Shown here: positions 1-64,000 of the stretch, in pieces | Layout of the letters: each line of letters starts with the position of its first letter | How positions within the stretch are numbered: position 1 is the stretch's first letter | Assembly (NCBI GenBank): GCA_022565395.1 | Contig: JAIUMV010000005.1 | Location: 62,001 to 126,000, forward strand | Source: Marinobacter sp. | Lineage (GTDB): Bacteria; Pseudomonadota; Gammaproteobacteria; Pseudomonadales; Oleiphilaceae | Length of the DNA stretch: 64,000 bases | Direction: 5' to 3' | Position numbers and translations under genes: made by a program | Notes under the pieces: generated by a model | Database searches by the model: none | What the model was told of the DNA's origin: nothing | Seen by the model: only the letters and a program-made list of their open reading frames with translations

Positions 1-1312
1 CTGCGCTGCCGGACAGGCTGCCCAGCTCGCTGATCACGCTGTGAATTTCTTCGGTGGCGCTGCGGGTGCGTACCGCCAGGCCGCGCACCTCATCCGCCAC
101 CACCGCAAAACCGCGGCCATGCTCACCGGCGCGGGCGGCTTCAATGGCGGCGTTCAGGGCCAGCAGGTTGGTCTGCTCGGCGACGTTCTGAATGGTGTCC
201 AGCAAGCCACCCACTTTGGCTGAGAACTGCTCAAATCGGTTGACCACGGTGGCAGTTTCCTCCACTTCAGTGGCCAGTTGCTGGATCATGCTGATGTTAC
301 TGTTGACTGTACTTTGCCCTTGCTGTGCAAAACGTGCGGCATCCTGAGTCTGGTCAGAAGCGGAGCTGGCGAAACCGGCCACTTCGTCTACGGATTTCAT
401 CAGTTCATCTACCGCATGGCGGGCAGAAGCGAGTGCTTCGGACTGATCCTGGATGCGCTCAAGGTTCTGGTTGCTGGCACCCGCCAGCTGCTGCGCCACC
501 TGGCTCAGGCTGACCACGTCTTCACTGATGGTGTGAAAGGATTTGTGCAGCTTCTCAACAAACAGGTTGAAGTTATCCACCAGTTGCCGCAGTTCATCAC
601 GGCCCTGATAGCTCAGCCGCGAGGTCAGGTCGCCTTCCCCGGTAGCCATGTCTTCCAGTGAGCGAATAATCTGGCCGAGACTCTGGGTAATGGAGCGGCC
701 AATGACAAAGCTCAGCGCTACCAGCAGCAAAGTGGCCACCACCAGAATGAGCATGGCCAGGGCGCCTGCTTCTCTGGAGGCATCGACGGTGTCGGTAATG
801 GAGAGGGTAAAACGGGAGCGGGTCTCTGCCTGCATATCTGTCATGGCACTGCGAACTTGCTCCAGCAGTCTGGCATTGGCAGCAGCCTCGTCACCAATGC
901 GGGCAAAGTCGGCACTGCCGTCGATAAAGCTGGTTGCGATGCGGGTTGCGGTGCGGTAGTAGGTGTCAGTGTTCTGGCTCAGCTGCTGGATACGCTGTTG
1001 TAATTCAGGGTTCAGTTCCGTCAGCCGGGACAGGTTATCACGGATGGTGCGGTAGTAAGCCTGGGTGGCATCCAGCTGGCTGTCATCACCGGTGGCCACG
1101 GCGCTGTTGATCTGCAGCTCAATCAGCGCGAGCTGGCCAAGATTGATAGTGGAGAGCTCCAGCGTGGGATAGAGCCGCTCTTCTACTTCGGCAAGTCTTG
1201 ATGAGTTATTACGTTCCGTGCTGATAACGAACCCTTGCGCGATGACAAAGGCGAGTACAGCTACAACAATGAGCAGGGCGAGTTTTTGAGATATTTTTAA
1301 TGCAGACAGCAT
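1..1312 (-). CDS. Methyl-accepting chemotaxis protein, C-terminus off the left edge
   Basis: Chemoreceptor that would sense a periplasmic ligand and signal through CheW/CheA. The ATG lies at 1310-1312 and about 437 residues are visible; the gene runs off base 1, so the C-terminal end is missing. In order: a short cytoplasmic stretch and TM1 (about residues 10-30), a helical periplasmic sensor region (about 35-178), TM2 (about 180-202), a HAMP linker, then the conserved signalling hairpin at about 364-417, with [18 protein letters not shown] followed by [13 protein letters not shown]. The family assignment is firm. The ligand cannot be told: the sensor region is the four-helix type but shows no motif I recognise. 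It is divergent from uvrD. Confidence 0.93.
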
Positions 1313-1404
1313 GTTCCACCTGACAGGTTAGTGCCCTAAGAGACACGAAGCATAGTTGTAGGAGTTTTTTGTGCCACTTCACAATGTAGCCAATGTGTAA
1401 ACTC

Positions 1405-1422
1405 ACTGTAACTAACAACAGT
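1405..1422. promoter_or_regulatory. Candidate LexA (SOS) box upstream of uvrD
   Basis: ACTGT-N8-ACAGT fits the gammaproteobacterial LexA core CTGT-N8-ACAG, with both arms extended by one symmetrical base. It lies about 115 bases before the uvrD start, in the divergent gap with the chemoreceptor gene. uvrD is SOS-controlled in E. coli, so the location makes sense. The inner eight bases are AT-rich but not the alternating TA of strong boxes. A -10-like TATACT sits at 1501-1506, well downstream, so repression by occlusion would need another start site nearer the box. Confidence 0.5.
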
Positions 1423-1537
1423 TTAGAAACACTTTATAGAATTTGCCATAAAACTGAGGCCCGGCTTTTTCAGCGGTTCAGGCTAGCCGTGCCGAGCTGA
1501 TATACTCGCGTCTACATTTTTTGCTGCGATAACCTGT

Positions 1538-3706
1538 ATGGACGTATCCCCGATTATCGACCCTCTCAACGATGCCCAGCGTGAGGCTGTCACGGCGCCC
1601 AATGGCCATCTGCTGGTACTGGCGGGTGCGGGTAGTGGCAAGACCCGGGTGCTGGTGCATCGCATGGCCTGGCTGATGCAGGTGGACCAGATTCCGCCTA
1701 CCGGCCTGTTGGCGGTGACGTTCACCAACAAGGCCGCACGGGAGATGCGCCACCGGATTGAAGACCTGCTCAAGCTGGAAGGCCGGGGCATGTGGTTTGG
1801 CACCTTCCATGGCATAGCCCATCGGTTGCTGCGGTCGCACTGGCAGGATGCCGGCCTGCCGGAAAACTTTCAGGTGCTGGACAGCGATGACCAGTTGCGC
1901 ATGGTCAAGCGGGTCATGCGAGAGATGCAGCTGGACGAAAGCCGCTGGCCGCCCAAGCAGGCACAATGGTTTATCAATGCCCAGAAAGACGAAGGGTTGC
2001 GGGCAGAGCATATCCAGCAGAACCCCGGCGACCTCTATACCAACACCCTGTTGAAGGTGTACCAGCGCTATCAGTCGCTGTGCCAGCAGTCCGGGCTGGT
2101 GGATTTTGGCGAGTTACTGCTGCGCTCCCATGAGCTCTGGCTGCACCGGCCCGAGTTGCTGGCTCATTACCAGCGGCGCTTCCGCCATATATTGGTGGAC
2201 GAGTTTCAGGACACCAATACCATTCAATACGCCTGGCTGCAGGTACTGGCCAGCAACCGTGTGCCCCTCACCGTGGTGGGTGATGATGACCAGTCCATCT
2301 ATGGCTGGCGCGGTGCCAAGGTTGAGAATATCCAGCAGTTCAACACCGACTTCCCCAATGCCCGCATTGTGCGGCTGGAACAGAACTACCGTTCCACCGG
2401 CCTGATCCTGAAAGCCGCCAACGCGGTGATCGCCAACAATCAGGGGCGGCTGGGCAAGGAACTCTGGACCGACAGTCAGGATGGCGAGCCCATCAGCCTG
2501 TATGCCGCGTTCAATGAGCAGGATGAAGCCAACTACATCGCCGACTCCATCAGCGACTGGGTGCGCCAGGGCAACCTGCGGCGAGAGAGCGCCATTCTCT
2601 ACCGTTCCAATGCTCAGTCCCGGGTGCTGGAGGAAGCGCTGGTGCGGCAGGGTATTCCCTACCGGGTCTATGGCGGCCTGCGCTTCTATGACCGTCAGGA
2701 AATCCGCAACGCCCTGGGTTATCTGCGGCTGGTGCACTACCGTCATGATGACGCCGCCTTCGAGCGGGTGGTGAACATACCGCCCCGGGGAATTGGCGCC
2801 AAAAGCCTGCAGGACCTGCGGGATCTGGCCCGTGACCAGAGCCTGTCCCTGTGGCAGGCGGCTGAACGGCTGCTGGAGGCGGGTGCTGTCAAAGGCCGCG
2901 CCCGGACCGGACTGGGCAGTTTTATCGAGATCATTCTGGAGCTCAGCGAGCGGGCCCAGAGCGCCACCCTCAAGGAACTGACCGAGCAGGCCATTCGCCA
3001 GAGTGGGCTGAGGGATTACCATGGCAGTGAAAAAGGCGAGAAGGGCCAGGCCAGAGTTGAGAACCTGGATGAACTGATCAACGCCATGGCAGAGTACGAA
3101 GTTGAGGACGAGGCGCAGGACCCGCTGGCGGAATTCATCGCCCAGGCGGCCCTGGATGCCGGTGAATCTCAGGCGGATGAGCACGAAGACAGCGTGCAGC
3201 TGATGACCCTGCATTCCGCCAAAGGCCTGGAGTTTCCACTGGTGTTTCTGGCGGGCACAGAGGAAGGTCTGTTCCCTCACAGCATGTCGCTGGAAGAGCC
3301 GGGCCGCTTGGAAGAAGAGCGGCGCCTGGCCTATGTGGGCATCACTCGCGCCATGAAAAAGTTAGTGCTGACTTACGCAGAATCGCGGCGAATGTACGGG
3401 CAGGAAAAGTTCAACGCCCTGTCCCGCTTCGTGCGGGAGATCCCCGGCGATTGCATCCAGGAAGTCCGCCTGCGCAACACCGTCAGCCGCCCCGCCATGG
3501 TGCAGCGCGCCAACGAGGGTCTGTTCAGCAGCCAACCCCCGGCGGAAACCGGCCTGCAACTTGGGCAGCGGGTAAGACATCCGAAATTCGGCGAAGGCAT
3601 CGTCATGAACTGCGAAGGCAGCGGCCACCACACCCGAGTACAGGTCAACTTCGACGACGGCGCCAAGTGGCTGGTGTTGGCGTATGCGCCGCTGGAGCCT
3701 TGTTGA
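1538..3706 (+). CDS. uvrD: DNA helicase II UvrD
   Basis: Superfamily 1A 3'-5' DNA helicase that displaces the incised strand in nucleotide excision repair and the nicked strand in mismatch repair. The 722 residues match the usual length. Visible motifs: Walker A GAGSGKT (30-36), Walker B VDEFQDTN (about 219), VGDDDQSIYGWRGA (about 246), QNYRST, LMTLHSAKGLEF (about 554) and VGITRAMKKL. The C-terminal 45 residues form the Tudor-like RNA-polymerase-contact fold (GQRVRHPKFGEG and KWLVLAYAPLEP). The ATG follows an AT-rich leader without a strong ribosome site. It is monocistronic, with a candidate LexA box upstream. Confidence 0.97.
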   Translation: MDVSPIIDPLNDAQREAVTAPNGHLLVLAGAGSGKTRVLVHRMAWLMQVDQIPPTGLLAVTFTNKAAREMRHRIEDLLKLEGRGMWFGTFHGIAHRLLRSHWQDAGLPENFQVLDSDDQLRMVKRVMREMQLDESRWPPKQAQWFINAQKDEGLRAEHIQQNPGDLYTNTLLKVYQRYQSLCQQSGLVDFGELLLRSHELWLHRPELLAHYQRRFRHILVDEFQDTNTIQYAWLQVLASNRVPLTVVGDDDQSIYGWRGAKVENIQQFNTDFPNARIVRLEQNYRSTGLILKAANAVIANNQGRLGKELWTDSQDGEPISLYAAFNEQDEANYIADSISDWVRQGNLRRESAILYRSNAQSRVLEEALVRQGIPYRVYGGLRFYDRQEIRNALGYLRLVHYRHDDAAFERVVNIPPRGIGAKSLQDLRDLARDQSLSLWQAAERLLEAGAVKGRARTGLGSFIEIILELSERAQSATLKELTEQAIRQSGLRDYHGSEKGEKGQARVENLDELINAMAEYEVEDEAQDPLAEFIAQAALDAGESQADEHEDSVQLMTLHSAKGLEFPLVFLAGTEEGLFPHSMSLEEPGRLEEERRLAYVGITRAMKKLVLTYAESRRMYGQEKFNALSRFVREIPGDCIQEVRLRNTVSRPAMVQRANEGLFSSQPPAETGLQLGQRVRHPKFGEGIVMNCEGSGHHTRVQVNFDDGAKWLVLAYAPLEPC

Positions 3707-3723
3707 TAAAGCTTTTTTAGCCG

Positions 3724-3780
3724 CGGAATCCACGGAAGAACACGGAAGAACACGGAAGAACACGGAAGAACACGGAAAAA
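3724..3780 (+). repeat. Tandem CACGGAAGAA repeat, expanded copy of a dispersed element
   Basis: Four perfect head-to-tail copies of the 10-mer CACGGAAGAA (3731-3770) and a fifth degenerate copy (3771-3780), preceded by CGGAATC. The same core occurs inverted at 3905-3940 and in altered form at 6910-6960. It lies just after uvrD and is noncoding. The pattern suggests slippage of a single-copy repeat element. Confidence 0.85.
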
Positions 3781-3904
3781 AGATAAAGAAATATTGGCTG
3801 TGGGCACACTCGGGTTACTCGGTGGCAGCTGATACCATGCATACCCCAGAATTCAACCGTGTCGCCACTGGTGAACACCTGGCCAAACCCGTTTAAAGTT
3901 TTTT

Positions 3905-4055
3905 CTTTTTTCCGTGTTCTTCCGTGGATTCCGTGGCAAAAAGTCTTTATCAGTGCCAGCCCAACTCACCCCTGCGCCGGCACCTCCCGTATCCGCCCGG
4001 TTTCATCAATCGCCACATACACAAACAGCGCCTCGGTCACCTTGCGGGAGCGGTC
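3905..4055. repeat. Left direct repeat of the islet (thioesterase 3' end plus repeat element)
   Basis: This ~151-bp stretch is nearly identical to 6910-7075 in the same orientation. Both begin with CTTTTTTCCGTGTTCTTCC, pass through CAAAAAGTC, and end inside the thioesterase coding sequence at CGGTC. Fixed points: base 3961 matches 6981 and 4055 matches 7075 (offset 3020). The main difference is in the repeat-element portion, where the right copy carries a different ~23-base insert containing CTGAACTTGTCGAAGG. Confidence 0.85.
3966..4055 (-). pseudogene. C-terminal 30-codon remnant of a YciA-like thioesterase
   Basis: Reads in frame as the last 29 codons and stop of the intact thioesterase at 6986-7405, with only a few substitutions. 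It has no start and no active-site region. Identity to the intact gene stops abruptly after 4055. It is a duplicated gene end at the islet boundary, not a working gene. Confidence 0.85.
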
Positions 4056-4087
4056 TGTTGAGAGGGTACCCGGCGATCCAGATAGCC

Positions 4088-5065
4088 TTATGCGGCCCGA
4101 CTATTCCCACTTGCAGTTCGAAGTGCCTGCATGACCTCAGATTCAGCCTGGGCGAAGGATGGGATAAGGTCACTCATGGCGCGATTCGGATACTTCTGCA
4201 CTACCGTGGTGGTGTAGACCGAATAGGGGCTGGTATTCGGGAATACACGGCTGCCAGTCAGCACGTCCATACGATAGGCCTGGGACATCAACTGTAAGGC
4301 TTGGGCGGGATCGGTGATTTCAATCTTGTCGCTGTAGCGCGTGCGGGCAGGGCCATTCATCCAGCGCACCCACTCCATATCGCCAGAGGGGGAATAAAAC
4401 AGACGCTGCCGGTGCGGCGAAAAGACCTGACGGCGTGCGGGGCTTGAGGGGCAGGCGCTTGCAATCAGGGCGACCTTGTTGGTCATCGATTCCAGGCCTG
4501 GCGCGATCTGCTGGCGGAGCAGGTTCCGCTCCGTGGTAATCAGACCTGCCCGCTGAATGATATTTCTCGTTTCGGTTATCGCATCCGCAGAGCTCTCGAA
4601 ATTATGCCCCTGAAAGTGCCGCATCAATGCACGGGTGATCAGCCGTCCATAGTCCGTGGCAATAAAACGGCTGGCGATGGCCGAAACCTGGTCTACCAGT
4701 TGATCGCGGAACTGTACGTGGCTGGCAAATAACGAATCGTTAGTTCGGGCGAGTCGAGTGCCATACTGGTCAACAAAGAAGCTCTGTACCTGGCTCATCA
4801 CCCAGACGGGCAGGGCCACCCGCTTCAGGCCTGCCGTTGCAAGCTGCCCTGCACGGCTATCGACCACCCGCTGTGGCGTGTGTTCAGGAAAAATATGATT
4901 GGCAGCGTTCAGTCCTAACCCGAGCCAGAAGGCAGCTTTGGCCTTGGGTTCTGTAATGCTGGGCGCGTCAATCTGGTCGATGAGCTCCACCATGCGCTCG
5001 CGCCAGCGGGTGATTTGAAAATCCACCGCGTCGATTGCGGTGTTTTCAGTCAGGTAGGTACCCAT
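4088..5065 (-). CDS. Protein of unknown function in the islet
   Basis: A 325-residue protein I do not recognise. The ATG is well supported by GGAGG about 10 bases upstream. There is no signal peptide or clear transmembrane span, though a mildly hydrophobic stretch (FWLGLGLNAANHIF) occurs at about residues 46-60. The sequence is mostly helical-looking, with several Arg-rich segments and a Tyr/Ser/Thr-rich part near the C-terminus (SPYSVYTTTVVQKYPNR). It sits alone on the minus strand between the left repeat and the divergent Sel1 pair. I saw no phage, toxin or nuclease motif. Codon use looks genuine across the whole frame. Confidence 0.75.
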   Translation of the reverse strand: MGTYLTENTAIDAVDFQITRWRERMVELIDQIDAPSITEPKAKAAFWLGLGLNAANHIFPEHTPQRVVDSRAGQLATAGLKRVALPVWVMSQVQSFFVDQYGTRLARTNDSLFASHVQFRDQLVDQVSAIASRFIATDYGRLITRALMRHFQGHNFESSADAITETRNIIQRAGLITTERNLLRQQIAPGLESMTNKVALIASACPSSPARRQVFSPHRQRLFYSPSGDMEWVRWMNGPARTRYSDKIEITDPAQALQLMSQAYRMDVLTGSRVFPNTSPYSVYTTTVVQKYPNRAMSDLIPSFAQAESEVMQALRTASGNSRAA

Positions 5066-5240
5066 AAGTCATGCCTCCATTCAATGCTATTGGTTGAACA
5101 TCCCTGGTCGCCCACATCGGGTACAGCACTTGAGCGACCCGAAAGGGGCATGCTAGTCTAGCGCGCAGCAGGGGTCAACGTTGGATAGTTACCCCGGTCT
5201 CATTTATGCCCCCTTCTACGCTACGCAGGTAAGGATACCC

Positions 5241-6017
5241 ATGCCCCGACGACTCAGATACACACGTATTTTACTGGTCACGCTTGGCGTGGTGCTGTTT
5301 TTGCCGACGGCGGCGTGTAGTCAGCCCACGCTTGATGCGAACCAGATCCAGGCCAAGCTGGAAAAGGCCCAGCGACTGGCGTACGCGCGCGAACGGGAAC
5401 AGGCGTTTGCCCTCTATGGTGAATTGGCGGAGCTGGGTTGCGCCAAGGCGCAGACCAGGTACGCACTGGTGCTGGAGGACATGCCCCATTATGAGCCGGC
5501 TAAACACAACGCAGAAATCCTCGCCTGGCTGCATAAGGCCGCCGAACAGAGGTATGCCGACGCACAATTTTTCCTCGGCCTGGCGCATGAGATGGGGCTT
5601 TTTGGGTTGAGTCGCTTGAACTTTGGTGAGGCACTGCGCTGGTACCACAAGGCTGCCGTGCAGGGGCATCCGCGCGCCATGTATGGGCTCTATTCGATCT
5701 ATTACCACGGCCAGCGCGGGGTGATTACACCGGATGAGGTGGAAGCTTATAAATGGCTGACGCTGGCGGCCGCCCGGTTCCCGCCGCCGACGGAGCAGTC
5801 GGCCTACGGTATGGGGCTGGATCATCAGGCGAGGGAAAGCATGCTGGCGATCCGGGCGCAGCACGCCCAATTCCTGACGCCGGAGCAGATCGCCGACGGT
5901 GAACGTCGCGCCCAGGCATGGGAAGAGACCCACAATTACATCCGCCGGATGCCGGAACATGCCGATGAACCTCTGCCGCTCTGGTACAAGGCTATAGAGG
6001 CCGGCTGTAATGACTGA
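5241..6017 (+). CDS. Sel1-repeat lipoprotein, copy 1
   Basis: A 258-residue exported lipoprotein with Sel1-like (TPR-related) repeats, a fold used for protein contacts. I chose the ATG at 5241 rather than the in-frame start at 5181, because AAGGA lies just upstream and the paralogue begins identically (MPRxLRY). Residues 1-27 form a signal peptide ending in the lipobox PTAAC. Sel1-type units (AEQRYADAQFFLGLAHEMG, then FGEALRWYHKAAVQGHPRAMYG, then EAYKWLTLAA) fill about 75-190, followed by a charged C-terminus. The next gene is a near copy in the same direction, 39 bases downstream. The partner is unknown. Confidence 0.85.
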   Translation: MPRRLRYTRILLVTLGVVLFLPTAACSQPTLDANQIQAKLEKAQRLAYAREREQAFALYGELAELGCAKAQTRYALVLEDMPHYEPAKHNAEILAWLHKAAEQRYADAQFFLGLAHEMGLFGLSRLNFGEALRWYHKAAVQGHPRAMYGLYSIYYHGQRGVITPDEVEAYKWLTLAAARFPPPTEQSAYGMGLDHQARESMLAIRAQHAQFLTPEQIADGERRAQAWEETHNYIRRMPEHADEPLPLWYKAIEAGCND

Positions 6018-6056
6018 GGATGGTATAGGGATGACGCTACGCAGGTAAGGAGACCC

Positions 6057-6836
6057 ATGCCCCGACTACTCAGGTACGCACGCCTCTCTCTGGTTATGTT
6101 TTGTGTGGCTTTGGTCTTACCCACGACGGCGTGTAGTCGCCAGCACACTGCTGATGCTGCTCAGATTCAGGCCAAACTGGAGGAGGCTCAGCGCCTGGAG
6201 TATGCGCGTGAACGCGAACAGGCTTTTGCCCTTTATGGCGAGTTGGCGGAGCTGGGCTGCGCCAAGGCACAGTGGAGCTATGCCTTGGTGCTGGAGGGCT
6301 TGTCCCATTATGAGCCGGCTAAACACGACGTAAAAATTCTCGCCTGGCTGCACAAGGCTGCGGAACAAGGCTATGCTCCGGCTCAATTTTCCCTCGGCCA
6401 GGCACGTGAGATGGGCCGTTTTGGGTTGAGTCGCTTCAACTTTAGCGAGGCGCTGCGCTGGTACCACAAGGCCGCCGCGCAAGGGCATCCCGACGCCATG
6501 TATGGGCTCTATTCGATTTATTACCACGGTCAGCGCGGGGTGATTACACCGGATGAGGTGGAAGCTTATAAATGGCTGACGCTGGCGGCCGCCCGGTTTC
6601 CGCCGCCGACGGAGCAGTCGGCCTACGGCATGGGGCTGGATCATCAGGCGAGGGAACGTATGCTGGCGATCCGGGCGCAGCACGCCCAATTCCTGACGCC
6701 GGAGCAGATCGCCGAGGGTGAACGTCGCGCCCAGGCCTGGGAAGAGGCCCACAATTACATCCGCCGGATGCCGGAATATGCCGATAAACCTCTGCCGCTC
6801 TGGTTTAATGCCATTGAGGCGGAGTGTAACGATTGA
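6057..6836 (+). CDS. Sel1-repeat lipoprotein, copy 2 (tandem paralogue)
   Basis: A 259-residue tandem duplicate of the preceding gene: the same signal peptide with lipobox PTTAC, the same Sel1 units and a nearly identical C-terminal half (from the ITPDEVEAYKWLTLAAARF segment on). Most differences lie in the N-terminal 100 residues. The ATG at 6057 follows GTAAGGAG. The spacer before it (TGGTATAGGGATGACGC and on) is repeated again after its stop, so the duplicated unit is about 816-819 bases. The two genes probably form one transcript. Confidence 0.85.
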   Translation: MPRLLRYARLSLVMFCVALVLPTTACSRQHTADAAQIQAKLEEAQRLEYAREREQAFALYGELAELGCAKAQWSYALVLEGLSHYEPAKHDVKILAWLHKAAEQGYAPAQFSLGQAREMGRFGLSRFNFSEALRWYHKAAAQGHPDAMYGLYSIYYHGQRGVITPDEVEAYKWLTLAAARFPPPTEQSAYGMGLDHQARERMLAIRAQHAQFLTPEQIAEGERRAQAWEEAHNYIRRMPEYADKPLPLWFNAIEAECND

Positions 6837-6875
6837 AGATGGTATAGGGATGACGCTACGCAGGTAAGGATACCT
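6837..6875 (+). repeat. Third copy of the Sel1 leader, without a gene
   Basis: The spacer and ribosome-binding region found before copy 2 (6018-6055) recurs after copy 2, up to GCAGGTAAGGATACC, and then diverges where a start codon would be. The shared CTACGCAGGTAAGGA block begins at 5221, 6037 and 6856. This is the footprint of unequal crossing-over and suggests a lost or potential third copy. Confidence 0.8.
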
Positions 6876-6909
6876 GAATCCTACGCATCGCCTCGTCCAT
6901 CATTGGGCT

Positions 6910-7075
6910 CTTTTTTCCGTGTTCTTCCGTGCTCCTGAACTTGTCGAAGGGCGCGGCAAAAAGTCGTTGTCAGTGCCAGCCCAACTCACCCCTGCGCTGG
7001 CACTTCCCGTATCCGCCCGGTTTCATCAATCGCCACATACACAAACAGCGCCTCGGTTACCTTGCGGGGGCGGTC
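6910..7075. repeat. Right direct repeat of the islet
   Basis: Partner of 3905-4055, containing the true 3' end of the thioesterase gene. In the repeat-element part the sequence after TTCCGTG is replaced by a 23-base block with CTGAACTTGTCGAAGG, which resembles a separate dispersed repeat found in many bacterial genomes. Confidence 0.85.
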
Positions 7076-7405
7076 CACGTAGCGGTCAGTGGTCCAGACT
7101 TCCACGTTGATCTTCATGGAGCTGCGGCCGATATCCACCAGCTCGCAGTAACAACTGACCTGCGAGCCCACCCGCAAGGGCGACAGAAACTCCATGCGGT
7201 CGATGGCGACTGTGGCGTTGCGGCCTTTGGAAATACGGGCGGCGGTGGTGGCGGCGGCAATGTCCATCTGCTTTACCAGCCAGCCGGCATAAATATCGCC
7301 ATTGGCGTTGGTGTCCGCGGGCAGGGGCACGACTTGCAGGGTCAACTCGCCACGGGGATTGGGCTTGTCATCATCCAGACTACTCATAGGGTCACTCGCA
7401 GGCAT
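6986..7405 (-). CDS. Hotdog-fold acyl-CoA thioesterase (YciA-like)
   Basis: Hydrolyses acyl-CoA to free acid and CoA in the cytoplasm. The 139-residue protein shows the single hotdog domain of the YciA/BACH group: the NANGDIYAGWLVKQMDIAAA helix region (about 32-52) with the conserved Asn/Asp pair, then the strands VAIDRMEFLSPLRVGS and VTEALFVYVAID. ATG codons at 7403-7405 and 7385-7387 are both possible starts; neither has a strong ribosome site. Its last 30 codons are duplicated 3 kb away at the islet edge, so this end is a recombination boundary. Confidence 0.88.
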   Translation of the reverse strand: MPASDPMSSLDDDKPNPRGELTLQVVPLPADTNANGDIYAGWLVKQMDIAAATTAARISKGRNATVAIDRMEFLSPLRVGSQVSCYCELVDIGRSSMKINVEVWTTDRYVDRPRKVTEALFVYVAIDETGRIREVPAQG

Positions 7406-7451
7406 TATTTTTAGTTGTAAAAGCAGCAGCGCCTATCATAGCAGTCATTCG

Positions 7452-7477
7452 CATCTGTGGCTTCCATGCCACAGATG
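7452..7477. terminator. Hairpin after acr3
   Basis: A perfect 10-bp stem, CATCTGTGGC with GCCACAGATG, and a 6-base loop just past the acr3 stop codon on the minus strand. There is no U-tract, so it may be a 3'-end stabiliser rather than a full intrinsic terminator. Confidence 0.5.
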
Positions 7478-7481
7478 GTTC

Positions 7482-8549
7482 TCATGCGGGGAATTGATGC
7501 CGGGTGCGGTTGGCGATACGCACCAGTATCAACATAAGGGGCACTTCCACCAGCACGCCCACCACCGTGGCCAGCGCCGCGCCGGATTGCAGGCCAAACA
7601 GGGCAATGGCGGCCGCAACGGCCAGTTCAAAAAAGTTACTGGCGCCGATCATGGCGCCAGGCGCCGCGATACAGTGGCGCACCTTCCAGTGTCTCGCCCA
7701 GCGATAGGCAATGAAGAACACCAGAAAGGTCTGAATGATCAGGGGAATGGCAATCAACAGGATGTGCAGTGGATTGTTGAGGATCACCTCACCCTGAAAG
7801 GCGAATAACAGCACCAGGGTCACAATCAGTGCGGCCGGGGTGATGGGCGCCAGGCGCTTCATAAACACCTGTTCGTACCAGTTGGCACCGTTACGGGCAA
7901 TGAGGATGCGCCGGGTCAGGTAGCCTGCGGTCAGGGGAATGACAATATAGAGGACAACGGAGAGCAGTACCGTATCCCAGGGCACCTGAATATTGGACAG
8001 ACCCAGTAACAGCATCACGATAGGGGCGAAGGCCACCAGCATGATCAGGTCATTGAGGGATACCTGCACGAGGGTATAGGCGGCATCGCCACGGGTCAGG
8101 TAGCTCCACACAAACACCATGGCGGTGCAGGGTGCGGCCCCCAGCAAAATGGCGCCGGCCAGGTACTCGCGGGCCAGGCCGGCGGGAATCAGCGGCTCAA
8201 ACACCACCAGCAGAAAGAACCAGGCGATGGCAAACATGGTGAAGGGCTTGATCAACCAGTTCACCGTGGTGGTGATGATCAGGCCCTTGGGCTCCTTGCG
8301 GACTCCGGCCACTGCACTGAAATCAATCTGCGCCATCATGGGAAATATCATCGCCCAGATCAGCAGGGCAACTGGCAGGGATACCTGCGCATACTCAAAG
8401 CGTGCCAGGGTTTCCGGCACACTGGGGGCAAACTGCCCCAGTGCAACACCGGCGATAATGGCCAGTGCCACCCAGATGGACAGGTAGCGGCCGAATATAC
8501 CCATGCCTTCAGCTGTTGATATGTCAGTGGCCGGTTGTTGTGCAGACAC
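7482..8549 (-). CDS. acr3: Arsenite efflux permease, ACR3 family
   Basis: Inner-membrane carrier that exports As(III) using the membrane potential. The 355 residues with about ten hydrophobic segments fit ACR3, not the larger ArsB. The key ACR3 stretch GAAPCTAMVFVWSYLTRGD, with the essential Cys in the fourth membrane helix, is present. The start is GTG (8547-8549) with AGAGG seven bases upstream. It lies 11 bases downstream of arsH in the same direction, so the two are cotranscribed. No arsR or arsC is adjacent. Confidence 0.93.
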   Translation of the reverse strand: MSAQQPATDISTAEGMGIFGRYLSIWVALAIIAGVALGQFAPSVPETLARFEYAQVSLPVALLIWAMIFPMMAQIDFSAVAGVRKEPKGLIITTTVNWLIKPFTMFAIAWFFLLVVFEPLIPAGLAREYLAGAILLGAAPCTAMVFVWSYLTRGDAAYTLVQVSLNDLIMLVAFAPIVMLLLGLSNIQVPWDTVLLSVVLYIVIPLTAGYLTRRILIARNGANWYEQVFMKRLAPITPAALIVTLVLLFAFQGEVILNNPLHILLIAIPLIIQTFLVFFIAYRWARHWKVRHCIAAPGAMIGASNFFELAVAAAIALFGLQSGAALATVVGVLVEVPLMLILVRIANRTRHQFPA

Positions 8550-8560
8550 AAGCTTACCTC

Positions 8561-9271
8561 TCAGATGGAACGTTGATTGACGCGGGCGGATAGGGCTTCG
8601 GCGGATTCCTTACGTTCAGAATAGCGGTCAGTGAGATAATCGCTGCGATCCCGAACCAGCAAGGTGAATTTCACCAGCTCTTCCATCACATCCACCACCC
8701 GGTCATAGTAGGGTGAGGGCTTCATGCGGTCGCTGTCATCAAACTCAAGAAATGCCTTGGGCACCGACGACTGGTTGGGAATGGTCACCATGCGCATCCA
8801 GCGACCCAGCACCCGCAGCTGATTGACCACGTTGAAAGACTGGGAGCCGCCGCAGACCTGCATCACCGCCAGCGTCTTGCCCTGGGTGGGGCGCACGGCA
8901 CCTTCAGAAAGGGGAATCCAGTCAATCTGGGCCTTCATGATACCGGTCATGGCGCCGTGCCGTTCAGGTGAACACCACACCATACCTTCTGACCACTGGG
9001 CCAGTTCACGCAGCTCAACCACTTTGGGGTGATCGGGCTCCTCCGCGTCCGGCAGGGGCAGGCCGCTGGGGTCAAACACGCGGGTCTCGGCCCCCATGGC
9101 CTGTAGCAGCCTGGCGGCCTCGGCTATCAGCAAACGGCTGAAGGATCGTTGGCGCAGTGAGCCGTACAGCAACAGAATGCGGGGCGGGTGTTCGGAGGCT
9201 GGTGAGTCAAACAGGGTTGCGTTGTCCGGAGTTTGGAAGTGCTCAGTATCAATGTTAGGTAGTTGATTCAT
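8561..9271 (-). CDS. arsH: ArsH, NADPH-dependent FMN reductase for organoarsenicals
   Basis: Flavoprotein that oxidises trivalent organoarsenicals (and reduces some quinones or metals) in the cytoplasm. The 236-residue length is typical. The FMN-binding P-loop [14 protein letters not shown] is at about residues 34-48, and the diagnostic [21 protein letters not shown] lies at about 100-120. The C-terminus is the usual charged tail. It is the first gene of the arsH-acr3 pair, divergent from pstS. No ArsR-type operator was recognised upstream. Confidence 0.94.
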
Positions 9272-9373
9272 GGGGTATGCAGGCCAGGTTGTGTCAGCGA
9301 GTTTTGTTGCAAGGCTATCATGGCGCCTTAACGATCATAACCGCATTCGGAATGAAGCTGGCTTTAGGTGCCC

Positions 9374-9391
9374 CTGTAATATTTCTGTCAT
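9374..9391 (+). promoter_or_regulatory. Pho box upstream of pstS
   Basis: CTGTAAT-ATTT-CTGTCAT matches the 7-4-7 PhoB site layout (two CTGTCAT-type heptamers separated by four AT-rich bases). It lies about 130 bases before the pstS start, on the coding strand. Confidence 0.8.
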
Positions 9392-9521
9392 ACAAATGCG
9401 CAAAACTGGCAGCGCTCGAGATGAGACGGCTTTGATGTTTCCTGCGGGCCCTGTAGTCGGGGCGTCTGAAGCAGATGGCCACAACCAAGACCACTTATCG
9501 GTATTGAATGAGGAAAGAAAC

Positions 9522-10559
9522 ATGAGCTTCAAACAACGCACACTGGGCTTTGCGCTGGCCGCTACGGTCGCTGCCTCTTTTGCCATGCCCGCCATGGCCC
9601 GCGACAACATCCAGGTTGCGGGTTCTTCTACTGTTCTGCCTTTCGCCAGCATTGTTGCTGAAGAGTTTGGCAACAGCTTTGCCCAGTTCCGTACCCCGGT
9701 CGTTGCTTCCGGTGGCTCTGGCGGCGGCCTGCGTCAGTTCTGCAACGGTGTTGGTGTGAATACCATCGATATCGCCAACTCTTCCCGTGCTATCCGCGCT
9801 GGTGAAGTACAGCGCTGTGCAGAAGCTGGCGTGAACAAGATTCATGAAATCCACTTCGGCTACGACGGCATCGTGTTTGCTTCACGCGCTGACCGTGGCT
9901 CCTTCGCTCTGAAGCCTGAACACGTGTTTCTGGCTGGTGCTGCAAGAGTTCCCCAAGATGGCCGCCTGGTAAACAACCCATACACCCGTTGGTCTCAGAT
10001 TGATTCCTCGCTGCCTGACCAGGCCATCGTTCTGGTTATCCCTGCGTCCAACCACGGTACTCGCGAAGTCTATGAAGAGAACGTACTGGAAGTCGGCTGC
10101 AAAACCTTTGACGTTGTGAGCGCCCTGTCCGCAGACGAGCGCAAGCAAGTGTGCCTGGGTCAGCGTCAGGATGGTCGTGTGGTTGAAATCGCCGGTGATT
10201 ACACTGAAACCCTGGCCCGTCTTGATGCCCAGGCAGATGCGGTTGGCGTATTCGGTCTGAGCTTCTATGATCAGAACCGTGACCGTCTGCAGGTGGCTAC
10301 TGTTAATGGTGTAACGCCTTCCTTGGAAACGATCGGTTCCGGTGAATACCCGGTTTCACGCCCGCTATTCTTCTACGTGAAGGGTGAGCACATCGGTGTT
10401 GTTCCTGGTATTGCTGAGTATGTTGAGTACTTCCTGAACGAGCAGGTATCCGGTTTTGACAGCCCACTGGAAGAGGCTGGCCTGATCCCGCTGAGTGATG
10501 AAGAACGCTCTACTATCCTCTCTAACTTCCGCGCCCGTAACGTAGTAAGCGCGAACTGA
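9522..10559 (+). CDS. pstS: Phosphate ABC transporter substrate-binding protein PstS
   Basis: Periplasmic high-affinity phosphate receptor feeding PstCAB. I take the ATG at 9522, preceded by GAGGAAAG, as the start; the open frame extends upstream to 9270 but that part is not protein-like. This gives 345 residues with a signal peptide cleaved after AMPAMA (about residue 26). The phosphate loop AGSSTVLPFA follows directly, then SGGSGGGLRQFCNG and ANSSRAI. It is the larger PstS type common in marine gammaproteobacteria. It is preceded by a Pho box and followed by a terminator-like hairpin before pstC, which should let pstS be made in excess. Confidence 0.95.
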   Translation: MSFKQRTLGFALAATVAASFAMPAMARDNIQVAGSSTVLPFASIVAEEFGNSFAQFRTPVVASGGSGGGLRQFCNGVGVNTIDIANSSRAIRAGEVQRCAEAGVNKIHEIHFGYDGIVFASRADRGSFALKPEHVFLAGAARVPQDGRLVNNPYTRWSQIDSSLPDQAIVLVIPASNHGTREVYEENVLEVGCKTFDVVSALSADERKQVCLGQRQDGRVVEIAGDYTETLARLDAQADAVGVFGLSFYDQNRDRLQVATVNGVTPSLETIGSGEYPVSRPLFFYVKGEHIGVVPGIAEYVEYFLNEQVSGFDSPLEEAGLIPLSDEERSTILSNFRARNVVSAN

Positions 10560-10582
10560 GGGCAGGAGTGTATTGATGGAAG

Positions 10583-10606
10583 CCCGCCGCTGACCCGGCG
10601 GGTTTT
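10583..10606 (+). terminator. Hairpin between pstS and pstC (partial terminator)
   Basis: CCCGCCG pairs with CGGCGGG around a 6-base loop and is followed by TTTT. Placed 24 bases after the pstS stop, it is likely an attenuating terminator that lowers pstCAB expression relative to pstS. Confidence 0.75.
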
Positions 10607-10678
10607 CATTGTCTGAAAAATGTTGTTATGTCGGGGCATACTGGCCCGACGTTAAACAAAGCGGTGAATGGGGTTGAG

Positions 10679-12055
10679 ATGAGTAACCTGACACTGGTTG
10701 CGATTTTGCTGATGATTATGGCGGTGGCCTATCAGCTGGGTTTGACTAAGAGTAGAGCCATTGAAAAAGGCACCGTGGCCCGGATGCATTCCCGGCCAGG
10801 CTACTACGGTATGCTCACGGCCCTTTGGTGTGGTGTGCCGGCATTCTTGATTTTCGCTATCTGGTCATTGATTGAGCCGACCGTGATCCGTAGCCTGGTT
10901 ATCGCTGAAATTGTTCCTCATGTTGGCGAACTGAGCAGTCAGCAGATTGCGGTACAGATGCGCCGCATAGAGAATGTCGCCAGCGGCTTTGCCGCGACGG
11001 CCAGTGTGCAGGACTATGAGATTATTGCGGCAGAGCGGCTCACTCGCCTGCAGGCTATTGGCAGTCTGGCCATGATCGGCGCTATGGCGGCGGTGGCCAT
11101 GGCGGCATTGGTGCTGGTACGCCGCAGAATTCATCCCAACATGCGCGCCCGCAACGCGGTGGAAACCTTTACCCTGATTGTGCTGATGATGTGCTCGGCA
11201 GTAGCCGTGATGACCACCATCGGTATCGTGCTGTCCATGCTGGGAGAGTCACTGCGTTTCTTCGAGGTGGTCAGTCCCATCGACTTTTTCTTTGGTACCA
11301 CCTGGAATCCCGCTTTCAGTACCACCAGTCCTGACCGCCTCGGTGACTTCGGCTTGTTGCCGTTGCTCTGGGGCACGTTGATGGTCACCGTGATTGCGCT
11401 GCTGATTGCGATCCCCGTCGGTTTGATGACGGCCATCTACATGGCTGAGTATGCCCCGAGCTGGGTGCGATCATCCGCCAAGCCTGTGATTGAAGTCTTG
11501 GCAGGTATTCCCACCATCGTCTACGGAGTTTTTGCCTTGATGATTGTCGGACCTTTCTTTGCCGATCTGGGCGAAACCTTCGGTATTACCATCCGCGCCA
11601 CCAGCGCGCTGACAGCGGGCGTGGTGATGGGCATCATGATCATCCCGTTCATTTCTTCCCTGGCAGACGATGTCATCACCCAAGTGCCGCGTGCCATGCG
11701 TGATGGCTCACTCGGCCTTGGTGCCACCAAATCAGAAACCATTCGTAAGGTGGTGTTGCCAGCGGCACTGCCCGGTATTGTAGGCGCCTTCCTGCTGGCC
11801 ACCAGCCGTGCTGTTGGTGAAACCATGATTGTGCTGCTGGCGGCAGGTAACAGCCCGTCACTGCACGCGAATCCCTTTGAAGCGGTTTCAACAGTTACCG
11901 TGTCTATTGTCAATCAGCTCACCGGCGACCAGGACTTTGCCAGCGCGCAATCATTGGTTGCCTTTGCCCTCGGCCTCACGTTGTTTGTGATCACCCTGAT
12001 CCTGAACGTGATTGCCTTGATTATCGTTCGCAAGTACCGCGAACAGTACGAGTAA
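10679..12055 (+). CDS. pstC: Phosphate ABC transporter permease PstC
   Basis: Inner-membrane permease subunit of the PstSCAB importer. I favour the ATG at 10679 (458 residues, beginning MSNLTLVAILLMIM, a membrane helix); 10628 is an in-frame alternative. This is the long PstC form: an N-terminal helix, a further pair of helices around a ~80-residue periplasmic segment, then the conserved six-helix core with the EAA-type loop (DGSLGLGATKSETIRKVVLPAALPGI at about residue 340). It is followed directly by pstA. Confidence 0.93.
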   Translation: MSNLTLVAILLMIMAVAYQLGLTKSRAIEKGTVARMHSRPGYYGMLTALWCGVPAFLIFAIWSLIEPTVIRSLVIAEIVPHVGELSSQQIAVQMRRIENVASGFAATASVQDYEIIAAERLTRLQAIGSLAMIGAMAAVAMAALVLVRRRIHPNMRARNAVETFTLIVLMMCSAVAVMTTIGIVLSMLGESLRFFEVVSPIDFFFGTTWNPAFSTTSPDRLGDFGLLPLLWGTLMVTVIALLIAIPVGLMTAIYMAEYAPSWVRSSAKPVIEVLAGIPTIVYGVFALMIVGPFFADLGETFGITIRATSALTAGVVMGIMIIPFISSLADDVITQVPRAMRDGSLGLGATKSETIRKVVLPAALPGIVGAFLLATSRAVGETMIVLLAAGNSPSLHANPFEAVSTVTVSIVNQLTGDQDFASAQSLVAFALGLTLFVITLILNVIALIIVRKYREQYE

Positions 12056-12082
12056 CGGCTGCACCGCGAGGGGAACCCAAAG

Positions 12083-13435
12083 ATGCCTATCGGAAGATTG
12101 AGCAGTGCAGAAGTTGAAGCACGCGTCGTTCGCTCACTGAAGAAACGACACATCAAAGAGAAAGCCTTCAGAGCTGTCGGTCTGAGTGGGGTGGTAACGG
12201 GCCTGGTCCTGGTGCTGATCCTGTTTACCAGTATTTTGTCACGGGGCCTGCCGGCATTCTGGCAGGCCACCTTCGAGCTGGATGTCTATTTCAACCCTGA
12301 GATTATCCGTATTGATCCGCGCCCCACGCAAACGTCGGGGGAAAGCTCAGGTGACTTCCGGGAGCGTGAACTGGCCTGGTTGACCCAGGTGAACATGGTG
12401 AACTGGAACCGCCTTCTGGAGGACAGCGTGATCGCTGCCGCGCCAGAAGCCGCTGCCATGGCCCGCCGTGATGTGCGCAGGCTGATCACCAGTGGTGAGC
12501 GCTTTCAGTTGCGGGAAATGGTAGCGGAAAACCCGTCCATTATTGGTGAAACCCGCCGTTTACGCCTGCTGGCGGATGCCAACGTGGATGTATGGCTAAG
12601 AGGAAACATTGATCGCAGCCTGCCGGATGCTCAACAGCAGCTGAGCCGGGCAACCCGTGATCTGGCGGACAAGCTGTTCGAAGAGGGCATCATCAAGATT
12701 CGCTTTAGCCAGGCGCTGTTCATGAATCCTGACTCCCGCAGCTCGCTTGCCTCTGCCGGTCTCGCTGGTGCCTTTGTCGGCTCACTGTTCATGATGTTGA
12801 TCGTCATGTTCCTGGCGGTGCCGGTGGGTGTGGCCAGTGCCATCTACCTTGAAGAGTTCGCGCCGAAGAACAAGCTGACGGACCTGATTGAGGTGAATAT
12901 CAACAACCTCGCGGCGGTGCCGTCCATCGTGTTTGGCCTGCTGGGCGCGGCCATTTTTATCAACACCTTCAATCTGCCCATGTCCACCCCCATTGTGGGC
13001 GGTCTGGTGCTGAGTCTGATGACCTTACCGACGGTGATTATCGCCACCCGCTCCGCACTGAAAGCCGTGCCGCCATCTATACGTCAGGCGGCTCTGGGCG
13101 TCGGTGCATCACGGGTGCAGACGGTGTTCGGGCATGTATTGCCATTAGCCATTCCGGGTATTCTGACCGGAGCCATCCTGGGTGTGGCCCAGGCGCTGGG
13201 TGAGACAGCGCCACTGCTGCTGATCGGCATGAACGCCTTTGTGACCAATATCGCCAGCACACCGTTTGAGCAGTCTGCAGCGTTGCCGGTACAGATTTAC
13301 CTCTGGCAGGGTAATGAGTTGAGAAACTTCTTTGAGGCCCGGACATCGGCCGCCATTATTGTTCTATTGGCGCTGATGATCAGTCTTAATGCGTTCGCCA
13401 TTTGGCTGCGCAAAAAATTTGAGAGAAGGTGGTAG
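12083..13435 (+). CDS. pstA: Phosphate ABC transporter permease PstA
   Basis: Second permease of the phosphate importer, 450 residues. GAGGGG precedes the ATG. Between the first membrane helix (about 32-55) and the permease core (from about 228) lies a ~170-residue hydrophilic periplasmic insertion, seen in the long PstA proteins of Pseudomonas-type bacteria. The coupling loop ([28 protein letters not shown]) is at about 332-360. The stop overlaps the ribosome site of pstB, consistent with translational coupling. Confidence 0.93.
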
Positions 13436-13437
13436 AC

Positions 13438-14265
13438 ATGACATCAGCAATAAGTGTTTCACAGTTTTCTGAACGAGTTGCCCGAGACAAGACTATGAGT
13501 ACCAACAAGACTGTCCGCATGTCTGCTAATGACGTACGCGTGTTCTATGGAGATAAAGAGGCCATCAAGGGCGTCTCCGTAGATATTATGGAGAACGAGG
13601 TTATCGCTTTTATCGGCCCGTCTGGCTGCGGGAAGTCCACGTTCTTGCGCTGCCTGAACCGGATGAATGACACCATCGAGGGCTGTCGGGTCGAGGGTGA
13701 AATTACCCTTGATGGAAACAATATTTACGACAGCCGCATGGACCCGGTATTGCTGCGGGCTCGGGTGGGGATGGTGTTTCAGCGCCCGAATCCGTTCCCC
13801 AAGTCTATCTATGAAAACGTAGCCTATGGGCCACGCATCCATGGTCTGGCCTCAAGCAAACGAGATCTGGACGAAATCGTTGAGGTCAGCCTGTCCAAAG
13901 CCGGCCTGTGGGACGAGGTTAAGGATCGTTTGATGGAGCCGGGTACAGGCCTTTCAGGTGGTCAGCAGCAGCGCCTGTGTATTGCCCGCACCATTGCGGT
14001 CAGCCCGGAAGTGATCCTGATGGATGAGCCCTGCTCAGCCCTTGACCCGATTGCCACAGCAACGGTGGAAGAACTGATCGAGGAGCTGTCATCCCAGTTC
14101 AGCATTGCCATCGTGACGCACTCCATGCAGCAGGCGGCACGGGTATCAAACCGCACGGCGTATTTCCATCTGGGCAAGCTGATTGAGGTTGGGGATACGG
14201 ATGAAGTCTTTACTAAACCCAAGAACGAACTTACCGAGGCATACATCACCGGGCGTTTTGGCTAG
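13438..14265 (+). CDS. pstB: Phosphate ABC transporter ATP-binding protein PstB
   Basis: ATPase that drives the phosphate importer and, with PhoU and PhoR, relays phosphate status. The ATG at 13438 has GAAGGTGG at good spacing and is preferred to an in-frame GTG at 13429. It gives 275 residues. Walker [10 protein letters not shown] (about 60-68), the Q-loop, signature LSGGQQQRL (about 165) and Walker B VILMDEP (about 186) followed by [16 protein letters not shown] are all intact. A 20-residue N-terminal extension precedes the domain. Confidence 0.95.
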
Positions 14266-14302
14266 GGCTTGCCAGGACCTGTTTGATGCCTAACATTTTT
14301 TC

Positions 14303-14321
14303 GTACCGGCTGGGCCGGTAC
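14303..14321. other. Hairpin between pstB and phoU
   Basis: GTACCGGC and GCCGGTAC form a perfect 8-bp stem with a 3-base loop 20 bases before phoU. With no U-tract it is more likely an mRNA-processing or stabilising structure than a terminator. Confidence 0.5.
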
Positions 14322-14341
14322 CCACGGTCAGGAGATTTGCC

Positions 14342-15067
14342 ATGAAGAAAGACGGCAACGTATACGGCAACCACATTTCCCAGAGCTTCAATGAAGAGCT
14401 GGCTGCGCTGAAAAGCCGTTTTCTGGAGATGGGTGGGCTGGTTGAAACCCAGGTGCTGCAGGCTGTTAAGGCCCTGACCGAACGGGACGCAGAGCTGGCG
14501 AACCTGGTCAGGGATGAGGACAAGGTGGTTGATCGTTATGAGATGAAGATTGATGACGCTGCCATCCATATTTTGGCCCGTCGTCAGCCGACCGCCAGAG
14601 ATCTGCGTCTGGTGGTGTCCATTATCAAGGCGGTTTCTGACCTTGAGCGTATCGGTGATGAATCGAAAAAGATCGCCAAACTCGCTTTGCAGCTGGTAGA
14701 GGGTGATAAAACCCCTAATGGCCTGACAGAGATACGCCACATCGGTCAGCACGTTGCCACCATGCTCAATGGTGCCTTGGAAGCCTTCGCCCGCCTGGAT
14801 GTCGAGAAGGCAGTCGAGATTATCAAGGAAGACAAGAACGTGGACGCGGAGTACAAGACCGCCTCCCGCAGCCTGATGACCTATATGATGGAAGATCCGC
14901 GTACCATTTCCGAGTGTATGTCGGTGATGTGGGTATTCCGGGCCCTGGAGCGCGTGGGTGATCATGCCTGTAACCTGGCTGAGCATATTGTCTACATGGT
15001 TGAGGGCGAGGATGTACGTCATACCAAGATTGATCAACTGAATGAGCAGCTGAAGCGACTAGACTAA
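14342..15067 (+). CDS. phoU: Phosphate signalling regulator PhoU
   Basis: Cytoplasmic helical protein that, with PstB, keeps PhoR in the off state when phosphate is plentiful. It has 241 residues in two three-helix PhoU domains. Conserved metal-site-like stretches DLRLVVSIIKAVSDLERIGDE (about 82-102) and the second-domain ALERVGDHACNLAEH (about 200-214) are seen. CAGGAG precedes the ATG. It is the last gene of the pst operon; a strong hairpin follows. Confidence 0.96.
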   Translation: MKKDGNVYGNHISQSFNEELAALKSRFLEMGGLVETQVLQAVKALTERDAELANLVRDEDKVVDRYEMKIDDAAIHILARRQPTARDLRLVVSIIKAVSDLERIGDESKKIAKLALQLVEGDKTPNGLTEIRHIGQHVATMLNGALEAFARLDVEKAVEIIKEDKNVDAEYKTASRSLMTYMMEDPRTISECMSVMWVFRALERVGDHACNLAEHIVYMVEGEDVRHTKIDQLNEQLKRLD

Positions 15068-15148
15068 GGTATCTGGACGGGTGGTGCACGTAGGCCGAGC
15101 GGGTTATCGACAGCAAGAAGTGAAGGGCGATTGAGGTGGGTTAAAATC

Positions 15149-15176
15149 GGGTAAGGGTGACGGATCACCCTTACCC
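15149..15176. terminator. Strong hairpin after phoU
   Basis: A perfect 12-bp stem, GGGTAAGGGTGA with TCACCCTTACCC, and a 4-base loop. It lies 81 bases past phoU and 39 before the next ATG. There is no proper U-tract on the plus strand, so termination is plausible but unproven. Confidence 0.6.
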
Positions 15177-15214
15177 TTGGTTATACTGGGGGCATCATAT
15201 GCAAGGAGCCCCCT

Positions 15215-16051
15215 ATGCCACGCGTCCATACTTTTCATCCCGTGCTGTTTGCCTGGTTCGCTTTCGCCCTGGCCCTGTTGCCTCTGCGCGTCAGCGCCAC
15301 CCCACTGGCGGAAGCCGTGGTTAAAGCCTCCGCTCTTGACCGGATCATTGATCAGTACCCTGCCATGATGAGCGAAGGCATCAGCGAAGGGATGCGTCAG
15401 GGTGGTTTGCGGGAGCCGATGCTGCTCAACGCCATTACCGGTATTGTCAGTCAGGCCTTCAGTGCCAGCGCCATTCGCCGCCAGGTGGTTAATGATCTGA
15501 GCAATAAGGTGCCCAAGGCAGATCTTGAACAGGTATTGGCCTGGTATGAAACGCCCCTTGGGCGCAAGGTGGGTGGGTTGGAGGCCAGTGCGTCCAACCC
15601 TGAGGCCTGGCGCAAGATTGAACAGCAGTCCAATGCCCTGACCAACCGTTATCAGGGCACGCCCCGGGCCAACATGTTTGCCGCCTTCGATCGTGCCGCC
15701 CGTGCCACTGAAAGTGCCACCGACACGGCTATCGCGGTGCAGCTCTCCATGATCAGTGCCATGGCGGCCTTTGACCCCCAGGCCCGCGCCAACATGGCGC
15801 AGATCAAGCAACAGGTACGTAGCCAGCGCTTCATGATTGAAGGGGTGGTTGAGCAGCAGGTCTATGCGGCCTATCTCTACACCTATCAGGGCATGTCCGA
15901 CGAGGAGCTGCAGGGCTATCTGCAGTTTCTGCAAACGGATCATGGCCAGCGTTATACCCGGGTGATTACAGAATCCATCCAGCAGGCCATTCTGGTGCCG
16001 GTTGAAAGCATCGGCCAGCAGATGTTTCGCCTGTTTAATCGCCAGGGATGA
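15215..16051 (+). CDS. Exported DUF2059 protein
   Basis: A 278-residue protein with a signal peptide (residues 1-28, ending RVSA) and an all-helical mature part typical of DUF2059, a family of periplasmic proteins without an assigned activity. AAGGAG lies before the ATG. The signature region LEQVLAWYETPLGRKVGGLEA is at about 107-127, and a second related block (YQGMSDEELQGYLQFLQTDHG) follows at about 226-246. Its stop overlaps the next start (ATGA), so the two are translationally coupled. Confidence 0.85.
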   Translation: MPRVHTFHPVLFAWFAFALALLPLRVSATPLAEAVVKASALDRIIDQYPAMMSEGISEGMRQGGLREPMLLNAITGIVSQAFSASAIRRQVVNDLSNKVPKADLEQVLAWYETPLGRKVGGLEASASNPEAWRKIEQQSNALTNRYQGTPRANMFAAFDRAARATESATDTAIAVQLSMISAMAAFDPQARANMAQIKQQVRSQRFMIEGVVEQQVYAAYLYTYQGMSDEELQGYLQFLQTDHGQRYTRVITESIQQAILVPVESIGQQMFRLFNRQG

Positions 16052-16632
16052 TCCCGCTCTGGTTCAAGCTGGCCTACACCGCCTTTGTGGTGGTGTTGGT
16101 GCTGGTCTATCTGCGCGGCTATGGGCCGCGCAATTTTCTCTGGTTTTCTGACATCGCCCTGATTGGCGCTGTGCCTGCCATGTGGCTGGAAAGCAGTCTA
16201 CTGGCCAGCATGCTGACCCTGGCGGTGCTGCTCCCAGAGGTGGTGTGGAACACCAGCTTCTTTGGTCACCTGATCACCCGTAAGAAGGTGTTGAAGTTGG
16301 CCGACTATATGTTCGACCCTGCTGAGCCCCGTCACTTGCGGGCCCTCTCGTTATTCCATGTGCCCTTGCCGCTGGTTCTGCTGTGGATGGTGGTGAGCTA
16401 CGGCTACGATGACCGTGCCTTGCAGGCGGCGACGCTGCTGGCCTGGTTGGTACTACCCTTAAGCTGGTGGCTGAGCCCGCCAAAGGAGAATATCAACTGG
16501 GTGTTTGGCCCCCTCGGCAAACCCCAGACCCTGTTGCCGCCGGGTATCTACCTGGGGCTGCTGATGCTGTTCTTTCCCCTGGTCATCTACTGGCCGACGC
16601 ATCATCTGCTGCGTTGGTGGCTGGGAAGCTGA
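16048..16632 (+). CDS. Integral membrane protein of unknown function
   Basis: A 194-residue protein with about six hydrophobic segments and no recognised family. Conserved-looking features are the first loop YGPRNFLWFSDIALIG (about 25-40), a central EVVWNTSFFGHL, and the late motif NINWVFGPLGKPQTLLPPG before the last helix. It overlaps the DUF2059 gene by 4 bases, which suggests a joint envelope role. No catalytic or transport motif is visible. Confidence 0.75.
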   Translation: MIPLWFKLAYTAFVVVLVLVYLRGYGPRNFLWFSDIALIGAVPAMWLESSLLASMLTLAVLLPEVVWNTSFFGHLITRKKVLKLADYMFDPAEPRHLRALSLFHVPLPLVLLWMVVSYGYDDRALQAATLLAWLVLPLSWWLSPPKENINWVFGPLGKPQTLLPPGIYLGLLMLFFPLVIYWPTHHLLRWWLGS

Positions 16633-16787
16633 CAAGTCGTCTCGAAATGTAAAATAGTGTCAAATCGGGCCAAGTTGCCATAGTTTCGACGCAATTGGCA
16701 AAACTGTGCCTCAGGCCTGGTTTACTGCGGCGTTTAATCTGGAAGAATGCCAGCCTCAACACGGATGTCATCAAGAGGCTAACAGTC

Positions 16788-18131
16788 ATGCGTACCCTTC
16801 GATCAACTCTTGCCCCGGCTGTATTACTGGCATTGGCGACTCCCGCCATGGCCGGTATGGGCACCACTGCCACCACTTACGGATTACTGCCCTTTGACGT
16901 GTCGACCGCCCAGAGCCTGTCCCTGTTCGGCACCCAGGCATCGGCGGCTTACTACAACCCGGCTGCACTGACCCGTGATCCGCGTATGGAGATCACCGGC
17001 GCGATCTTTCATGCTGAACACGACCTCAAAGCCCGCAGCGTGGGTGGCTCTGATCCCCTCAGTCGTAGCAGCAACACCCTGTCGAATACTCCCTCCCAGC
17101 AGCTGCAACTGGGGCTGAAGTTTGACCTGGCCAAACTCACCCAGTATGACCACCCCGTCTATCTGGGGTTGATGGTGGGCACCGAGAAGTACGCCCAGGA
17201 TCTGCTGGCATTCCGAGCCGAAACCAGCCAGGGCGGGCAGTACCTGCAGTACGGTCGCCAGCCTCTGTTTGCCAGCGGTGCTATCGCAACCCGGCTCTGG
17301 CGTGGTGTGCATGTTGGTGGTGGTGTCCGCATCATGCTGGAAAACGACGCCAACCTTTATGTGACCACCGATTTGCAAGGCAATACGGATTTTGAACGAC
17401 TTACCGTAAGTGCCCGGCCGGTTGTAACGCCGGTTGTGGGTGCCCGCGTGCAGATGGGGGATACCTTCTGCGAGCGTCAGAACTGCTGGCTGGACGGCCT
17501 TGAGCTTGCGGTAGCCTACCGGGGCCAGGTCAAGGCTGAGGTGAAGGTGGGCGCCGAGGCGGAGATTGATGGCGTGATCAATAACCCCGGCTTGCCCCTG
17601 GCCATTTCGGCCATTGACGGTTTTCAGCCCGCCACCGTCAGTGTCGGTGCGCTATACGAGCTGGGCGGTTACAGCCGGGTTGGCGTTACGGTTGAACTGC
17701 AGCAGTGGTCGGCGCTGGATGATGAGCTGGCCAAGGACACAGTGCGAGATCAGGCCAATGCCCGTTTCCGCGACATCGTGATTCCCCGCCTTGGTTATGA
17801 GCGAGACCTGACCCACGGCCTGACCATGCGGGGAGGTGTATCCTGGGAACCGTCATCCCTCAAAGATAACGACACCCTGGAAGTGAATTATCTGGATACC
17901 GACCGGATTGTGATCGGTCTGGGGGGCAGCCTGGTGTGGCGTCACCCGCCAGTGCTGGCGTTCCCGTTGCAGCTGGATTTCGGTTACCAGTATCACCACT
18001 TGATAAAGCGGGACTTTGACCTTTACTCCGCGCACCCTTCTAATCCCTCAGGCCCCAACCAGCCTTTTGAGACGGTGGAAGCCAGTGGTAGCGTGCATGT
18101 ATTCACCGGCAGCGCCACGTTGCGCTTCTAA
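16788..18131 (+). CDS. FadL/OmpP1-like outer membrane protein
   Basis: Outer-membrane beta-barrel of the FadL/TodX type or a close relative, which would pass hydrophobic substrates such as fatty acids or hydrocarbons. The ATG at 16788 is chosen over the longer frame because AGAGG precedes it and a signal peptide begins there (cleaved after TPAMA, residue 22). The early motif ASAAYYNPAALTRDPRMEI (about 47-65) is the FadL-like hatch sequence. The protein ends in the barrel signal TLRF (447 residues). An extra Cys pair (CERQNC) is at about 226-231. It is 11 bases upstream of the giant lipoprotein gene. Confidence 0.78.
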   Translation: MRTLRSTLAPAVLLALATPAMAGMGTTATTYGLLPFDVSTAQSLSLFGTQASAAYYNPAALTRDPRMEITGAIFHAEHDLKARSVGGSDPLSRSSNTLSNTPSQQLQLGLKFDLAKLTQYDHPVYLGLMVGTEKYAQDLLAFRAETSQGGQYLQYGRQPLFASGAIATRLWRGVHVGGGVRIMLENDANLYVTTDLQGNTDFERLTVSARPVVTPVVGARVQMGDTFCERQNCWLDGLELAVAYRGQVKAEVKVGAEAEIDGVINNPGLPLAISAIDGFQPATVSVGALYELGGYSRVGVTVELQQWSALDDELAKDTVRDQANARFRDIVIPRLGYERDLTHGLTMRGGVSWEPSSLKDNDTLEVNYLDTDRIVIGLGGSLVWRHPPVLAFPLQLDFGYQYHHLIKRDFDLYSAHPSNPSGPNQPFETVEASGSVHVFTGSATLRF

Positions 18132-18142
18132 AGGGGGTGAGT

Positions 18143-21100
18143 ATGAAACGCTTTACCCTGATTCTGTGTCTGGTGGCTGCGCTGGTGGCCTGTGGTGGTG
18201 ATCAGGCTGAAATAGGCCCTAATCCCTCAGCCCAGGCGCGCAGCCAGTCGCTGGTGTATGCCTACCCCGCCCATCAGCAGCAGCGTGTGCCGCTATCTGC
18301 ACCGGTGGTGCTGCGCTTCAGCAGCGCCGTGGTCTCTGAGCAGCCGGAGCAGATCATTCAGTGGCTGGATGCGGATGATCATGCGCTGGATTTCAGCGTG
18401 ACCCTCGCGGACGAGGGGCGCAGCCTGATGCTGGCACCGGGCAGTCGCCTGCAACCGGGCGCCGCCTACCGTGTGGTGTTGGACGGTTTGATGCTGGCCA
18501 AGGGGCCGGTGCAACCCCGCACCCTGACCTTTGAAACCGCTTATCTGACGTCCGGGCCCATCAGCCAGGTGGCCAGTGACAGCAGCTTCCATGTGGAACA
18601 CCGCTTCCCCGATGGGGATTTTTTCCCGATTCTGGATTTCAGCAGCCTGCGTCTGCAGTTCAGTCAGCCGTTGGACCGCCGCTCACTGAGCTACGGCGAC
18701 AACCTGCGACTGAGCGGCCCGGACGGGCTGGTGCCGGCGGAGGTGCTGGTCAGTGGCCACTACCTCACCCTGGACCCACGGCAGGAGCTGACCCCGGGCG
18801 CGACCTACACCCTCAGCCTGGGCGACACCCTCACCAGTACCTTGGGTGTCGATATGGCGGCCACCGAATACACGTTTGTGCCGCGCAGTTCCGGCGGTCG
18901 TTCCACGCTGGTGCAGCAGGTGCCGGATGCCAACAGTGGTCAGCGTTTGTCCATACTGACCGGTGAGCCCATCAATCAAGTGCCCTTGCAGGCGGTGTTA
19001 CTGGGGGATGACAACAGCACCCAGCAAACCGGTGATATCTATGCCGAGCTGGCTCATATCCCGACCTTTCCCACGGTGACGCCCTTGCGGGTCAAGCGTG
19101 GTTCCCTGCTGCAGGGCAGTCCGCTGGAGCTGTTGATCGGGGGGGAGGTGCCTGCTGGCTTTGGCTCCGGAGAGATTGAGATCCGTTTTATTTCCGATGC
19201 CATGGGCTACCTGCTGGAAAATCCGTTTTCCCGTCAGCCGGATGCACCTCGTCACTTGGTGCTGTACATGGATATTGCCATCAGCGCTCAGGACCCGCGA
19301 GCTAATGGCGCGGTGACCCAGAACATACTGCACTTGCAGTTGAACGGTACCGCTGTGGTGGAAGACGGACAAATGGTGATCAACGCCATTGGCGTGGCTG
19401 AGCCGCGTTTGCTGGGACTGGAGTCGGCCCGCAGTCTGCTGAGCTTTTATATGGCGTCTTATCCGGACCAGCGCAATGCGCCCCTGCCGCCACAGGATCA
19501 GACCGCGCCTCAGTTGCTGAGCTGGCTGCCGGGGGCGGAAGCTGAACGCTACCGGCCGACGGACCCGCTGATCTTCAATTTCAGTGAACCCCTGATTCCG
19601 GGCAGCATCCGTGCCGGCGATAATGCGTTGTTGCTGGTGGACGATGAGCCTGTAGCCTTCCACAGTCATGTGGATGGCGCCGCACTGGTCATCACGCCGG
19701 TCGAGTCGCTGCCTTACGGCAGTGAGGTGGAGTGGGTGATGTTTGATGGGGTAACGGACCTGGCAGGAAACCCGGCGTCTGCAGAAATCTTTGCCTTTCA
19801 GGTACCGGCACTGGCGGAGGGTCCGGCCCATGCACCGGTCATACTGTCCACCTATCCCGGCTTCCCCTGTCCGACCCAAAGCCGGGATCTGGCGGCTGAC
19901 AACGCAGGCCGCTGTATTGGCGGTCTGGCCACGGATGATCATTTGCCGCTGGCCCGCTTACCGGCGGATCGCCTGCTTCACATGGTGTTCTCGCGGGAGC
20001 TGGATCCGGCCTCGGTAACACCGGAAACCCTGCAGGTGCACCGCGTTGATGATCAGGGTGAGCCCCTGGAGGTTGTGGCCGGGCATCTCGCCCTGCGCGG
20101 GCGCACACTGACTTTTGCCCCGGCCGAGCCCTGGCAGCCCGGCACTTTGTATCGCTACCGACTGCACTCGGTGCTCGATAACCCGGACTGCGGCGTCAAT
20201 GCCCTCTGTGATCGGGATGGCTTACCACTGAAGACCATGGTGCTGGCGCTGAGCCCGGCGCAAGCGTTTGCGCCCACACAAGGCGGGCCAAATCTGGATA
20301 TCTTCTTCCGTGGCGCAGCCGAGGTAACCGATGTGCTGCAGCAACTGGCCAATCTGCCAACCGCGGATGTGAATGCCAACTTTGTTGCGGACCCCGGCGA
20401 GCCACGGTTTTCTGACCACCCCGATGGACTGGAAAACACTGCCCGGCTGGTACGCAACCCGGCGGCCAATCCCCTCAACGATGGTACGTCGGCTTCCGGT
20501 AACGCCGTGGATGATGCCAATGTCGGCTGCGGTTTTACCGAAGACGAGCCCCCTGTGCCGCTGGTTTGCGATGACCAGCAGTATCTGCACATGAATGGCA
20601 TCCTGCATGCCGACGTGGTCGGCTTCCGTGCGTCCCATGAGCTGGACCCCAGCGACCCCACCATTCCGGCGCTGGTGCAACAGCAGGGTGGCGTGCTGGT
20701 CTATATTTACCCGACCCAGATGTTCCTGTCAGGTACGGTGGTGCATGTTGAAACGTCGGATGCGGTGAAGATGCTCAGCTTTGTCGCCCAGCCGGTAGAT
20801 ACGGGGCCGCAGGTCATGCGTATTCGCGCGGCTTGCGATGCGGCTATCGTTGGGAGTTGTGACGCTCACCAGGGTCGGATACCGGCCTGGATTGTCGAGC
20901 AGGGGGGGGAGCCCCAATTGCTGGTCAGCCTGGATCTGTATCTGGATGCGCCCTGGCTGGATCCGGTGGTGGAGAACTTCAATATCCTCAATCCGGACGG
21001 CAGCCCAACCTTGCTGCCCGTTAGCCATGACCTGCGCAGTTATCCGCTGAGCCTGAGCCTGGCGGGCGGGGTTAGTTTCCTGCCGGATGGGCGTCTGGCC

Positions 21101-21244
21101 ATTCAGCAGGTCAGTCTGAATGATCTGGCGCTGAGTATTAATCTGCAACTGGGCTCACCGCCTATTCTGACGGCAGATCTGTATCTGGCCATTCCGGCCG
21201 GTGAGGTGCGCCTGGTCTACGTGTCGGAACCCGTCAAACAGTAA
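18143..21244 (+). CDS. Large Ig-like (Big_5) domain lipoprotein
   Basis: A 1033-residue lipoprotein: a signal peptide with lipobox LVAC (Cys about 17), then at least three bacterial Ig-like domains of the Big_5/SbsA type, each starting near a P-x-x-x-PVVLRFS or PLIFNFSEPL stretch (about 45-130, 150-250, 465-555, 595-690). The C-terminal third is different, with Cys pairs (CGVNALC, CGFTEDEPPVPLVC) and a DANFVADPGEP-type acidic region that may bind Ca. AGGGGG precedes the ATG at 18143. Cotranscription with the FadL-like barrel suggests a cell-surface partner or substrate-capturing role, which is inference. Confidence 0.8.
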   Translation: MKRFTLILCLVAALVACGGDQAEIGPNPSAQARSQSLVYAYPAHQQQRVPLSAPVVLRFSSAVVSEQPEQIIQWLDADDHALDFSVTLADEGRSLMLAPGSRLQPGAAYRVVLDGLMLAKGPVQPRTLTFETAYLTSGPISQVASDSSFHVEHRFPDGDFFPILDFSSLRLQFSQPLDRRSLSYGDNLRLSGPDGLVPAEVLVSGHYLTLDPRQELTPGATYTLSLGDTLTSTLGVDMAATEYTFVPRSSGGRSTLVQQVPDANSGQRLSILTGEPINQVPLQAVLLGDDNSTQQTGDIYAELAHIPTFPTVTPLRVKRGSLLQGSPLELLIGGEVPAGFGSGEIEIRFISDAMGYLLENPFSRQPDAPRHLVLYMDIAISAQDPRANGAVTQNILHLQLNGTAVVEDGQMVINAIGVAEPRLLGLESARSLLSFYMASYPDQRNAPLPPQDQTAPQLLSWLPGAEAERYRPTDPLIFNFSEPLIPGSIRAGDNALLLVDDEPVAFHSHVDGAALVITPVESLPYGSEVEWVMFDGVTDLAGNPASAEIFAFQVPALAEGPAHAPVILSTYPGFPCPTQSRDLAADNAGRCIGGLATDDHLPLARLPADRLLHMVFSRELDPASVTPETLQVHRVDDQGEPLEVVAGHLALRGRTLTFAPAEPWQPGTLYRYRLHSVLDNPDCGVNALCDRDGLPLKTMVLALSPAQAFAPTQGGPNLDIFFRGAAEVTDVLQQLANLPTADVNANFVADPGEPRFSDHPDGLENTARLVRNPAANPLNDGTSASGNAVDDANVGCGFTEDEPPVPLVCDDQQYLHMNGILHADVVGFRASHELDPSDPTIPALVQQQGGVLVYIYPTQMFLSGTVVHVETSDAVKMLSFVAQPVDTGPQVMRIRAACDAAIVGSCDAHQGRIPAWIVEQGGEPQLLVSLDLYLDAPWLDPVVENFNILNPDGSPTLLPVSHDLRSYPLSLSLAGGVSFLPDGRLAIQQVSLNDLALSINLQLGSPPILTADLYLAIPAGEVRLVYVSEPVKQ

Positions 21245-21265
21245 GGTTGATGAGCGCCGCGAATA

Positions 21266-21293
21266 CCGCCCGGAGCCTGAAGTCTCCGGGCGG
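21266..21293. terminator. Bidirectional terminator between convergent genes
   Basis: CCGCCCGGAG pairs perfectly with CTCCGGGCGG around an 8-base loop, between the Ig-like lipoprotein and HIT genes, which converge here. No strong U-tract. Confidence 0.65.
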
Positions 21294-21304
21294 TCAGGCA
21301 CGGT

Positions 21305-21670
21305 TCAGCCCTGCTTCATCCGTTCCGTGTAGGGCGGCCAGCCCAGCGGTTTGCCAGCCAGCAAGTGCAGGTGAATATGGAACACGGTCTGGCCGGCTTG
21401 CTCGTTGCAGTTCATCACCACCCGGTAACCCTCCTCCGCAAACCCCATATCGGCTGCCAGTGTGCGGGCGACGTAGAACAAGTGACCGACCAGTTCACGG
21501 TCATCGGTAGCAATGTCATTGATCGTGGCGATGGGCTTTTTGGGGATGATCAACAGGTGCACCGGTGCCTGGGGGTTGATGTCCCGGAAGGCGAGGCTGA
21601 GATCATCTTCATAGACGATGTCGGCGGGTATCTCGCGGCGGATGATCTTGTCAAAGATGGTTTCGGCCAT
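21305..21670 (-). CDS. HIT-family nucleotide-binding protein (HinT-like)
   Basis: Purine nucleoside phosphoramidase-type histidine-triad protein, cytoplasmic. The ATG at 21668-21670 follows GGAG; an upstream in-frame start would run into the preceding gene. It has 121 residues, with FDKIIRREIPADIVYEDD at the N-terminus and the active triad HIHLHLL (about 101-107). It starts 14 bases past the stop of the UbiF-like gene, so both are likely on one transcript. Confidence 0.93.
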   Translation of the reverse strand: MAETIFDKIIRREIPADIVYEDDLSLAFRDINPQAPVHLLIIPKKPIATINDIATDDRELVGHLFYVARTLAADMGFAEEGYRVVMNCNEQAGQTVFHIHLHLLAGKPLGWPPYTERMKQG

Positions 21671-21683
21671 CGTGTGCTCCTTG

Positions 21684-22919
21684 TCAGTGGTCAATACCCA
21701 TGGCGTACCTGGCTACCTTGTGCTTGGCAAAAGGCAGGTGCTGGGCAAGGCCCAGGCCCAGATTGCGCGCCAGATGCAGGGGGGGCAGGCGGTTGCTGAA
21801 GGTGTAGTAGAACAGATCCATGGCCAGCATCATGCGCTGATTGGCGGGCCGCCGTTGGCGCTCATAGTCTGCCAGCCAGCGGGGCGCCGCCAGGTCGTCA
21901 CCCGCCCGGCAGGCTTCTTTCAGTAGCGCTTGCAGACACTCGGCGTCCTGAAATCCCAGGTTTACCCCCTGGCCTGCCAGGGGATTGATGGTATGGGCCG
22001 CATCGCCCACCAGCACCACCCGGTCTTGGGCGTACCGCAGGGCATGCTGTTTGGCAATGGGGAAGCTGGCGCGGGCGGCAACTGCCGTCAGGCCGGGTAG
22101 TTCGGCGGGAAAGGCCTGCTGCACAGCGGCCAGAAACGCGTCATCATCCATGGCCTTGAGCTGTTGCAGGGTCTCCGGCTGGTCGTACCAGACCAGGGAG
22201 CCCCAGCTCTCAGACGTGTTGCCATTGGCCTGGTGAAGGGGCAGGAAGGCTCTTGGGCCGCTGGGGAAGAATGCCTGCCAGGTGATGTCCTGTACCGGCC
22301 CCTGATAGCGCACTGAGGCCACCAGCGCTTGTTGCTCATACTGATCGCGGCTGACGCCGATACCTGCCAGTTCCCGCGTACGGGATAAGGCGCCATCTGC
22401 GGCAACCACCAGTGATGCTGTCAGTTGCTGGCCATTGCCAAGGGTCACCAGCGCCCGGTCGGGCTGGCTGTCCAGCTGCCTGATACCTTCGCCAATACAC
22501 CAGTGGATGTTGCTGTGTGCCTGGGCGGCTTGCCAGAGTGCGCGTTGGGTAATGCGGTTTTCGACAATGTGGCCGAGGTGACTATGGCCCAGCGGTCGGG
22601 CATCAAACACCGTTTGGCTGAGCGACTTGGGCAGCAGTTTGCTTAGGGGGTTGGGGGTTTCGTCCCAGACCGCCAGGCGCGCGTAGGGTGTCAGGCGCAT
22701 GGCCTCGATGTGCTGCCAGGCATTCAGTTGTCGCAGGTAGCGTTCGCTGCCAAGGCTGAGAGCAGACACCCGGATGTCGGGGTCATCCGCTGGTGAAAAG
22801 GGAGGGGCAGGGTGCTGGTCTACCAGTGCGATTTGCAGGCCGGAGGATGCCAGCCCGTTAGCCAGTGCGGCCCCCACCATGCCGGCGCCAATGATTATGA
22901 CGTCATACGAATCTGTCAT
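21684..22919 (-). CDS. Ubiquinone biosynthesis FAD hydroxylase, UbiF-like
   Basis: Class A FAD monooxygenase (UbiH/UbiF/UbiI/Coq6 family) that hydroxylates the ubiquinone ring. The 411 residues carry the dinucleotide motif GAGMVGAALANGL (11-23), the middle DG motif ADGALSRTRELAGIG (about 178-192) and the FAD motif LVGDAAHTINPLAGQGVNLG (about 300-319). The segment TWQAFFPSGPRAFLPL and the C-terminal MDLFYYTFSNRLPPLHLARNLGL resemble E. coli UbiF more than UbiH, so ring position 6 is the likely target; UbiH or UbiI cannot be fully excluded. Other ubi genes (ubiA, ubiC) are 23 kb away. Confidence 0.85.
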   Translation of the reverse strand: MTDSYDVIIIGAGMVGAALANGLASSGLQIALVDQHPAPPFSPADDPDIRVSALSLGSERYLRQLNAWQHIEAMRLTPYARLAVWDETPNPLSKLLPKSLSQTVFDARPLGHSHLGHIVENRITQRALWQAAQAHSNIHWCIGEGIRQLDSQPDRALVTLGNGQQLTASLVVAADGALSRTRELAGIGVSRDQYEQQALVASVRYQGPVQDITWQAFFPSGPRAFLPLHQANGNTSESWGSLVWYDQPETLQQLKAMDDDAFLAAVQQAFPAELPGLTAVAARASFPIAKQHALRYAQDRVVLVGDAAHTINPLAGQGVNLGFQDAECLQALLKEACRAGDDLAAPRWLADYERQRRPANQRMMLAMDLFYYTFSNRLPPLHLARNLGLGLAQHLPFAKHKVARYAMGIDH

Positions 22920-22952
22920 GCCCCATCCCGGTCTGTCCTCGATGACCGGAGT

Positions 22953-23504
22953 TTACGTGATCTGGGGCGCCTGGCCAATCATGGTCAGCCGTTCTGCCCG
23001 CTTGGGCTTGCGCAGCCAGGCCGGTTTGGGTGCTCCCGGCTTGGTGAACCCCTGGCTGATAACCACGGGCGCCACCAGGCGCAGGAAGTCCTGAGTCTTC
23101 ATGTGGATGGATTCGGTATGTGTGCCTGCGGCAAATGCCAGGTCGGGCTGTTCGGTCAGGGCTTCACAACAGTAAACCGACATGCCGAACAGAGTGCCAA
23201 AGGGTGGCATGGCACCCACTTCACAGTCCGGGAAGGCATCCTGGAACTCGTCCTCATCCGCCAGCTGCACAAAGTCAGTGTCCAGTACCTTGCACAGTCG
23301 CTCCCAGCGGATGCGCCAGGTGGCGGGCATTACCAGCATGGCCATCTTGCCGTCCAGCTCGATGATCACGGTCTTGACCACCTGGTCACCGGCGATATGG
23401 ACATGATGGGCGAGTTGCTGGGCGGTAAAGGCGGGGGGATGGCTCAGGCAGATGTACTCCACGCCTGCGTTGTCGAGGAACTCTCTTAACTGCTTGACCG
23501 GCAT
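22953..23504 (-). CDS. YbaK/ProX-type aminoacyl-tRNA deacylase-like protein
   Basis: YbaK-domain protein, a family that hydrolyses mischarged aminoacyl-tRNA. It has 183 residues. AGGAGG sits at ideal spacing before the ATG. The domain spans about 5-150, with the conserved VVKTVIIELDGK Lys (about 44) and the GAMPPFGTLFGMSVYCCEAL block. A Pro/Lys/Arg-rich tail (KPGAPKPAWLRKPKRAE) of about 30 residues extends past the domain and could contact RNA. Substrate specificity is not evident. Confidence 0.85.
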   Translation of the reverse strand: MPVKQLREFLDNAGVEYICLSHPPAFTAQQLAHHVHIAGDQVVKTVIIELDGKMAMLVMPATWRIRWERLCKVLDTDFVQLADEDEFQDAFPDCEVGAMPPFGTLFGMSVYCCEALTEQPDLAFAAGTHTESIHMKTQDFLRLVAPVVISQGFTKPGAPKPAWLRKPKRAERLTMIGQAPQIT

Positions 23505-23650
23505 AGTAACGACCTCCTACCCGTGCGAAACTTCCCGCAGGCCGAGGCCCAGGGGAGCGCTTCCTCTAAGCGTAGTTCAGTTTTGCAGGCAGAAAAGTTA
23601 CAAGATGTTTCGATGTGAGGGTATAGGGTAAAAGGGTACACGGCGAAACC

Positions 23651-23674
23651 AGCCCGCGCCTTATGGCGCGGGCT
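23651..23674. terminator. Hairpin after mscS
   Basis: A perfect 10-bp stem, AGCCCGCGCC with GGCGCGGGCT, and a TTAT loop, 12 bases beyond the mscS stop on the minus strand. The following bases are only weakly U-rich. Confidence 0.65.
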
Positions 23675-23686
23675 GATCGAAGGGTA

Positions 23687-24520
23687 TCAGTCTTTGGCCT
23701 GATACAGGTGAACATCCCGTTGTGGGAAGGGAATGTTGATGCCCTCGGCGTCAAACGCCTTTTTCACCTTTTCCTGCATGTCCCAAAAGTAGGGCCAGAG
23801 TACGTCGGATTTAACCCAGGCGCGCACCGTCAGGTCAACAGAGCTGTCTCCCAGCGCGCCGACCACCACCAGCGGTGCCGGATCTGTCAGGGAGCGCTCG
23901 TCTTCTTCAATCAGGCGTTTGCAGATAGCCTTGGCTTTGTCGATATCGCAGGAGTAGCTGATACCAAAGGTCATGTCGCAGCGACGGGTGTCATAGGCGC
24001 TGAGATTAACCAGGCTGGCATTGGACAGGGCGCCGTTGGGGATCACGATACGGCGGTTGTCGAAGGTGTTGATCACTGTATACAGGATCTGGATTTCGTT
24101 CACCGAGCCGAGGAAGCCCTGGGCTTCGATGGCATCGCCCACCTTGAAAGGCTTGAATATGAGGATCAACACGCCACCGGCGAAGTTGGCCAGGCTGCCT
24201 TGCAGGGCCAGACCGACCGCCAGACCCGCGGCACCCACCAGAGCCACGAAGGACGTTGTGGCAATACCGATCATGGACGCTACGGAAATAAGCAGTAGGA
24301 TTTTCAGAATGATGCTGACCAGCCCGCAAAGGAACTTGTTAAGGGTGGGGTCTTTGGCGCTGAGCTTGCTGTCCATCACAGCCACAAAGCGGTTGATAAT
24401 CCACAAACCCACGAACAGGGTGACGAGGGCAAGCAGCAGCTTGGGGGCATAGGCGATAGTCATCTCCATGGCCTGGTTGGCGAGTTCAGTCGCCTGGGTG
24501 TCCTCGAAGAGGTTGTCCAT
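23687..24520 (-). CDS. mscS: Small-conductance mechanosensitive channel, MscS family
   Basis: Homoheptameric inner-membrane tension valve that opens on hypo-osmotic shock. It has 277 residues, close to E. coli MscS. There are three N-terminal membrane helices. The pore helix TM3 is Gly/Ala-rich (VGAAGLAVGLALQGSLANFAGG, about 93-115), followed by the beta domain PFKVGDAIEAQGFLGSVNEI and the conserved VIPNGALSN (about 160-168). AAGGAG precedes the ATG. Monocistronic, with a hairpin at its 3' end. Confidence 0.95.
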   Translation of the reverse strand: MDNLFEDTQATELANQAMEMTIAYAPKLLLALVTLFVGLWIINRFVAVMDSKLSAKDPTLNKFLCGLVSIILKILLLISVASMIGIATTSFVALVGAAGLAVGLALQGSLANFAGGVLILIFKPFKVGDAIEAQGFLGSVNEIQILYTVINTFDNRRIVIPNGALSNASLVNLSAYDTRRCDMTFGISYSCDIDKAKAICKRLIEEDERSLTDPAPLVVVGALGDSSVDLTVRAWVKSDVLWPYFWDMQEKVKKAFDAEGINIPFPQRDVHLYQAKD

Positions 24521-24706
24521 ATAAACTCCTTGGTTATGGTTTGTTTTCGCACCAGCGGTTCAATCCACACTGTTATAGCAGATTGATGACAAAAACGTGT
24601 GTCTGCCAGGTAGAAAATCAGGCTGTATTTTAGGCAGTTGCTGGCGTTTGCTGGTCAGTTGGGCGGGCTAGCCGATAGAATGGCCCGCTCTGCGCAGACA
24701 GCCTGA

Positions 24707-25366
24707 ATGACCATGACCCCTGATGACCTGAACCAACTGTTACAACACACCCTGCCCCGTGGCCGGGTGGCTATCAGCCATCCGCAGGGGTGCCCTGATA
24801 TTGGCCTGTATCTGTTTGACCCGGCGGTACTGTCGGGGCCGCTGAGTCACGATGAAGCGCAAGCCGTGGTGGCAGAGCCTGCCTACTGGTCGTTTTGCTG
24901 GGCGAGTGGGCAGGTATTGGCGAACTGGTTGTTACAGCACCCGGAGCAGGTTGCAGGCAAACGGGTCATCGATTTTGGCTGCGGCTCAGGGATTGTTGCT
25001 GTGGCTGCTGCCCTGGCGGGTGCCCGGGAGGTGGTGGCCTGTGATCTGGATCCGGCAGCGCTGGCGGCCGCCCAGGCCAATGCCGCCCTGAACGGCGTGC
25101 AGTTAACGGTGTGCGATGACTGGTTCAAACGACAAGGGGCGTTTGATCTGGTGACCGCAGCGGATGTGCTCTACGACCCGGACAACCGCCCGTTGCTTGA
25201 TGATTTTCTGCAGGCCGCGCCGCAGGTGTTGCTGGCGGATTCGCGGGTTAAGGTGTTGGGGGATGAGCGCTATGTGCGACAAGCAGTGATAGAAGCACGC
25301 ACCTGGCCGGATCTGAACGAGTTTGAAGAATTCAATCAGGTCAGGATCTACCGGGCCAGCCGTTGA
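24707..25366 (+). CDS. SAM-dependent protein lysine methyltransferase (ETFB-KMT/PrmA-like)
   Basis: Class I methyltransferase of 219 residues. Motif I is VIDFGCGSGIVAVAAALAGA (about 87-106), with the acidic CDLDPAALAAAQANAALNG following at about 112-130 and the post-I motif FDLVTAADVLYD. The N-terminal EPAYWSFCWASGQVLANWL is typical of the group that methylates electron-transfer flavoprotein beta or ribosomal protein L11. Two close ATGs (24707, 24713) are possible; neither has a clear ribosome site. The actual substrate is unknown. Confidence 0.85.
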   Translation: MTMTPDDLNQLLQHTLPRGRVAISHPQGCPDIGLYLFDPAVLSGPLSHDEAQAVVAEPAYWSFCWASGQVLANWLLQHPEQVAGKRVIDFGCGSGIVAVAAALAGAREVVACDLDPAALAAAQANAALNGVQLTVCDDWFKRQGAFDLVTAADVLYDPDNRPLLDDFLQAAPQVLLADSRVKVLGDERYVRQAVIEARTWPDLNEFEEFNQVRIYRASR

Positions 25367-25421
25367 GTCAGGTGTGGTGGCCGCGGTCTTCGCGTCAGAC
25401 GGTCATGGGCGTAAAAGCCCA

Positions 25422-25690
25422 CAAAAAGAAAAGGCAGCCGGGAGAGGCTGCCTTTGTCGGAACAGGTCTTCAACATCCTTGCTTGCTTGCAACCACCCTG
25501 TCGCTTTATTGTCCTGGAGGCCTCATCCTTGGCGCCAGCATCCGAGCCAGCGATCCAATTTAGTTATCCCTTAAGCGCTGAGTCCTTCCATCCCTGCTTC
25601 CCTTCGCAATCCTGTGAAGAAACGTCCGTTGCGTCGTCCTATCCATGTCATCCGCTGACGAAGTCATCTTACCAGTTTCGGAGTTAAAAA
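25422..25690 (-). ncRNA. CsrB/RsmZ-like small regulatory RNA (CsrA/RsmA sponge)
   Basis: On the minus strand, 25651 down to 25476 contains 15 GGA triplets (seen as TCC on the plus strand at 25476, 25512, 25526, 25541, 25554, 25567, 25583, 25587, 25591, 25599, 25610, 25625, 25637, 25642 and 25651). Several sit in CsrA-like contexts: GCAAGGATGT, CACAGGATT, CCAAGGATGA, CAGGACA. The transcript would end in an intrinsic terminator at 25430-25455. A GacA/UvrY box lies about 140-160 bases upstream of the likely 5' end. No open frame of note covers the interval. This is the usual build of RNAs that sequester CsrA/RsmA. The 5' end is approximate; no clear -10/-35 pair was chosen. Confidence 0.8.
25430..25455 (-). 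terminator. Intrinsic terminator of the Rsm-like sRNA
   Basis: AAAGGCAGCC and GGCTGCCTTT form a perfect 10-bp stem with a 6-base loop. Reading on the minus strand it is followed by TTCTTTTTGT. It may also stop transcripts arriving from the methyltransferase gene on the plus strand. Confidence 0.88.
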
Positions 25691-25827
25691 CTTGTGACAG
25701 AGATAGCGAGGCGCTGCAGTGAAAAAGGTTGAAAAATAAAAACTTCTTTTGAATTAATGGGCTGTAATATTCGGCGTCGGCGGGTTGGCCGTGACCTAGG
25801 CAACAAAGCGCTGCTGACTTACATCTT

Positions 25828-25845
25828 TGTGAGATATTTCCTACA
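25828..25845 (-). promoter_or_regulatory. GacA/UvrY box for the sRNA
   Basis: On the minus strand TGTAGGAAATATCTCACA agrees at 15 of 18 positions with the GacA/UvrY consensus palindrome TGTAAGAAATTTCTTACA. It overlaps the last codons of the VanZ-like gene and lies at the distance upstream of the sRNA that is typical for csrB/rsmZ promoters. Confidence 0.75.
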
Positions 25846-26281
25846 CGCGCTCGGGCTGATGTCTGTGATCTGCTTTTTTTCCCTTGGGTAACCCCGGCCA
25901 GGGCAGCAGGCCGAGACCGATGCCGGCCGCATTGGCAGCAAGGTCTGCCAGTGAAAAATGCCGGTGAGGCAGCGTTGCCTGTACCAGTTCAATAGCTACG
26001 CCAAAGCTGAATGCCAGCATGGCGACCGGGATCAGGGGCAGGCGCGGAAACGCCAGGCGCAGCACCAGGGTGACCTCCACAAACGCCAGCAGATGATTCA
26101 GCTTGTCGTAACCGGTGTGAGGAATAGGGTAGGGGGACGGCGTGGTTGCCAGGTAAAGGATGGCCAGTACTGAGGCAATCAGCATGGTCCGCCAGAGCAG
26201 GGTGCAGGCAAGCAGGCGCCTGAGGATTGCGGAAATACCCCGCCAGGGTTGGGTGTTGGCTCTGTAAGGCATGGGCATCAT
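25841..26281 (-). CDS. VanZ-like family membrane protein
   Basis: A 146-residue inner-membrane protein with four hydrophobic segments. The VanZ-type sequence DKLNHLLAFVEVTLVLRLAFP (about 59-79) and AIELVQATLPHRHFSLADLAANAAG (about 96-120) identify the family; its function in non-resistant bacteria is unknown. The start is uncertain among the clustered ATGs at 26281, 26278 and 26272. It is divergent from rapA, and its 3' end carries the GacA box of the sRNA. Confidence 0.82.
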   Translation of the reverse strand: MMPMPYRANTQPWRGISAILRRLLACTLLWRTMLIASVLAILYLATTPSPYPIPHTGYDKLNHLLAFVEVTLVLRLAFPRLPLIPVAMLAFSFGVAIELVQATLPHRHFSLADLAANAAGIGLGLLPWPGLPKGKKADHRHQPERV

Positions 26282-26351
26282 GGTATGATGCGCGCCGTTA
26301 AAGCATCAATAGCTAAAGTCGGTCCATGACCGGGATTGCATCGGAGGTTCC

Positions 26352-29222
26352 TTGGAAAGTTCAGGTTTCGTAGTAGGGCAGCGTTGGGTCAGTCACAGTG
26401 ATACGGCATTGGGGTTGGGTATTGTGACTGAGGTGTCCGGGCGCCGGGTGACGCTGGGTTTCCCGGCGGCGGATGAAGAGCGTACCTATGCCACTGACAA
26501 TGCCCCCCTGTCACGGGTGCGCTACCAGTCCGGTGAGCAGATCGAAACCTTCGATGGCCAAGTGTTTGAAGTCAGGGATGTGCAGGAACATGAGGGTGTC
26601 CTGCTGTATGAGGTCGAGGACGCAGAGGGTAACCGCCACAGTGTCTCTGAGGTTCGTCTCAGTAGCCATGTGCATTTTTCCGCGCCTCAACAGCGGTTGT
26701 TTGCCGGGCAGTTTGACCGCAATGGTGCCTTCCGCCTGCGCATGGCAACCTGGCAGCACCTGGACCGCCTGCGGGCCTCCTCCGCCCAGGGCCTGATTGG
26801 TGCCCGCACCAGCCATTTGCCGCACCAGCTTTACATCGCCCAGGAAGTGGCCCGCCGTTTTGCCCCTCGGGTGTTGCTGGCGGATGAAGTGGGGCTGGGC
26901 AAGACGATTGAGGCGGGGCTGATTCTGCACTATCAGCTGCACACCGAACGGGCAAAACGGGTGCTGATTGTGGTGCCTGACTCATTGATACACCAATGGC
27001 TGGTGGAAATGCTGCGCCGCTTCAATCTGAGTTTTTCCATTGTTGACCAGGGTCGCTACGACGACCTCAAGGCGCAGGAAGATGAGGTGGATGCACTGGT
27101 CAACCATATCTTCGGCGATGACAGCAGCGTTAACCCCTTTGAGTCGGCGCAGCTGGTACTGTGCAGCCTGGATTTTCTGGTCAGCAATGAACAGGCACAC
27201 AAGGACGCCCTGGCGGCGGGCTGGGACCTGTTGGTTGTAGATGAAGCTCACCATCTGGGGTGGACGCCGGAGCAGGCCAGCCCGGCTTACCAGGCGATTG
27301 AAAGCCTGGCCGAGCATACCCGGGGGCTGTTGTTGCTGACGGCGACGCCGGAGCAACTGGGGGTGGCTGGGCATTTTGCCCGTTTGCGCCTGCTAGACCC
27401 GGCGCGCTTTCACGATCTGGCCCAGTTTCAGCAGGACGAAGCCCGCTATGCTGAACTGAATACCGTGATGCAACAGCTGCTGGCCACCGAGGGTCTGCCG
27501 GATACAGGGCAACAGGCCATCTTGCAGGCCTGGCTGGGTGATGAACTGACATCCTTGTTGGCGGGCTCTGAGCCTGTTCGTGCCATTGTGGATGCCTTGC
27601 TGGATCGTCACGGCACCGGCCGCGTGCTGTTCCGCAACACTCGCGCCGCTATCCAGGGCTTCCCGGAGCGCCAACTGTTGCCCGTCGCTCTGGAATGTCC
27701 GCAGCTTTATCACACGTCAGAAGCTCTGGTCGGGCTGGAGGGGCTGACGCCGGAAACCAGTGTCATGCCAGACCGTTGGCTGGCAGAGGACCCGCGGGTC
27801 AGCTGGCTGGAAAAAACACTGATCAGCCTGCGCCCTGCCAAGGTGGTTGTTATCTGCGCCCATGCGGAAACCGCAGTGGTACTGGAGGAATACCTGCAGC
27901 TACGGGCGGGTATTCGCAGTGCTGCCTTCCATGAGGGCCTGAGTCTGCTGGAGCGGGACCGCGCTGCCGCCTATTTTGCAGAAACGGAGCAGGGTGCCCA
28001 GGCGCTGATCTGTTCCGAGATCGGCAGTGAGGGGCGCAACTTCCAGTTCGCCCACCATCTGGTGCTGTTTGATCTGCCCGCCAACCCGGACCTGCTGGAG
28101 CAGCGCATTGGCCGCCTGGACCGTATTGGTCAGCAGCAGCCGGTGAAGATTCACGTGCCCTATTTGCAGGGCACGGCGCAGGACGTTCAGTTCCGCTGGT
28201 TCCACGAAGGCCTGCGGGCCTTTACCGAAAGCTGCGCGGTGGGTGTTGTGGTGCAGGCTACCGTGCAGGCGCAGTGGCAGCATGCTCTGGATGAACCGGG
28301 CTCAGACGTGATGGCGCTGATCAGCGCAACCGCCACAGCGGCTGACAGCCTGCGGGCTGCCCTGCAGGCGGGGCGTGATGCCTTGATAGAGCTTAATTCC
28401 TGTCGCCCGCGGGAAGCCGCCGCCCTGATCGAGAATATCGAGGCCGAAGAAGATGCCGCCGCGGTGCGTGACTATATCGTGGAAGCTTGCGATATCTATG
28501 GGGTCGAGCTGGACGAACACTCGGCGGCGGCCGATATTCTGCGGCCAACCGATGAGATGCTGACGGGGCACTTCCCGGGCCTGCCATCCGACGGTATTAC
28601 GGTCACCTTTGACCGTCAGCTGGCACTGTCGCGGGAGGATATGGCGTTCCTGAGCTGGGAGCACCCTATGGTCACCGGTGTGATGGACATGGTAACCAGC
28701 TCTGATCTTGGCAAGGCTGCGCTGGCCAGTCTGTCCGTCAAAGGCTTGCCACCGGGCACATTGTTGCTGGAGGCCCTGTTCCGGGTGCACTGCGCGGCGC
28801 CAGCCGATTTGCAGCTGTCCCGCGCCTTGCCGGTAGCGCCCACCCGCTTCCTGCTGGATGCCAAGGGCAAGGACTTGTCTGCGGCCATCAGCCACGAACG
28901 CCTGAACGAACTCTGCTCCAATATCCGCCGCCGCACGGCGCAGGCCATCGTGCCGCAGGTGCGGGATAGTGTCGAAACCATGGTGACCCAAGCCCAGGCA
29001 CTGGCGGACCAGCGGCAGGCAGATGTTCGGCAGCAAGCCCTGCAGCAGGTGAGGCGAGCGTTGCAGCCGGAGATTGACCGCCTGCTGGCCCTGCAGGCGC
29101 GCAACCCGGCGGTCAGGGATGACGAAATCGCCTTCTTCACCCGGCAACTGGCGGCCTGCGAGCAGGCTATTGAGCGCGCAACCCTGTCGCTGGAGGCGAT
29201 TCGGGTCATCATCACCGCATGA
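26352..29222 (+). CDS. rapA: RNA polymerase-associated ATPase RapA (HepA)
   Basis: Swi2/Snf2-type ATPase that binds RNA polymerase and aids its recycling. It has 956 residues. The start is TTG at 26352 with GGAGG upstream; alignment of the N-terminus (VGQRWVSHSDTALGLGIV) with E. coli RapA supports it. The Tudor-like N-terminal domain is followed by the helicase core: Walker A DEVGLGKTIEAGL (about 178-190), DEAH at about 297, LLLTATPEQ, and motif VI EQRIGRLDRIGQ (about 584-595). The C-terminal RapA-specific region runs to the end. It is a single gene with a rare start codon. Confidence 0.96.
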   Translation: MESSGFVVGQRWVSHSDTALGLGIVTEVSGRRVTLGFPAADEERTYATDNAPLSRVRYQSGEQIETFDGQVFEVRDVQEHEGVLLYEVEDAEGNRHSVSEVRLSSHVHFSAPQQRLFAGQFDRNGAFRLRMATWQHLDRLRASSAQGLIGARTSHLPHQLYIAQEVARRFAPRVLLADEVGLGKTIEAGLILHYQLHTERAKRVLIVVPDSLIHQWLVEMLRRFNLSFSIVDQGRYDDLKAQEDEVDALVNHIFGDDSSVNPFESAQLVLCSLDFLVSNEQAHKDALAAGWDLLVVDEAHHLGWTPEQASPAYQAIESLAEHTRGLLLLTATPEQLGVAGHFARLRLLDPARFHDLAQFQQDEARYAELNTVMQQLLATEGLPDTGQQAILQAWLGDELTSLLAGSEPVRAIVDALLDRHGTGRVLFRNTRAAIQGFPERQLLPVALECPQLYHTSEALVGLEGLTPETSVMPDRWLAEDPRVSWLEKTLISLRPAKVVVICAHAETAVVLEEYLQLRAGIRSAAFHEGLSLLERDRAAAYFAETEQGAQALICSEIGSEGRNFQFAHHLVLFDLPANPDLLEQRIGRLDRIGQQQPVKIHVPYLQGTAQDVQFRWFHEGLRAFTESCAVGVVVQATVQAQWQHALDEPGSDVMALISATATAADSLRAALQAGRDALIELNSCRPREAAALIENIEAEEDAAAVRDYIVEACDIYGVELDEHSAAADILRPTDEMLTGHFPGLPSDGITVTFDRQLALSREDMAFLSWEHPMVTGVMDMVTSSDLGKAALASLSVKGLPPGTLLLEALFRVHCAAPADLQLSRALPVAPTRFLLDAKGKDLSAAISHERLNELCSNIRRRTAQAIVPQVRDSVETMVTQAQALADQRQADVRQQALQQVRRALQPEIDRLLALQARNPAVRDDEIAFFTRQLAACEQAIERATLSLEAIRVIITA

Positions 29223-29349
29223 GGCGGGCTGGCGGGACATCATCCAATGAGGTAACTTGACCGTAGCAACTTGAGCGGGGTAGGCCACCCATGTGCCTTA
29301 TTGGTGTGGCTGCCCGGTTTTGATCCACGGAAGAGACAGAGAGCCGACA

Positions 29350-31797
29350 ATGACCTTGATACTCTTTTTGCTTGCCCTTGCTGCATTGCTGACAGTGCTG
29401 CGCCGTGAGGCCGGTGCCAAGCCCGCGATAACGGTGCTGGCTGTATTCGGCGTGCTTTCCCTGTTATTCGCTTCGGGCTGGCTGGCCCTGCTGTTGTTGC
29501 TGGGTGCCGGTGCCACCGCCTTGTGTGGCTTGCCGGGCCTGCGCCAGAACTGGCTGACCCCGCGTGTCTTTGCCATGTTCAAAAAGGTGGCCCCGAAGGT
29601 GTCAGAAACTGAAAAGGCGGCGCTGGATGCCGGTACCGTGGGTTGGGACGGCGAGCTGTTTACCGGTCGCCCGGACTGGCACAACCTGCTGATTAACCGC
29701 AATACCGGCCTCACTGCCGAGGAACAGGCGTTTCTGGATAACCAGTGCACCCGCGCAGTATCCCTCTGCAATGCCTGGGATATTGCTGTAGAACGGGCCG
29801 ACCTGCCCAAGGAGCTGTGGGACTTCCTGAAGCAGGAGAAGTTCTTCGGCATGATCATTCCGAAAGAATACGGTGGGCTGGAGTTCTCCGCCAAGGCTCA
29901 GTCGGCTGTGCTGCAGAAACTGTCCGCCAACGAGATGCTGATGGTCACCGTGGGTGTACCTAATTCCCTGGGGCCTGGCGAATTGCTGCTGAAATACGGC
30001 ACCCAGGAACAGAAAGACCATTACCTGCCGCGGCTGGCAGACGGTCGTGAAATCCCCTGCTTTGGCCTGACCGGCCCCCGTGCAGGTTCAGATGCCACCT
30101 CGCTGCCGGACACGGGTATTGTCTGTAAAGGCACCTATAACGGTGAGGAAGTGCTGGGTCTGAAACTTAATTTCGAGAAGCGCTGGATCACCCTGGCACC
30201 TGTGGCAACCGTCATTGGTCTGGCCTTCCGCATGTTTGACCCGGAAGGCCTGCTGGGGGACAAGAAGGATCTTGGTATTACCTGTGCGCTGATCCCTCGT
30301 GATACAGACGGTATGGATATTGGTCGCCGTCACTGCCCCATTGGCACCCCGTTTATGAATGGCCCCATCTTCGGTAAAGATGTGTTCATTCCCCTGAGCT
30401 TTATTATCGGTGGCCCGGAAATGGCGGGCCAGGGCTGGCGCATGCTGGTGGAGTGCCTTTCGGTGGGGCGTTGTATTACGCTGCCATCCGGTGCCGCCGG
30501 TGCAGGTGCTTACGCGGTGGGCTTGTCGGGTGGCTTTACCCGCATCCGGCGTCAGTTCAATACCCCGGTGGCGGATATGGAAGGGGTGCAGGCACCCTTG
30601 GCCCGTATCGCCAGCCTGGCCTATATCTGTCAGGCAGCGGTTAACCAGACCGCCAATATGGTGGACAACGGCGAGAAACCTGCCGTGCCGTCTGCGATCC
30701 TGAAGAGCCAGCTGACGGAGTTCTCCCGCCAGTTGCTCATTGACGCCATGGATGTTCATGGTGGCAAGGCAGTGACCCTGGGGCCGCGTAATTATCTGGG
30801 AATCAGCTTTGCCGGTGCGCCAGTCTCCATCACCGTGGAGGGCGCCAATATCATGACCCGCAGCCTGATGATCTTTGGTCAGGGCGCCATCCGCTGCCAT
30901 CCCTATGTGCTCAAGGAGCTGGCGGCCAAGGATGCCGACGATATCAATGCCTTTGATGAGGCTTTCTTTGGCCATGCCGGACTGATTTTTGGTAACGCCG
31001 CGCGTGCCTTTACCCAGGCCCTCGGCCTCGGCCGGCCGGAAGTACCCTTTGATAACGCGTCACGTCGTTACGCTCAGGCGGTAGCACGCTTCAGTTCAGC
31101 GTTTGGTCTGTGTGCGGATGCTGCCATGACCAGTCTGGGTGCCGAGCTGAAAATGCGCGAGCTGATTTCTGCCCGGTTGGGGGACATGTTGTCCAACCTT
31201 TATCTGGCCTCCATGGTGCTCAAACACTGGCATGAAACCCAGCCAGTGGAAGCGGAAAAGGACCTGATGCAGTACAGTCTGCAGTTCCTTCTGTATCGCA
31301 CCGAGGAAGCCCTGGACGAAGTGCTGCAGAACCTGCCCAGTAAGGCGTTGGGGCTGGTGTTGCGGGCGGTAACCCTGCCCCTCGGCAGACGCTGGGATCG
31401 GCCCCATGACGATGCCACCCGTAAACTGGCGAGGGCGATCTCCACCAACACCGCTCTGCGCAAGAAACTGCTGACGGGTGCCTGGACAACCCAGGAGGCA
31501 GACGGCGTGGAGAACCCCCTGGCGGTCTACAATGACCTGCTGATGGGTTATGACCAGGCTGAAAAGCTCTACCGCAAGGTCACCAAAGCTTACGCCAAAG
31601 GCCAGTTGCCCATGGAGGCTCTGCACCCTGAGCAGCGCTTCGAAGAGGCCCTGAAAGCCGAGGTGATCAGCGCTGATGAAGCCGCCTTCATGCGTGACTA
31701 TGAGGCCAAGGTGCTGGAAATGCTGACAGTGGATGACTTCCCCTTCGACGCCTTTGCGCGTCAGCAGGAGACGGTGATCCAGCACAACGCTGCATAA
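29350..31797 (+). CDS. fadE: Acyl-CoA dehydrogenase FadE
   Basis: First enzyme of fatty acid beta-oxidation: FAD-dependent conversion of acyl-CoA to trans-2-enoyl-CoA. The ATG at 29350 gives 815 residues, matching the large E. coli FadE form. Two N-terminal hydrophobic segments (residues 1-60) anchor it to the membrane. The dehydrogenase domain begins with LSANEMLMVTVGVPNSLGPGELLLKYG, then LTGPRAGSDA (about 245) and the C-terminal FAD contacts. The last 250 residues are the FadE-specific DUF1974 region. It is followed by a strong terminator. Confidence 0.96.
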   Translation: MTLILFLLALAALLTVLRREAGAKPAITVLAVFGVLSLLFASGWLALLLLLGAGATALCGLPGLRQNWLTPRVFAMFKKVAPKVSETEKAALDAGTVGWDGELFTGRPDWHNLLINRNTGLTAEEQAFLDNQCTRAVSLCNAWDIAVERADLPKELWDFLKQEKFFGMIIPKEYGGLEFSAKAQSAVLQKLSANEMLMVTVGVPNSLGPGELLLKYGTQEQKDHYLPRLADGREIPCFGLTGPRAGSDATSLPDTGIVCKGTYNGEEVLGLKLNFEKRWITLAPVATVIGLAFRMFDPEGLLGDKKDLGITCALIPRDTDGMDIGRRHCPIGTPFMNGPIFGKDVFIPLSFIIGGPEMAGQGWRMLVECLSVGRCITLPSGAAGAGAYAVGLSGGFTRIRRQFNTPVADMEGVQAPLARIASLAYICQAAVNQTANMVDNGEKPAVPSAILKSQLTEFSRQLLIDAMDVHGGKAVTLGPRNYLGISFAGAPVSITVEGANIMTRSLMIFGQGAIRCHPYVLKELAAKDADDINAFDEAFFGHAGLIFGNAARAFTQALGLGRPEVPFDNASRRYAQAVARFSSAFGLCADAAMTSLGAELKMRELISARLGDMLSNLYLASMVLKHWHETQPVEAEKDLMQYSLQFLLYRTEEALDEVLQNLPSKALGLVLRAVTLPLGRRWDRPHDDATRKLARAISTNTALRKKLLTGAWTTQEADGVENPLAVYNDLLMGYDQAEKLYRKVTKAYAKGQLPMEALHPEQRFEEALKAEVISADEAAFMRDYEAKVLEMLTVDDFPFDAFARQQETVIQHNAA

Positions 31798-31808
31798 GGC
31801 CCCTCCCA

Positions 31809-31856
31809 CAGCAATCCCGCCATCGGCTGTACGCCCTTGGCGGGATTGCTGTTTTT
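31809..31856 (+). terminator. Intrinsic terminator of fadE
   Basis: A perfect 14-bp stem, CAGCAATCCCGCCA with TGGCGGGATTGCTG, a 15-base loop and TTTTT immediately after. Confidence 0.92.
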
Positions 31857-31885
31857 GGGTTCTGGCAAATTTCTCTAAGAGGTAT

Positions 31886-32086
31886 TTGCTTTCTTCGCGG
31901 TTCAGAGTAAAGTGGAAGCCGTTAAGGAAAATTTCAGTAAAGCAATTCTTAAATAAGACGTATACCGCAAGTAGTTAGCTGTGAATCCGCCTTGTTTTTG
32001 ATTAAGCGATTTCTGTATTTCCGACAACCCCGTTAGCCATTGGGGCTGATGGATGCAAATATTGATTGATTGCAGGATTTTTAAGC
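31886..32086 (+). promoter_or_regulatory. Promoter region and long leader of the cold-shock gene
   Basis: A possible promoter is TTGCTT (31886-31891), a 16-base spacer and TAAAGT (31908-31913). It would give a leader of about 165 bases, A/T-rich at first and with small inverted repeats. A long structured leader is usual for cspA-type genes, where it controls cold-dependent translation. The promoter assignment is tentative. Confidence 0.4.
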
Positions 32087-32293
32087 ATGTCTACTACTAC
32101 CGGTACCGTTAAGTTCTTCAACGAAACCAAAGGCTTCGGCTTCATTACTCGTGAAGACGGCCCGGACGTTTTCGTTCACTACAGCGCCATCACTGGCAGC
32201 GGCTTCAAGACTCTGGCTGAAGGCCAGCGCGTTGAGTTCACCGTAACTCAAGGTCAGAAAGGCCCTCAGGCTGAAAACGTTGTTGCCCTGTAA
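32087..32293 (+). CDS. Cold-shock domain protein (CspA family)
   Basis: A 68-residue single-stranded nucleic-acid-binding protein that melts RNA structure. RNP1 is KGFGFITRE (about 16-24) and RNP2 is DVFVHYSAI (about 28-36). The ATG at 32087 follows AGGA with 9-base spacing; the longer upstream frame is not family-like. The C-terminus ([10 protein letters not shown]) is standard. A terminator with a UUCG-type loop follows. Confidence 0.97.
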
Positions 32294-32316
32294 GGCCAAC
32301 GCTCTTCGCTAGACGC

Positions 32317-32340
32317 AAAGGCAGCTTCGGCTGCCTTTCG
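32317..32340 (+). terminator. Intrinsic terminator of the cold-shock gene
   Basis: AAAGGCAGC and GCTGCCTTT pair around a TTCG tetraloop, ending in TTTCGTG. The stem nearly matches that of the Rsm-like sRNA terminator. Confidence 0.85.
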
Positions 32341-32474
32341 TGTTTCTGGCACCCGTCAATGACACACCTGCCCCTGATCTGCCTCAAGAAAGCCTGTCAT
32401 CTATCTCGCCAATAAATAGCCGCCCTGATACAGTGATTGCTGCACTGGAGCATATACATTTCAGGATGTTAGCG

Positions 32475-35216
32475 ATGGATGAGAAACACGCACTGTGGCA
32501 TCACCAGCCCGAGTCTGAAGTTATCGAGCGCCTGGCCACCCACGTTAAAGACGGGTTGTCCGAGGCAGAGGTTGACGAGCGGCGCAGCCGTTTCGGTGAG
32601 AACCGCATCAGCCAGCAGAAACCTGTTCCCCCCTGGCTGCGTTTCCTGCGTCAGTTTCACAATCCTTTGATTTACATTCTACTGGTGGCCACGGCGGTCA
32701 CTTTGCTGTTGGCTGAATACGTGGATGCCGGCGTTATTGCTGCCGTGGTTCTGGCCAACGCCATCATTGGCTATGTTCAGGAAAGTAAGGCTGAAGCGGC
32801 GATTAATGCCCTGCGGGAGATGCTATCCTCCAGGGCCACGGTGATCCGTGCGGGGCGCAAGCTGACCCTGCCTGCGGTAGAACTGGTGCCGGGTGATCTG
32901 GTGTTGCTGGCCTCGGGCGACCGGGTGCCAGCTGACTTGCGGCTGATCAAGGCCCAGGACCTGCAGGTGGACGAATCTGCTCTGACGGGCGAATCCGTGG
33001 CCGCAGAGAAGCAGGTGGCCATATTGGCCGCTGATGCCGTGCTGGCCGACCGCACCAACCAGGTGTTTGCGGGCACATTGGTGACCTATGGTCAGGCCAC
33101 CGGTGTGGTGGTGGCAACCGGGGATACCACCGAAACCGGCAAGATCGCCCATATGATCACTGAGGCAACGGTTATAGACACGCCGCTGACGCAGAAGATC
33201 AGCGCTTTCTCCAAGCTGTTGCTATGGGTCATTCTCGGTCTGGCTGCCGTTACATTTCTGGTGGGCATGGTACGTGGCCAGGATATCGTCGATACCTTTA
33301 TGGCTGCAGTGGCCTTGTCAGTGGCAGCCATTCCGGAAGGTTTGCCGGCGGTCGTCACTATCACCCTCGCCATCGGCGTCAGCAAGATGGCCTCCCGCAA
33401 CGCCATTATCCGCAAGCTGCCCGCAGTCGAGACCCTTGGCAGCACCACGGTGATCTGTTCCGATAAAACCGGCACCCTCACCGAGAACCGCATGACAGTG
33501 CAGCAATTACTCAGCGGGGGTGCCACCACCGAGGTGAAGGGTAACCATGATGAGACAGGTGCAGCCCTGCACCGGGAGGGCCAGTCGGTATCGGTTGCGG
33601 ATGATGTGGCATTACGGGAGCTGCTGCTGTGTGGCACCCTGTGTAATGACTCCCGTCTGGTGGAGAAAAACGGCCATGTCCAGACAGAGGGAGACCCCAC
33701 CGAAGGGGCTCTGCTGACATCGGCTGCCAAGGCTGGCTTTAGTCATGCGGATACCGAGCAGGCAAACCCCCGGCTCGACACTATTCCGTTCGAATCGGAC
33801 CGCCAGTACATGGCGACGCATCACCGGCTGGCGGATGGCCGACCGGTGATTTACCTGAAGGGTTCTATGGAGCGGGTGTTGGCCCGTTGTCAGCAACAGC
33901 TGTTGGCAGATGGCAGCCTGGCCCCCCTTGATGCCAAGGCAGTGGAAACCGTTGCCCACCGGTTTGCGGCGGAGGGCTTGCGGCTACTGGCTTTTGCGGC
34001 GGCCTATCCGGAACAGGGGAGTGAGAACCTGGCAGCGCTTCGGGAAAACTCTCAGGACAACTTGGTGTTTCTTGGTCTGCAGGCCATGATGGACCCGCCG
34101 CGGGTAGAGGCCATTGAATCGGTTGCAGCCTGCCAGCAGTCCGGTATCCGGGTGAAGATGATTACGGGCGATCACGCCCTCACCGCTGAAGCTATCGCCC
34201 GCCAGATCGGCATCAAGGGCAAGCTGGGAGAGGATGGTCGCTTGCTGGCATACACCGGTGCCCAGCTCAGTGCCATGGACGAGGCGACCCTGTACCGGGT
34301 GGCTGACGAGGCCAGCGTGTTTGCCCGTGTGGCGCCGGAACAGAAGCTGCAACTGGTCAACGCCCTGCAACAGCGTGGCCATGTGGTGGCCATGACCGGG
34401 GACGGCGTTAATGATGCGCCAGCCCTGCGCCAGGCGGATATTGGTGTTGCCATGGGGATTACCGGCACCGAAGTCGCCAAGGAGGCGGCTGACATGGTGC
34501 TCACGGATGACAACTTTGCTTCCATTCGCGCGGCGGTGGAGGAAGGCCGGGGTGTTTACGACAACCTGATCAAGTTTATCACCTGGATTTTGCCCACCAA
34601 TCTGGGGCAGGGGCTGGTGATCATGCTGGCGGTGCTGATAGGCGCCACCCTGCCGGTCTTGCCGGTACAGGCCCTGTGGCTGAACATGACCACTGCTATT
34701 TTCCTCGGCCTGATGCTGGCCTTTGAGCCCAAGGAAGCGGGCATCATGGCCCGGCCACCCCGTGACCCCGGCACCGCCATACTCAGCCGTGAGATTGTCA
34801 GCCGTATCCTGGTGATCAGCCTGTTCCTGCTGGCGGGGGCCTTCTGGCTGTTCCAGTGGGCGCTGGAGTCCGGGCGCAGTGTCGAGGAGGCCCGCACCCT
34901 GGCGGTCACCCTGTTTGTGGTGGTACAGAGCTTTTATCTGATCAACTGCCGCTCCCTGAACCTGAGTGCTTTCCAGGTGCCACTGTTTTCCAATCCGTTG
35001 GTGCCGGTGGGTATTCTGCTCATGCTGGCCAGTCAGCTGCTGTTTATCTACAGCCCGACCATGAACCTGCTGTTCCAGAGCGCGCCTATCCTGTGGCAGG
35101 ACTGGCTGCTGATTCTGGGCTACGGCCTGGTGGTGTTCCTGCTCATTGAAGGCGAAAAGAGCCTGTGGGTGCGCAGCCGTAAAGTTATTATTCCAGCCCC
35201 CGCGTCCCGTCGCTGA
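32475..35216 (+). CDS. Cation-transporting P-type ATPase (P2-type, Ca2+/Na+-like)
   Basis: Inner-membrane ATP-driven cation pump. The ATG at 32475 has AGGA about 8 bases upstream and gives 913 residues; the frame is open to 32340 but that part overlaps the previous terminator. Present in order: N-terminal cation ATPase domain, LTGES (about 167), membrane motif [16 protein letters not shown] (about 289-304), phosphorylation site [13 protein letters not shown] (Asp about 330), [10 protein letters not shown] (about 641) and the C-terminal six-helix region. The PEGL signature and length fit SERCA/PMR1-like pumps. Ca2+ is the best guess, but Na+ or Mg2+ relatives look alike. Confidence 0.9.
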
Positions 35217-35231
35217 GGGCTGTCATGAGCC

Positions 35232-37658
35232 TTACCTCAGTGCCGTCGGTGAACCCCGTCCTTCAACGGCGGCGAGTTCATCGGCGCTGAGCCAGGCTTG
35301 TAGCGGCTTGCCCAGCACCTCAGCGCAGGCCTTCAGGGCGTGCGCCCAGGTACACTGATTGATGAACAGCATGCCCGGCTCATCCAGGGTGCCACCCCGA
35401 TTGATGTAGCCCAGCACCCGTGAGCGGCTGGCGTCCGGGCACAAGGGCCAGACATAACCGCGGAAAGCCTCGGGGCGCATATGGGTCATGATGACACGGT
35501 GCTTCATACGGCTGGGGAACAGCCGTTCCCGCTCGAAATCCGAGGCGCAGGCGTCTGCTTCCCGCGGGTCGCGGGGGTGCCGGAAGCGCCCGGGCTCCTG
35601 CACATAAACCAGCCGGAAGGGCACGTCATGCTCCCGCAGCCGGCTGGCCGCCCGGATCATTTCCGAGAGCTGGTAGGCGCCGTTGGCAATCAGCATCACC
35701 GGTTCGCCCTTACTGTCATCTTCCTCCACCACCACGGCCCCCTGACGTGCCAGCAATTCGGCTTCACGCTGGTCGAACACGGTTGGGCGATCACGTTTGG
35801 CGATTACCATGCAGCTGATCTGCCCGCGCTGCTGGTAGACCGAAGGCAGTACCGCCAGGGTACTGTTGTAATCTGCCGGGAAGATGACCCGCATACCGTC
35901 CTGCATCTCTGCTAACAAGGCTTCGCAGAAGGTGGTGTCCTGATGGGATTGTTCGTTTTTGCCATTCTCCCAGGTATGGGAGGTGGCAATCACCGGCAAG
36001 CCCAGCCATTGGGGCGGGCGGCCCGCTTCCCGCTGGTGGCGAGCAAAAATCAGTTCCTGCCGGACAGCGCCCAGCATTTTGACGCAGAAGGCCTCATAAC
36101 TGGCCACCAGATTCAGGCCAGCCTTGTTGGCCAGGCAGGCGGACACGACGGCTTCCTCGTTCAGGGCGGTGATAACCTTGCCGTGCAAACACTCCAGCTC
36201 ACTTTCAGGGTCGTTGACCCGGTGTTTGAGGCTGGCGAGTACGCCGCCGAGGCGGTTGCTGGCCAGTTCATCCGGGTTGCCCACCCGGGGCCGCAGGCCG
36301 GGGTTGTCGCTGACCAGAGCCTGGAAGAAATCGTCCACCGCCTGCATGGCGGAGCAACTGCCCTGCTGGTAGGTGATGTCCGGTATGGCGGGTGCAGCGG
36401 GATGCCGTTTGGTAAAGGCGTGGTCCCGTTCCAGTGGCCGTTGCTGTTGTTGGTGCTGAGTCAGCAGGTCAACGGCGTGCTTCAGCTCGGCGGGCTCCAC
36501 CCACAGGGGCGCGACATGGTCGTTGAACAGGGCGCGGGCCTGAGCATCCAGGCGAGGATTGCCAGGCAGGGGCAGGTTATGCGCCTCGTTGCGACCGGCG
36601 CCGTAGAAACCATAGCCTTTGACGGTTTCGGCAATTCCGTAAGGAATGGGCAGCGGGTAATCCCGCCGTCCATGCTGCAAATCGTGTACATAGCCGGATA
36701 GCCGCTGCTCCATGGCATAGAGGGTGCAGACAAAGGCAGCAGGGTCGCGGCCATCAAAGCGGATGGGGTCAAAACCACAACGGCGCAAATGCAGTATGAA
36801 ACCGTCCAGCCCCTCGCGGGTACCCATTTCAGTGCGCTGCTCGATGCGTCGGCCGTTGGCAATCATGATGGGCAGTGCCTGGCCGCAATCTTCATGACGC
36901 CACCAGCGGGGGATCCAGTCGCTGCCGCGCTGCTCTTCCGCGGCACCGTCAGATAGAAAGGCCACCAGTGACTCGCCGGGTAGAGGCATGTGGGCATACT
37001 GCAGTTCGGCAAAGCCCAGGTAGCCGCCTTCAATGATGCCGCCCGCCGTGTGTGGATTGACATGACTGCCCAGTGGGGCCGCTGGTTTGCCATCCGCCTG
37101 CTGCCGATAGCTGTAGAAATCCTGCACCAGGTGGTCAAGGCCCTCGGTACCGCCATAGCGCTCGGCCTGCTCCGGGTGCAGGTTGCCCAGCAGGCAGTTC
37201 AGGGCATCCACCGCCGCCACACAGTGACCCTGGCCCATCAGCCAGCCTCGTGTGCGCCCCGTCAGGTTGTTCAGGGCCAGATAGGCCCCGTAGGCGGGCA
37301 CCATGTTAAGGGCGCCGCCGGTATGCCCTTCGGGTTTATGCTTGAAATCAGCGGCGGCAAGGGGGCTGCCATCCCGATGTACTCTATCGGCATAGGTCAT
37401 ATGGACCACCAGCCAGAGACCGGCGCTGGTCAGCTGATCCAGGGCTGTCAATTGCCGGTACACGCTGTCCAGGTCCGGTTGGTGACCCGCTTCCACCAGC
37501 GCACGCGCAAGCTCCATAACCTGTTGTTGCGTGTCGGGCAGGTGGCGGACGACACCATAGCCGCCACGCCAGCGTGCAAATGCCGGGTGCTGGCGGGCGT
37601 GCTGTTCAAGAGCGTGCACATCGGTAAAGGGTCGGGTCACAAGCATTCTCCCTGGCAT
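35232..37658 (-). CDS. Phosphoketolase-superfamily (XFP-like) TPP enzyme, divergent
   Basis: About 808 residues (from the ATG at 37658; 37646 and 37739 are alternatives, none with a good ribosome site). It has the three-domain XFP architecture. Recognisable parts: MGQGHCVAAVDAL in place of the usual GHGG motif, LSDGAAEEQRG followed by MIANGRRI (TPP-site GDG-N motif with Ser for Gly), NPDELASNRL, and ATSHTWENGKNEQSHQD (cf. phosphoketolase SHQDP). Many catalytic-site residues differ from xylulose-5-P/fructose-6-P phosphoketolase, so a different reaction on pentose phosphates, such as 3-epimerisation, is possible. No phosphotransacetylase or acetate kinase gene is adjacent. Confidence 0.75.
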   Translation of the reverse strand: MPGRMLVTRPFTDVHALEQHARQHPAFARWRGGYGVVRHLPDTQQQVMELARALVEAGHQPDLDSVYRQLTALDQLTSAGLWLVVHMTYADRVHRDGSPLAAADFKHKPEGHTGGALNMVPAYGAYLALNNLTGRTRGWLMGQGHCVAAVDALNCLLGNLHPEQAERYGGTEGLDHLVQDFYSYRQQADGKPAAPLGSHVNPHTAGGIIEGGYLGFAELQYAHMPLPGESLVAFLSDGAAEEQRGSDWIPRWWRHEDCGQALPIMIANGRRIEQRTEMGTREGLDGFILHLRRCGFDPIRFDGRDPAAFVCTLYAMEQRLSGYVHDLQHGRRDYPLPIPYGIAETVKGYGFYGAGRNEAHNLPLPGNPRLDAQARALFNDHVAPLWVEPAELKHAVDLLTQHQQQQRPLERDHAFTKRHPAAPAIPDITYQQGSCSAMQAVDDFFQALVSDNPGLRPRVGNPDELASNRLGGVLASLKHRVNDPESELECLHGKVITALNEEAVVSACLANKAGLNLVASYEAFCVKMLGAVRQELIFARHQREAGRPPQWLGLPVIATSHTWENGKNEQSHQDTTFCEALLAEMQDGMRVIFPADYNSTLAVLPSVYQQRGQISCMVIAKRDRPTVFDQREAELLARQGAVVVEEDDSKGEPVMLIANGAYQLSEMIRAASRLREHDVPFRLVYVQEPGRFRHPRDPREADACASDFERERLFPSRMKHRVIMTHMRPEAFRGYVWPLCPDASRSRVLGYINRGGTLDEPGMLFINQCTWAHALKACAEVLGKPLQAWLSADELAAVEGRGSPTALR

Positions 37659-37807
37659 GTGAGGAATAGGGGTTTGATCATGTTGGGCTACAGTGTAGCG
37701 AGTTTGCCAAGATACACGGCTGACCTGTGTCAACGCCATGGGAAAGGGGCTGATTCATCGCTTCAGACTGGTATAGTGTAACCCTTTGCAATGACCGGAG
37801 CAGGTGG

Positions 37808-38701
37808 ATGGCAGTGCGCAATCAGATCATATGGGTGATTTTACTGTTGCTGTGCAGCAAGGTGATGGCTGCGACACCGGATCCTGATCGCTTGCACCTG
37901 GCATCGGTGACGGCGGCGGTCTCGCCCTTGTCGGGAGATGCTCTGCTGGTGGACAAATACGCTGACCGGGTAGTGCCTATCGCTTCCATCACCAAGGTCA
38001 TGACGGCGCTGGTGGTGCTGGACGCCGGGCTGCCCCTGGATGAGTGGCTGGCGTTTCAGGCCCGTCACAAGCCGGCCCCTGCCAATGCCTATACCCGCAT
38101 CCGGGTTGGCTCCGAACTGCGCCGTCGCGACATGCTGCGGCTGGCGCTGATGTCCTCGGAAAACTTTGCCGCTTACAATCTGGCCCGCCACTACCCCGGT
38201 GGCTATGACGCGTTTATTGCCGCCATGAATGACAAGGCCCGGGAGCTGGGTATGCGGGATACCCGGTTTGTGGACTCCACCGGTCTGTCGGCAGATAACG
38301 TGTCCACGGCTGCTGATCTGGTCAAGCTGGTGCGGGCGGCTATGGCGCAGCCCCTGATCGCACAGTTTTCCACCCAGGGCTACTTCACAGCGAATTTTCG
38401 CCAGCCTCGCTACAGCCTTAATTTCGGCAACACTAACGTGCTGGTGCACCGGGACAGCTGGGGCGTGAGCTTCAGCAAAACCGGCTACCTCACGGAAGCG
38501 GGTCGCTGCCTGGTGATGGTGTCCCAGATGGACGGCGAGGAAGTGATTACCGTGCTATTGGATTCCTTTGGCTCACGCAGCCCCATTGGCGATGCTGGCC
38601 GGGTGCGACGCTGGCTGCAAACTGGAGACAGTGGCCCGGTGGCGGGTGCCGCCCGGGAATATGAACAGCGCAAGAATACCCAGTATGCCCGGGCCCAGTG
38701 A
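37808..38701 (+). CDS. pbpG: D-alanyl-D-alanine endopeptidase, PBP7/PbpG-like
   Basis: Periplasmic low-molecular-weight penicillin-binding protein that cuts peptidoglycan crosslinks. It has 297 residues with a signal peptide (cleaved near VMAA, about 22). The serine-protease motifs are complete: SITK (about 59-62), SSEN (about 117-120) and KTGY (about 222-225). GGAG lies upstream of the ATG. It is followed 10 bases later by the asparaginase-domain gene, so they may be cotranscribed. Confidence 0.92.
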   Translation: MAVRNQIIWVILLLLCSKVMAATPDPDRLHLASVTAAVSPLSGDALLVDKYADRVVPIASITKVMTALVVLDAGLPLDEWLAFQARHKPAPANAYTRIRVGSELRRRDMLRLALMSSENFAAYNLARHYPGGYDAFIAAMNDKARELGMRDTRFVDSTGLSADNVSTAADLVKLVRAAMAQPLIAQFSTQGYFTANFRQPRYSLNFGNTNVLVHRDSWGVSFSKTGYLTEAGRCLVMVSQMDGEEVITVLLDSFGSRSPIGDAGRVRRWLQTGDSGPVAGAAREYEQRKNTQYARAQ

Positions 38702-38711
38702 GGATAGCTCC

Positions 38712-39212
38712 ATGACCATTGCTGTGATCACCACCGGGGGCACCATCGACAAGATTTACCATGACGCTGCCAGCGATTTTCAGGTGGGGGACAGCCTGCT
38801 GCCCCGTATCCTGCAGGAGGCTGGTGTGGAACAGGTGGAATCGGTCACCGAGGCGCTGCGCAAAGACAGCCTGGAGATGACCGCGGCGGACCGGCAGCAT
38901 GTGCTGGCGCTGGTGCAGGCGAGCAACGCCCGCCACATACTGATAACCCACGGCACGGATACCATGGTGGATACCGCCCAGGTACTGGCGGCGGTTGCGG
39001 ACAAGACCATTGTACTGACCGGCGCCATGCGACCCGCCCGGATGCGGGACAGTGATGCTGCCTTTAACGTGGGCTTTGCCCTGGCGGCCGTGCAGTTATT
39101 GCCGCCGGGGGTCTGGATTGCCATGAATGGCCGCTGCTTTCGCCCCGATGAGGTGCGCAAGAATCGGGCGGCCCACCGTTTTGAAGCGGTCAGTCCTCGG
39201 CAAACTGACTGA
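38712..39212 (+). CDS. Short asparaginase-domain protein
   Basis: A 166-residue protein equivalent to only the N-terminal domain of L-asparaginase (usually ~330 residues). The first active-site Thr motif ITTGGTIDK (6-14) and the second THGTDTM (about 79-85) are both present, so the catalytic threonines are conserved, but the C-terminal domain is absent. GAGGA precedes the ATG. The end is not a frameshift: no continuation of the domain is seen in other frames. Short forms like this recur in gammaproteobacteria, so it is likely a real family. The tail overlaps the convergent rsuA end by 23 bases. Confidence 0.82.
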   Translation: MTIAVITTGGTIDKIYHDAASDFQVGDSLLPRILQEAGVEQVESVTEALRKDSLEMTAADRQHVLALVQASNARHILITHGTDTMVDTAQVLAAVADKTIVLTGAMRPARMRDSDAAFNVGFALAAVQLLPPGVWIAMNGRCFRPDEVRKNRAAHRFEAVSPRQTD

Positions 39213-39888
39213 CTTCCTGCGCAGTCAGGGGACGGTAGTCCCCTGGCGCCAGCGCTGGATCCAGCACAATATCTCCGACCTGCACCCGGTGCAGGCGTTC
39301 AACATGACTGCCCACGGCTGCCAGCATACGCTTGACCTGATGGTAACGACCTTCGGTCAGGGTCAGGTGAATGCAATGGGTGTCCATAACGGTCACCTTG
39401 GCGGGTCGGGTGGGTTTGTCCTCACCCTTCAGCATCAGCCCGCTCTCCAGCTGCTGAATGGCTTTTTCCGCCAGGGGTTCTGGCAAAGTCACCTGATAGA
39501 CTTTCGGGCACTGGCGCCGTGGTGAGGTGGCCCGGTGTAACCAGTGGCCGTCAGTAGTCAGTAGCAACAGGCCGGTGGTATCCCGGTCCAGCCGCCCGAC
39601 AATGCGCAGGCCGGGCCGCATGTCAGCGGGAAACAGGCTCAGCACTGTGGCGTGCTCGGGGTCTTCAGTGGCGCTGACCACGCCGGCCGGCTTGTGCAGC
39701 ATGTAGTAGCGCTCACCGGGCAGGTTCAGTAACTGCCCGGCCAGGCTGACTTGTTCGTGACCACGAATCTGCGTGGCCGCGCGCTGGCAGGGCTCCCCAT
39801 CAACAAACACGTCGCCGCCCTGTATGGCGCGCTTGGCTTCTTTGCGGGTCAGGCCGCTGCTGCTGGCGACAAAGTTATCCAGACGCAT
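39190..39888 (-). CDS. rsuA: 16S rRNA pseudouridine(516) synthase RsuA
   Basis: Converts U516 of 16S rRNA to pseudouridine. It has 232 residues from the ATG at 39888, which overlaps the upstream gene's stop as TGATG and has GGAGG 10 bases before; an in-frame TTG at 39897 is too close to the ribosome site. The S4-like N-terminal domain MRLDNFVASSSGLTRKEAKRAI is followed by the catalytic motif GRLDRDTTGLLLLTTDG (Asp about 100) and YHQVKRMLAAVG. The overlap indicates coupling with the upstream hydrolase. Confidence 0.93.
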   Translation of the reverse strand: MRLDNFVASSSGLTRKEAKRAIQGGDVFVDGEPCQRAATQIRGHEQVSLAGQLLNLPGERYYMLHKPAGVVSATEDPEHATVLSLFPADMRPGLRIVGRLDRDTTGLLLLTTDGHWLHRATSPRRQCPKVYQVTLPEPLAEKAIQQLESGLMLKGEDKPTRPAKVTVMDTHCIHLTLTEGRYHQVKRMLAAVGSHVERLHRVQVGDIVLDPALAPGDYRPLTAQEVSQFAED

Positions 39889-40922
39889 CAGCTGCAAACC
39901 TCCACACTACTGGCCAGCTCCAGGGAACCCAGGCAGAACACCGGGTCCAGCACCAGGGCGCGGCGCAACAATCGTATCAACAGGGTCATATCGGGCAGCT
40001 GCATGGGTTGGCGGGTGCTGGCGACAGGCTGCCAGCCCTGAGGCTTACGCTCGGCAATAACAAAGGTAAAAGGGTAGCTGCCGGGCATGCCCAGGCGGAT
40101 GTCCGTCACCAGTAACTGCCCCTGTTGCTCCTCGTAATGCAGAAAGTCACCGGCAAACCATTGCAACCGCTGATTGTCCGGCAGTGTTGCCGCTTCTGCC
40201 GCGAGTGCCGGGTTGCGGGGAAAACGCTGAACTGCCAGAGGCTTGTCGCCATCCAGCAGCCCCACGATCAATTCATATTGGGTGTCATCGGTCACACTGG
40301 TCACTCGCCACAGCAGTGTGCCCATGGGCATGGGTTGTACCAGTCTGGGGGCTGCGTCAATGCCGAGCTCAGTCAGCACCGGCAAGGCCTTGTGGGTCGC
40401 CCACTGTTGTGCGATCAGGCCCCAGCCCAGATACAGGCTGGACACCAGCAGGCCCAGGCTGGCGGTACGGACCATACCCGCGGGGCGCCAGCAGGCCCAG
40501 GCGATGGCTGCGAGCAAGGGCAGTGTGTAAAAGGGGTCAATAATGTAGATGGTGGACAGGTTCACCGGCGCGCCGAAGGGCCAGAACAACTGGGTACCGT
40601 AGGTGGTCAGGGCGTCCAGTAGCGGATGGGTAAGCAGTGCCAGCAACGTAAAGGCTGCCCAGCGACCCAAGCCTATTTGCGGTCGCCAGCGGGCGAGCAG
40701 GGCCGCCAGAATCAGCGCCAGGGGTGTCAACACCAGCAGGGAGTGGCTGAAGCCCCGGTGCTCGGTATAGTTGGCGACGGCGTCACCAAAGTCGAGCAAT
40801 ACATCCAGATCCGGCAGGGTGGCCAGCAAGGCGCCGCCGAGCAGAGCGGCCCGCCCCAGCTGTTTGCCAAGCACGGCGCCGCCGATGGCGGCACCCAAGG
40901 CGGCCTGGGTTACCGAATCCAT
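39888..40922 (-). CDS. Membrane-bound metal-dependent hydrolase (YdjM/DUF457 family)
   Basis: A 344-residue inner-membrane protein. The family motif TLPDLDVLLDF (about 34-44) and EHRGFSHSLL (about 54-63), with LLTHPLLDALTTYGTQLFWPF (about 95-115), supply the His/Asp metal ligands. Five or six membrane segments are followed by a ~130-residue periplasmic-type C-terminal domain. Substrate unknown. No ribosome site is apparent before the ATG. It is coupled to rsuA. Confidence 0.85.
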   Translation of the reverse strand: MDSVTQAALGAAIGGAVLGKQLGRAALLGGALLATLPDLDVLLDFGDAVANYTEHRGFSHSLLVLTPLALILAALLARWRPQIGLGRWAAFTLLALLTHPLLDALTTYGTQLFWPFGAPVNLSTIYIIDPFYTLPLLAAIAWACWRPAGMVRTASLGLLVSSLYLGWGLIAQQWATHKALPVLTELGIDAAPRLVQPMPMGTLLWRVTSVTDDTQYELIVGLLDGDKPLAVQRFPRNPALAAEAATLPDNQRLQWFAGDFLHYEEQQGQLLVTDIRLGMPGSYPFTFVIAERKPQGWQPVASTRQPMQLPDMTLLIRLLRRALVLDPVFCLGSLELASSVEVCS

Positions 40923-40980
40923 AAAACAGGTTCAACATGGGGCAGAGTGGCGATCATAGCTACAGGTCCGGCAAGTGGTG

Positions 40981-41006
40981 AGCAGGCATGACGATTCATG
41001 CCTGCT
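40981..41006. terminator. Hairpin between the transglycosylase and hydrolase genes
   Basis: AGCAGGCATG and CATGCCTGCT form a perfect 10-bp stem with a 6-base loop, 120 bases past the transglycosylase stop. It lacks a U-tract on either strand, so its function is uncertain. Confidence 0.45.
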
Positions 41007-41125
41007 GACTCATCCGTGCATTGGTAAGTCATCCTCACTTACCTTGGTACATAGTCATACGGTTGGCGTTGGCAGACTGGAGGCGTGCTGTCATGACGTG
41101 ATACCAGCCAGGGCCAGCAAGTGCC

Positions 41126-42340
41126 TCAGCTCTGTGTGGCGCCCAGTTCTATACCCAGAGACTGGAACACGCGGCCGTCGGGGTAGCCGTCGGCAATCAT
41201 GCCGGCGTCATGCTGGTAGCGGCGCACGGCATTGCGAGTGGCCGGCCCCATCACCCCGTCTGCGGTGCCACTGTCAAAACCACGTTCGTTGAGGGCCTGC
41301 TGCAGCGCCTTGATGTCGTCGCGGGCCAGTGGCCTGTGGTCTTCCGGTGGCGGGGTGTGCAGTTTGCCTGCGCCTGCGATGCGATCAGCCAGATGGCCTA
41401 CCGCAATGGCGTAGAACTCGGAGCGGTTCCAGCCCATGATTACATTGAAATTATGGTATGCCAGGAACGCGGGGCCGCGATGACCTGCGGGTACAATCAA
41501 GCGGGCTTCCAGATCAATATCCGCCACCGGGTGACCGAAGACATCGGTTACGCCCAGGGCGCGCCAAGCCTGCAGAGAGCGCCGCTTGCCATCGGCCAGG
41601 GCGTAGTCAAACCCGGCAGGCAGGATGACCTCGCGGCCCCAGCGGTAGTCGTTATCCCAGCCCATGCTGCGCAGGAAGTTGCCGGCCGACATCATGGCAT
41701 CGGGAATGCTGTTCCACAGGTCACGGCGACCGTCGCCGTCGGCATCTACCGCATAGCGCAGGAATACTGAGGGCATGAACTGCATATGCCCCATGGCGCC
41801 TGCCCAGGAACCTTCCATCTGGGACAGGGGAATGGCGCCTTCATCGATAATCTTCAGGGCGGAAATCAACTCGCCGGTAAAGTAGGTGCTGCGACGGGGG
41901 TCGCAGGCCAGGGTGGCCAGCGAGCTGGGTACTGACATGCGGCCAAAAAAACTACCAAAGTTGGTTTCCAGACCCCAGAAGGACACCAGGTAGGCGGGTG
42001 GGATACCGGTTTCACGGTGCACCCGGGCCAGCAGCTCGCGATGGGTCTGCAACATTTCCCGTCCTCGCTGCACCCGGGCATCGTTGACCCGGCGATTGAG
42101 GTAGTCGGCAAACGTGGTGGTGAACTCCGGCTGCCGCCGGTCCAGCTCGATAACCCGGTCGATATGCTCCACTTGTGCCAGGACCTCGCGGGCGGTGTCA
42201 GGTGACACGCCCTGGCTGACAGCTTGTTGTTCAATGCGTGCGACACACTGATCGAAATCCTCCTGGCTGGCCTGGGCCAGGGGGCTGGCCAGCAATGGCA
42301 GGCTGAGGCAAAGGGGGGCAAGCAGGCGAGTCGGGCGCAT
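41126..42340 (-). CDS. Lytic murein transglycosylase, MltB family with PG-binding domain
   Basis: Cleaves the MurNAc-GlcNAc bond of peptidoglycan in the periplasm, leaving anhydro ends. It has 404 residues: signal peptide (to PLAQA, about 24), SLT_2/MltB catalytic domain with FWGLETNFGSFFG (catalytic Glu about 126), GSWAGAMGHMQFMPS and DADGDGRRDLW, then a C-terminal PG_binding_1 domain (about 340-400, ALNERGFDSGTADGVMGPATRNAV). No lipobox, so it is the soluble form. Confidence 0.93.
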   Translation of the reverse strand: MRPTRLLAPLCLSLPLLASPLAQASQEDFDQCVARIEQQAVSQGVSPDTAREVLAQVEHIDRVIELDRRQPEFTTTFADYLNRRVNDARVQRGREMLQTHRELLARVHRETGIPPAYLVSFWGLETNFGSFFGRMSVPSSLATLACDPRRSTYFTGELISALKIIDEGAIPLSQMEGSWAGAMGHMQFMPSVFLRYAVDADGDGRRDLWNSIPDAMMSAGNFLRSMGWDNDYRWGREVILPAGFDYALADGKRRSLQAWRALGVTDVFGHPVADIDLEARLIVPAGHRGPAFLAYHNFNVIMGWNRSEFYAIAVGHLADRIAGAGKLHTPPPEDHRPLARDDIKALQQALNERGFDSGTADGVMGPATRNAVRRYQHDAGMIADGYPDGRVFQSLGIELGATQS

Positions 42341-42624
42341 AGGTGGTGTTCGTCCGTAAGCTGAGGTTCAGGCGGTACTGTTGGCAATCATGGTAACGGG
42401 TTTTTGCGGTGCTGCCAGCCTTACCTGGCGGGTTGATCATGACAATCCTGTAAGCCGGGGTGGCTGGCAGCCAGGCAACACCGTGTCACGATGAATGGAC
42501 TATAGTTAAGAGATTGTTCCGTGCGGCCTCCGGCCCGTGCAAAGCGTATAGACGCCACCGGCCCCGGTACTGGTCGGCGTTGTATCCTGTTCCGGATGTG
42601 GTGTGTAACTAGAAGGCGGAGCCG
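42341..42624. other. Divergent intergenic region, transglycosylase / response regulator
   Basis: Contains a widely spaced inverted repeat (GCTGCCAGCC at 42411-42420 and GGCTGGCAGC at 42462-42471) and a TATAGT box at 42501-42506 that could be the -10 of the response-regulator promoter. No open frame or Pho box was recognised. Confidence 0.35.
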
Positions 42625-43488
42625 ATGGCCTTGTTGAAAGCCCTGGTAGTAGATGATGCAAGTTTTGTTCGTGACCTGGTGAAGCGTACGGTGCGCAGTC
42701 GCTTCCCGGTGATTGAAGTGACTGAGGCACAGAATGGCAAGCGAGCGCAGTCCCTGATGTCAGTGAACAATTTTGACCTGATCCTGTGTGATTGGGAAAT
42801 GCCGGAAATGTCGGGGCTGGAGTTGCTGCGCTGGATGCGTCAGCACGAAGACTATCAGCGCATACCCTTTATCATGATCACCAGCCGGGGCGACAAAAGC
42901 CACGTGGTGGAAGCCATCAAGGAAGGTGTGTCGGAATATCTGGGTAAACCCTTCAGTCCGGAGGGGCTGAGCAAAAAGATTATCAAGGTCATGGGGCGCC
43001 GCCTCAAAGACGCCATGGGGCGGGCTGGCAAGTCCGTGGAGCCGGTGGCGGATGCGTTCAAAGAGTCTGCAGAGCTGCTCACCCGCAAAGTGGAGAAGCC
43101 CGCCGAAGCAGCACCGGCAGTAACGGCGGCGCCGCCCGCGTCGGCGGGCAAGCGGCCTGCTGTTGACAGCCGGGTGCGTGGCTTGGCGGTAGTGCGCTTT
43201 GCGGATGCCACCCTGAAGTCCGTGGTCAAGGATATTTCGCTGACGGAAATCAAGGTGATTGCCAAGCGTGATCAGGTGTTCCCCGGCATTCTGGATCAGG
43301 CTGTGGTGGATCTGGAAGTGTCCGAGTCCGATGTGGCGCGGCTGAACGGTTACGTACACCTGTTACAGGCCGTGGACAAGCGCCAGGACACGGACTTTGT
43401 CAGCCTGGTGATCCGTTTCGTGGATGAGGATCCGAAGAAACTGGAGGATCTGTCGAAGGTTATCGCCCGCTTCCGCCTTGGCGGCTGA
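42625..43488 (+). CDS. CheY-like response regulator with PilZ-like C-terminal domain
   Basis: A 287-residue protein with a receiver domain (1-125: VVDDASFVRD, phospho-Asp in LILCDWEMPEMSG at about 55, conserved Lys in YLGKPFS), an Ala/Pro-rich linker (about 150-180), and a C-terminal domain resembling PilZ (SRVRGLAVVRFADATLKSVVKDIS) but without an obvious RxxxR c-di-GMP motif. It has no DNA-binding domain. GGAG precedes the ATG. It is convergent with phoR. A similar regulator lies next to phoR in Pseudomonas, so the neighbourhood looks ancestral. Output unknown. Confidence 0.82.
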   Translation: MALLKALVVDDASFVRDLVKRTVRSRFPVIEVTEAQNGKRAQSLMSVNNFDLILCDWEMPEMSGLELLRWMRQHEDYQRIPFIMITSRGDKSHVVEAIKEGVSEYLGKPFSPEGLSKKIIKVMGRRLKDAMGRAGKSVEPVADAFKESAELLTRKVEKPAEAAPAVTAAPPASAGKRPAVDSRVRGLAVVRFADATLKSVVKDISLTEIKVIAKRDQVFPGILDQAVVDLEVSESDVARLNGYVHLLQAVDKRQDTDFVSLVIRFVDEDPKKLEDLSKVIARFRLGG

Positions 43489-43496
43489 GCCGGGGG

Positions 43497-44825
43497 TCAA
43501 TCGGCGTTTTTCTGGTCTTCAGTGACGGGCTGCTCGGCCAGACGCGCACGGGGAAAGTGGCAGATAAACTCGCTGCCTTTGCCCATTTCACTGCGAATAT
43601 CCAGATTACCATCATGGTTGATGGCTACGTGCTTGACGATAGCCAGCCCCAATCCGGTGCCGCCGGTTTCCTGATGGCGGCTGGGGTCGGCGCGGTAGAA
43701 GCGCTCCGTCAGCCGGGGGATGTGCACGGCATCAATGCCGATACCGGTGTCCTTCACAGACAGGTGGCCCCCCTGTTTGTCTGTTGCCCAGTTAACCGTA
43801 ATGCTGCCGCCAGCCGGCGTGTATTTCACCGCGTTGAAAATGAGGTTGGAGAAGGCGCTGCGCAGCTGACTTTCATCGCCGCGCAAATAGTGGCGGTCGC
43901 CCACTGTCAGGTTGATCAGGTGAGCTTTGTCGGCGCTCAGGGCGCGGGCGTCCTGGCAGATTTGCTCCAGCAGCGGCTTTAGGTTAGTGACCCGATCATC
44001 CACTAGCTGATCGCCGGTTTCCAGTTTGGACAGTAGCAACAGATCAGTCAGCAGGGCTTCCATGCGGGAGGACTGCTGATACATGGTGTTCACCGCCCGG
44101 TGCCACTTGCTGGGCAACTGATCGCTATAGTCCACCATGGTTTCCAGATAGCCACTGATGACCGTCAGAGGTGTACGCATCTCATGGGAGACATTGCTGA
44201 TAAAGTCTCGCCGCATCTGTTCCAGTTGCACCAGCCGGGTAATGTCCTTGACGACGATGAGTCGCCCATCATCGCCGAACGGGCTGACATGTAGCTGCAG
44301 CTGGATATGTGGCTTGTCAGGGGAGGGGATTTGCAGGGGCTCCTTGTAGCCCCTGCGGTCAAAGTACTCTTTGAACGCCGGGGTGCGAATCAGGTTGTGA
44401 ATATAGAGCCCGCGGTCAGAGTTCTTGCGGAAGCCCAGCAGGTACTCTGCTGCACCGTTCCACCATTCCATAACGCCTTTGTCGTTGGTCATGATCACGC
44501 CGTCGCGCATGGCGTCGGTGAAATCCTGGACCCGGTTAACTTCAGCCTGCAGCTGATCCCGCACCCGTAAATGCCGCCGTTGCAGGCGATGAATGCCGTC
44601 AAACAGATCACGCCAGGGGCCAATACTTTCGGGTACTTCGCTGCTGGTGGTGGAGGCATTGAGCCAGCGCATCAGCCGGTACATCTGGGACAGCTCCCAG
44701 ATCAGCGCAAGGGAAAGGCCGATAACCAGCCCGATAGCGGCATAGCCCACCAGCGCCCCTGCCAGGGTAAAACCCAGCAGTAGCGCCAACAGGTTGGAGA
44801 AGTATTTTGACCAGTGTGGAGGCAT
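43497..44825 (-). CDS. phoR: Phosphate regulon sensor histidine kinase PhoR
   Basis: Membrane kinase/phosphatase acting on PhoB according to PstSCAB-PhoU status. It has 442 residues: N-terminal DUF3329-type membrane hairpin (about 8-45) with almost no periplasmic loop, PAS domain (about 95-190), HisKA with VSHEMRTPLT (His about 208), and an ATPase domain with NAVKYTP, DTGIGI and GGTGLGLAIVKH. The gene follows phoB by 46 bases in the same operon. Typical in every respect. Confidence 0.95.
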   Translation of the reverse strand: MPPHWSKYFSNLLALLLGFTLAGALVGYAAIGLVIGLSLALIWELSQMYRLMRWLNASTTSSEVPESIGPWRDLFDGIHRLQRRHLRVRDQLQAEVNRVQDFTDAMRDGVIMTNDKGVMEWWNGAAEYLLGFRKNSDRGLYIHNLIRTPAFKEYFDRRGYKEPLQIPSPDKPHIQLQLHVSPFGDDGRLIVVKDITRLVQLEQMRRDFISNVSHEMRTPLTVISGYLETMVDYSDQLPSKWHRAVNTMYQQSSRMEALLTDLLLLSKLETGDQLVDDRVTNLKPLLEQICQDARALSADKAHLINLTVGDRHYLRGDESQLRSAFSNLIFNAVKYTPAGGSITVNWATDKQGGHLSVKDTGIGIDAVHIPRLTERFYRADPSRHQETGGTGLGLAIVKHVAINHDGNLDIRSEMGKGSEFICHFPRARLAEQPVTEDQKNAD

Positions 44826-44871
44826 GGCCCTAGTTCGCAGCTGTTACTGAAATGGTGCCGCAGGGCAAGGG

Positions 44872-45564
44872 TCAAGCTACCTTGGTAGAGAAACGGTACC
44901 CGGCACCCCGAACGGTCTGGATGAGGTGATCATACTCGCTGCCAAGGGCTTTGCGAAGCCGCCGGATGTGCACATCCACCGTACGCTCTTCCACATACAC
45001 GTTGCCACCCCATACCTGATCCAGCAGTTGCGTGCGGGTGTAGACCCGCTCCTGATGGGTCATAAAGAACTGCAGCAGGCGGTACTCTGTCGGGCCCATG
45101 CTGATGGGGCCCGCCGCGGTGGTGACCCGATGGCCCACCGGGTCCAGAGTCAGACCTTCCACCTCGATCGGGCTTTCGATGCCTGGCGGAGTGGTACGAC
45201 GCAACACAGCCTTGAGGCGAGCCACCAGTTCACGGGGGGAGAAGGGTTTGGTGATGTAGTCATCAGCGCCCACTTCCAGGCCCTGAATCTTGTTATCTTC
45301 CTCAACTTTGGCGGTGAGCATGATTATGGGGATTTCTGACGTGGATTCGTCTTTTTTCAGACGTCGAGCCAGTTCGATGCCGCTGGTGCCGGGCAGCATC
45401 CAGTCCAGCAGGATCAGGTCCGGTCGCCGGTCCACGATCAGGGCATGGGCCTCACGGGCATCGCTTGCTTCCAGGCAATCGTAATCCGCCATCTCAAGGG
45501 CGACCGCGATCATTTCTCGAATGGCCGATTCGTCATCAACTATCAGGACGGTTTTTCCAGACAT
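44872..45564 (-). CDS. phoB: Phosphate regulon response regulator PhoB
   Basis: OmpR-type transcription factor that binds Pho boxes and activates pst and other genes under phosphate starvation. It has 230 residues: receiver domain with VDDESAIREM, phospho-Asp in LILLDWMLPGTSG (about 54) and the ITKPFSPRELVAR switch Lys (about 105), then a winged helix (VEERTVDVHIRRLRKAL, TVRGAGYRFS). A Pho box lies about 85 bases upstream, so it is probably autoregulated. Confidence 0.96.
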   Translation of the reverse strand: MSGKTVLIVDDESAIREMIAVALEMADYDCLEASDAREAHALIVDRRPDLILLDWMLPGTSGIELARRLKKDESTSEIPIIMLTAKVEEDNKIQGLEVGADDYITKPFSPRELVARLKAVLRRTTPPGIESPIEVEGLTLDPVGHRVTTAAGPISMGPTEYRLLQFFMTHQERVYTRTQLLDQVWGGNVYVEERTVDVHIRRLRKALGSEYDHLIQTVRGAGYRFSTKVA

Positions 45565-45646
45565 GCTTGTCTACCTGTATCAGACCGGTAATAGCGCAGG
45601 AGGCGGGAGAGCTTCCTATATTTCTGACGTATTACAGCCAACCAAT

Positions 45647-45664
45647 GTTACAGCTCTGTGACAG
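45647..45664 (-). promoter_or_regulatory. Pho box upstream of phoB
   Basis: On the minus strand CTGTCAC-AGAG-CTGTAAC fits the 7-4-7 PhoB site. A weaker extra heptamer (CTGTAAT) follows at 45631-45637. It lies between ubiA and phoB. Confidence 0.8.
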
Positions 45665-45681
45665 TTGCTGTTTATTCCTGA

Positions 45682-46566
45682 TTATAACCAGCTCTGTATC
45701 ATCAGGCCGACGAATACCGCGGCTCCGGCCCAGTTATTGTTCAGAAAGGCTTCGAAGCAGGCCTGGCGGTCGCGGTTGCGGGTGGTCAGCTGTTGCCAGA
45801 CAAACAGCGCTGCCATCACCGCCACGCCAAGATAGAACAGGGCACCCAGCTCGGCTTGCCGACCCACCAGTAACAGAATCAGCACCACCATGGCCTGCAG
45901 GCAGCCGATGATGAGTCGGTCCGCCTCGCCAAACAGGATGGCGGTGGATTTGACGCCTATCCTCAGGTCGTCGTCCCGGTCCACCATGGCGTAATAGGTG
46001 TCATAGGCCACCGTCCAGAGCACATTGGCAATAAACAGCAGCCAGGTTAAGCGGGTCAGCTCGCCGGCCTCCGCCGCCCAGGCCATGGGAATGGCCCAGG
46101 AGAACGCCATCCCGAGAAATAGCTGGGGTAAATGGGTATAGCGCTTCATGAACGGGTAGATAAACGCCAGCGCCGCACCCGCAAAGGACAGATACAGCGT
46201 CAGGGTATTGGTAAACAGCACCACCAGCAAAAAGGCTACCAGTCCCAGGCCAACAAACAGGGCAACGGCCTCTTTCGGGGTAACGCGTCCAGTGGCCAGG
46301 GGGCGATCTTTGGTGCGTTTGACGTGGCCATCCACCTCGCGATCAGCAAAGTCATTAATGGCGCAGCCAGCGGCCCGCATCAGGAACACCCCAAGGGTGA
46401 ACACCAGCAGGTTGCCCAGGCTGGGGAAACCCTCTGCCGCCAGCCACAGAGCCCAGTAAGTGGGCCACAGCAGCAGCAGGGTGCCGATGGGCCGGTCCAG
46501 CCGCATCAATTTGGCATAGTCTGACAGCTTCGCGTGTTGGGCAGGGGTAATCAGGTTAGTCAGCAT
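45682..46566 (-). CDS. ubiA: 4-hydroxybenzoate octaprenyltransferase UbiA
   Basis: Inner-membrane prenyltransferase that attaches the polyprenyl tail to 4-hydroxybenzoate, the second step of ubiquinone synthesis. It has 294 residues with eight or nine membrane helices. The two Asp-rich sites are present: NDFADREVD (about 71-79) and DRDDD followed by [13 protein letters not shown] (about 191-208). It lies downstream of ubiC in the same direction, the standard arrangement. Confidence 0.96.
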
Positions 46567-46658
46567 GCTGATGCAGACTCCGGATGAAACAGTGGATTGA
46601 GTGGAAGAAGCTTAAGGCAGTTGCGTCGGGATTTGAACCCGCCAGGGCGCTGCGTGGC

Positions 46659-47219
46659 TTATTGTTGCAACAAGGCAGGCAGAAAGTACTCACCCACCAG
46701 CAGGCAGCGCTTGCCGTTACAGAAAGAGGAGCGACGCGCCAGCGTGGGTGCGCCGGCCTGCTGGGCGCGACACAGTCCGGTCTGGAAGGGACCGCGCTGC
46801 CATTGGGTATGGCTGAACAGATAGGCCCCCAGTGGCTTGCGGCCCAGATGCCGCAGCCGTCGCCCCGGGCCTTGCAGGGTGCGCAGTGGAATGACGGTGC
46901 GGGCCAGCACCCAGGGCTCGCCGTCACCCTGCAGGCAGACTTCCCGTATCCAGGCCCGTTGGCGCAGGCGTATGTTCAGGGTGCGTGACTCCTCCAGCGT
47001 CGGGCATCGGAAACCCTCAGCCAGCACCTGTACGGAAAAGCGGTCACAACGCATCTGCAAGGCGCGTGTCAGTGAGCCTTCCAGTTGCAGCCAGTGGCGG
47101 GCGGCACCCAGAGGTGCGCCCCGGCGCAGGCTGGCACGCACCCGGTTGGGATACCAGCGGGTCGGAGGAATGAGGCTGGCTGTGTCCCGGCCTGAGGTGT
47201 CAGAGCCCTTTAACGGCAT
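46659..47219 (-). CDS. ubiC: Chorismate lyase UbiC
   Basis: Converts chorismate to 4-hydroxybenzoate and pyruvate, the committed step of ubiquinone synthesis. It has 186 residues and belongs to a family with low sequence conservation. Recognisable features are SLTRALQMRCDRFSVQVL, REVCLQGDGEPWVLARTVIP (about 95-114) and the conserved GEYFLPALL near the C-terminus. Its start overlaps the end of hpt by 20 bases, so translation is probably coupled. Confidence 0.88.
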   Translation of the reverse strand: MPLKGSDTSGRDTASLIPPTRWYPNRVRASLRRGAPLGAARHWLQLEGSLTRALQMRCDRFSVQVLAEGFRCPTLEESRTLNIRLRQRAWIREVCLQGDGEPWVLARTVIPLRTLQGPGRRLRHLGRKPLGAYLFSHTQWQRGPFQTGLCRAQQAGAPTLARRSSFCNGKRCLLVGEYFLPALLQQ

Positions 47220-47757
47220 AAATGCCCGGAGCGTTGCGCCAGTAACCCTTGTAATCCATGCCGAAGCCGAACAGGAAACGATCCTCCACCTGCAGGCCGG
47301 TATAGTCTGCTTTCAGGTCCGGGCGTGCTTTGCGATCATGCTGCTTGTCCACCAATACGGCGGTCAGTACTTCAGCAGCGCCCTGCTGACGGCAGAAGCT
47401 GGCGATGGCGTCCAGGGTGGTGCCTTCGTCAAGAATGTCGTCAATGATAACGATGGTGCGGTCCTTCAGGTCCACCTCCGGTTTTACCCGCCATTCCAAA
47501 ATACCGCCGGTGGTTTCCTGGCGGTAGCGGGTGGCGTGCAGATACTCCGCCTGCAGCGGGAAGCGCAGGCGTGGCAGTAACTGACCGGTCAGGATCAGGC
47601 CGCCATTCATGACGCAGAAAAGCACCGGATTGCTGTCTTTCAGTTGCTGGGTCATGGCCTCAGCCATACGGTCGATGGCAGCGTATACCTGTTGCTCATC
47701 CACGAGGCAGTCCGCCTCGGCAAACACCTGATTCATATCGGCAACGAGCTGGGTCAT
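47200..47757 (-). CDS. hpt: Hypoxanthine-guanine phosphoribosyltransferase
   Basis: Purine salvage enzyme that makes IMP/GMP from hypoxanthine or guanine and PRPP. It has 185 residues. The PRPP motif TIVIIDDILDEGTTLDAI (about 100-117) and the base-binding end LFGFGMDYKGYWRNAPGIYAV are typical. It overlaps ubiC (hpt-ubiC-ubiA run in one direction). It is divergent from the rubredoxin gene. Confidence 0.93.
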   Translation of the reverse strand: MTQLVADMNQVFAEADCLVDEQQVYAAIDRMAEAMTQQLKDSNPVLFCVMNGGLILTGQLLPRLRFPLQAEYLHATRYRQETTGGILEWRVKPEVDLKDRTIVIIDDILDEGTTLDAIASFCRQQGAAEVLTAVLVDKQHDRKARPDLKADYTGLQVEDRFLFGFGMDYKGYWRNAPGIYAVKGL

Positions 47758-48005
47758 GGGTGGTGGGTCCCCGAGTCACTGTAAAACCGGCGATTATAAC
47801 GTATGCTGCCGCCATCGGGGAGCGTGGCCGGGTAAGGATTGGCCGAAAGATTGCCAGAGGGCTGTCCCAACTGGCATTGGTACTGGCCGTAACTGCCGTT
47901 ATTATGAGCCCCCTGTTCTATTGATCCGGGCCACCCGTTTGGGGATAATGCCGGGGTTGCAATATTGTCCTACAATTAGCGCGATAAGCGCAGGAGTTGA
48001 TGAGA

Positions 48006-48173
48006 ATGAAGAAATGGCAGTGTGTTGTCTGCGGCTGGATCTACGATGAAGCCCAGGGTTGGCCGGAAGACGGTATCGCGCCGGGCACTGCCTGGGAAGA
48101 TGTTCCCGAAGACTGGGTATGCCCTGACTGTGGCGTCGGTAAAGAAGATTTCGAGATGGTAGAGATCGGCTAA
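48006..48173 (+). CDS. rubA: Rubredoxin (AlkG2 type)
   Basis: A 55-residue one-iron electron carrier. The two iron-binding pairs are CVVCG (6-10) and CPDCG (39-43), with the family core [20 protein letters not shown] between. CPDCG without the extra Arg after the second pair is the AlkG2-type pattern, the class reported to pass electrons to alkane hydroxylases. AGGAG lies about 10 bases before the ATG. The reductase gene follows 113 bases downstream. A haem-free electron route to an AlkB-type monooxygenase is likely, but no alkB lies in this window. Confidence 0.95.
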
Positions 48174-48188
48174 GGCCGACCCATCCCC

Positions 48189-48235
48189 GGCGCACACCCA
48201 GTGCGCCAGTGTGGCCAGCCGCCTTCAGGCTGGCC
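48189..48235 (+). other. Two consecutive hairpins between rubA and rubB
   Basis: GGCGCAC/GTGCGCC (48189-48207) and GGCCAGCC/GGCTGGCC (48213-48235) form perfect 7- and 8-bp stems right after rubA. No U-tract. They may stabilise the rubA message or tune the rubA:rubB ratio. Confidence 0.55.
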
Positions 48236-48286
48236 GTGCCTCCCGCCGGGTTGCCCGGTATCCCGCAAGTGAAAGGAGAGTAAGTT

Positions 48287-49438
48287 ATGAGTGCGCAGGC
48301 ACCCATTGTTGTCGTCGGTACTGGTTTGGCAGGCTACTCGCTGGTCAAGGAGCTGCGCAAACTGGACAAGGATACGCCGATCCTGATGATCACCGCGGAC
48401 GACGGCCATAACTACTCCAAGCCCATGCTGTCCACCGGCTTTACCAAGGACAAGAGTGCGGACGAGCTCTCCATGGCGGATGCCGGGGCCATGGCCGAAC
48501 AGCTCAATGTCGACATTCGCACCTTCACTACCGTCACCGCCATCAAACCGGATCAGCACCTGCTGGAAATCGGTGATGAACAGCTCAGCTACAGCAAGCT
48601 GGTACTGGCCTGGGGTGCGGATGTTATTCGTCTGTCTATTCCCGGTGACGGCCAGTCTCATGTCCACTCCATCAATGACCTGATGGACTACCGTGCCTTC
48701 CGTAAGGCATTGGGTGATGGCAAGCGGGTGGCCATCATGGGGGCGGGCCTGATCGGCTGTGAATTTGCCAACGACCTGCGCAACGGCGGTTATGAGGTGG
48801 ACGTAATCGCCCCTTCTGATGCCGTGATGCCTGGCCTGCTGCCACCACAAGCGGCTACAGCCGTGCGGGATGGCCTGGCCGCTGAAGGCGTGCGCTTCCA
48901 CCTGGAAACGGTGGTGGAAAATATCGCCCAGCAGGAGCAGGGGGTTCGTCTGAGCCTCGCCAATGGTCAACAGGTTGAAGCTGACCTGGTGGTTTCTGCC
49001 GTGGGCCTGCGGCCCCGCACTGAACTGGCCAAGGCTGCCGGCCTGGGATGCCAGCGCGGTATTGTGGTGAATCGCCTGCTGCAAACCAGTGCGCCCGATG
49101 TGTATGCCATGGGCGACTGTGCCGAGGTGGACGGCCACGTACTGCTGTACGTCCTGCCCCTGATGGCTTGCGCCCGTGCCCTTGCGAAAACCCTGACCGG
49201 TGAGCCGACGCCGGTGTCCTATGGCACCATGCCGGTGATGGTGAAAACCCCGTGCTGCCCCACCGCCGTTTGCCCGCCGCCGGCCAATGTTGAGGGTGAG
49301 TGGACCGAAGAGCGAGAAGGCAATAACGTGCGCGCCCTGTTCAAAGACGCCAGCGGTCAGCTGCAAGGCTTTGCCGTGACCGGCGATTACGCAGTGGAAA
49401 AACAGGCGCTGGCCAAGCAGGTCCCGCCCCTGCACTGA
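48287..49438 (+). CDS. rubB: Rubredoxin-NAD(+) reductase
   Basis: FAD enzyme that passes electrons from NADH to rubredoxin. It has 383 residues: N-terminal dinucleotide motif VVVGTGLAGYSLVKELRK (8-25), second NAD motif GKRVAIMGAGLIGCEFANDL (about 145-164), and FAD motif DVYAMGDCAEV (about 273-283). The C-terminal CCPTAVCPPP stretch matches AlkT/RubB proteins. GAAAGGAG precedes the ATG. Forms an operon with rubA and ends at a terminator. Confidence 0.94.
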   Translation: MSAQAPIVVVGTGLAGYSLVKELRKLDKDTPILMITADDGHNYSKPMLSTGFTKDKSADELSMADAGAMAEQLNVDIRTFTTVTAIKPDQHLLEIGDEQLSYSKLVLAWGADVIRLSIPGDGQSHVHSINDLMDYRAFRKALGDGKRVAIMGAGLIGCEFANDLRNGGYEVDVIAPSDAVMPGLLPPQAATAVRDGLAAEGVRFHLETVVENIAQQEQGVRLSLANGQQVEADLVVSAVGLRPRTELAKAAGLGCQRGIVVNRLLQTSAPDVYAMGDCAEVDGHVLLYVLPLMACARALAKTLTGEPTPVSYGTMPVMVKTPCCPTAVCPPPANVEGEWTEEREGNNVRALFKDASGQLQGFAVTGDYAVEKQALAKQVPPLH

Positions 49439-49474
49439 GCGGGTACCGATTCCGGCACAAGCGTTGTTATCTGA

Positions 49475-49511
49475 AAAAAGGCCTGTCGGTGTAATGCTGG
49501 CGGGCCTTTTT
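49475..49511 (+). terminator. Intrinsic terminator of rubAB
   Basis: AAAAAGGCC pairs with GGCCTTTTT around a ~19-base loop, 37 bases past the rubB stop. Confidence 0.8.
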
Positions 49512-49657
49512 GTTGTTGGCGACCGTTAATATCCCGGTCGGAGTATCTGCCGGAAACCGAAAAGTGGATATGGAGCGCTTTGTGATGCTTTGAGCCACGG
49601 GCACGGAAAAATGGGTTACACTCCGGGTGGTTTACAACACACCATAAGGAAATGCAT

Positions 49658-49978
49658 ATGCAAATTCAGGTTAACACTGATCGCAATATCGAGGGCTCTG
49701 TGGAGCTGACTCGTCAGTCTGAAGAAATTGTTACCCGTATTCTTGATCGCTTCAGCGACCAGATCACCCGGGTTGAGCTGCACCTGCGGGATGAGAACAG
49801 CGCCAGCCGCGAAACCAGCAATGACAAGCGTTGTCTGCTGGAAGTGCGGATAGCCGGTCAGCAGCCTATTTCAGTGACTGAGAATGCCGATACCGTTGAG
49901 CAGGCTATTACCGGTGCAGCCCGCAAAGCCGTCAGCGCCCTGGATACGGCGCTGGGCCGTCAGAGCCGCCGGGGCTGA
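49658..49978 (+). CDS. HPF/RaiA-family ribosome-associated protein
   Basis: A 106-residue protein with the beta-alpha-beta-beta-beta-alpha layout of RaiA/HPF proteins, which bind the ribosome's mRNA channel in slow growth. The start MQIQVNTDRNIEGSVEL at 49658 has AAGGA at good spacing; the ATG at 49652 is too near it. RVELHLRDENS (about 38-48) and the C-terminal DTVEQAITGAARKAVSALDTALGR are the best family matches. It is shorter and less basic than E. coli HPF, so activity is inferred. Confidence 0.75.
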   Translation: MQIQVNTDRNIEGSVELTRQSEEIVTRILDRFSDQITRVELHLRDENSASRETSNDKRCLLEVRIAGQQPISVTENADTVEQAITGAARKAVSALDTALGRQSRRG

Positions 49979-49990
49979 GTCAGGGGCGTT

Positions 49991-50374
49991 CTAGAAGTCA
50001 GACATTGCGTCCTGCAGGTCTCGCTTCAATTCCTCGGCCTCGGTAATCCACAGCGTGCTATCGAGGCCCGGGAATACGCCAACCTCAAGGCCATCCCGGC
50101 TTAGCCCGGGGACCCATTTGCGGAAAAAGTCCGGCAAGGTAATGCAGAGTGGCGTCAGGTCATCACTGCCCTGGGCGTAGTTGAGAGCAAAAACCTCCGC
50201 TGGCCAGACTGGCAGGTACTGCATGCCATCCTCGTCAGACGCGATTTTCAGGAAGCGATTCTCGCTGTTGACCAGAATCCAGATTTCCCGTTCCTCCGCC
50301 ACCAGGCTCAGGAAATGGTCATAACGTTCTTCACCGTCCAGACTGAGTAGTTGTGTCAGCGCTTGGTTATCCAT
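49991..50374 (-). CDS. DUF2750 protein
   Basis: A 127-residue soluble protein with no known role. The family signature FFRKWVPGLSRDGLEVGVFPGLD (about 84-106), followed by STLWITEAEELKRDL, is clear. AGGAG precedes the ATG. Acidic overall (many Glu/Asp). Divergent from the next membrane gene. Confidence 0.82.
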   Translation of the reverse strand: MDNQALTQLLSLDGEERYDHFLSLVAEEREIWILVNSENRFLKIASDEDGMQYLPVWPAEVFALNYAQGSDDLTPLCITLPDFFRKWVPGLSRDGLEVGVFPGLDSTLWITEAEELKRDLQDAMSDF

Positions 50375-50477
50375 CGTGTCGGCTCCTTCTTGTCCGGCTG
50401 TATGATGGGGCAGACTACCGCAGTCCCGGTGGGGGCGCCACGAAAACTGGCCCTGACTCGTTGCAAGGATTGAAGTT

Positions 50478-51053
50478 ATGTCAGCCCATGAACTGCCACC
50501 GTCCGCTAGCGGTATCTCGTTACTCAGTGAAGACGCTCAGTCTGTCATTGTCATCCAGCAGGGCGGCTTCACGCTGCTGCGGGTTGTTGTGGCGGCTGCT
50601 TTCTCTTTGTTTCTCCTCTTTCCTGGGCGTGACATGGGTTTTCTGGACCTGCTGTTGCTGGTTCGGGACCCATCCCTTTTTGCACCTGCCATGGTGTTTA
50701 CCGGTGCCTTCGGCATATTGATGGTCTGGATGATTATCCGGGCTTTGCAGCGGCCACGTCCGCAGCGCTGGGTATTGGATAGCGGGCAATTGACGGTTGA
50801 CTGGGGTCTGCCGGCATTACGGATGGTCTCCAACGGCCAGCCGTTTGACCGTCGCTGGCGCCTGGTGTTTCCTCACCGGAAACCCCTGTCGGTGACCAGA
50901 GAGGCCTGCAACGTCAGTCTGGAGCGTCTGTCTCCCCATGAGCACCGCCTGTGGTTGCAGGACGGCGACAAGCGGGTTGAGCTGGCGCCTTGGGTTAGTG
51001 AACCCGGCAGGCTGTGGCTGCATGCCACTCTGGCCCGGTGGTCAGACGCTTGA
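50478..51053 (+). CDS. Two-helix membrane protein of unknown function
   Basis: A 191-residue protein: a soluble N-terminus (1-30), two membrane helices (about 34-53 and 66-94) and a cytoplasmic C-terminal half of ~95 residues with repeated Trp/Arg. AAGGA lies upstream of the ATG. The layout is that of a small signal- or PH-domain-like membrane protein, but I recognise no family. Confidence 0.68.
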   Translation: MSAHELPPSASGISLLSEDAQSVIVIQQGGFTLLRVVVAAAFSLFLLFPGRDMGFLDLLLLVRDPSLFAPAMVFTGAFGILMVWMIIRALQRPRPQRWVLDSGQLTVDWGLPALRMVSNGQPFDRRWRLVFPHRKPLSVTREACNVSLERLSPHEHRLWLQDGDKRVELAPWVSEPGRLWLHATLARWSDA

Positions 51054-51264
51054 CGTTGCTGTGCCGCTTGCCCTGTTGGCAGTGGTAGCCTGTCTGAGTT
51101 CAGGGTGATGAGGCCCATGGACGGTGGCGCAGCTTGGAGGGGCATTCATGACTTGTTAATCTGCCGTAGGGTTGCTGTTCACTTTTCGGCGTCGCCTGCT
51201 TTCATCTCCTGGCGGTAGATTGGGTAGCGCAAGACACATGACTCGTTACTACCAAGGAGATCTT

Positions 51265-51828
51265 ATGCGTATCCAAATCGCTTCCGTTATGACTGCCGCC
51301 GTTTTTGTTATGGGCGCCAGCGCTGTCAGTGCTGCGACCGCTGTGGTGAATAACAACATCACCGAGGCTGAGGTTCAGCAAGCTCAACAGGCCTGGGGTA
51401 AGGCGCTGATTGCCATCAGTGCGGCCTACAGCCAGGGCGGCCATGCGCAGGCTGAGCAGAAGGCACGCCAGGTACTTGATGCCGCCTACGGTTATGGCCA
51501 GGGTGCAGTCCTTTTCAAACCAACCCTGGCCAGTGGCGAGCAGACCTTCCGCACCAGTTACGAGGGTGCACTGGCTTACTTTGTCGGCGGTAACCCGACT
51601 TATGCCGGTGATAGCGGGTTTGCCCTCAAGGGTTGGCAGGGCTACGAATTCCGCAACGCTGGCGTTTACATCAATGGTGATCTGGCCCTTACGATGGGGC
51701 ACGTGATGTTGACGGACGCTCAGGGACAGGTCACCACGGTAGATAAAACCTGGGGTTTCAAGAAGGACGATGCCGGCAGCTTGCGTATCGTGCTGCACCA
51801 TTCCTCACTGCCGTTCAGCGCTGACTGA
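51265..51828 (+). CDS. Exported SnoaL/NTF2-like protein
   Basis: A 187-residue protein with a signal peptide (cleaved after SAVSAA, about 24). The mature part has the strand-helix order of SnoaL/DUF4440 folds (AWGKALIAISAAYSQG, FALKGWQGYEFRNAGVYINGDLALTMGHVMLTD, TWGFKKDD, LRIVLHHSSLPF). The HHSS and W/F pattern is typical of the calmodulin-kinase-association-like group. AAGGAGA lies before the ATG at 51265. No catalytic residues are evident. Confidence 0.72.
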   Translation: MRIQIASVMTAAVFVMGASAVSAATAVVNNNITEAEVQQAQQAWGKALIAISAAYSQGGHAQAEQKARQVLDAAYGYGQGAVLFKPTLASGEQTFRTSYEGALAYFVGGNPTYAGDSGFALKGWQGYEFRNAGVYINGDLALTMGHVMLTDAQGQVTTVDKTWGFKKDDAGSLRIVLHHSSLPFSAD

Positions 51829-51842
51829 GCCACTCTGCCCGG

Positions 51843-51867
51843 ACTGGCTGGCGAGTCGCTGGCCAGT
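51843..51867. terminator. Weak convergent hairpin
   Basis: ACTGGC and GCCAGT enclose a shorter inner stem between the SnoaL-like gene and the convergent response regulator. No U-tract, so low confidence. Confidence 0.35.
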
Positions 51868-51872
51868 TCACC

Positions 51873-52547
51873 CTACTCGACTGCCAGGTAATAGCCCAAA
51901 CCACGGCGGGTATGGATCAGTTTGACGGGGAAGGGCTCATCAATCTTCTTTCTGAGCCTGGCCACATACACATCCACAATATTGGTGAGCGGGTCTTCGT
52001 TCAGGCCCCAGACATTGGTCAGAATGCGCTCGCGGCTGAATACCTTGCCGCTGTTACTCATTAACAGTTCCAGAATGCCAAGCTCCTTGGCCGTCAGTTG
52101 CAGCACCTTATCGGCACGCCGTGCCTGCATGCTGTCCAGATCCAGCACCAGGTCTGCGATGGTGAGTTGGCGTTGATGCACGGCAGTGATATCCCGTTTC
52201 CCCAGGGCTTCAATGCGCGCCAACAGCTCCTCGAAGTGGAACGGCTTGCCCAGATAGTCATCAGCCCCCGCCCGCAGTCCCTTGATACGCTCAGTGACCT
52301 CCGACAAGGCCGACAGGATAAGAATGCGGCAGGGGAGCTGCTGGCTGCGTATCTGCTGGCAAAGGGTCAGCCCGTCCAGCTGCGGCAGCATACGATCAAG
52401 CACAATAACGTCAGGGTCAAACTGACGCGCTAATTGCAAAGCGTGCTGGCCATCGCTGACCAGCTGAATAAGATAGCCTTCGGCTTTCAGTCCCCGTGAC
52501 AGGAAACTGGCCACCTTCTCGTCATCTTCAATAATCAGTACTTTCAT
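51873..52547 (-). CDS. OmpR-family response regulator
   Basis: A 224-residue DNA-binding regulator: receiver with VLIIEDDEKVASFLSRGLKAEG at the N-terminus, phospho-Asp in DVIVLDRMLPQLDG (about 51) and LGKPFHFEELLARIE (switch Lys about 101), then a winged helix (NIVDVYVARLRKKID, HTRRGLGYYLAVE). The start is the ATG at 52547, inside the kinase gene (20-base overlap), giving translational coupling. The receiver and effector resemble the CusR/CopR subgroup. The target is not visible. Confidence 0.88.
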   Translation of the reverse strand: MKVLIIEDDEKVASFLSRGLKAEGYLIQLVSDGQHALQLARQFDPDVIVLDRMLPQLDGLTLCQQIRSQQLPCRILILSALSEVTERIKGLRAGADDYLGKPFHFEELLARIEALGKRDITAVHQRQLTIADLVLDLDSMQARRADKVLQLTAKELGILELLMSNSGKVFSRERILTNVWGLNEDPLTNIVDVYVARLRKKIDEPFPVKLIHTRRGLGYYLAVE

Positions 52548-54159
52548 GGCTGGGTCCGGTAAAAAGGGGCAGGCTGATCTGTACCCGTGTTCCTTGCGGT
52601 TGGTTGTCCAGCAAGGCAATCGTTCCATCATGGGCGTCCATGATGGCCTTGGCGATGCAAAGTCCAATACCGAGCCCGTCTGGCCGGGCCTTGCGTGCGG
52701 CAGCACCACGGAAGTGTCGGTGGAACAGCTGGGTGCGCTCACCGGCATCAAGCCCGATGCCCTGGTCTTGTAATTCAAGGGTCAGTTCGCTGTGATTAAC
52801 GTTACAGCTGAGGGTGAGCGGCTGGCCTGCTGGTGAATACTGACGGGCATTGTCGGTGATGATGCGCAGCACGCTGGCAAACTTGTCGGTATCAACCAGG
52901 AGCCAGGCGTCGTCCGGTAATCGGGTTGGCATAGTCAGTATCAGCGGTATTTCGCTGCCCAGATGCTGCTGCACGGTGGTTGTGACATGCTGAACAAAGT
53001 GGCCAAGAGTGGTGGGTTTGACGGCGATCTGTAATAGTCTCTCCTCGCCCCGAGCCAGCATCAGCAGGTCATCGATCCGCCCGTTGAGTTGCTGACTGGC
53101 AGCGAGAATGCGGGTGAATGAATCCCGGTATTCAGCAATGTCCTTTTCTTTGCCGCGCAGGCTGACCTCCGCTTCGCCCTGAATGCTGGTGGCAGGGGTG
53201 CGCAATTCATGACTGATATCTGCCAGCAGCTGCTTTTGACGGCCCTCGGCTTCGTGCAGCTGCGCCAAGGCTCGTTGCAGTTCTGCGGTGCGCTGCTGAA
53301 CCTGTTTTTCGGTGGCTTGCTGGGTCAGGCTCTTCTGGGCGGCAAAATCAGCAATGTAGCCTGACATCAGGTTGAACTGGCGTGCCAGCTCGGCAAACTC
53401 AGCCGGGCCCTGTTCAGCGATGCGGTGATGGAAATGCCCCTGTTGCAGCTGTTGCGTGCCGTTCAGTAGTTGCTGGAGCGGGCGGCTCAGGCTCCGGGAC
53501 AGGTGGATGCCAATCGCAATGGCAAACAGCAGGCCGATGAGACTGATCAATACCATGGTGGCCTGAACCCTTTGTACCGCGTGCAGGGCGTCATGCTCTG
53601 TCTCGCTGGCGCGCTGCTTCTGCGCGGCGATGGCGCCCTGCAGCAGCTCTGGCAGATCGGCATCCTGAAATTTGTCGAACAGCGCTATCAAGGTCCGCCA
53701 TAGCTGGCTGTCATCGGGATGGGTCGCTATTTCACGGGTTTTGAGGGCCTGCTCCAGGGTATAAAGGTTTGACTGCAGCAGGGAGATGACTTTCACCTGC
53801 GCCATGATGTGCTGCAGGTCTTCTTCTCCGCTTGTCAGTAACTGATCGCGGATGCTCAGTTGGTCAAGGGTGCTCAGTTGTTGCCTCATGCGGGTGAAAA
53901 GATGGTTGCGGATATCGGTGTTGGCATCCTCTGTCAGCAGGTATTCCGCCAGCCAGACCTTCAGCCGCTGTTTGTCTGCCCGCAGCGAAATGAACTCTGT
54001 CAGCATCTGGTTGGCGATGCGGTTGCGCTGGGTGTGGTACTCGGAATTCTGGTGCGCCCAGAAACCAATGCCGGATAGCAGCAGGATGATACCCACCAGA
54101 ATACAGAGCGATACGATCAGCTTGCGTAGGTACATGGTGAGGCCCGCAAAAGAAACCAT
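52528..54159 (-). CDS. Sensor histidine kinase
   Basis: A 543-residue membrane kinase paired with the overlapping response regulator. Order: TM1 (about 12-32), a long periplasmic helical sensor (about 33-190), TM2 (about 195-217), HAMP (about 218-268), a coiled coil, HisKA with ISHELRTPATSIQGEAEVSL (His about 314) and an ATPase domain (NARQYSP, LQDQGIGLDAG, DGLGIGLCIAKAIMDAH). The N-box and G-boxes are intact. The helical sensor shows no ligand motif. A metal or envelope signal is suggested only by the His-rich genes nearby. Confidence 0.87.
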   Translation of the reverse strand: MVSFAGLTMYLRKLIVSLCILVGIILLLSGIGFWAHQNSEYHTQRNRIANQMLTEFISLRADKQRLKVWLAEYLLTEDANTDIRNHLFTRMRQQLSTLDQLSIRDQLLTSGEEDLQHIMAQVKVISLLQSNLYTLEQALKTREIATHPDDSQLWRTLIALFDKFQDADLPELLQGAIAAQKQRASETEHDALHAVQRVQATMVLISLIGLLFAIAIGIHLSRSLSRPLQQLLNGTQQLQQGHFHHRIAEQGPAEFAELARQFNLMSGYIADFAAQKSLTQQATEKQVQQRTAELQRALAQLHEAEGRQKQLLADISHELRTPATSIQGEAEVSLRGKEKDIAEYRDSFTRILAASQQLNGRIDDLLMLARGEERLLQIAVKPTTLGHFVQHVTTTVQQHLGSEIPLILTMPTRLPDDAWLLVDTDKFASVLRIITDNARQYSPAGQPLTLSCNVNHSELTLELQDQGIGLDAGERTQLFHRHFRGAAARKARPDGLGIGLCIAKAIMDAHDGTIALLDNQPQGTRVQISLPLFTGPSHESTDY

Positions 54160-54266
54160 GGAGCCTCAGTATAGGGAGCCCTGTTGGGCCGGTCATGAAA
54201 ATCGTGTTAATTTTCAGTACCGTGATGTCTTCCCACTGTCTGTCGTCCGCCGACACCGGAGCCACA

Positions 54267-54935
54267 ATGCCCTATCAATTTGAAGATCTGAAAAACAGCT
54301 GTCCCGATGCATGGCATGGCTATATTGAGCACCCGTTTGTGCACCAGCTGGGTGATGGCACGCTGATGCCAGCAGCGTTCCAACACTATCTCAAGCAGGA
54401 CTATCTATTCCTGATTCAGTTTGCCCGGGCCTTTGCCCTGGCGGCCTATAAAAGCCCGACCCTCGCGGATCTGCGGCAGGCCAAGGACGGACTGCAGGCC
54501 ATCGTGGATGTGGAGCTCGACTTGCATGTCAGCTACTGCGAGACATGGGGTATTTCCGAGGCAGAACTGGCTGGCTTACCGGAAGCCCGCGCGACAATGG
54601 CCTATACGCGTTATGTGCTGGATACCGGCAACAGGGGCGATCTGCTGGACCTGCATGTGGCGCTGTCGCCCTGTATGGTGGGTTACGGCGAGATCGCCAA
54701 CTGGCTGAACAGCCGTGCGAGCACCATCCGGGGCGACGCAAACCCCTATGACGCCTGGATTGCAATGTATGAGAGCGAGGCGTTTCAGGGGGCAATGCGT
54801 GCTGAAATCGATTGGCTGAACGCGCGCCTGGCGGAGGTGTCGCCTGCCCGTTTCCAGCACTTGTGCCGGATTTTCCGGGATGCGACCCGTTTAGAGATTG
54901 ATTTCTGGGAGATGGGCCTGCATCTGCGCGATTGA
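54267..54935 (+). CDS. tenA: TenA-family aminopyrimidine aminohydrolase (thiaminase II)
   Basis: Thiamine salvage enzyme that hydrolyses 4-amino-5-aminomethyl-2-methylpyrimidine. It has 222 residues from the ATG at 54267 (GGAG upstream). All-helical, with the conserved DYLFLIQFARAFALAAYKS (about 45-63), catalytic Cys in ALSPCMVGYGEIA (about 136-148) and C-terminal LEIDFWEMGL. It is a stand-alone copy, between a kinase gene (divergent) and a DUF305 gene (convergent); no other thi gene is near. Confidence 0.9.
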   Translation: MPYQFEDLKNSCPDAWHGYIEHPFVHQLGDGTLMPAAFQHYLKQDYLFLIQFARAFALAAYKSPTLADLRQAKDGLQAIVDVELDLHVSYCETWGISEAELAGLPEARATMAYTRYVLDTGNRGDLLDLHVALSPCMVGYGEIANWLNSRASTIRGDANPYDAWIAMYESEAFQGAMRAEIDWLNARLAEVSPARFQHLCRIFRDATRLEIDFWEMGLHLRD

Positions 54936-55005
54936 TCCCGCCGCGACAGTCGTGGGCAAGGTATGGGGCCCTGGTGCCTGACGGCATCAGGGCCCTTGAT
55001 GCGAC

Positions 55006-55689
55006 TTAGTGGTGCTGGTGCTGCTGCGGGGCGTGCCGGGGCGCAGCGTGCTGTTCCAACCAGCTTTGCATCATGGCGACTTCCCGCTCCTGCTCGCGAA
55101 TCACCGCAAAGGCCAGTTCACGTAGCGCCGGGTCCGTTGTGTAGGCCAGCAGTACATAGGCCATGTCGATGGCCGCCACATGGTGGGGAATCATGCCGGC
55201 AACAAAATCCCGGTCCACATCACCAGTGGCGTGACCGTGCATGTCCTGCATCATGCGGTCATTGATGCGGTTGTAGGCGGCTATGATCTCCTTGGCGTAA
55301 TCGCCCGGTTTTGCTGCGCCATAGGCGTCCAGCCAGGCTTGCATCTGGGCGATTTCTGCCCGCTGGGCGGCGATAATCTCATCCGCCAGGGTCTGCAGGC
55401 CCGGGTTGCTGCCCTTGTCCTTGAGCACCTCTGCCATATCAATGGCGCCTTGATGGTGGGGAATCATGCCGCGCACGAAATCATAGTCAGCGTCACCCGT
55501 CAGGGTCAGGCCATGCATGTCCTCCATCATGCGTTTGTTGGCCTTGGCGAAGGCATCCGTGACCTGGGTATGATGCGGTGTATGCCCCGCCGGGTGGTGA
55601 GCTTGCGTGTTGTGATGGTGAGCCACTACTAGGCCGCTGCCGATGGTCAGGGTTATCAGACCGGCAAAAGCAATAGGTTTGATTTTCAT
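55006..55689 (-). CDS. Exported two-domain DUF305 protein (putative copper-binding)
   Basis: A 227-residue exported protein: a signal peptide (residues 1-24, ending VVAH), a His-rich linker, then two DUF305 units. Each has the Met/His motif (MHG then DFVRGMIPHHQGAIDMAE, and MHGHATGDVDRDFVAGMIPHHVAAIDMAY), typical of CopM-like copper binders. The His-rich tail HAPQQHQHH adds ligands. The start is the ATG at 55687-55689 with GGAG upstream; the frame is open further but not protein-like. Likely last gene of a short operon with the two genes upstream. Confidence 0.85.
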   Translation of the reverse strand: MKIKPIAFAGLITLTIGSGLVVAHHHNTQAHHPAGHTPHHTQVTDAFAKANKRMMEDMHGLTLTGDADYDFVRGMIPHHQGAIDMAEVLKDKGSNPGLQTLADEIIAAQRAEIAQMQAWLDAYGAAKPGDYAKEIIAAYNRINDRMMQDMHGHATGDVDRDFVAGMIPHHVAAIDMAYVLLAYTTDPALRELAFAVIREQEREVAMMQSWLEQHAAPRHAPQQHQHH

Positions 55690-55790
55690 AATTAACTCCA
55701 AAGCGCATAGTGTGCGTGGCGCAGGCAGGTCGCCAGTGCGCCTTTCGAGACGTCGGATCGGACGCCGTTCAATTGCTGGGTTGATGGTGT

Positions 55791-56177
55791 TCAGCTGGCT
55801 CTTGGAGGTGGTGAAGGGGGGTAGTGTTCCGGCGTGGCCGGGAGTGGCAGGTTTGCTGCTGTCAGTGACACCCGCGTCGGCGTTGCCGGCGACAGCGCCT
55901 GGTTGGGCAGTGACACCAGCGCACACAGCTGAGCACACAAGGTCGACTCGGCCATGGGACAGTCCCGGTGGTGCTGGTCAACCGAGGCCTCGCCATGATG
56001 TGCGTGGCCTGCGCCGACACTATGGTGGCTGCCCTGTAGCAGTTGCACCGAGGCGGGTTGGCCAGCGGCGGCCATGCCTGCGGCCTGGGTGAGCCCGGCC
56101 AGCCAGACGATGACACACAGGCAGACCAGCCGGGTAAGTCCGGCATGGGTGGTGCGTCTGGCAAAGTGCGTCATCAT
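55791..56177 (-). CDS. Small His/Cys-rich exported protein
   Basis: A 128-residue protein from the ATG at 56177 (56174 is a near alternative; an upstream start at 56234 is possible). Signal peptide with hydrophobic core LTRLVCLCVIVWLAGLTQA (about 15-33). The mature part has HHSVGAGHAHHGEAS and HHRDC at about 51-71, then CAQLC at about 79-83. It looks like a secreted metal-binding protein of the DUF2946 kind, though the match is weak. It lies about 100 bases upstream of the DUF305 gene in the same direction. Confidence 0.6.
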   Translation of the reverse strand: MMTHFARRTTHAGLTRLVCLCVIVWLAGLTQAAGMAAAGQPASVQLLQGSHHSVGAGHAHHGEASVDQHHRDCPMAESTLCAQLCALVSLPNQALSPATPTRVSLTAANLPLPATPEHYPPSPPPRAS

Positions 56178-56329
56178 GGTGTGTGCGTATACCGGCTTGT
56201 GGTGGGGTGTACTCCATTCTGGACTATCCAGCATAACCCGCTTTGGCGTCGGCGTCATGGTGTTGTCAGTGGTGACTTTTGACGCCGGTGCTCGAGGGAA
56301 GTTCCGCGAGCGGTTGGCCGGGGTGATGT

Positions 56330-56872
56330 TCAAAACCGATATTCGATACCAAAGTCGACACGGTAGTTCTGGTTCAGTGCATCCGGCAGGTTGCCCAGGG
56401 AGGACGGCAGGATGGCTTGCCCGGACAGGGCGGCTTCCTGTTCACTTTCGGCTATTTGCACGGCAGAGCGGGTCTCGTCCAGATTCTGGATGCGGCTGCC
56501 GGTGCCGATACTCGGCTCAAGCCACTGCCAGCCGGTGTCATTGCTGGTGTCCTGCGGTTCCTCCGGCCAACTGGCGGGCGGCAGCACTACGGGTGAGGGG
56601 ATACTGTAGGGCGTGGTCGGCACTGCTTCTGTGGTGGCGGGTGCAGCGGCTGTAGTGGCGTCCCGTATGGGGTCAAAGCGCCAGTCGAGGCTGAAGGCGG
56701 GCAGGCTGACACCCATCAGCAGGCAGGTGAGCAGACTGCGGCTGTTGCAGTTGCTGGCGCTGGCAGGCGTCCATCTCTGCCAATGTGGACGGACGGCAAT
56801 GCCATTGCGTCCGGCACCCGGCTGGGGTAGAACTGCGTCTCTTATTCTCGCGAATCTAACAGGAGCACGCAT
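56330..56872 (-). CDS. Putative exported protein, start uncertain
   Basis: Up to 180 residues. A signal-like segment (LLTCLLMGVSLPAFS) lies at about residues 47-61 counted from the ATG at 56872; a start at 56716 would cut it. From there a Pro/Thr/Ala-rich stretch leads to a short domain ending in GIEYRF, like an outer-membrane or surface protein end. It overlaps the tesB ribosome site (antisense) if the long form is used, which is suspicious. I cannot name a family. It probably belongs with the two metal-binding genes downstream. Confidence 0.45.
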   Translation of the reverse strand: MRAPVRFARIRDAVLPQPGAGRNGIAVRPHWQRWTPASASNCNSRSLLTCLLMGVSLPAFSLDWRFDPIRDATTAAAPATTEAVPTTPYSIPSPVVLPPASWPEEPQDTSNDTGWQWLEPSIGTGSRIQNLDETRSAVQIAESEQEAALSGQAILPSSLGNLPDALNQNYRVDFGIEYRF

Positions 56873-57746
56873 GCTTGAAGTCACCCGTAAACTGGTAGAA
56901 CTGTTGGATCTGTCCCCGCTGGGGGATGATCACTTCCAAGGCGAGAGTGAAGACCTTGGTTTCCCCCAGGTGTTCGGGGGGCAGGTGCTGGGGCAGGGGC
57001 TGATGGCTGCCAGTCGCACGGTTGAGGGGCGACTTCCTCACTCCTTGCATGCTTATTTCCTCCGTCCGGGCCGCCCGGATCAACCCATTGACTATGAAGT
57101 TCAGCGTGTCCGTGACGGTGGCAGTTTCACCGTGCGTCGGGTCATCGCGCGTCAGGATGGCAAGGAAATTCTCACCGGCTCGGTCTCCTTCCAGGACCAT
57201 GAAGACGGGCTGGAGCATCAACTGGCGATGCCTGCTGCGCCCGCCTATGACACCCTGAAATCGGAACACACCTACGCGCTGATGCTCAAGCAGTATATTC
57301 CCGAACATCTGCGAGACAAGTTTACGCGGGAGCGCCCTATCGAGATTCGTCCGGTAGACCCGATGAACCCGCTTAAGCCTGAACCCAAGACGCCGGTCAA
57401 GCAGAGCTGGTTCCGGGCCCAGGGTGAGCTGCCGGATGATCAGATACTGCATCGTTGCCTGTTGGCCTATACCTCTGATTTTGGCCTGTTGGGCACCGCC
57501 ATGAACCCCCATGGCGTTACGTTTATGAGCCGGGGGATGAAAGTGGCCAGCCTGGATCATGCCATCTGGTTCCACCGTGACCTGCGTATGGACGATTGGT
57601 TGCTGTACGACATGGATAGTCCGTCCTCCTCTGGAGGCCGGGGCTTTACTCGGGGCAATATCTACAATCAGGCGGGTGTGCTGGTGGCGTCCACCTGTCA
57701 GGAAGGTCTTATTCGCAAGCGGGCCAAGCCAGCGACGGCTGGCTGA
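56871..57746 (+). CDS. tesB: Acyl-CoA thioesterase II (TesB)
   Basis: Double-hotdog thioesterase that hydrolyses medium and long acyl-CoA. It has 291 residues from the ATG at 56871, preceded by AGGAG; the longer open frame is spurious. Family features: FGGQVLGQGLMAASRTV (about 35-51), HSLHAYFLRPG (about 56-66), GGSFTVRRV and in the second half YTSDFGLLGTAMNPHG with WFHRDLRMDDWLLYDMDSPSSSGGRGF. Single gene, convergent with the EAL-protein gene. Confidence 0.94.
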   Translation: MLEVTRKLVELLDLSPLGDDHFQGESEDLGFPQVFGGQVLGQGLMAASRTVEGRLPHSLHAYFLRPGRPDQPIDYEVQRVRDGGSFTVRRVIARQDGKEILTGSVSFQDHEDGLEHQLAMPAAPAYDTLKSEHTYALMLKQYIPEHLRDKFTRERPIEIRPVDPMNPLKPEPKTPVKQSWFRAQGELPDDQILHRCLLAYTSDFGLLGTAMNPHGVTFMSRGMKVASLDHAIWFHRDLRMDDWLLYDMDSPSSSGGRGFTRGNIYNQAGVLVASTCQEGLIRKRAKPATAG

Positions 57747-57755
57747 TTCAGCGCT

Positions 57756-60308
57756 TCAGGCCTGGCGCGGGGCGGCGAGGGCTTGGCGCGCCGCCAGCCA
57801 GCTCAGCAGTTGTTCCAATGGCATCGGCCTGGCCAGTACATACCCCTGCAGGGTGTCGCAGCCCATGCGCTGCAGTATCTCAGTGGTTTCGACATCCTCA
57901 ACTCCCTCTGCCACCACCACATAACCCAGGCTGTGACACATGACGATGGTGGCCTCAACAATCACCTGATCTTCTGCATGGCGTGCCAGATCTACGATCA
58001 GTGAACGGTCAATCTTGATCTCCCGTGCCGGCAGCTGCTTGATGTAGGACAGGGACGAATAACCCGAGCCAAAGTCATCAATGGCCAGCGGGATGTCGGC
58101 CACATGCAGTGACTTCAGCGCCTTCAGCGAGTTCTTCGGATCCATCATCATGGAGGTTTCCGTCAGCTCCAGCATCAGCTTGCCCCGGTGATGGGGGTGG
58201 GCGCTCATCAGCCGTTGCACAAACAGGGGGAAGTCCCGCTCCCGCAGGTTATTGGGCGAGATGTTGACGGCAATGGAAAGATCATAGCCTGCTGCCAACA
58301 GTCGATCCCTGCTGGACAGGGCGCGCTCCAGCACCCAGCGGGTCAGACTTTTCATCAAACCAGTCTGCTCAGCCACCTCGATCAGCTGGTCAGCAGGTAA
58401 CTGGCGTTCAGGCCAGCGGATCAGAGCCTCGACACCGGTGATATTACCTGTTGCCAGACACTGCTTGGGCTGCAGGTACAGGGCCAGCTGGTTCTGGTGC
58501 AGGGCCCGGCGCAGGTCGGCGGCCAGGGTCAGGCGTTCGGCGCTGTAGGAGTCCTCCGTGGGCTGATAGTACGCCAGCCCCCGTTCCCGTGCCGCCTCCG
58601 TTTCCTGAGCGATATAGGCCTGACGAATCAGGGTGTTGGTGTCTTTGCCGTGCTCGGGGTAGAGGGCGATACCGGTTACCGCGTCCACGGGCAGCTGCAT
58701 ACCCAGGTAATCCACAGATTCACGTAGCTGTTCCAGGCATTGGGCAATGCGCCTTGGCTGTGCGGTTGCAATGTCGGTGTCCACCAAAAAGGCGAAGCTG
58801 GCGGAGTCCAGTGACGCCACATAGAAGTTCTTTTCTGCCGAGCGTTCAACCGCCTCTATGCCCGGCAGCTCCTTGAGAATGCTGTTGTAACGGCGGGACA
58901 GCACATCCAGCAGGCGGTCCGTATTGGTGTGGCCGAGGGTCTTGGTGATGGATTGCAGGTTGGTGAGCTGTATAACCCCGACAGCGTGACGCCCGGTGCT
59001 TTCCCGTGCCAATTTATCCTGTACTAGCATTTCAAAACTGGAGCGGTTGGGTAGGCCGGTTAACGGGTTGTGCAGTGCCTGATCCATCATGCGCAGTTCT
59101 GCCTTACGTCGCGCGGCAAGCGCGTTGAGCTGGGCTTCCCGGGCAGCGATGCGCTCCTCCCGCTCCGAGTAGAGGCGCTTGGCCAGGGCAATGGACAACA
59201 GGATGGCCTCCAGCGCAGAGCCAATCTGCATGCCGTACTCGGTAAAGAATGTGCTCGGCAGCCAGCCGATCTTGTTAACGGCGGTAACGACACAGCCAAT
59301 GGTCAGCGCGGTCCAGGCCAGGGTATAGATGCCTGCCTGGCGGGCGCCGCGCATCCACTGAATAGGGCCGGTGAAAAGCAAGAGCAGGCAGGCGGGCACA
59401 GCCAGCGCCACTGATAGCTTGATGGCGGTGTTGTAGTCGAAAACGAACGCCCCCAGCATGGCCAACAGTGTGGCGATGATGGCGCCGCGCACCAGTTTGT
59501 CCAGGGCCGGGTTGGTTTGCCGTAACTCCAGGAACGAACGGGCAAACAACAGGGAAAACAACAGGGCAAAGGGAATGGCCACCAGTGTCGCCTGATTTTG
59601 CAGCCAGGGATTGTCCGGCCACAACCAGGGAAAGGTCAGCCCCCTGAGTCCGGAGATCAGGAACAGGTAACCAAAGGTGGAGATGGAATAGTAGAGATAA
59701 TTGGCCTCACGCAGCACCATGAACAGTATCAGATTGAACAGGATGACGGTGGACAGGATGCCAACGTAGATGGCGTGCAGTTGCAGACTGTTGGAGGTAT
59801 GGCTGAAGAAGCTGGCACGATCCCAGAGGGTTATGGGCACCTGCAGGGCGCCATCCGTCTGGATACGCAGGTAGACCTCATAGTGATTGCCGGCGTCAAG
59901 CTCCAGCGGAAAGACAAAATTGGGATGTTTGACCGGTCGCTGGTCAAAGGTGTGGCGGTCGCCGGTCTGGAAAAACTGGACAGGCTGACCATTTTTCAGC
60001 AGATGGAACTGAATATCGTCTAGATGCGGGTAGCTGATTTCCACCAGTTGCGCGCCGTGACTGTCGGGAACAACAAAACGAAACCAGAACGGGTCGGTCA
60101 GATAGCCGAAGTTAGGCACATTCTCGGTGGATACCTGCCAGCGGTCGCTGCGGCGGGCCTGGTCGAGCGACAATGGCTGGTCGGGGGCCATCCGCAGGTA
60201 CTCTATAGGCGGAATGTGGCGAACTTCGCCCCCGGTGTTGGCCAGGGCTCCCGACGCCACCATCATCATCGCAGCAATAGCGGTGAACAGCACAATGGTT
60301 GGGCGCAC
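57756..60308 (-). CDS. Membrane c-di-GMP phosphodiesterase (7TMR-DISM, degenerate GGDEF, EAL)
   Basis: An 850-residue protein: signal peptide (to GALA), extracellular DISM2 domain (about 30-165), seven membrane helices (about 185-380), a coiled coil, a GGDEF domain (about 420-580) and an EAL domain (about 595-840). The GGDEF site reads SLDSASF (about 499), so cyclase activity is lost. The EAL domain is complete: EALIRW (about 624), ELTETSMM, DDFGSGYSSLSYIKQL (about 745) and EGVE. It is therefore expected to lower c-di-GMP in response to an extracellular ligand. Confidence 0.92.
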   Translation of the reverse strand: MRPTIVLFTAIAAMMMVASGALANTGGEVRHIPPIEYLRMAPDQPLSLDQARRSDRWQVSTENVPNFGYLTDPFWFRFVVPDSHGAQLVEISYPHLDDIQFHLLKNGQPVQFFQTGDRHTFDQRPVKHPNFVFPLELDAGNHYEVYLRIQTDGALQVPITLWDRASFFSHTSNSLQLHAIYVGILSTVILFNLILFMVLREANYLYYSISTFGYLFLISGLRGLTFPWLWPDNPWLQNQATLVAIPFALLFSLLFARSFLELRQTNPALDKLVRGAIIATLLAMLGAFVFDYNTAIKLSVALAVPACLLLLFTGPIQWMRGARQAGIYTLAWTALTIGCVVTAVNKIGWLPSTFFTEYGMQIGSALEAILLSIALAKRLYSEREERIAAREAQLNALAARRKAELRMMDQALHNPLTGLPNRSSFEMLVQDKLARESTGRHAVGVIQLTNLQSITKTLGHTNTDRLLDVLSRRYNSILKELPGIEAVERSAEKNFYVASLDSASFAFLVDTDIATAQPRRIAQCLEQLRESVDYLGMQLPVDAVTGIALYPEHGKDTNTLIRQAYIAQETEAARERGLAYYQPTEDSYSAERLTLAADLRRALHQNQLALYLQPKQCLATGNITGVEALIRWPERQLPADQLIEVAEQTGLMKSLTRWVLERALSSRDRLLAAGYDLSIAVNISPNNLRERDFPLFVQRLMSAHPHHRGKLMLELTETSMMMDPKNSLKALKSLHVADIPLAIDDFGSGYSSLSYIKQLPAREIKIDRSLIVDLARHAEDQVIVEATIVMCHSLGYVVVAEGVEDVETTEILQRMGCDTLQGYVLARPMPLEQLLSWLAARQALAAPRQA

Positions 60309-60420
60309 AGAACGGGTCTTTGTTGTGATTGTGATTACTCGTTACGTGCCAGTATGGCGCGCTTTGACAGGCCGCTCAAGTCAAGTCGTGTAAGTGCAGG
60401 TATACAAGCGCATCCCTTGG

Positions 60421-60867
60421 TTACGCCAGCTGCCCGGCCCAGTCCCTGGCCCAGGGTACTGCCTCGGCTTCGGGCTCCAGGGTCTCCATGGCGTCAATAC
60501 GCAGCGTGTCCCCCACCTTTTGGCAGGCCAGCTCGTACAGGGCCTCCTCCATCAAGTCACCAGCGCCGCAGAAAGACGTCTGGTAAGAGCTGTCCCCCAG
60601 CACAATAATGCCAAAGGGGCGGCCAGGGAACTGGGGCAGGGTATCTCGCATGGCTGCCCACAGGGGCACCAGGTTGCCTGGCAATTCCCCCTGGCCGGTG
60701 GTGGAGGTGCACACCAGAATGGCGCTGTCATCCTTTTGCAGGTCTTCCAGTGCCGGTTGCTCATAGACGGTGACCTGATGTTCAGGTGCCAGAGCCTGCT
60801 GGATGGCTCGTGCGGTCATCAGAGCGCCACCGTATACCGTGCCGACGAAAATGCTGATCTTGGCCAT
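60421..60867 (-). CDS. Flavodoxin (MioC-like)
   Basis: A 148-residue FMN electron carrier from the ATG at 60865-60867. The FMN loop is GTVYGGALMTARAI (about 9-22), followed by STTGQGELPGN (about 54-64) and GDSSYQTSFCGAG. Closest to the MioC/short-chain flavodoxins. It is divergent from no gene; the next gene upstream on the same strand is the cyclase. The partner is unknown. Confidence 0.88.
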   Translation of the reverse strand: MAKISIFVGTVYGGALMTARAIQQALAPEHQVTVYEQPALEDLQKDDSAILVCTSTTGQGELPGNLVPLWAAMRDTLPQFPGRPFGIIVLGDSSYQTSFCGAGDLMEEALYELACQKVGDTLRIDAMETLEPEAEAVPWARDWAGQLA

Positions 60868-60960
60868 GGATAACCTTTGTGGGTAGTGAATACTGAGGCT
60901 GGGGCGGATATTAACCAGTGCGCAGGGTGGACTCAAGGTGCTGCGGCTATCAGCGGAATA

Positions 60961-62058
60961 TCAGGATGCGTCGCTGGTGGAAGGCCGGCGGTTTTTAACC
61001 CGGGGGACAATCCGGTTACGCCCGGCTTCTTTGGCTTCGTACAGATTGATGTCAGCATGTTTGAGAAGGTCATCGGCGGTACTGGCCTGGGACACAGTAG
61101 CGACACCGGCGCTGATGGTGACGGGCAGGCGCTGGCCATTGAAATCGAAGACGGTTTGTTCCACCTGTTCCCGCAGCCGTTCAGCCAATACCAGGGCCTG
61201 CAGTAATGAGGTGTCCGGTAGTAACAACAGAAATTCCTCGCCGCCCCAGCGGCCTGCCACGTCTGTCTGTCGGCACACGCTTTCCATCAGCCGGGCAAAA
61301 CGCTGTAGCACCAGGTCGCCCGCATTATGACCGTAATCGTCGTTGATGCGCTTGAACAGATCCAGGTCGATCAGAATGACTGAAAAATGGTGGCCTGAAC
61401 GGTGGTAGCGGGAGAGCTCAATGGCGATGCACTGTTGCATGTCACGACGGTTGGATAGGCCGGTAAGTTCGTCTGTTCGGGCCGCTTTTTCGTGCATGGT
61501 TGCCATCGCCAGCAGTTCACTGCGGGCCTGACGCCGTCCGGACTCCAGAATGAAACAGAACAGGGTTTCGAAAGCGATGGTGGCGTAGAACCGCAGCTTG
61601 AAGTCGGCGTCATACTCGGCAGTAACAAACGGCAGATCAGGGAAGCCAAACACGATCGCTGTCAGCAGCATGCAGATCAGAATCAGCAGCGTGCCTGTCT
61701 TGAGGTCGGTAAGGTAGAACAGCAGGGGCGGGAACACGTAGAGCCACAAGGGCCCGGTATTGCTCTCACCGCCAGACGCCACCAGGTAGATAAACAGCAG
61801 GGCGACACTGGTTAGCAGGCTGGTTTTCAGAACCCGGGTATTGTTCAGTGCCCTGCTGATGAGCAGATTCGCCAGCAGCAGGGCGGCAAAGCCCCAAAGC
61901 ACCAGCCCATGGACGTTGTGCCCGCCAAACCAGGACTTGAGTCCGATGCTGATCAGGAACAGGATGCCCGCCAGGGCGATGTAGGTAAGCACCCGGGCAA
62001 CACGGGTCTGCTCCTCCTCTTCCGCCAACTCAAGGCGGGCACGGTTTGGTTGAATCAT
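60961..62058 (-). CDS. Diguanylate cyclase with N-terminal membrane sensor
   Basis: About 365 residues from the ATG at 62058 (an in-frame GTG at 62094 is possible). There are five or six membrane helices (about 22-180). The C-terminal GGDEF domain has the active motif RWGGEEF (about 269-275) and an inhibitory I-site RQTD five residues before it, so c-di-GMP feedback inhibition is expected. DELTGLSNRRDM marks the domain start (about 194). It probably opposes the nearby phosphodiesterase. Confidence 0.9.
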   Translation of the reverse strand: MIQPNRARLELAEEEEQTRVARVLTYIALAGILFLISIGLKSWFGGHNVHGLVLWGFAALLLANLLISRALNNTRVLKTSLLTSVALLFIYLVASGGESNTGPLWLYVFPPLLFYLTDLKTGTLLILICMLLTAIVFGFPDLPFVTAEYDADFKLRFYATIAFETLFCFILESGRRQARSELLAMATMHEKAARTDELTGLSNRRDMQQCIAIELSRYHRSGHHFSVILIDLDLFKRINDDYGHNAGDLVLQRFARLMESVCRQTDVAGRWGGEEFLLLLPDTSLLQALVLAERLREQVEQTVFDFNGQRLPVTISAGVATVSQASTADDLLKHADINLYEAKEAGRNRIVPRVKNRRPSTSDAS

Positions 62059-62253
62059 GCGCGTTATATTTTTTATTGGCTGTCTGTGAATCACCTGGGC
62101 TCAAGTGTAACCGATGGTGATAAAAAAACGTCCAAGGATGTCATGTTTTTTTCCTGCGATGGTTTTGTAGTTCACTCTATGGGGCTTATTGCTTTAAGCT
62201 ACTTTTAAACCCGCCCGTTGGCGAGGCTTCGTTGTGTCACAGGGGATAGAGGA

Positions 62254-62520
62254 ATGAGTTCAGCGTCGGAAGGGCGTCAGGCCCGAATTATTGATGAGCT
62301 ATGCGTGTTTATTCGTAAGGTACTGGGTGATCCTACAGTTGCAGCCAAATGCGTGGAGATTGCCCGCAAGCATCGCCATGAGCCGGATGCCGACAAGCGT
62401 ATCGCAGAGGAGATCAGCGCAACGACAATCGTGCGTATTCCAGAGGTCTGGAGCGACGCAGACCGCATGTTTATTGAAATGCTGAAGGATGTGCTGGAGG
62501 ATGATGGCGCCCTCTATTGA
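62254..62520 (+). CDS. Small conserved-looking protein of unknown function
   Basis: An 88-residue soluble protein, mostly helical and charged (RIIDELCVFIRKVLG, VEIARKHRHEPDADKRIAEE). The ATG at 62254 lies after AGGGG. It is flanked by the divergent cyclase gene and convergent panP. No family recognised. Confidence 0.6.
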   Translation: MSSASEGRQARIIDELCVFIRKVLGDPTVAAKCVEIARKHRHEPDADKRIAEEISATTIVRIPEVWSDADRMFIEMLKDVLEDDGALY

Positions 62521-62555
62521 GGGCGCACTGGGCTTGAAGGGTTTGCGGGGGCTTT

Positions 62556-64000
62556 TCAGCCCGCGGCCCGTCCGGGTTGCCGGACGGGGGCCAGAACCTG
62601 GTCCGCCAGATTGGCGAGGATGGTGATCTCTTCCGCAATGCCCGGCTCGTCAGCCAACTGACGTTGCTCCTCCAGAATATCCTCCAGGATTTGCCGTGTG
62701 GTCAAAGGGTTGGCCAGAACCACCCGGAACACCAGACAGGGAAACTCATGGTAGCGTGCCGGCTCCAGGCGGGTGCGTGAAACAAACGCCTTGCCCCGTT
62801 CACGCTGGGTTTTCTGGATGAACTTGGTGATCCGGTTCAGGCAGGTGTTCATACGCTCGGCCTGCAGCGGATTGGCTTCAGCCAGCGCCGCCTGGACCCG
62901 TGCCGGGCAATAGCGGTAAGTGAGAATGTTCAGCTCAGGCTCGGTTACCAGTTCAAAGTCCGGGTGGGTTTTGATCATGCTGGCAAAGCTGTTGGCTTTC
63001 TCTATGCCCTGGTCAATCAGGATCTCGTAGCCCTCCCGGGCCAGAATGCGCAGGCCTGAGTGAATCAGCATGGCCATGCCGGGGCGCGAGCCCTCCAGCG
63101 TATTGCTGCCCAGGTCTCGGGAGCCCTTACGGATAATGTACTGGGCGTGATGCTCCACGGCGCTGGCCATGGCCGGGTCGCGGAACACCACCAGGCCCGC
63201 ACCCATGGGCACGTACAGCTGTTTGTGCGCATCAAAGGTGACGGAGTCGGCCTGTTCAATGCCTTTCAGCAGATGGCGGTGCTGACGGGAGAACAGGGTT
63301 GGGCCGCCCCAGGCAGCGTCTACATGGAAATGGGCGCCAAACTCACGGGCGATATCCGCAATAGCGTCCAACGGATCCACGTTGCCGGTTTCCGTGGTGC
63401 CGGCGATACCGCAAATGGCCATCACCTTGATTTTCTGCTTCTGCAGCTCAATGCACTTGTCCCGCAGGGCATCGGTGAGAATGCGGTTGTCCTCATCGGT
63501 GGGAATGGCAATCAGGCTCTGCCGGCCCAGGCCCAGTACATCGGCGGCCTTGCGCAGTGAATAGTGGCCGCGCTTGGACACCAGAATGGCCGCGCCCTCA
63601 TAGCCGTAGTAGCGCAGTGCGCGAAACAGCCCTTCCTGATGCAGGCCACGGAAGCTACCCTCGGCGGGGAAGGCGCGGTTACGTGCTACCCAGAGAGCAG
63701 TCAGGTTGGCGACGGTACCACCGGAACACATGGCCCCCAGCGCGTGAGCGGGGTCGTGCATCCAGCGCCGGTACCAGGCGCTGTCCTGCTGGTACACCAG
63801 CCGGTGGATCATGCCCAATACCTGACGTTCCAGAGGGGTAAAGGCCTTGGAGGTTTCCGTCTTCACCAGATTCTGGTTAAGGGCGATCATGATCTTGGAC
63901 AGCGGCAGCATGAAATAGGGCAGCGCTGAGGTCATGTGACCAATAAAGCTGGGTGACGCGGTATGAACGGAGTTGGCTACCAGCTTATCCAGCAGGAACT
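62556..64000 (-). CDS. panP: PanP-type pyridoxal-dependent aspartate 1-decarboxylase, N-terminus off the right edge
   Basis: PLP enzyme that makes beta-alanine for pantothenate, replacing PanD in some gammaproteobacteria. About 480 residues are visible; an in-frame ATG at 63935 is internal, because the frame stays open and family-like (SPSFIGHM then TSALPYFMLPLSK) to the window end. Features: GGTVANLTALWVARNRAF (near the visible N-terminal third), HVDAAWGGPTLFS, and the PLP-lysine motif VTFDAHKQLYVPMGAG (about 235 from 63935). Glutamate decarboxylase-like relatives are the main alternative. Confidence 0.85.
   Translation of the reverse strand, partial: FLLDKLVANSVHTASPSFIGHMTSALPYFMLPLSKIMIALNQNLVKTETSKAFTPLERQVLGMIHRLVYQQDSAWYRRWMHDPAHALGAMCSGGTVANLTALWVARNRAFPAEGSFRGLHQEGLFRALRYYGYEGAAILVSKRGHYSLRKAADVLGLGRQSLIAIPTDEDNRILTDALRDKCIELQKQKIKVMAICGIAGTTETGNVDPLDAIADIAREFGAHFHVDAAWGGPTLFSRQHRHLLKGIEQADSVTFDAHKQLYVPMGAGLVVFRDPAMASAVEHHAQYIIRKGSRDLGSNTLEGSRPGMAMLIHSGLRILAREGYEILIDQGIEKANSFASMIKTHPDFELVTEPELNILTYRYCPARVQAALAEANPLQAERMNTCLNRITKFIQKTQRERGKAFVSRTRLEPARYHEFPCLVFRVVLANPLTTRQILEDILEEQRQLADEPGIAEEITILANLADQVLAPVRQPGRAAG

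Follow-up and report, generated by a model that had tools for sequence, protein, structure and literature searches.

Two adjacent genes in the stretch of DNA analysed here probably form a divergent aupA-aupB operon, encoding a FadL-type outer-membrane channel and a lipid-anchored partner that would capture a hydrophobic substrate, most likely an n-alkane. The stretch, hereafter the window, comprises 64,000 nucleotides of a Marinobacter sp. genome (G000, contig 5, positions 62001-126000). The passage of long, nearly water-insoluble alkanes through the bacterial envelope is poorly understood, and aupA-aupB (SP17, MARHY0478/0477) is needed for micellar n-alkane uptake in Marinobacter hydrocarbonoclasticus (both from PMC5989066). 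On sequence comparison, the window pair is a divergent copy of this known kind and is not new in kind. The original prediction had proposed a two-part envelope system for hydrophobic substrate capture, and that proposal finds support in the homology of the pair to AupA-AupB, whose part in taking up micellar alkane was shown with mutants and labelled hexadecane. The features of the locus, in window coordinates, are as follows.

15215-16051: DUF2059 gene
16048-16632: small membrane protein gene
16788-18131, plus strand: gene for an AupA-type, FadL-family outer-membrane barrel of 447 aa (NF041571, Toluene_X, AlphaFold2 model)
18132-18142, plus strand: 11-base intergenic gap (sequence)
18143-21244, plus strand: gene for an AupB-type Ig-like lipoprotein of 1033 aa (Big_5, alignment, AlphaFold2 model)
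18143-18193, plus strand: predicted lipoprotein signal peptide, with Cys17 to be lipidated and Gly at +2 (lipobox pattern)
18242-18547, plus strand: Ig-like domain 1, residues 34-135 (CopC and an alpha-amylase domain match this part of the model, Z up to 12.8)
18557-18895, plus strand: Ig-like domain 2, residues 139-251 (Z 10.8 to 5a42)
18905-19477, plus strand: beta-rich region X1, about residues 255-445, with long strands (DSSP of the model; no Pfam or NCBIfam match)
19496-19810, plus strand: Ig-like domain 3, residues 452-556 (best Big_5 stretch 452-552; CopC Z 13.0)
19835-20170, plus strand: region with Ig-like domain 4, about residues 565-676, with conserved Cys576/Cys591 (half-versus-half profile comparison)
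20258-21241, plus strand: beta-rich C-terminal region X2, about residues 706-1033, with conserved Cys796/809 (DSSP of the model)

The barrel gene likely starts with the ATG at 16788 and stops at 18131, so that the start at 16048 originally given for the pair is that of the small membrane protein gene. The export signals expected on both proteins were found, as a signal-peptide-like N-terminus on the barrel and a lipoprotein signal peptide ending LVAC-GGDQ on its partner. The assignment of the first gene to the FadL-like porins also held, with a match to Pfam Toluene_X (FadL/TodX) at 39.6 bits (cut-off 29.7) and an AlphaFold2 model (pLDDT 82.6) whose best structural match was E. coli FadL (Z 31.7, rmsd 3.5, 333 aligned). 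The sole strong NCBIfam match was NF041571, alkane uptake protein AupA, at 458 bits over residues 11-447; this is below the equivalog naming cut-off of 840 bits, so the identity of the substrate is not assured by the match. The proteins of M. nauticus and M. algicola scored 900 and 892, both above the cut-off, and three copies from Alcanivorax DG881 scored 379, 511 and 630, all below it. Since DG881 is an aupAB-bearing strain (counted with six copies in PMC5989066), members of the published family also fall below the cut-off, and the window copy lies within the range of that family. The barrel is 44% identical to M. nauticus AupA (L101, DSM 50418).

The lipoprotein gene (ATG at 18143, stop at 21244) begins 11 bases 3' of the aupA stop on the same strand, as in an aupA-aupB operon, and the spacing claimed in the original prediction was exact. 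Its product is 31.8% identical to M. nauticus AupB over residues 3-1032 (E 3e-141); NCBIfam has no model for AupB. The pair would be one transcript here. Three promoter-like sites were found where 1.9 were expected by chance, which is about chance level, and no terminator-like site was found 3' of the lipoprotein gene; both points count against the operon reading.

Our scan of named genomes (79 loci from the best 80 of 160 matches) returned assemblies titled Alcanivorax, Alloalcanivorax, Alcanivoracaceae, Marinobacter and Mangrovitalea together with a few other gammaproteobacterial ones, and in these loci 80 of the 95 AupB ORFs were immediately preceded by an AupA homologue, at a distance of -7 to 61 bases; adjacency of the two genes is therefore more than chance. 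The remaining 15 ORFs from the same best 80 of 160 matches include contig ends and solitary copies (e.g. L065, L072, L105, L044 and L055), and in three Alcanivorax loci (L030-L032) AupA follows AupB instead. Solitary AupB genes elsewhere count against the favoured explanation. The original prediction had named rare co-occurrence of the two families as its counter-case, and this did not hold: of the 121 genomes in the window's family, 73 have strong AupB (E below 1e-100) and 72 have AupA (E up to 1e-60), with both in 72, AupB alone in one and AupA alone in none. The single exception, G122, has immediately before AupB what is left of an AupA gene after an internal deletion, and G078 has broken AupB pieces only and no AupA at E up to 1e-60. 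Some AupB match at E up to 0.001 was present in 87 of the 121 genomes, 14 of these being weaker than 1e-100 and partly single Ig-type stretches or pieces. When partners were exchanged within 14 genomes with several full pairs, the true partners gave the better fit in 25 of 26 comparisons, related genomes among these not being independent; this test used full-length pairs only (70 of 80, from the best 80 of 160 matches) plus the window pair, and the AupA alignment (A3) took the 78 full-length ORFs among 88, thinned to 60.

The genes preceding the pair were suggested to belong with it. An ATGA overlap joins the DUF2059 gene and the membrane protein gene, as had been noted; however, neither has a homologue in any of the 79 AupAB loci (best 80 of 160 matches; BLASTP at E up to 1e-4 in flanks of up to 6 kb a side). 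The membrane protein was present in two of 38 relatives, the window's own genome included; in the other carrier aupAB sits on a different contig, and 3567 bases of that membrane-protein locus gave no match to P0003. A link between these two genes and aupAB was rejected on the strength of their absence from the loci and the separate contig in the other carrier.

The AlphaFold2 model of the lipoprotein (pLDDT 92.2, pTM 0.89) is almost all beta, with short helices only, and resolves into Ig-like domains and the two further beta-rich regions X1 and X2 (DSSP). Several Big_5-like domains had been predicted, and four stretches matched Pfam Big_5 with 102.7 bits. The Ig pairs of the two halves of the protein align with each other in a profile comparison (E 1.7e-13). 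For X1 against X2, a first comparison gave a colinear match of 124 columns (E 0.02), and a second with 97 sequences (truncated L134 left out) scored 19.4, the highest of 200 column permutations reaching 19.2, with an alignment different from the first. Neither region matched a family in Pfam or NCBIfam, PDB structure searches with the whole model were filled by Ig-type single domains (best CopC, Z 13.0) and yielded no fold for X1 or X2, and sequence matches of AupB in the PDB covered Ig-type domains only. Among 77 aligned AupB sequences 35 columns are invariant. The Cys-rich C-terminal third described in the original prediction survives in part: eight of the ten cysteines do fall between residues 576 and 906, but they stand in close pairs, six of them (576, 591, 683, 689, 796 and 809) being conserved in 68-77 of the 77 aligned relatives, and this close, conserved pairing suggests stabilising disulphides and not a Cys-rich module.

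By the E. coli rule, a residue other than Asp at position +2 after the lipidated cysteine favours the outer membrane, although the rule may not hold here. A pattern search found a lipobox in 92 of the 95 AupB ORFs (best 80 of 160 matches), the other three being one cut by a contig end and two with a related, off-pattern site; at +2 the 92 have Gly in 87, Asp in two, and Ser, Leu and Ala in one each, and the window protein likewise lacks Asp there. These counts were taken from all 95 ORFs because the AupB alignment (A2; 86 of 95 ORFs, full-length with recognised lipobox and start, thinned to 76) was chosen by lipobox, and the cysteine is invariant in it by choice. Under the same rule, conserved lipobox and Gly at +2 together predict an outer-membrane location for AupB. 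In the main text of PMC5989066, as far as available, the terms lipoprotein, lipobox, signal peptide, Ig-like and Lol do not occur, and in passages of PMC12472514 'lipoprotein' is used for other genes and AupB occurs only in a reference; that AupB is, judged from its signal sequences, a conserved lipoprotein goes beyond the main text of PMC5989066.

In the mechanism we favour, a hydrophobic molecule, most likely an n-alkane from micelles or an oil surface, would pass the FadL-type outer-membrane channel, and the lipoprotein, predicted to string together four Ig-like regions and two further beta-rich ones behind an N-terminal lipid anchor, would be bound to the barrel, help to capture the substrate and hand it on, probably acting at the outer membrane in the capture step. 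The authors of PMC5989066 themselves proposed that AupB bridges the periplasm or shuttles alkane across it from AupA to an inner-membrane monooxygenase, and an inner-membrane anchor of this kind is a serious though lesser candidate. It would accord with their sucrose gradient, where most Marinobacter AupB ran with NADH oxidase, an inner-membrane marker, and a little with AupA, and six beta-rich regions in a chain might have the length to span the periplasm. The fractionation is direct evidence against a capture role at the outer membrane and is left unexplained by it. The same report locates AupA in the outer membrane, describes co-immunoprecipitation of AupA and AupB, and shows both proteins to be required for use of micellar alkane and for association of hexadecane with the cell: 14C-hexadecane association of aup mutants equalled that of killed cells, and association was restored in an aupB-complemented strain. 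Loss of a step after AupA need not have that effect. The Gly at +2 speaks against an inner-membrane anchor; distant AupB-like proteins show mixed residues at +2. Capture by AupB with AupA at the outer membrane is favoured on account of the +2 Gly and the hexadecane association that aup mutants lose and aupB restores.

A different doubt concerns the substrate, since the same machine in a divergent copy might take a fatty acid, a wax ester or another oily compound, which we regard as rather unlikely. The AupA score below the cut-off would fit such a change, as would the presence of other AupB copies beside the window one, which bring the genome's total to at least four: contig 18 carries two of these others and contig 47 one. 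One contig 18 copy has AupA directly upstream; the other and the contig 47 copy start at contig ends and are each followed by an AupA gene, which on contig 47 is cut by the contig end. The window copy clusters in the AupB tree with two MAGs, one 'Halomonadaceae' and one Alcanivoracaceae (support 0.99 and 1.0), and three Alcanivorax copies join next (0.997); one contig 18 copy falls in a Marinobacter clade. The window copy thus stands with Alcanivorax-type copies and outside the tested Marinobacter clade, a point against the favoured explanation. Against another substrate, PMC5989066 reports aup mutants that were slower on alkanes and failed to grow on hexadecane in Brij 58 micelles but showed no growth defect on hexadecanol, palmitate, wax ester, triglyceride or hexadecane vapour, and a distribution of aupAB almost exclusively in hydrocarbon-degrading genera. 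An alkane hydroxylase was present in 70 of 75 genomes in that paper. The host genome has nine FA_desaturase-family matches, from which eight loci were taken and one protein (L111) was compared with the PDB; it matched alkane 1-monooxygenase 8f6t (E 1.3e-157) and received no NCBIfam name at E 1e-10. An n-alkane remains our preferred substrate, of the same class as that of the Marinobacter homologue. Two readings that would dissolve the uptake system were rejected. S-layer Ig domains among the Foldseek matches might suggest a surface adhesin or coat protein with the barrel as an unlinked neighbour, yet these matches cover little of the protein (query TM-scores 0.07-0.12), the pairing and co-inheritance with AupA oppose it, and published mutants adhere normally to hexadecane droplets (PMC5989066), which leaves it highly improbable. 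Least credible of all is a surface lipase feeding a FadL partner in the manner of VolA, suggested by the consecutive locus numbers of the V. cholerae FadL homologue vca0862 and the lipase VolA, vca0863: no lipase family was found in Pfam up to E 1, and the predicted structure is almost all beta. The model does not resemble an alpha/beta hydrolase.

Relatives of AupB extend beyond the window's family. A profile scan of 369 genomes of the class found distant relatives in at least three genomes outside that family (G201, G311 and G419), and a scan of the phylum in at least five of 398 genomes, the window's own included; at most two candidates were scored per genome, so these counts are lower bounds. 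The five distant proteins of the class scan align along most of an AupB profile from which they had been left out and share the lipobox cysteine and Big_5 domains, at 23-24% identity to the window protein. The family of G311 (f184, gammaproteobacterial) holds 20 AupB-like copies in 13 of 17 genomes, and no AupA was detected in these 17 at E up to 0.001 by the query that finds it in 72 of 121 genomes of the window's family. For 12 of the 20 copies an OmpW-family match lies downstream on the same strand within 5 kb, and for nine of these within 1 kb (distances between profile matches; 36.8-61.9 bits, cut-off 24), and the other eight have none within 5 kb downstream on their contig. The f184 copies are partly orthologous, so that 12 of 20 does not represent 12 independent events, and independent events are few. 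In G201 an OmpW gene (72.6 bits) adjoins the end of the AupB-like gene, and a search for AupA at this locus found none. The pairing data come from f184 and G201, and two OmpW-type partners compared with the PDB matched OprG and OmpW.

Other surroundings were also observed. The AupB-like gene may in places be followed by one for an exported PraA/PraB-like protein of the alkane oxidation activator family, though these weak matches are far under their cut-offs (29.9 and 29.2 against 150 bits; 16.7 to 26.9 against 120), and further distant loci adjoin opposite-strand genes that match MlaD and ABC-auxiliary families, as tested in L127 and L131. The usual AupA-AupB arrangement was seen in G589, which belongs to a different family within the same order, and a plasmid search with one distant AupB-like protein gave no match. 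The OmpW-neighboured lipoproteins of f184 and G201 resemble AupA-AupB in the AupB profile match, the Big_5 domains and a nearby gene for a barrel linked with hydrophobic molecules; they differ in that the barrel is of the OmpW and not the FadL family. PMC4684044 describes FadL as well as OmpW as a channel for hydrophobic molecules. From gene order, the AupB-like lipoprotein may be a partner that works with two unrelated barrels and a more general helper in the uptake of oily molecules. Somewhat more speculatively, AupB-like proteins could form a wider family of capture receptors, paired in Marinobacter and Alcanivorax with FadL-type (AupA) barrels and elsewhere in the gammaproteobacteria with OmpW-type ones, in some cases with PraA/PraB-like alkane exoproteins between. 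They would then be the shared half, independent of the barrel, of a two-part machine that brings oily molecules across the outer membrane, with their anchor in or on that membrane and not the inner one; we put this forward tentatively. Our literature search, outside which most subscription papers lay, found no report of an AupB-like protein with OmpW, and the sole mention of OmpW in the available text of PMC5989066 is that the alkane channel AlkL resembles it.

The signal sequence of AupB puts its published localisation in question, and the disputed location of the lipoprotein, the regions X1 and X2 and the apparent pairing with two unrelated barrels are worth following. A conserved lipobox, a confident model and OmpW-neighboured relatives open the location of AupB and its range of barrels to direct testing.

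Compared with known systems, the window pair is most like AupA-AupB of M. hydrocarbonoclasticus, with which it shares the gene order and the combination of a FadL-type barrel with a large Ig-like partner. The 11-base gap is common to the window pair, SP17 aupA-aupB (PMC5989066) and M. nauticus L101, and an alkane monooxygenase in the genome and multiple copies are further points of likeness to the SP17 system. An AupB homologue of Marinobacter TT1 is likewise an Ig-like domain protein and is induced on hexadecane (PMC7822026). The window pair differs from the tested AupA-AupB in being 44% and 32% identical to the M. nauticus DSM 50418 pair, in a barrel under the NCBIfam cut-off and in its Alcanivorax-type grouping. 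With the FadL/TodX barrels it shares a barrel fold with short N-terminal helices, as the structural match to E. coli FadL indicates, but identity to entries of that family is only 14-17% in structural alignments, and the window barrel is paired with a lipoprotein, whereas E. coli FadL is not known to have such a partner. VolA-FadL of Vibrio cholerae is similar in having, by locus number, a lipoprotein gene beside a FadL homologue and in scavenging lipid; unlike VolA, which is a lipase, the window lipoprotein has no detected lipase domain.

Among loci of other contigs and genomes (L numbers), distant relatives of the large Ig-like lipoprotein AupB were directly followed by an OmpW-family barrel in L126 (5444-9171) and L128 (5933-10564), and no match to AupA, the FadL-type barrel, was found at these two loci. 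An OmpW-family gene also followed the AupB-like gene in L130, L134-L136, L138-L140, L142 and L147. In L127, L128 and L163 the AupB-like genes lay next to an oppositely oriented, apparent MlaD/ABC lipid-transporter operon, of which some members were compared with Pfam.

In three Alcanivorax-type genomes (L030, L031, L032) an inverted AupB-AupA order preceded a normal AupA-AupB pair, and AupB stood without an adjoining AupA in L065, L072, L105, L044, L049 and L055 (Marinobacter and Alloalcanivorax). In genome G122 (L167, 277-4147) an AupB gene that looked intact was immediately preceded by an AupA gene from which a large internal segment was missing. A 377-codon open frame in L021 (G001:C4:267248-267910), matching AupB only in its beta-rich C-terminal region X2, may be a remnant or a separate protein.

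The window also contains a gene pair:
15215-16632, a DUF2059 gene and, overlapping it by ATGA, the gene for a small membrane protein
This membrane protein was rare, occurring in 2 of 38 relatives with its own genome counted.

AupB-like lipoproteins formed runs with a small exported protein in L160, L161 and L162, and also in L146, L148 and L149. In L160-L162 an OmpW-family barrel lay 2-3 kb beyond, within the same runs; the additional lipoprotein-like gene that comes next in the L160 and L161 runs is alike between both. In the members tested, the small exported proteins weakly resembled PraA/PraB, the alkane oxidation activator family.
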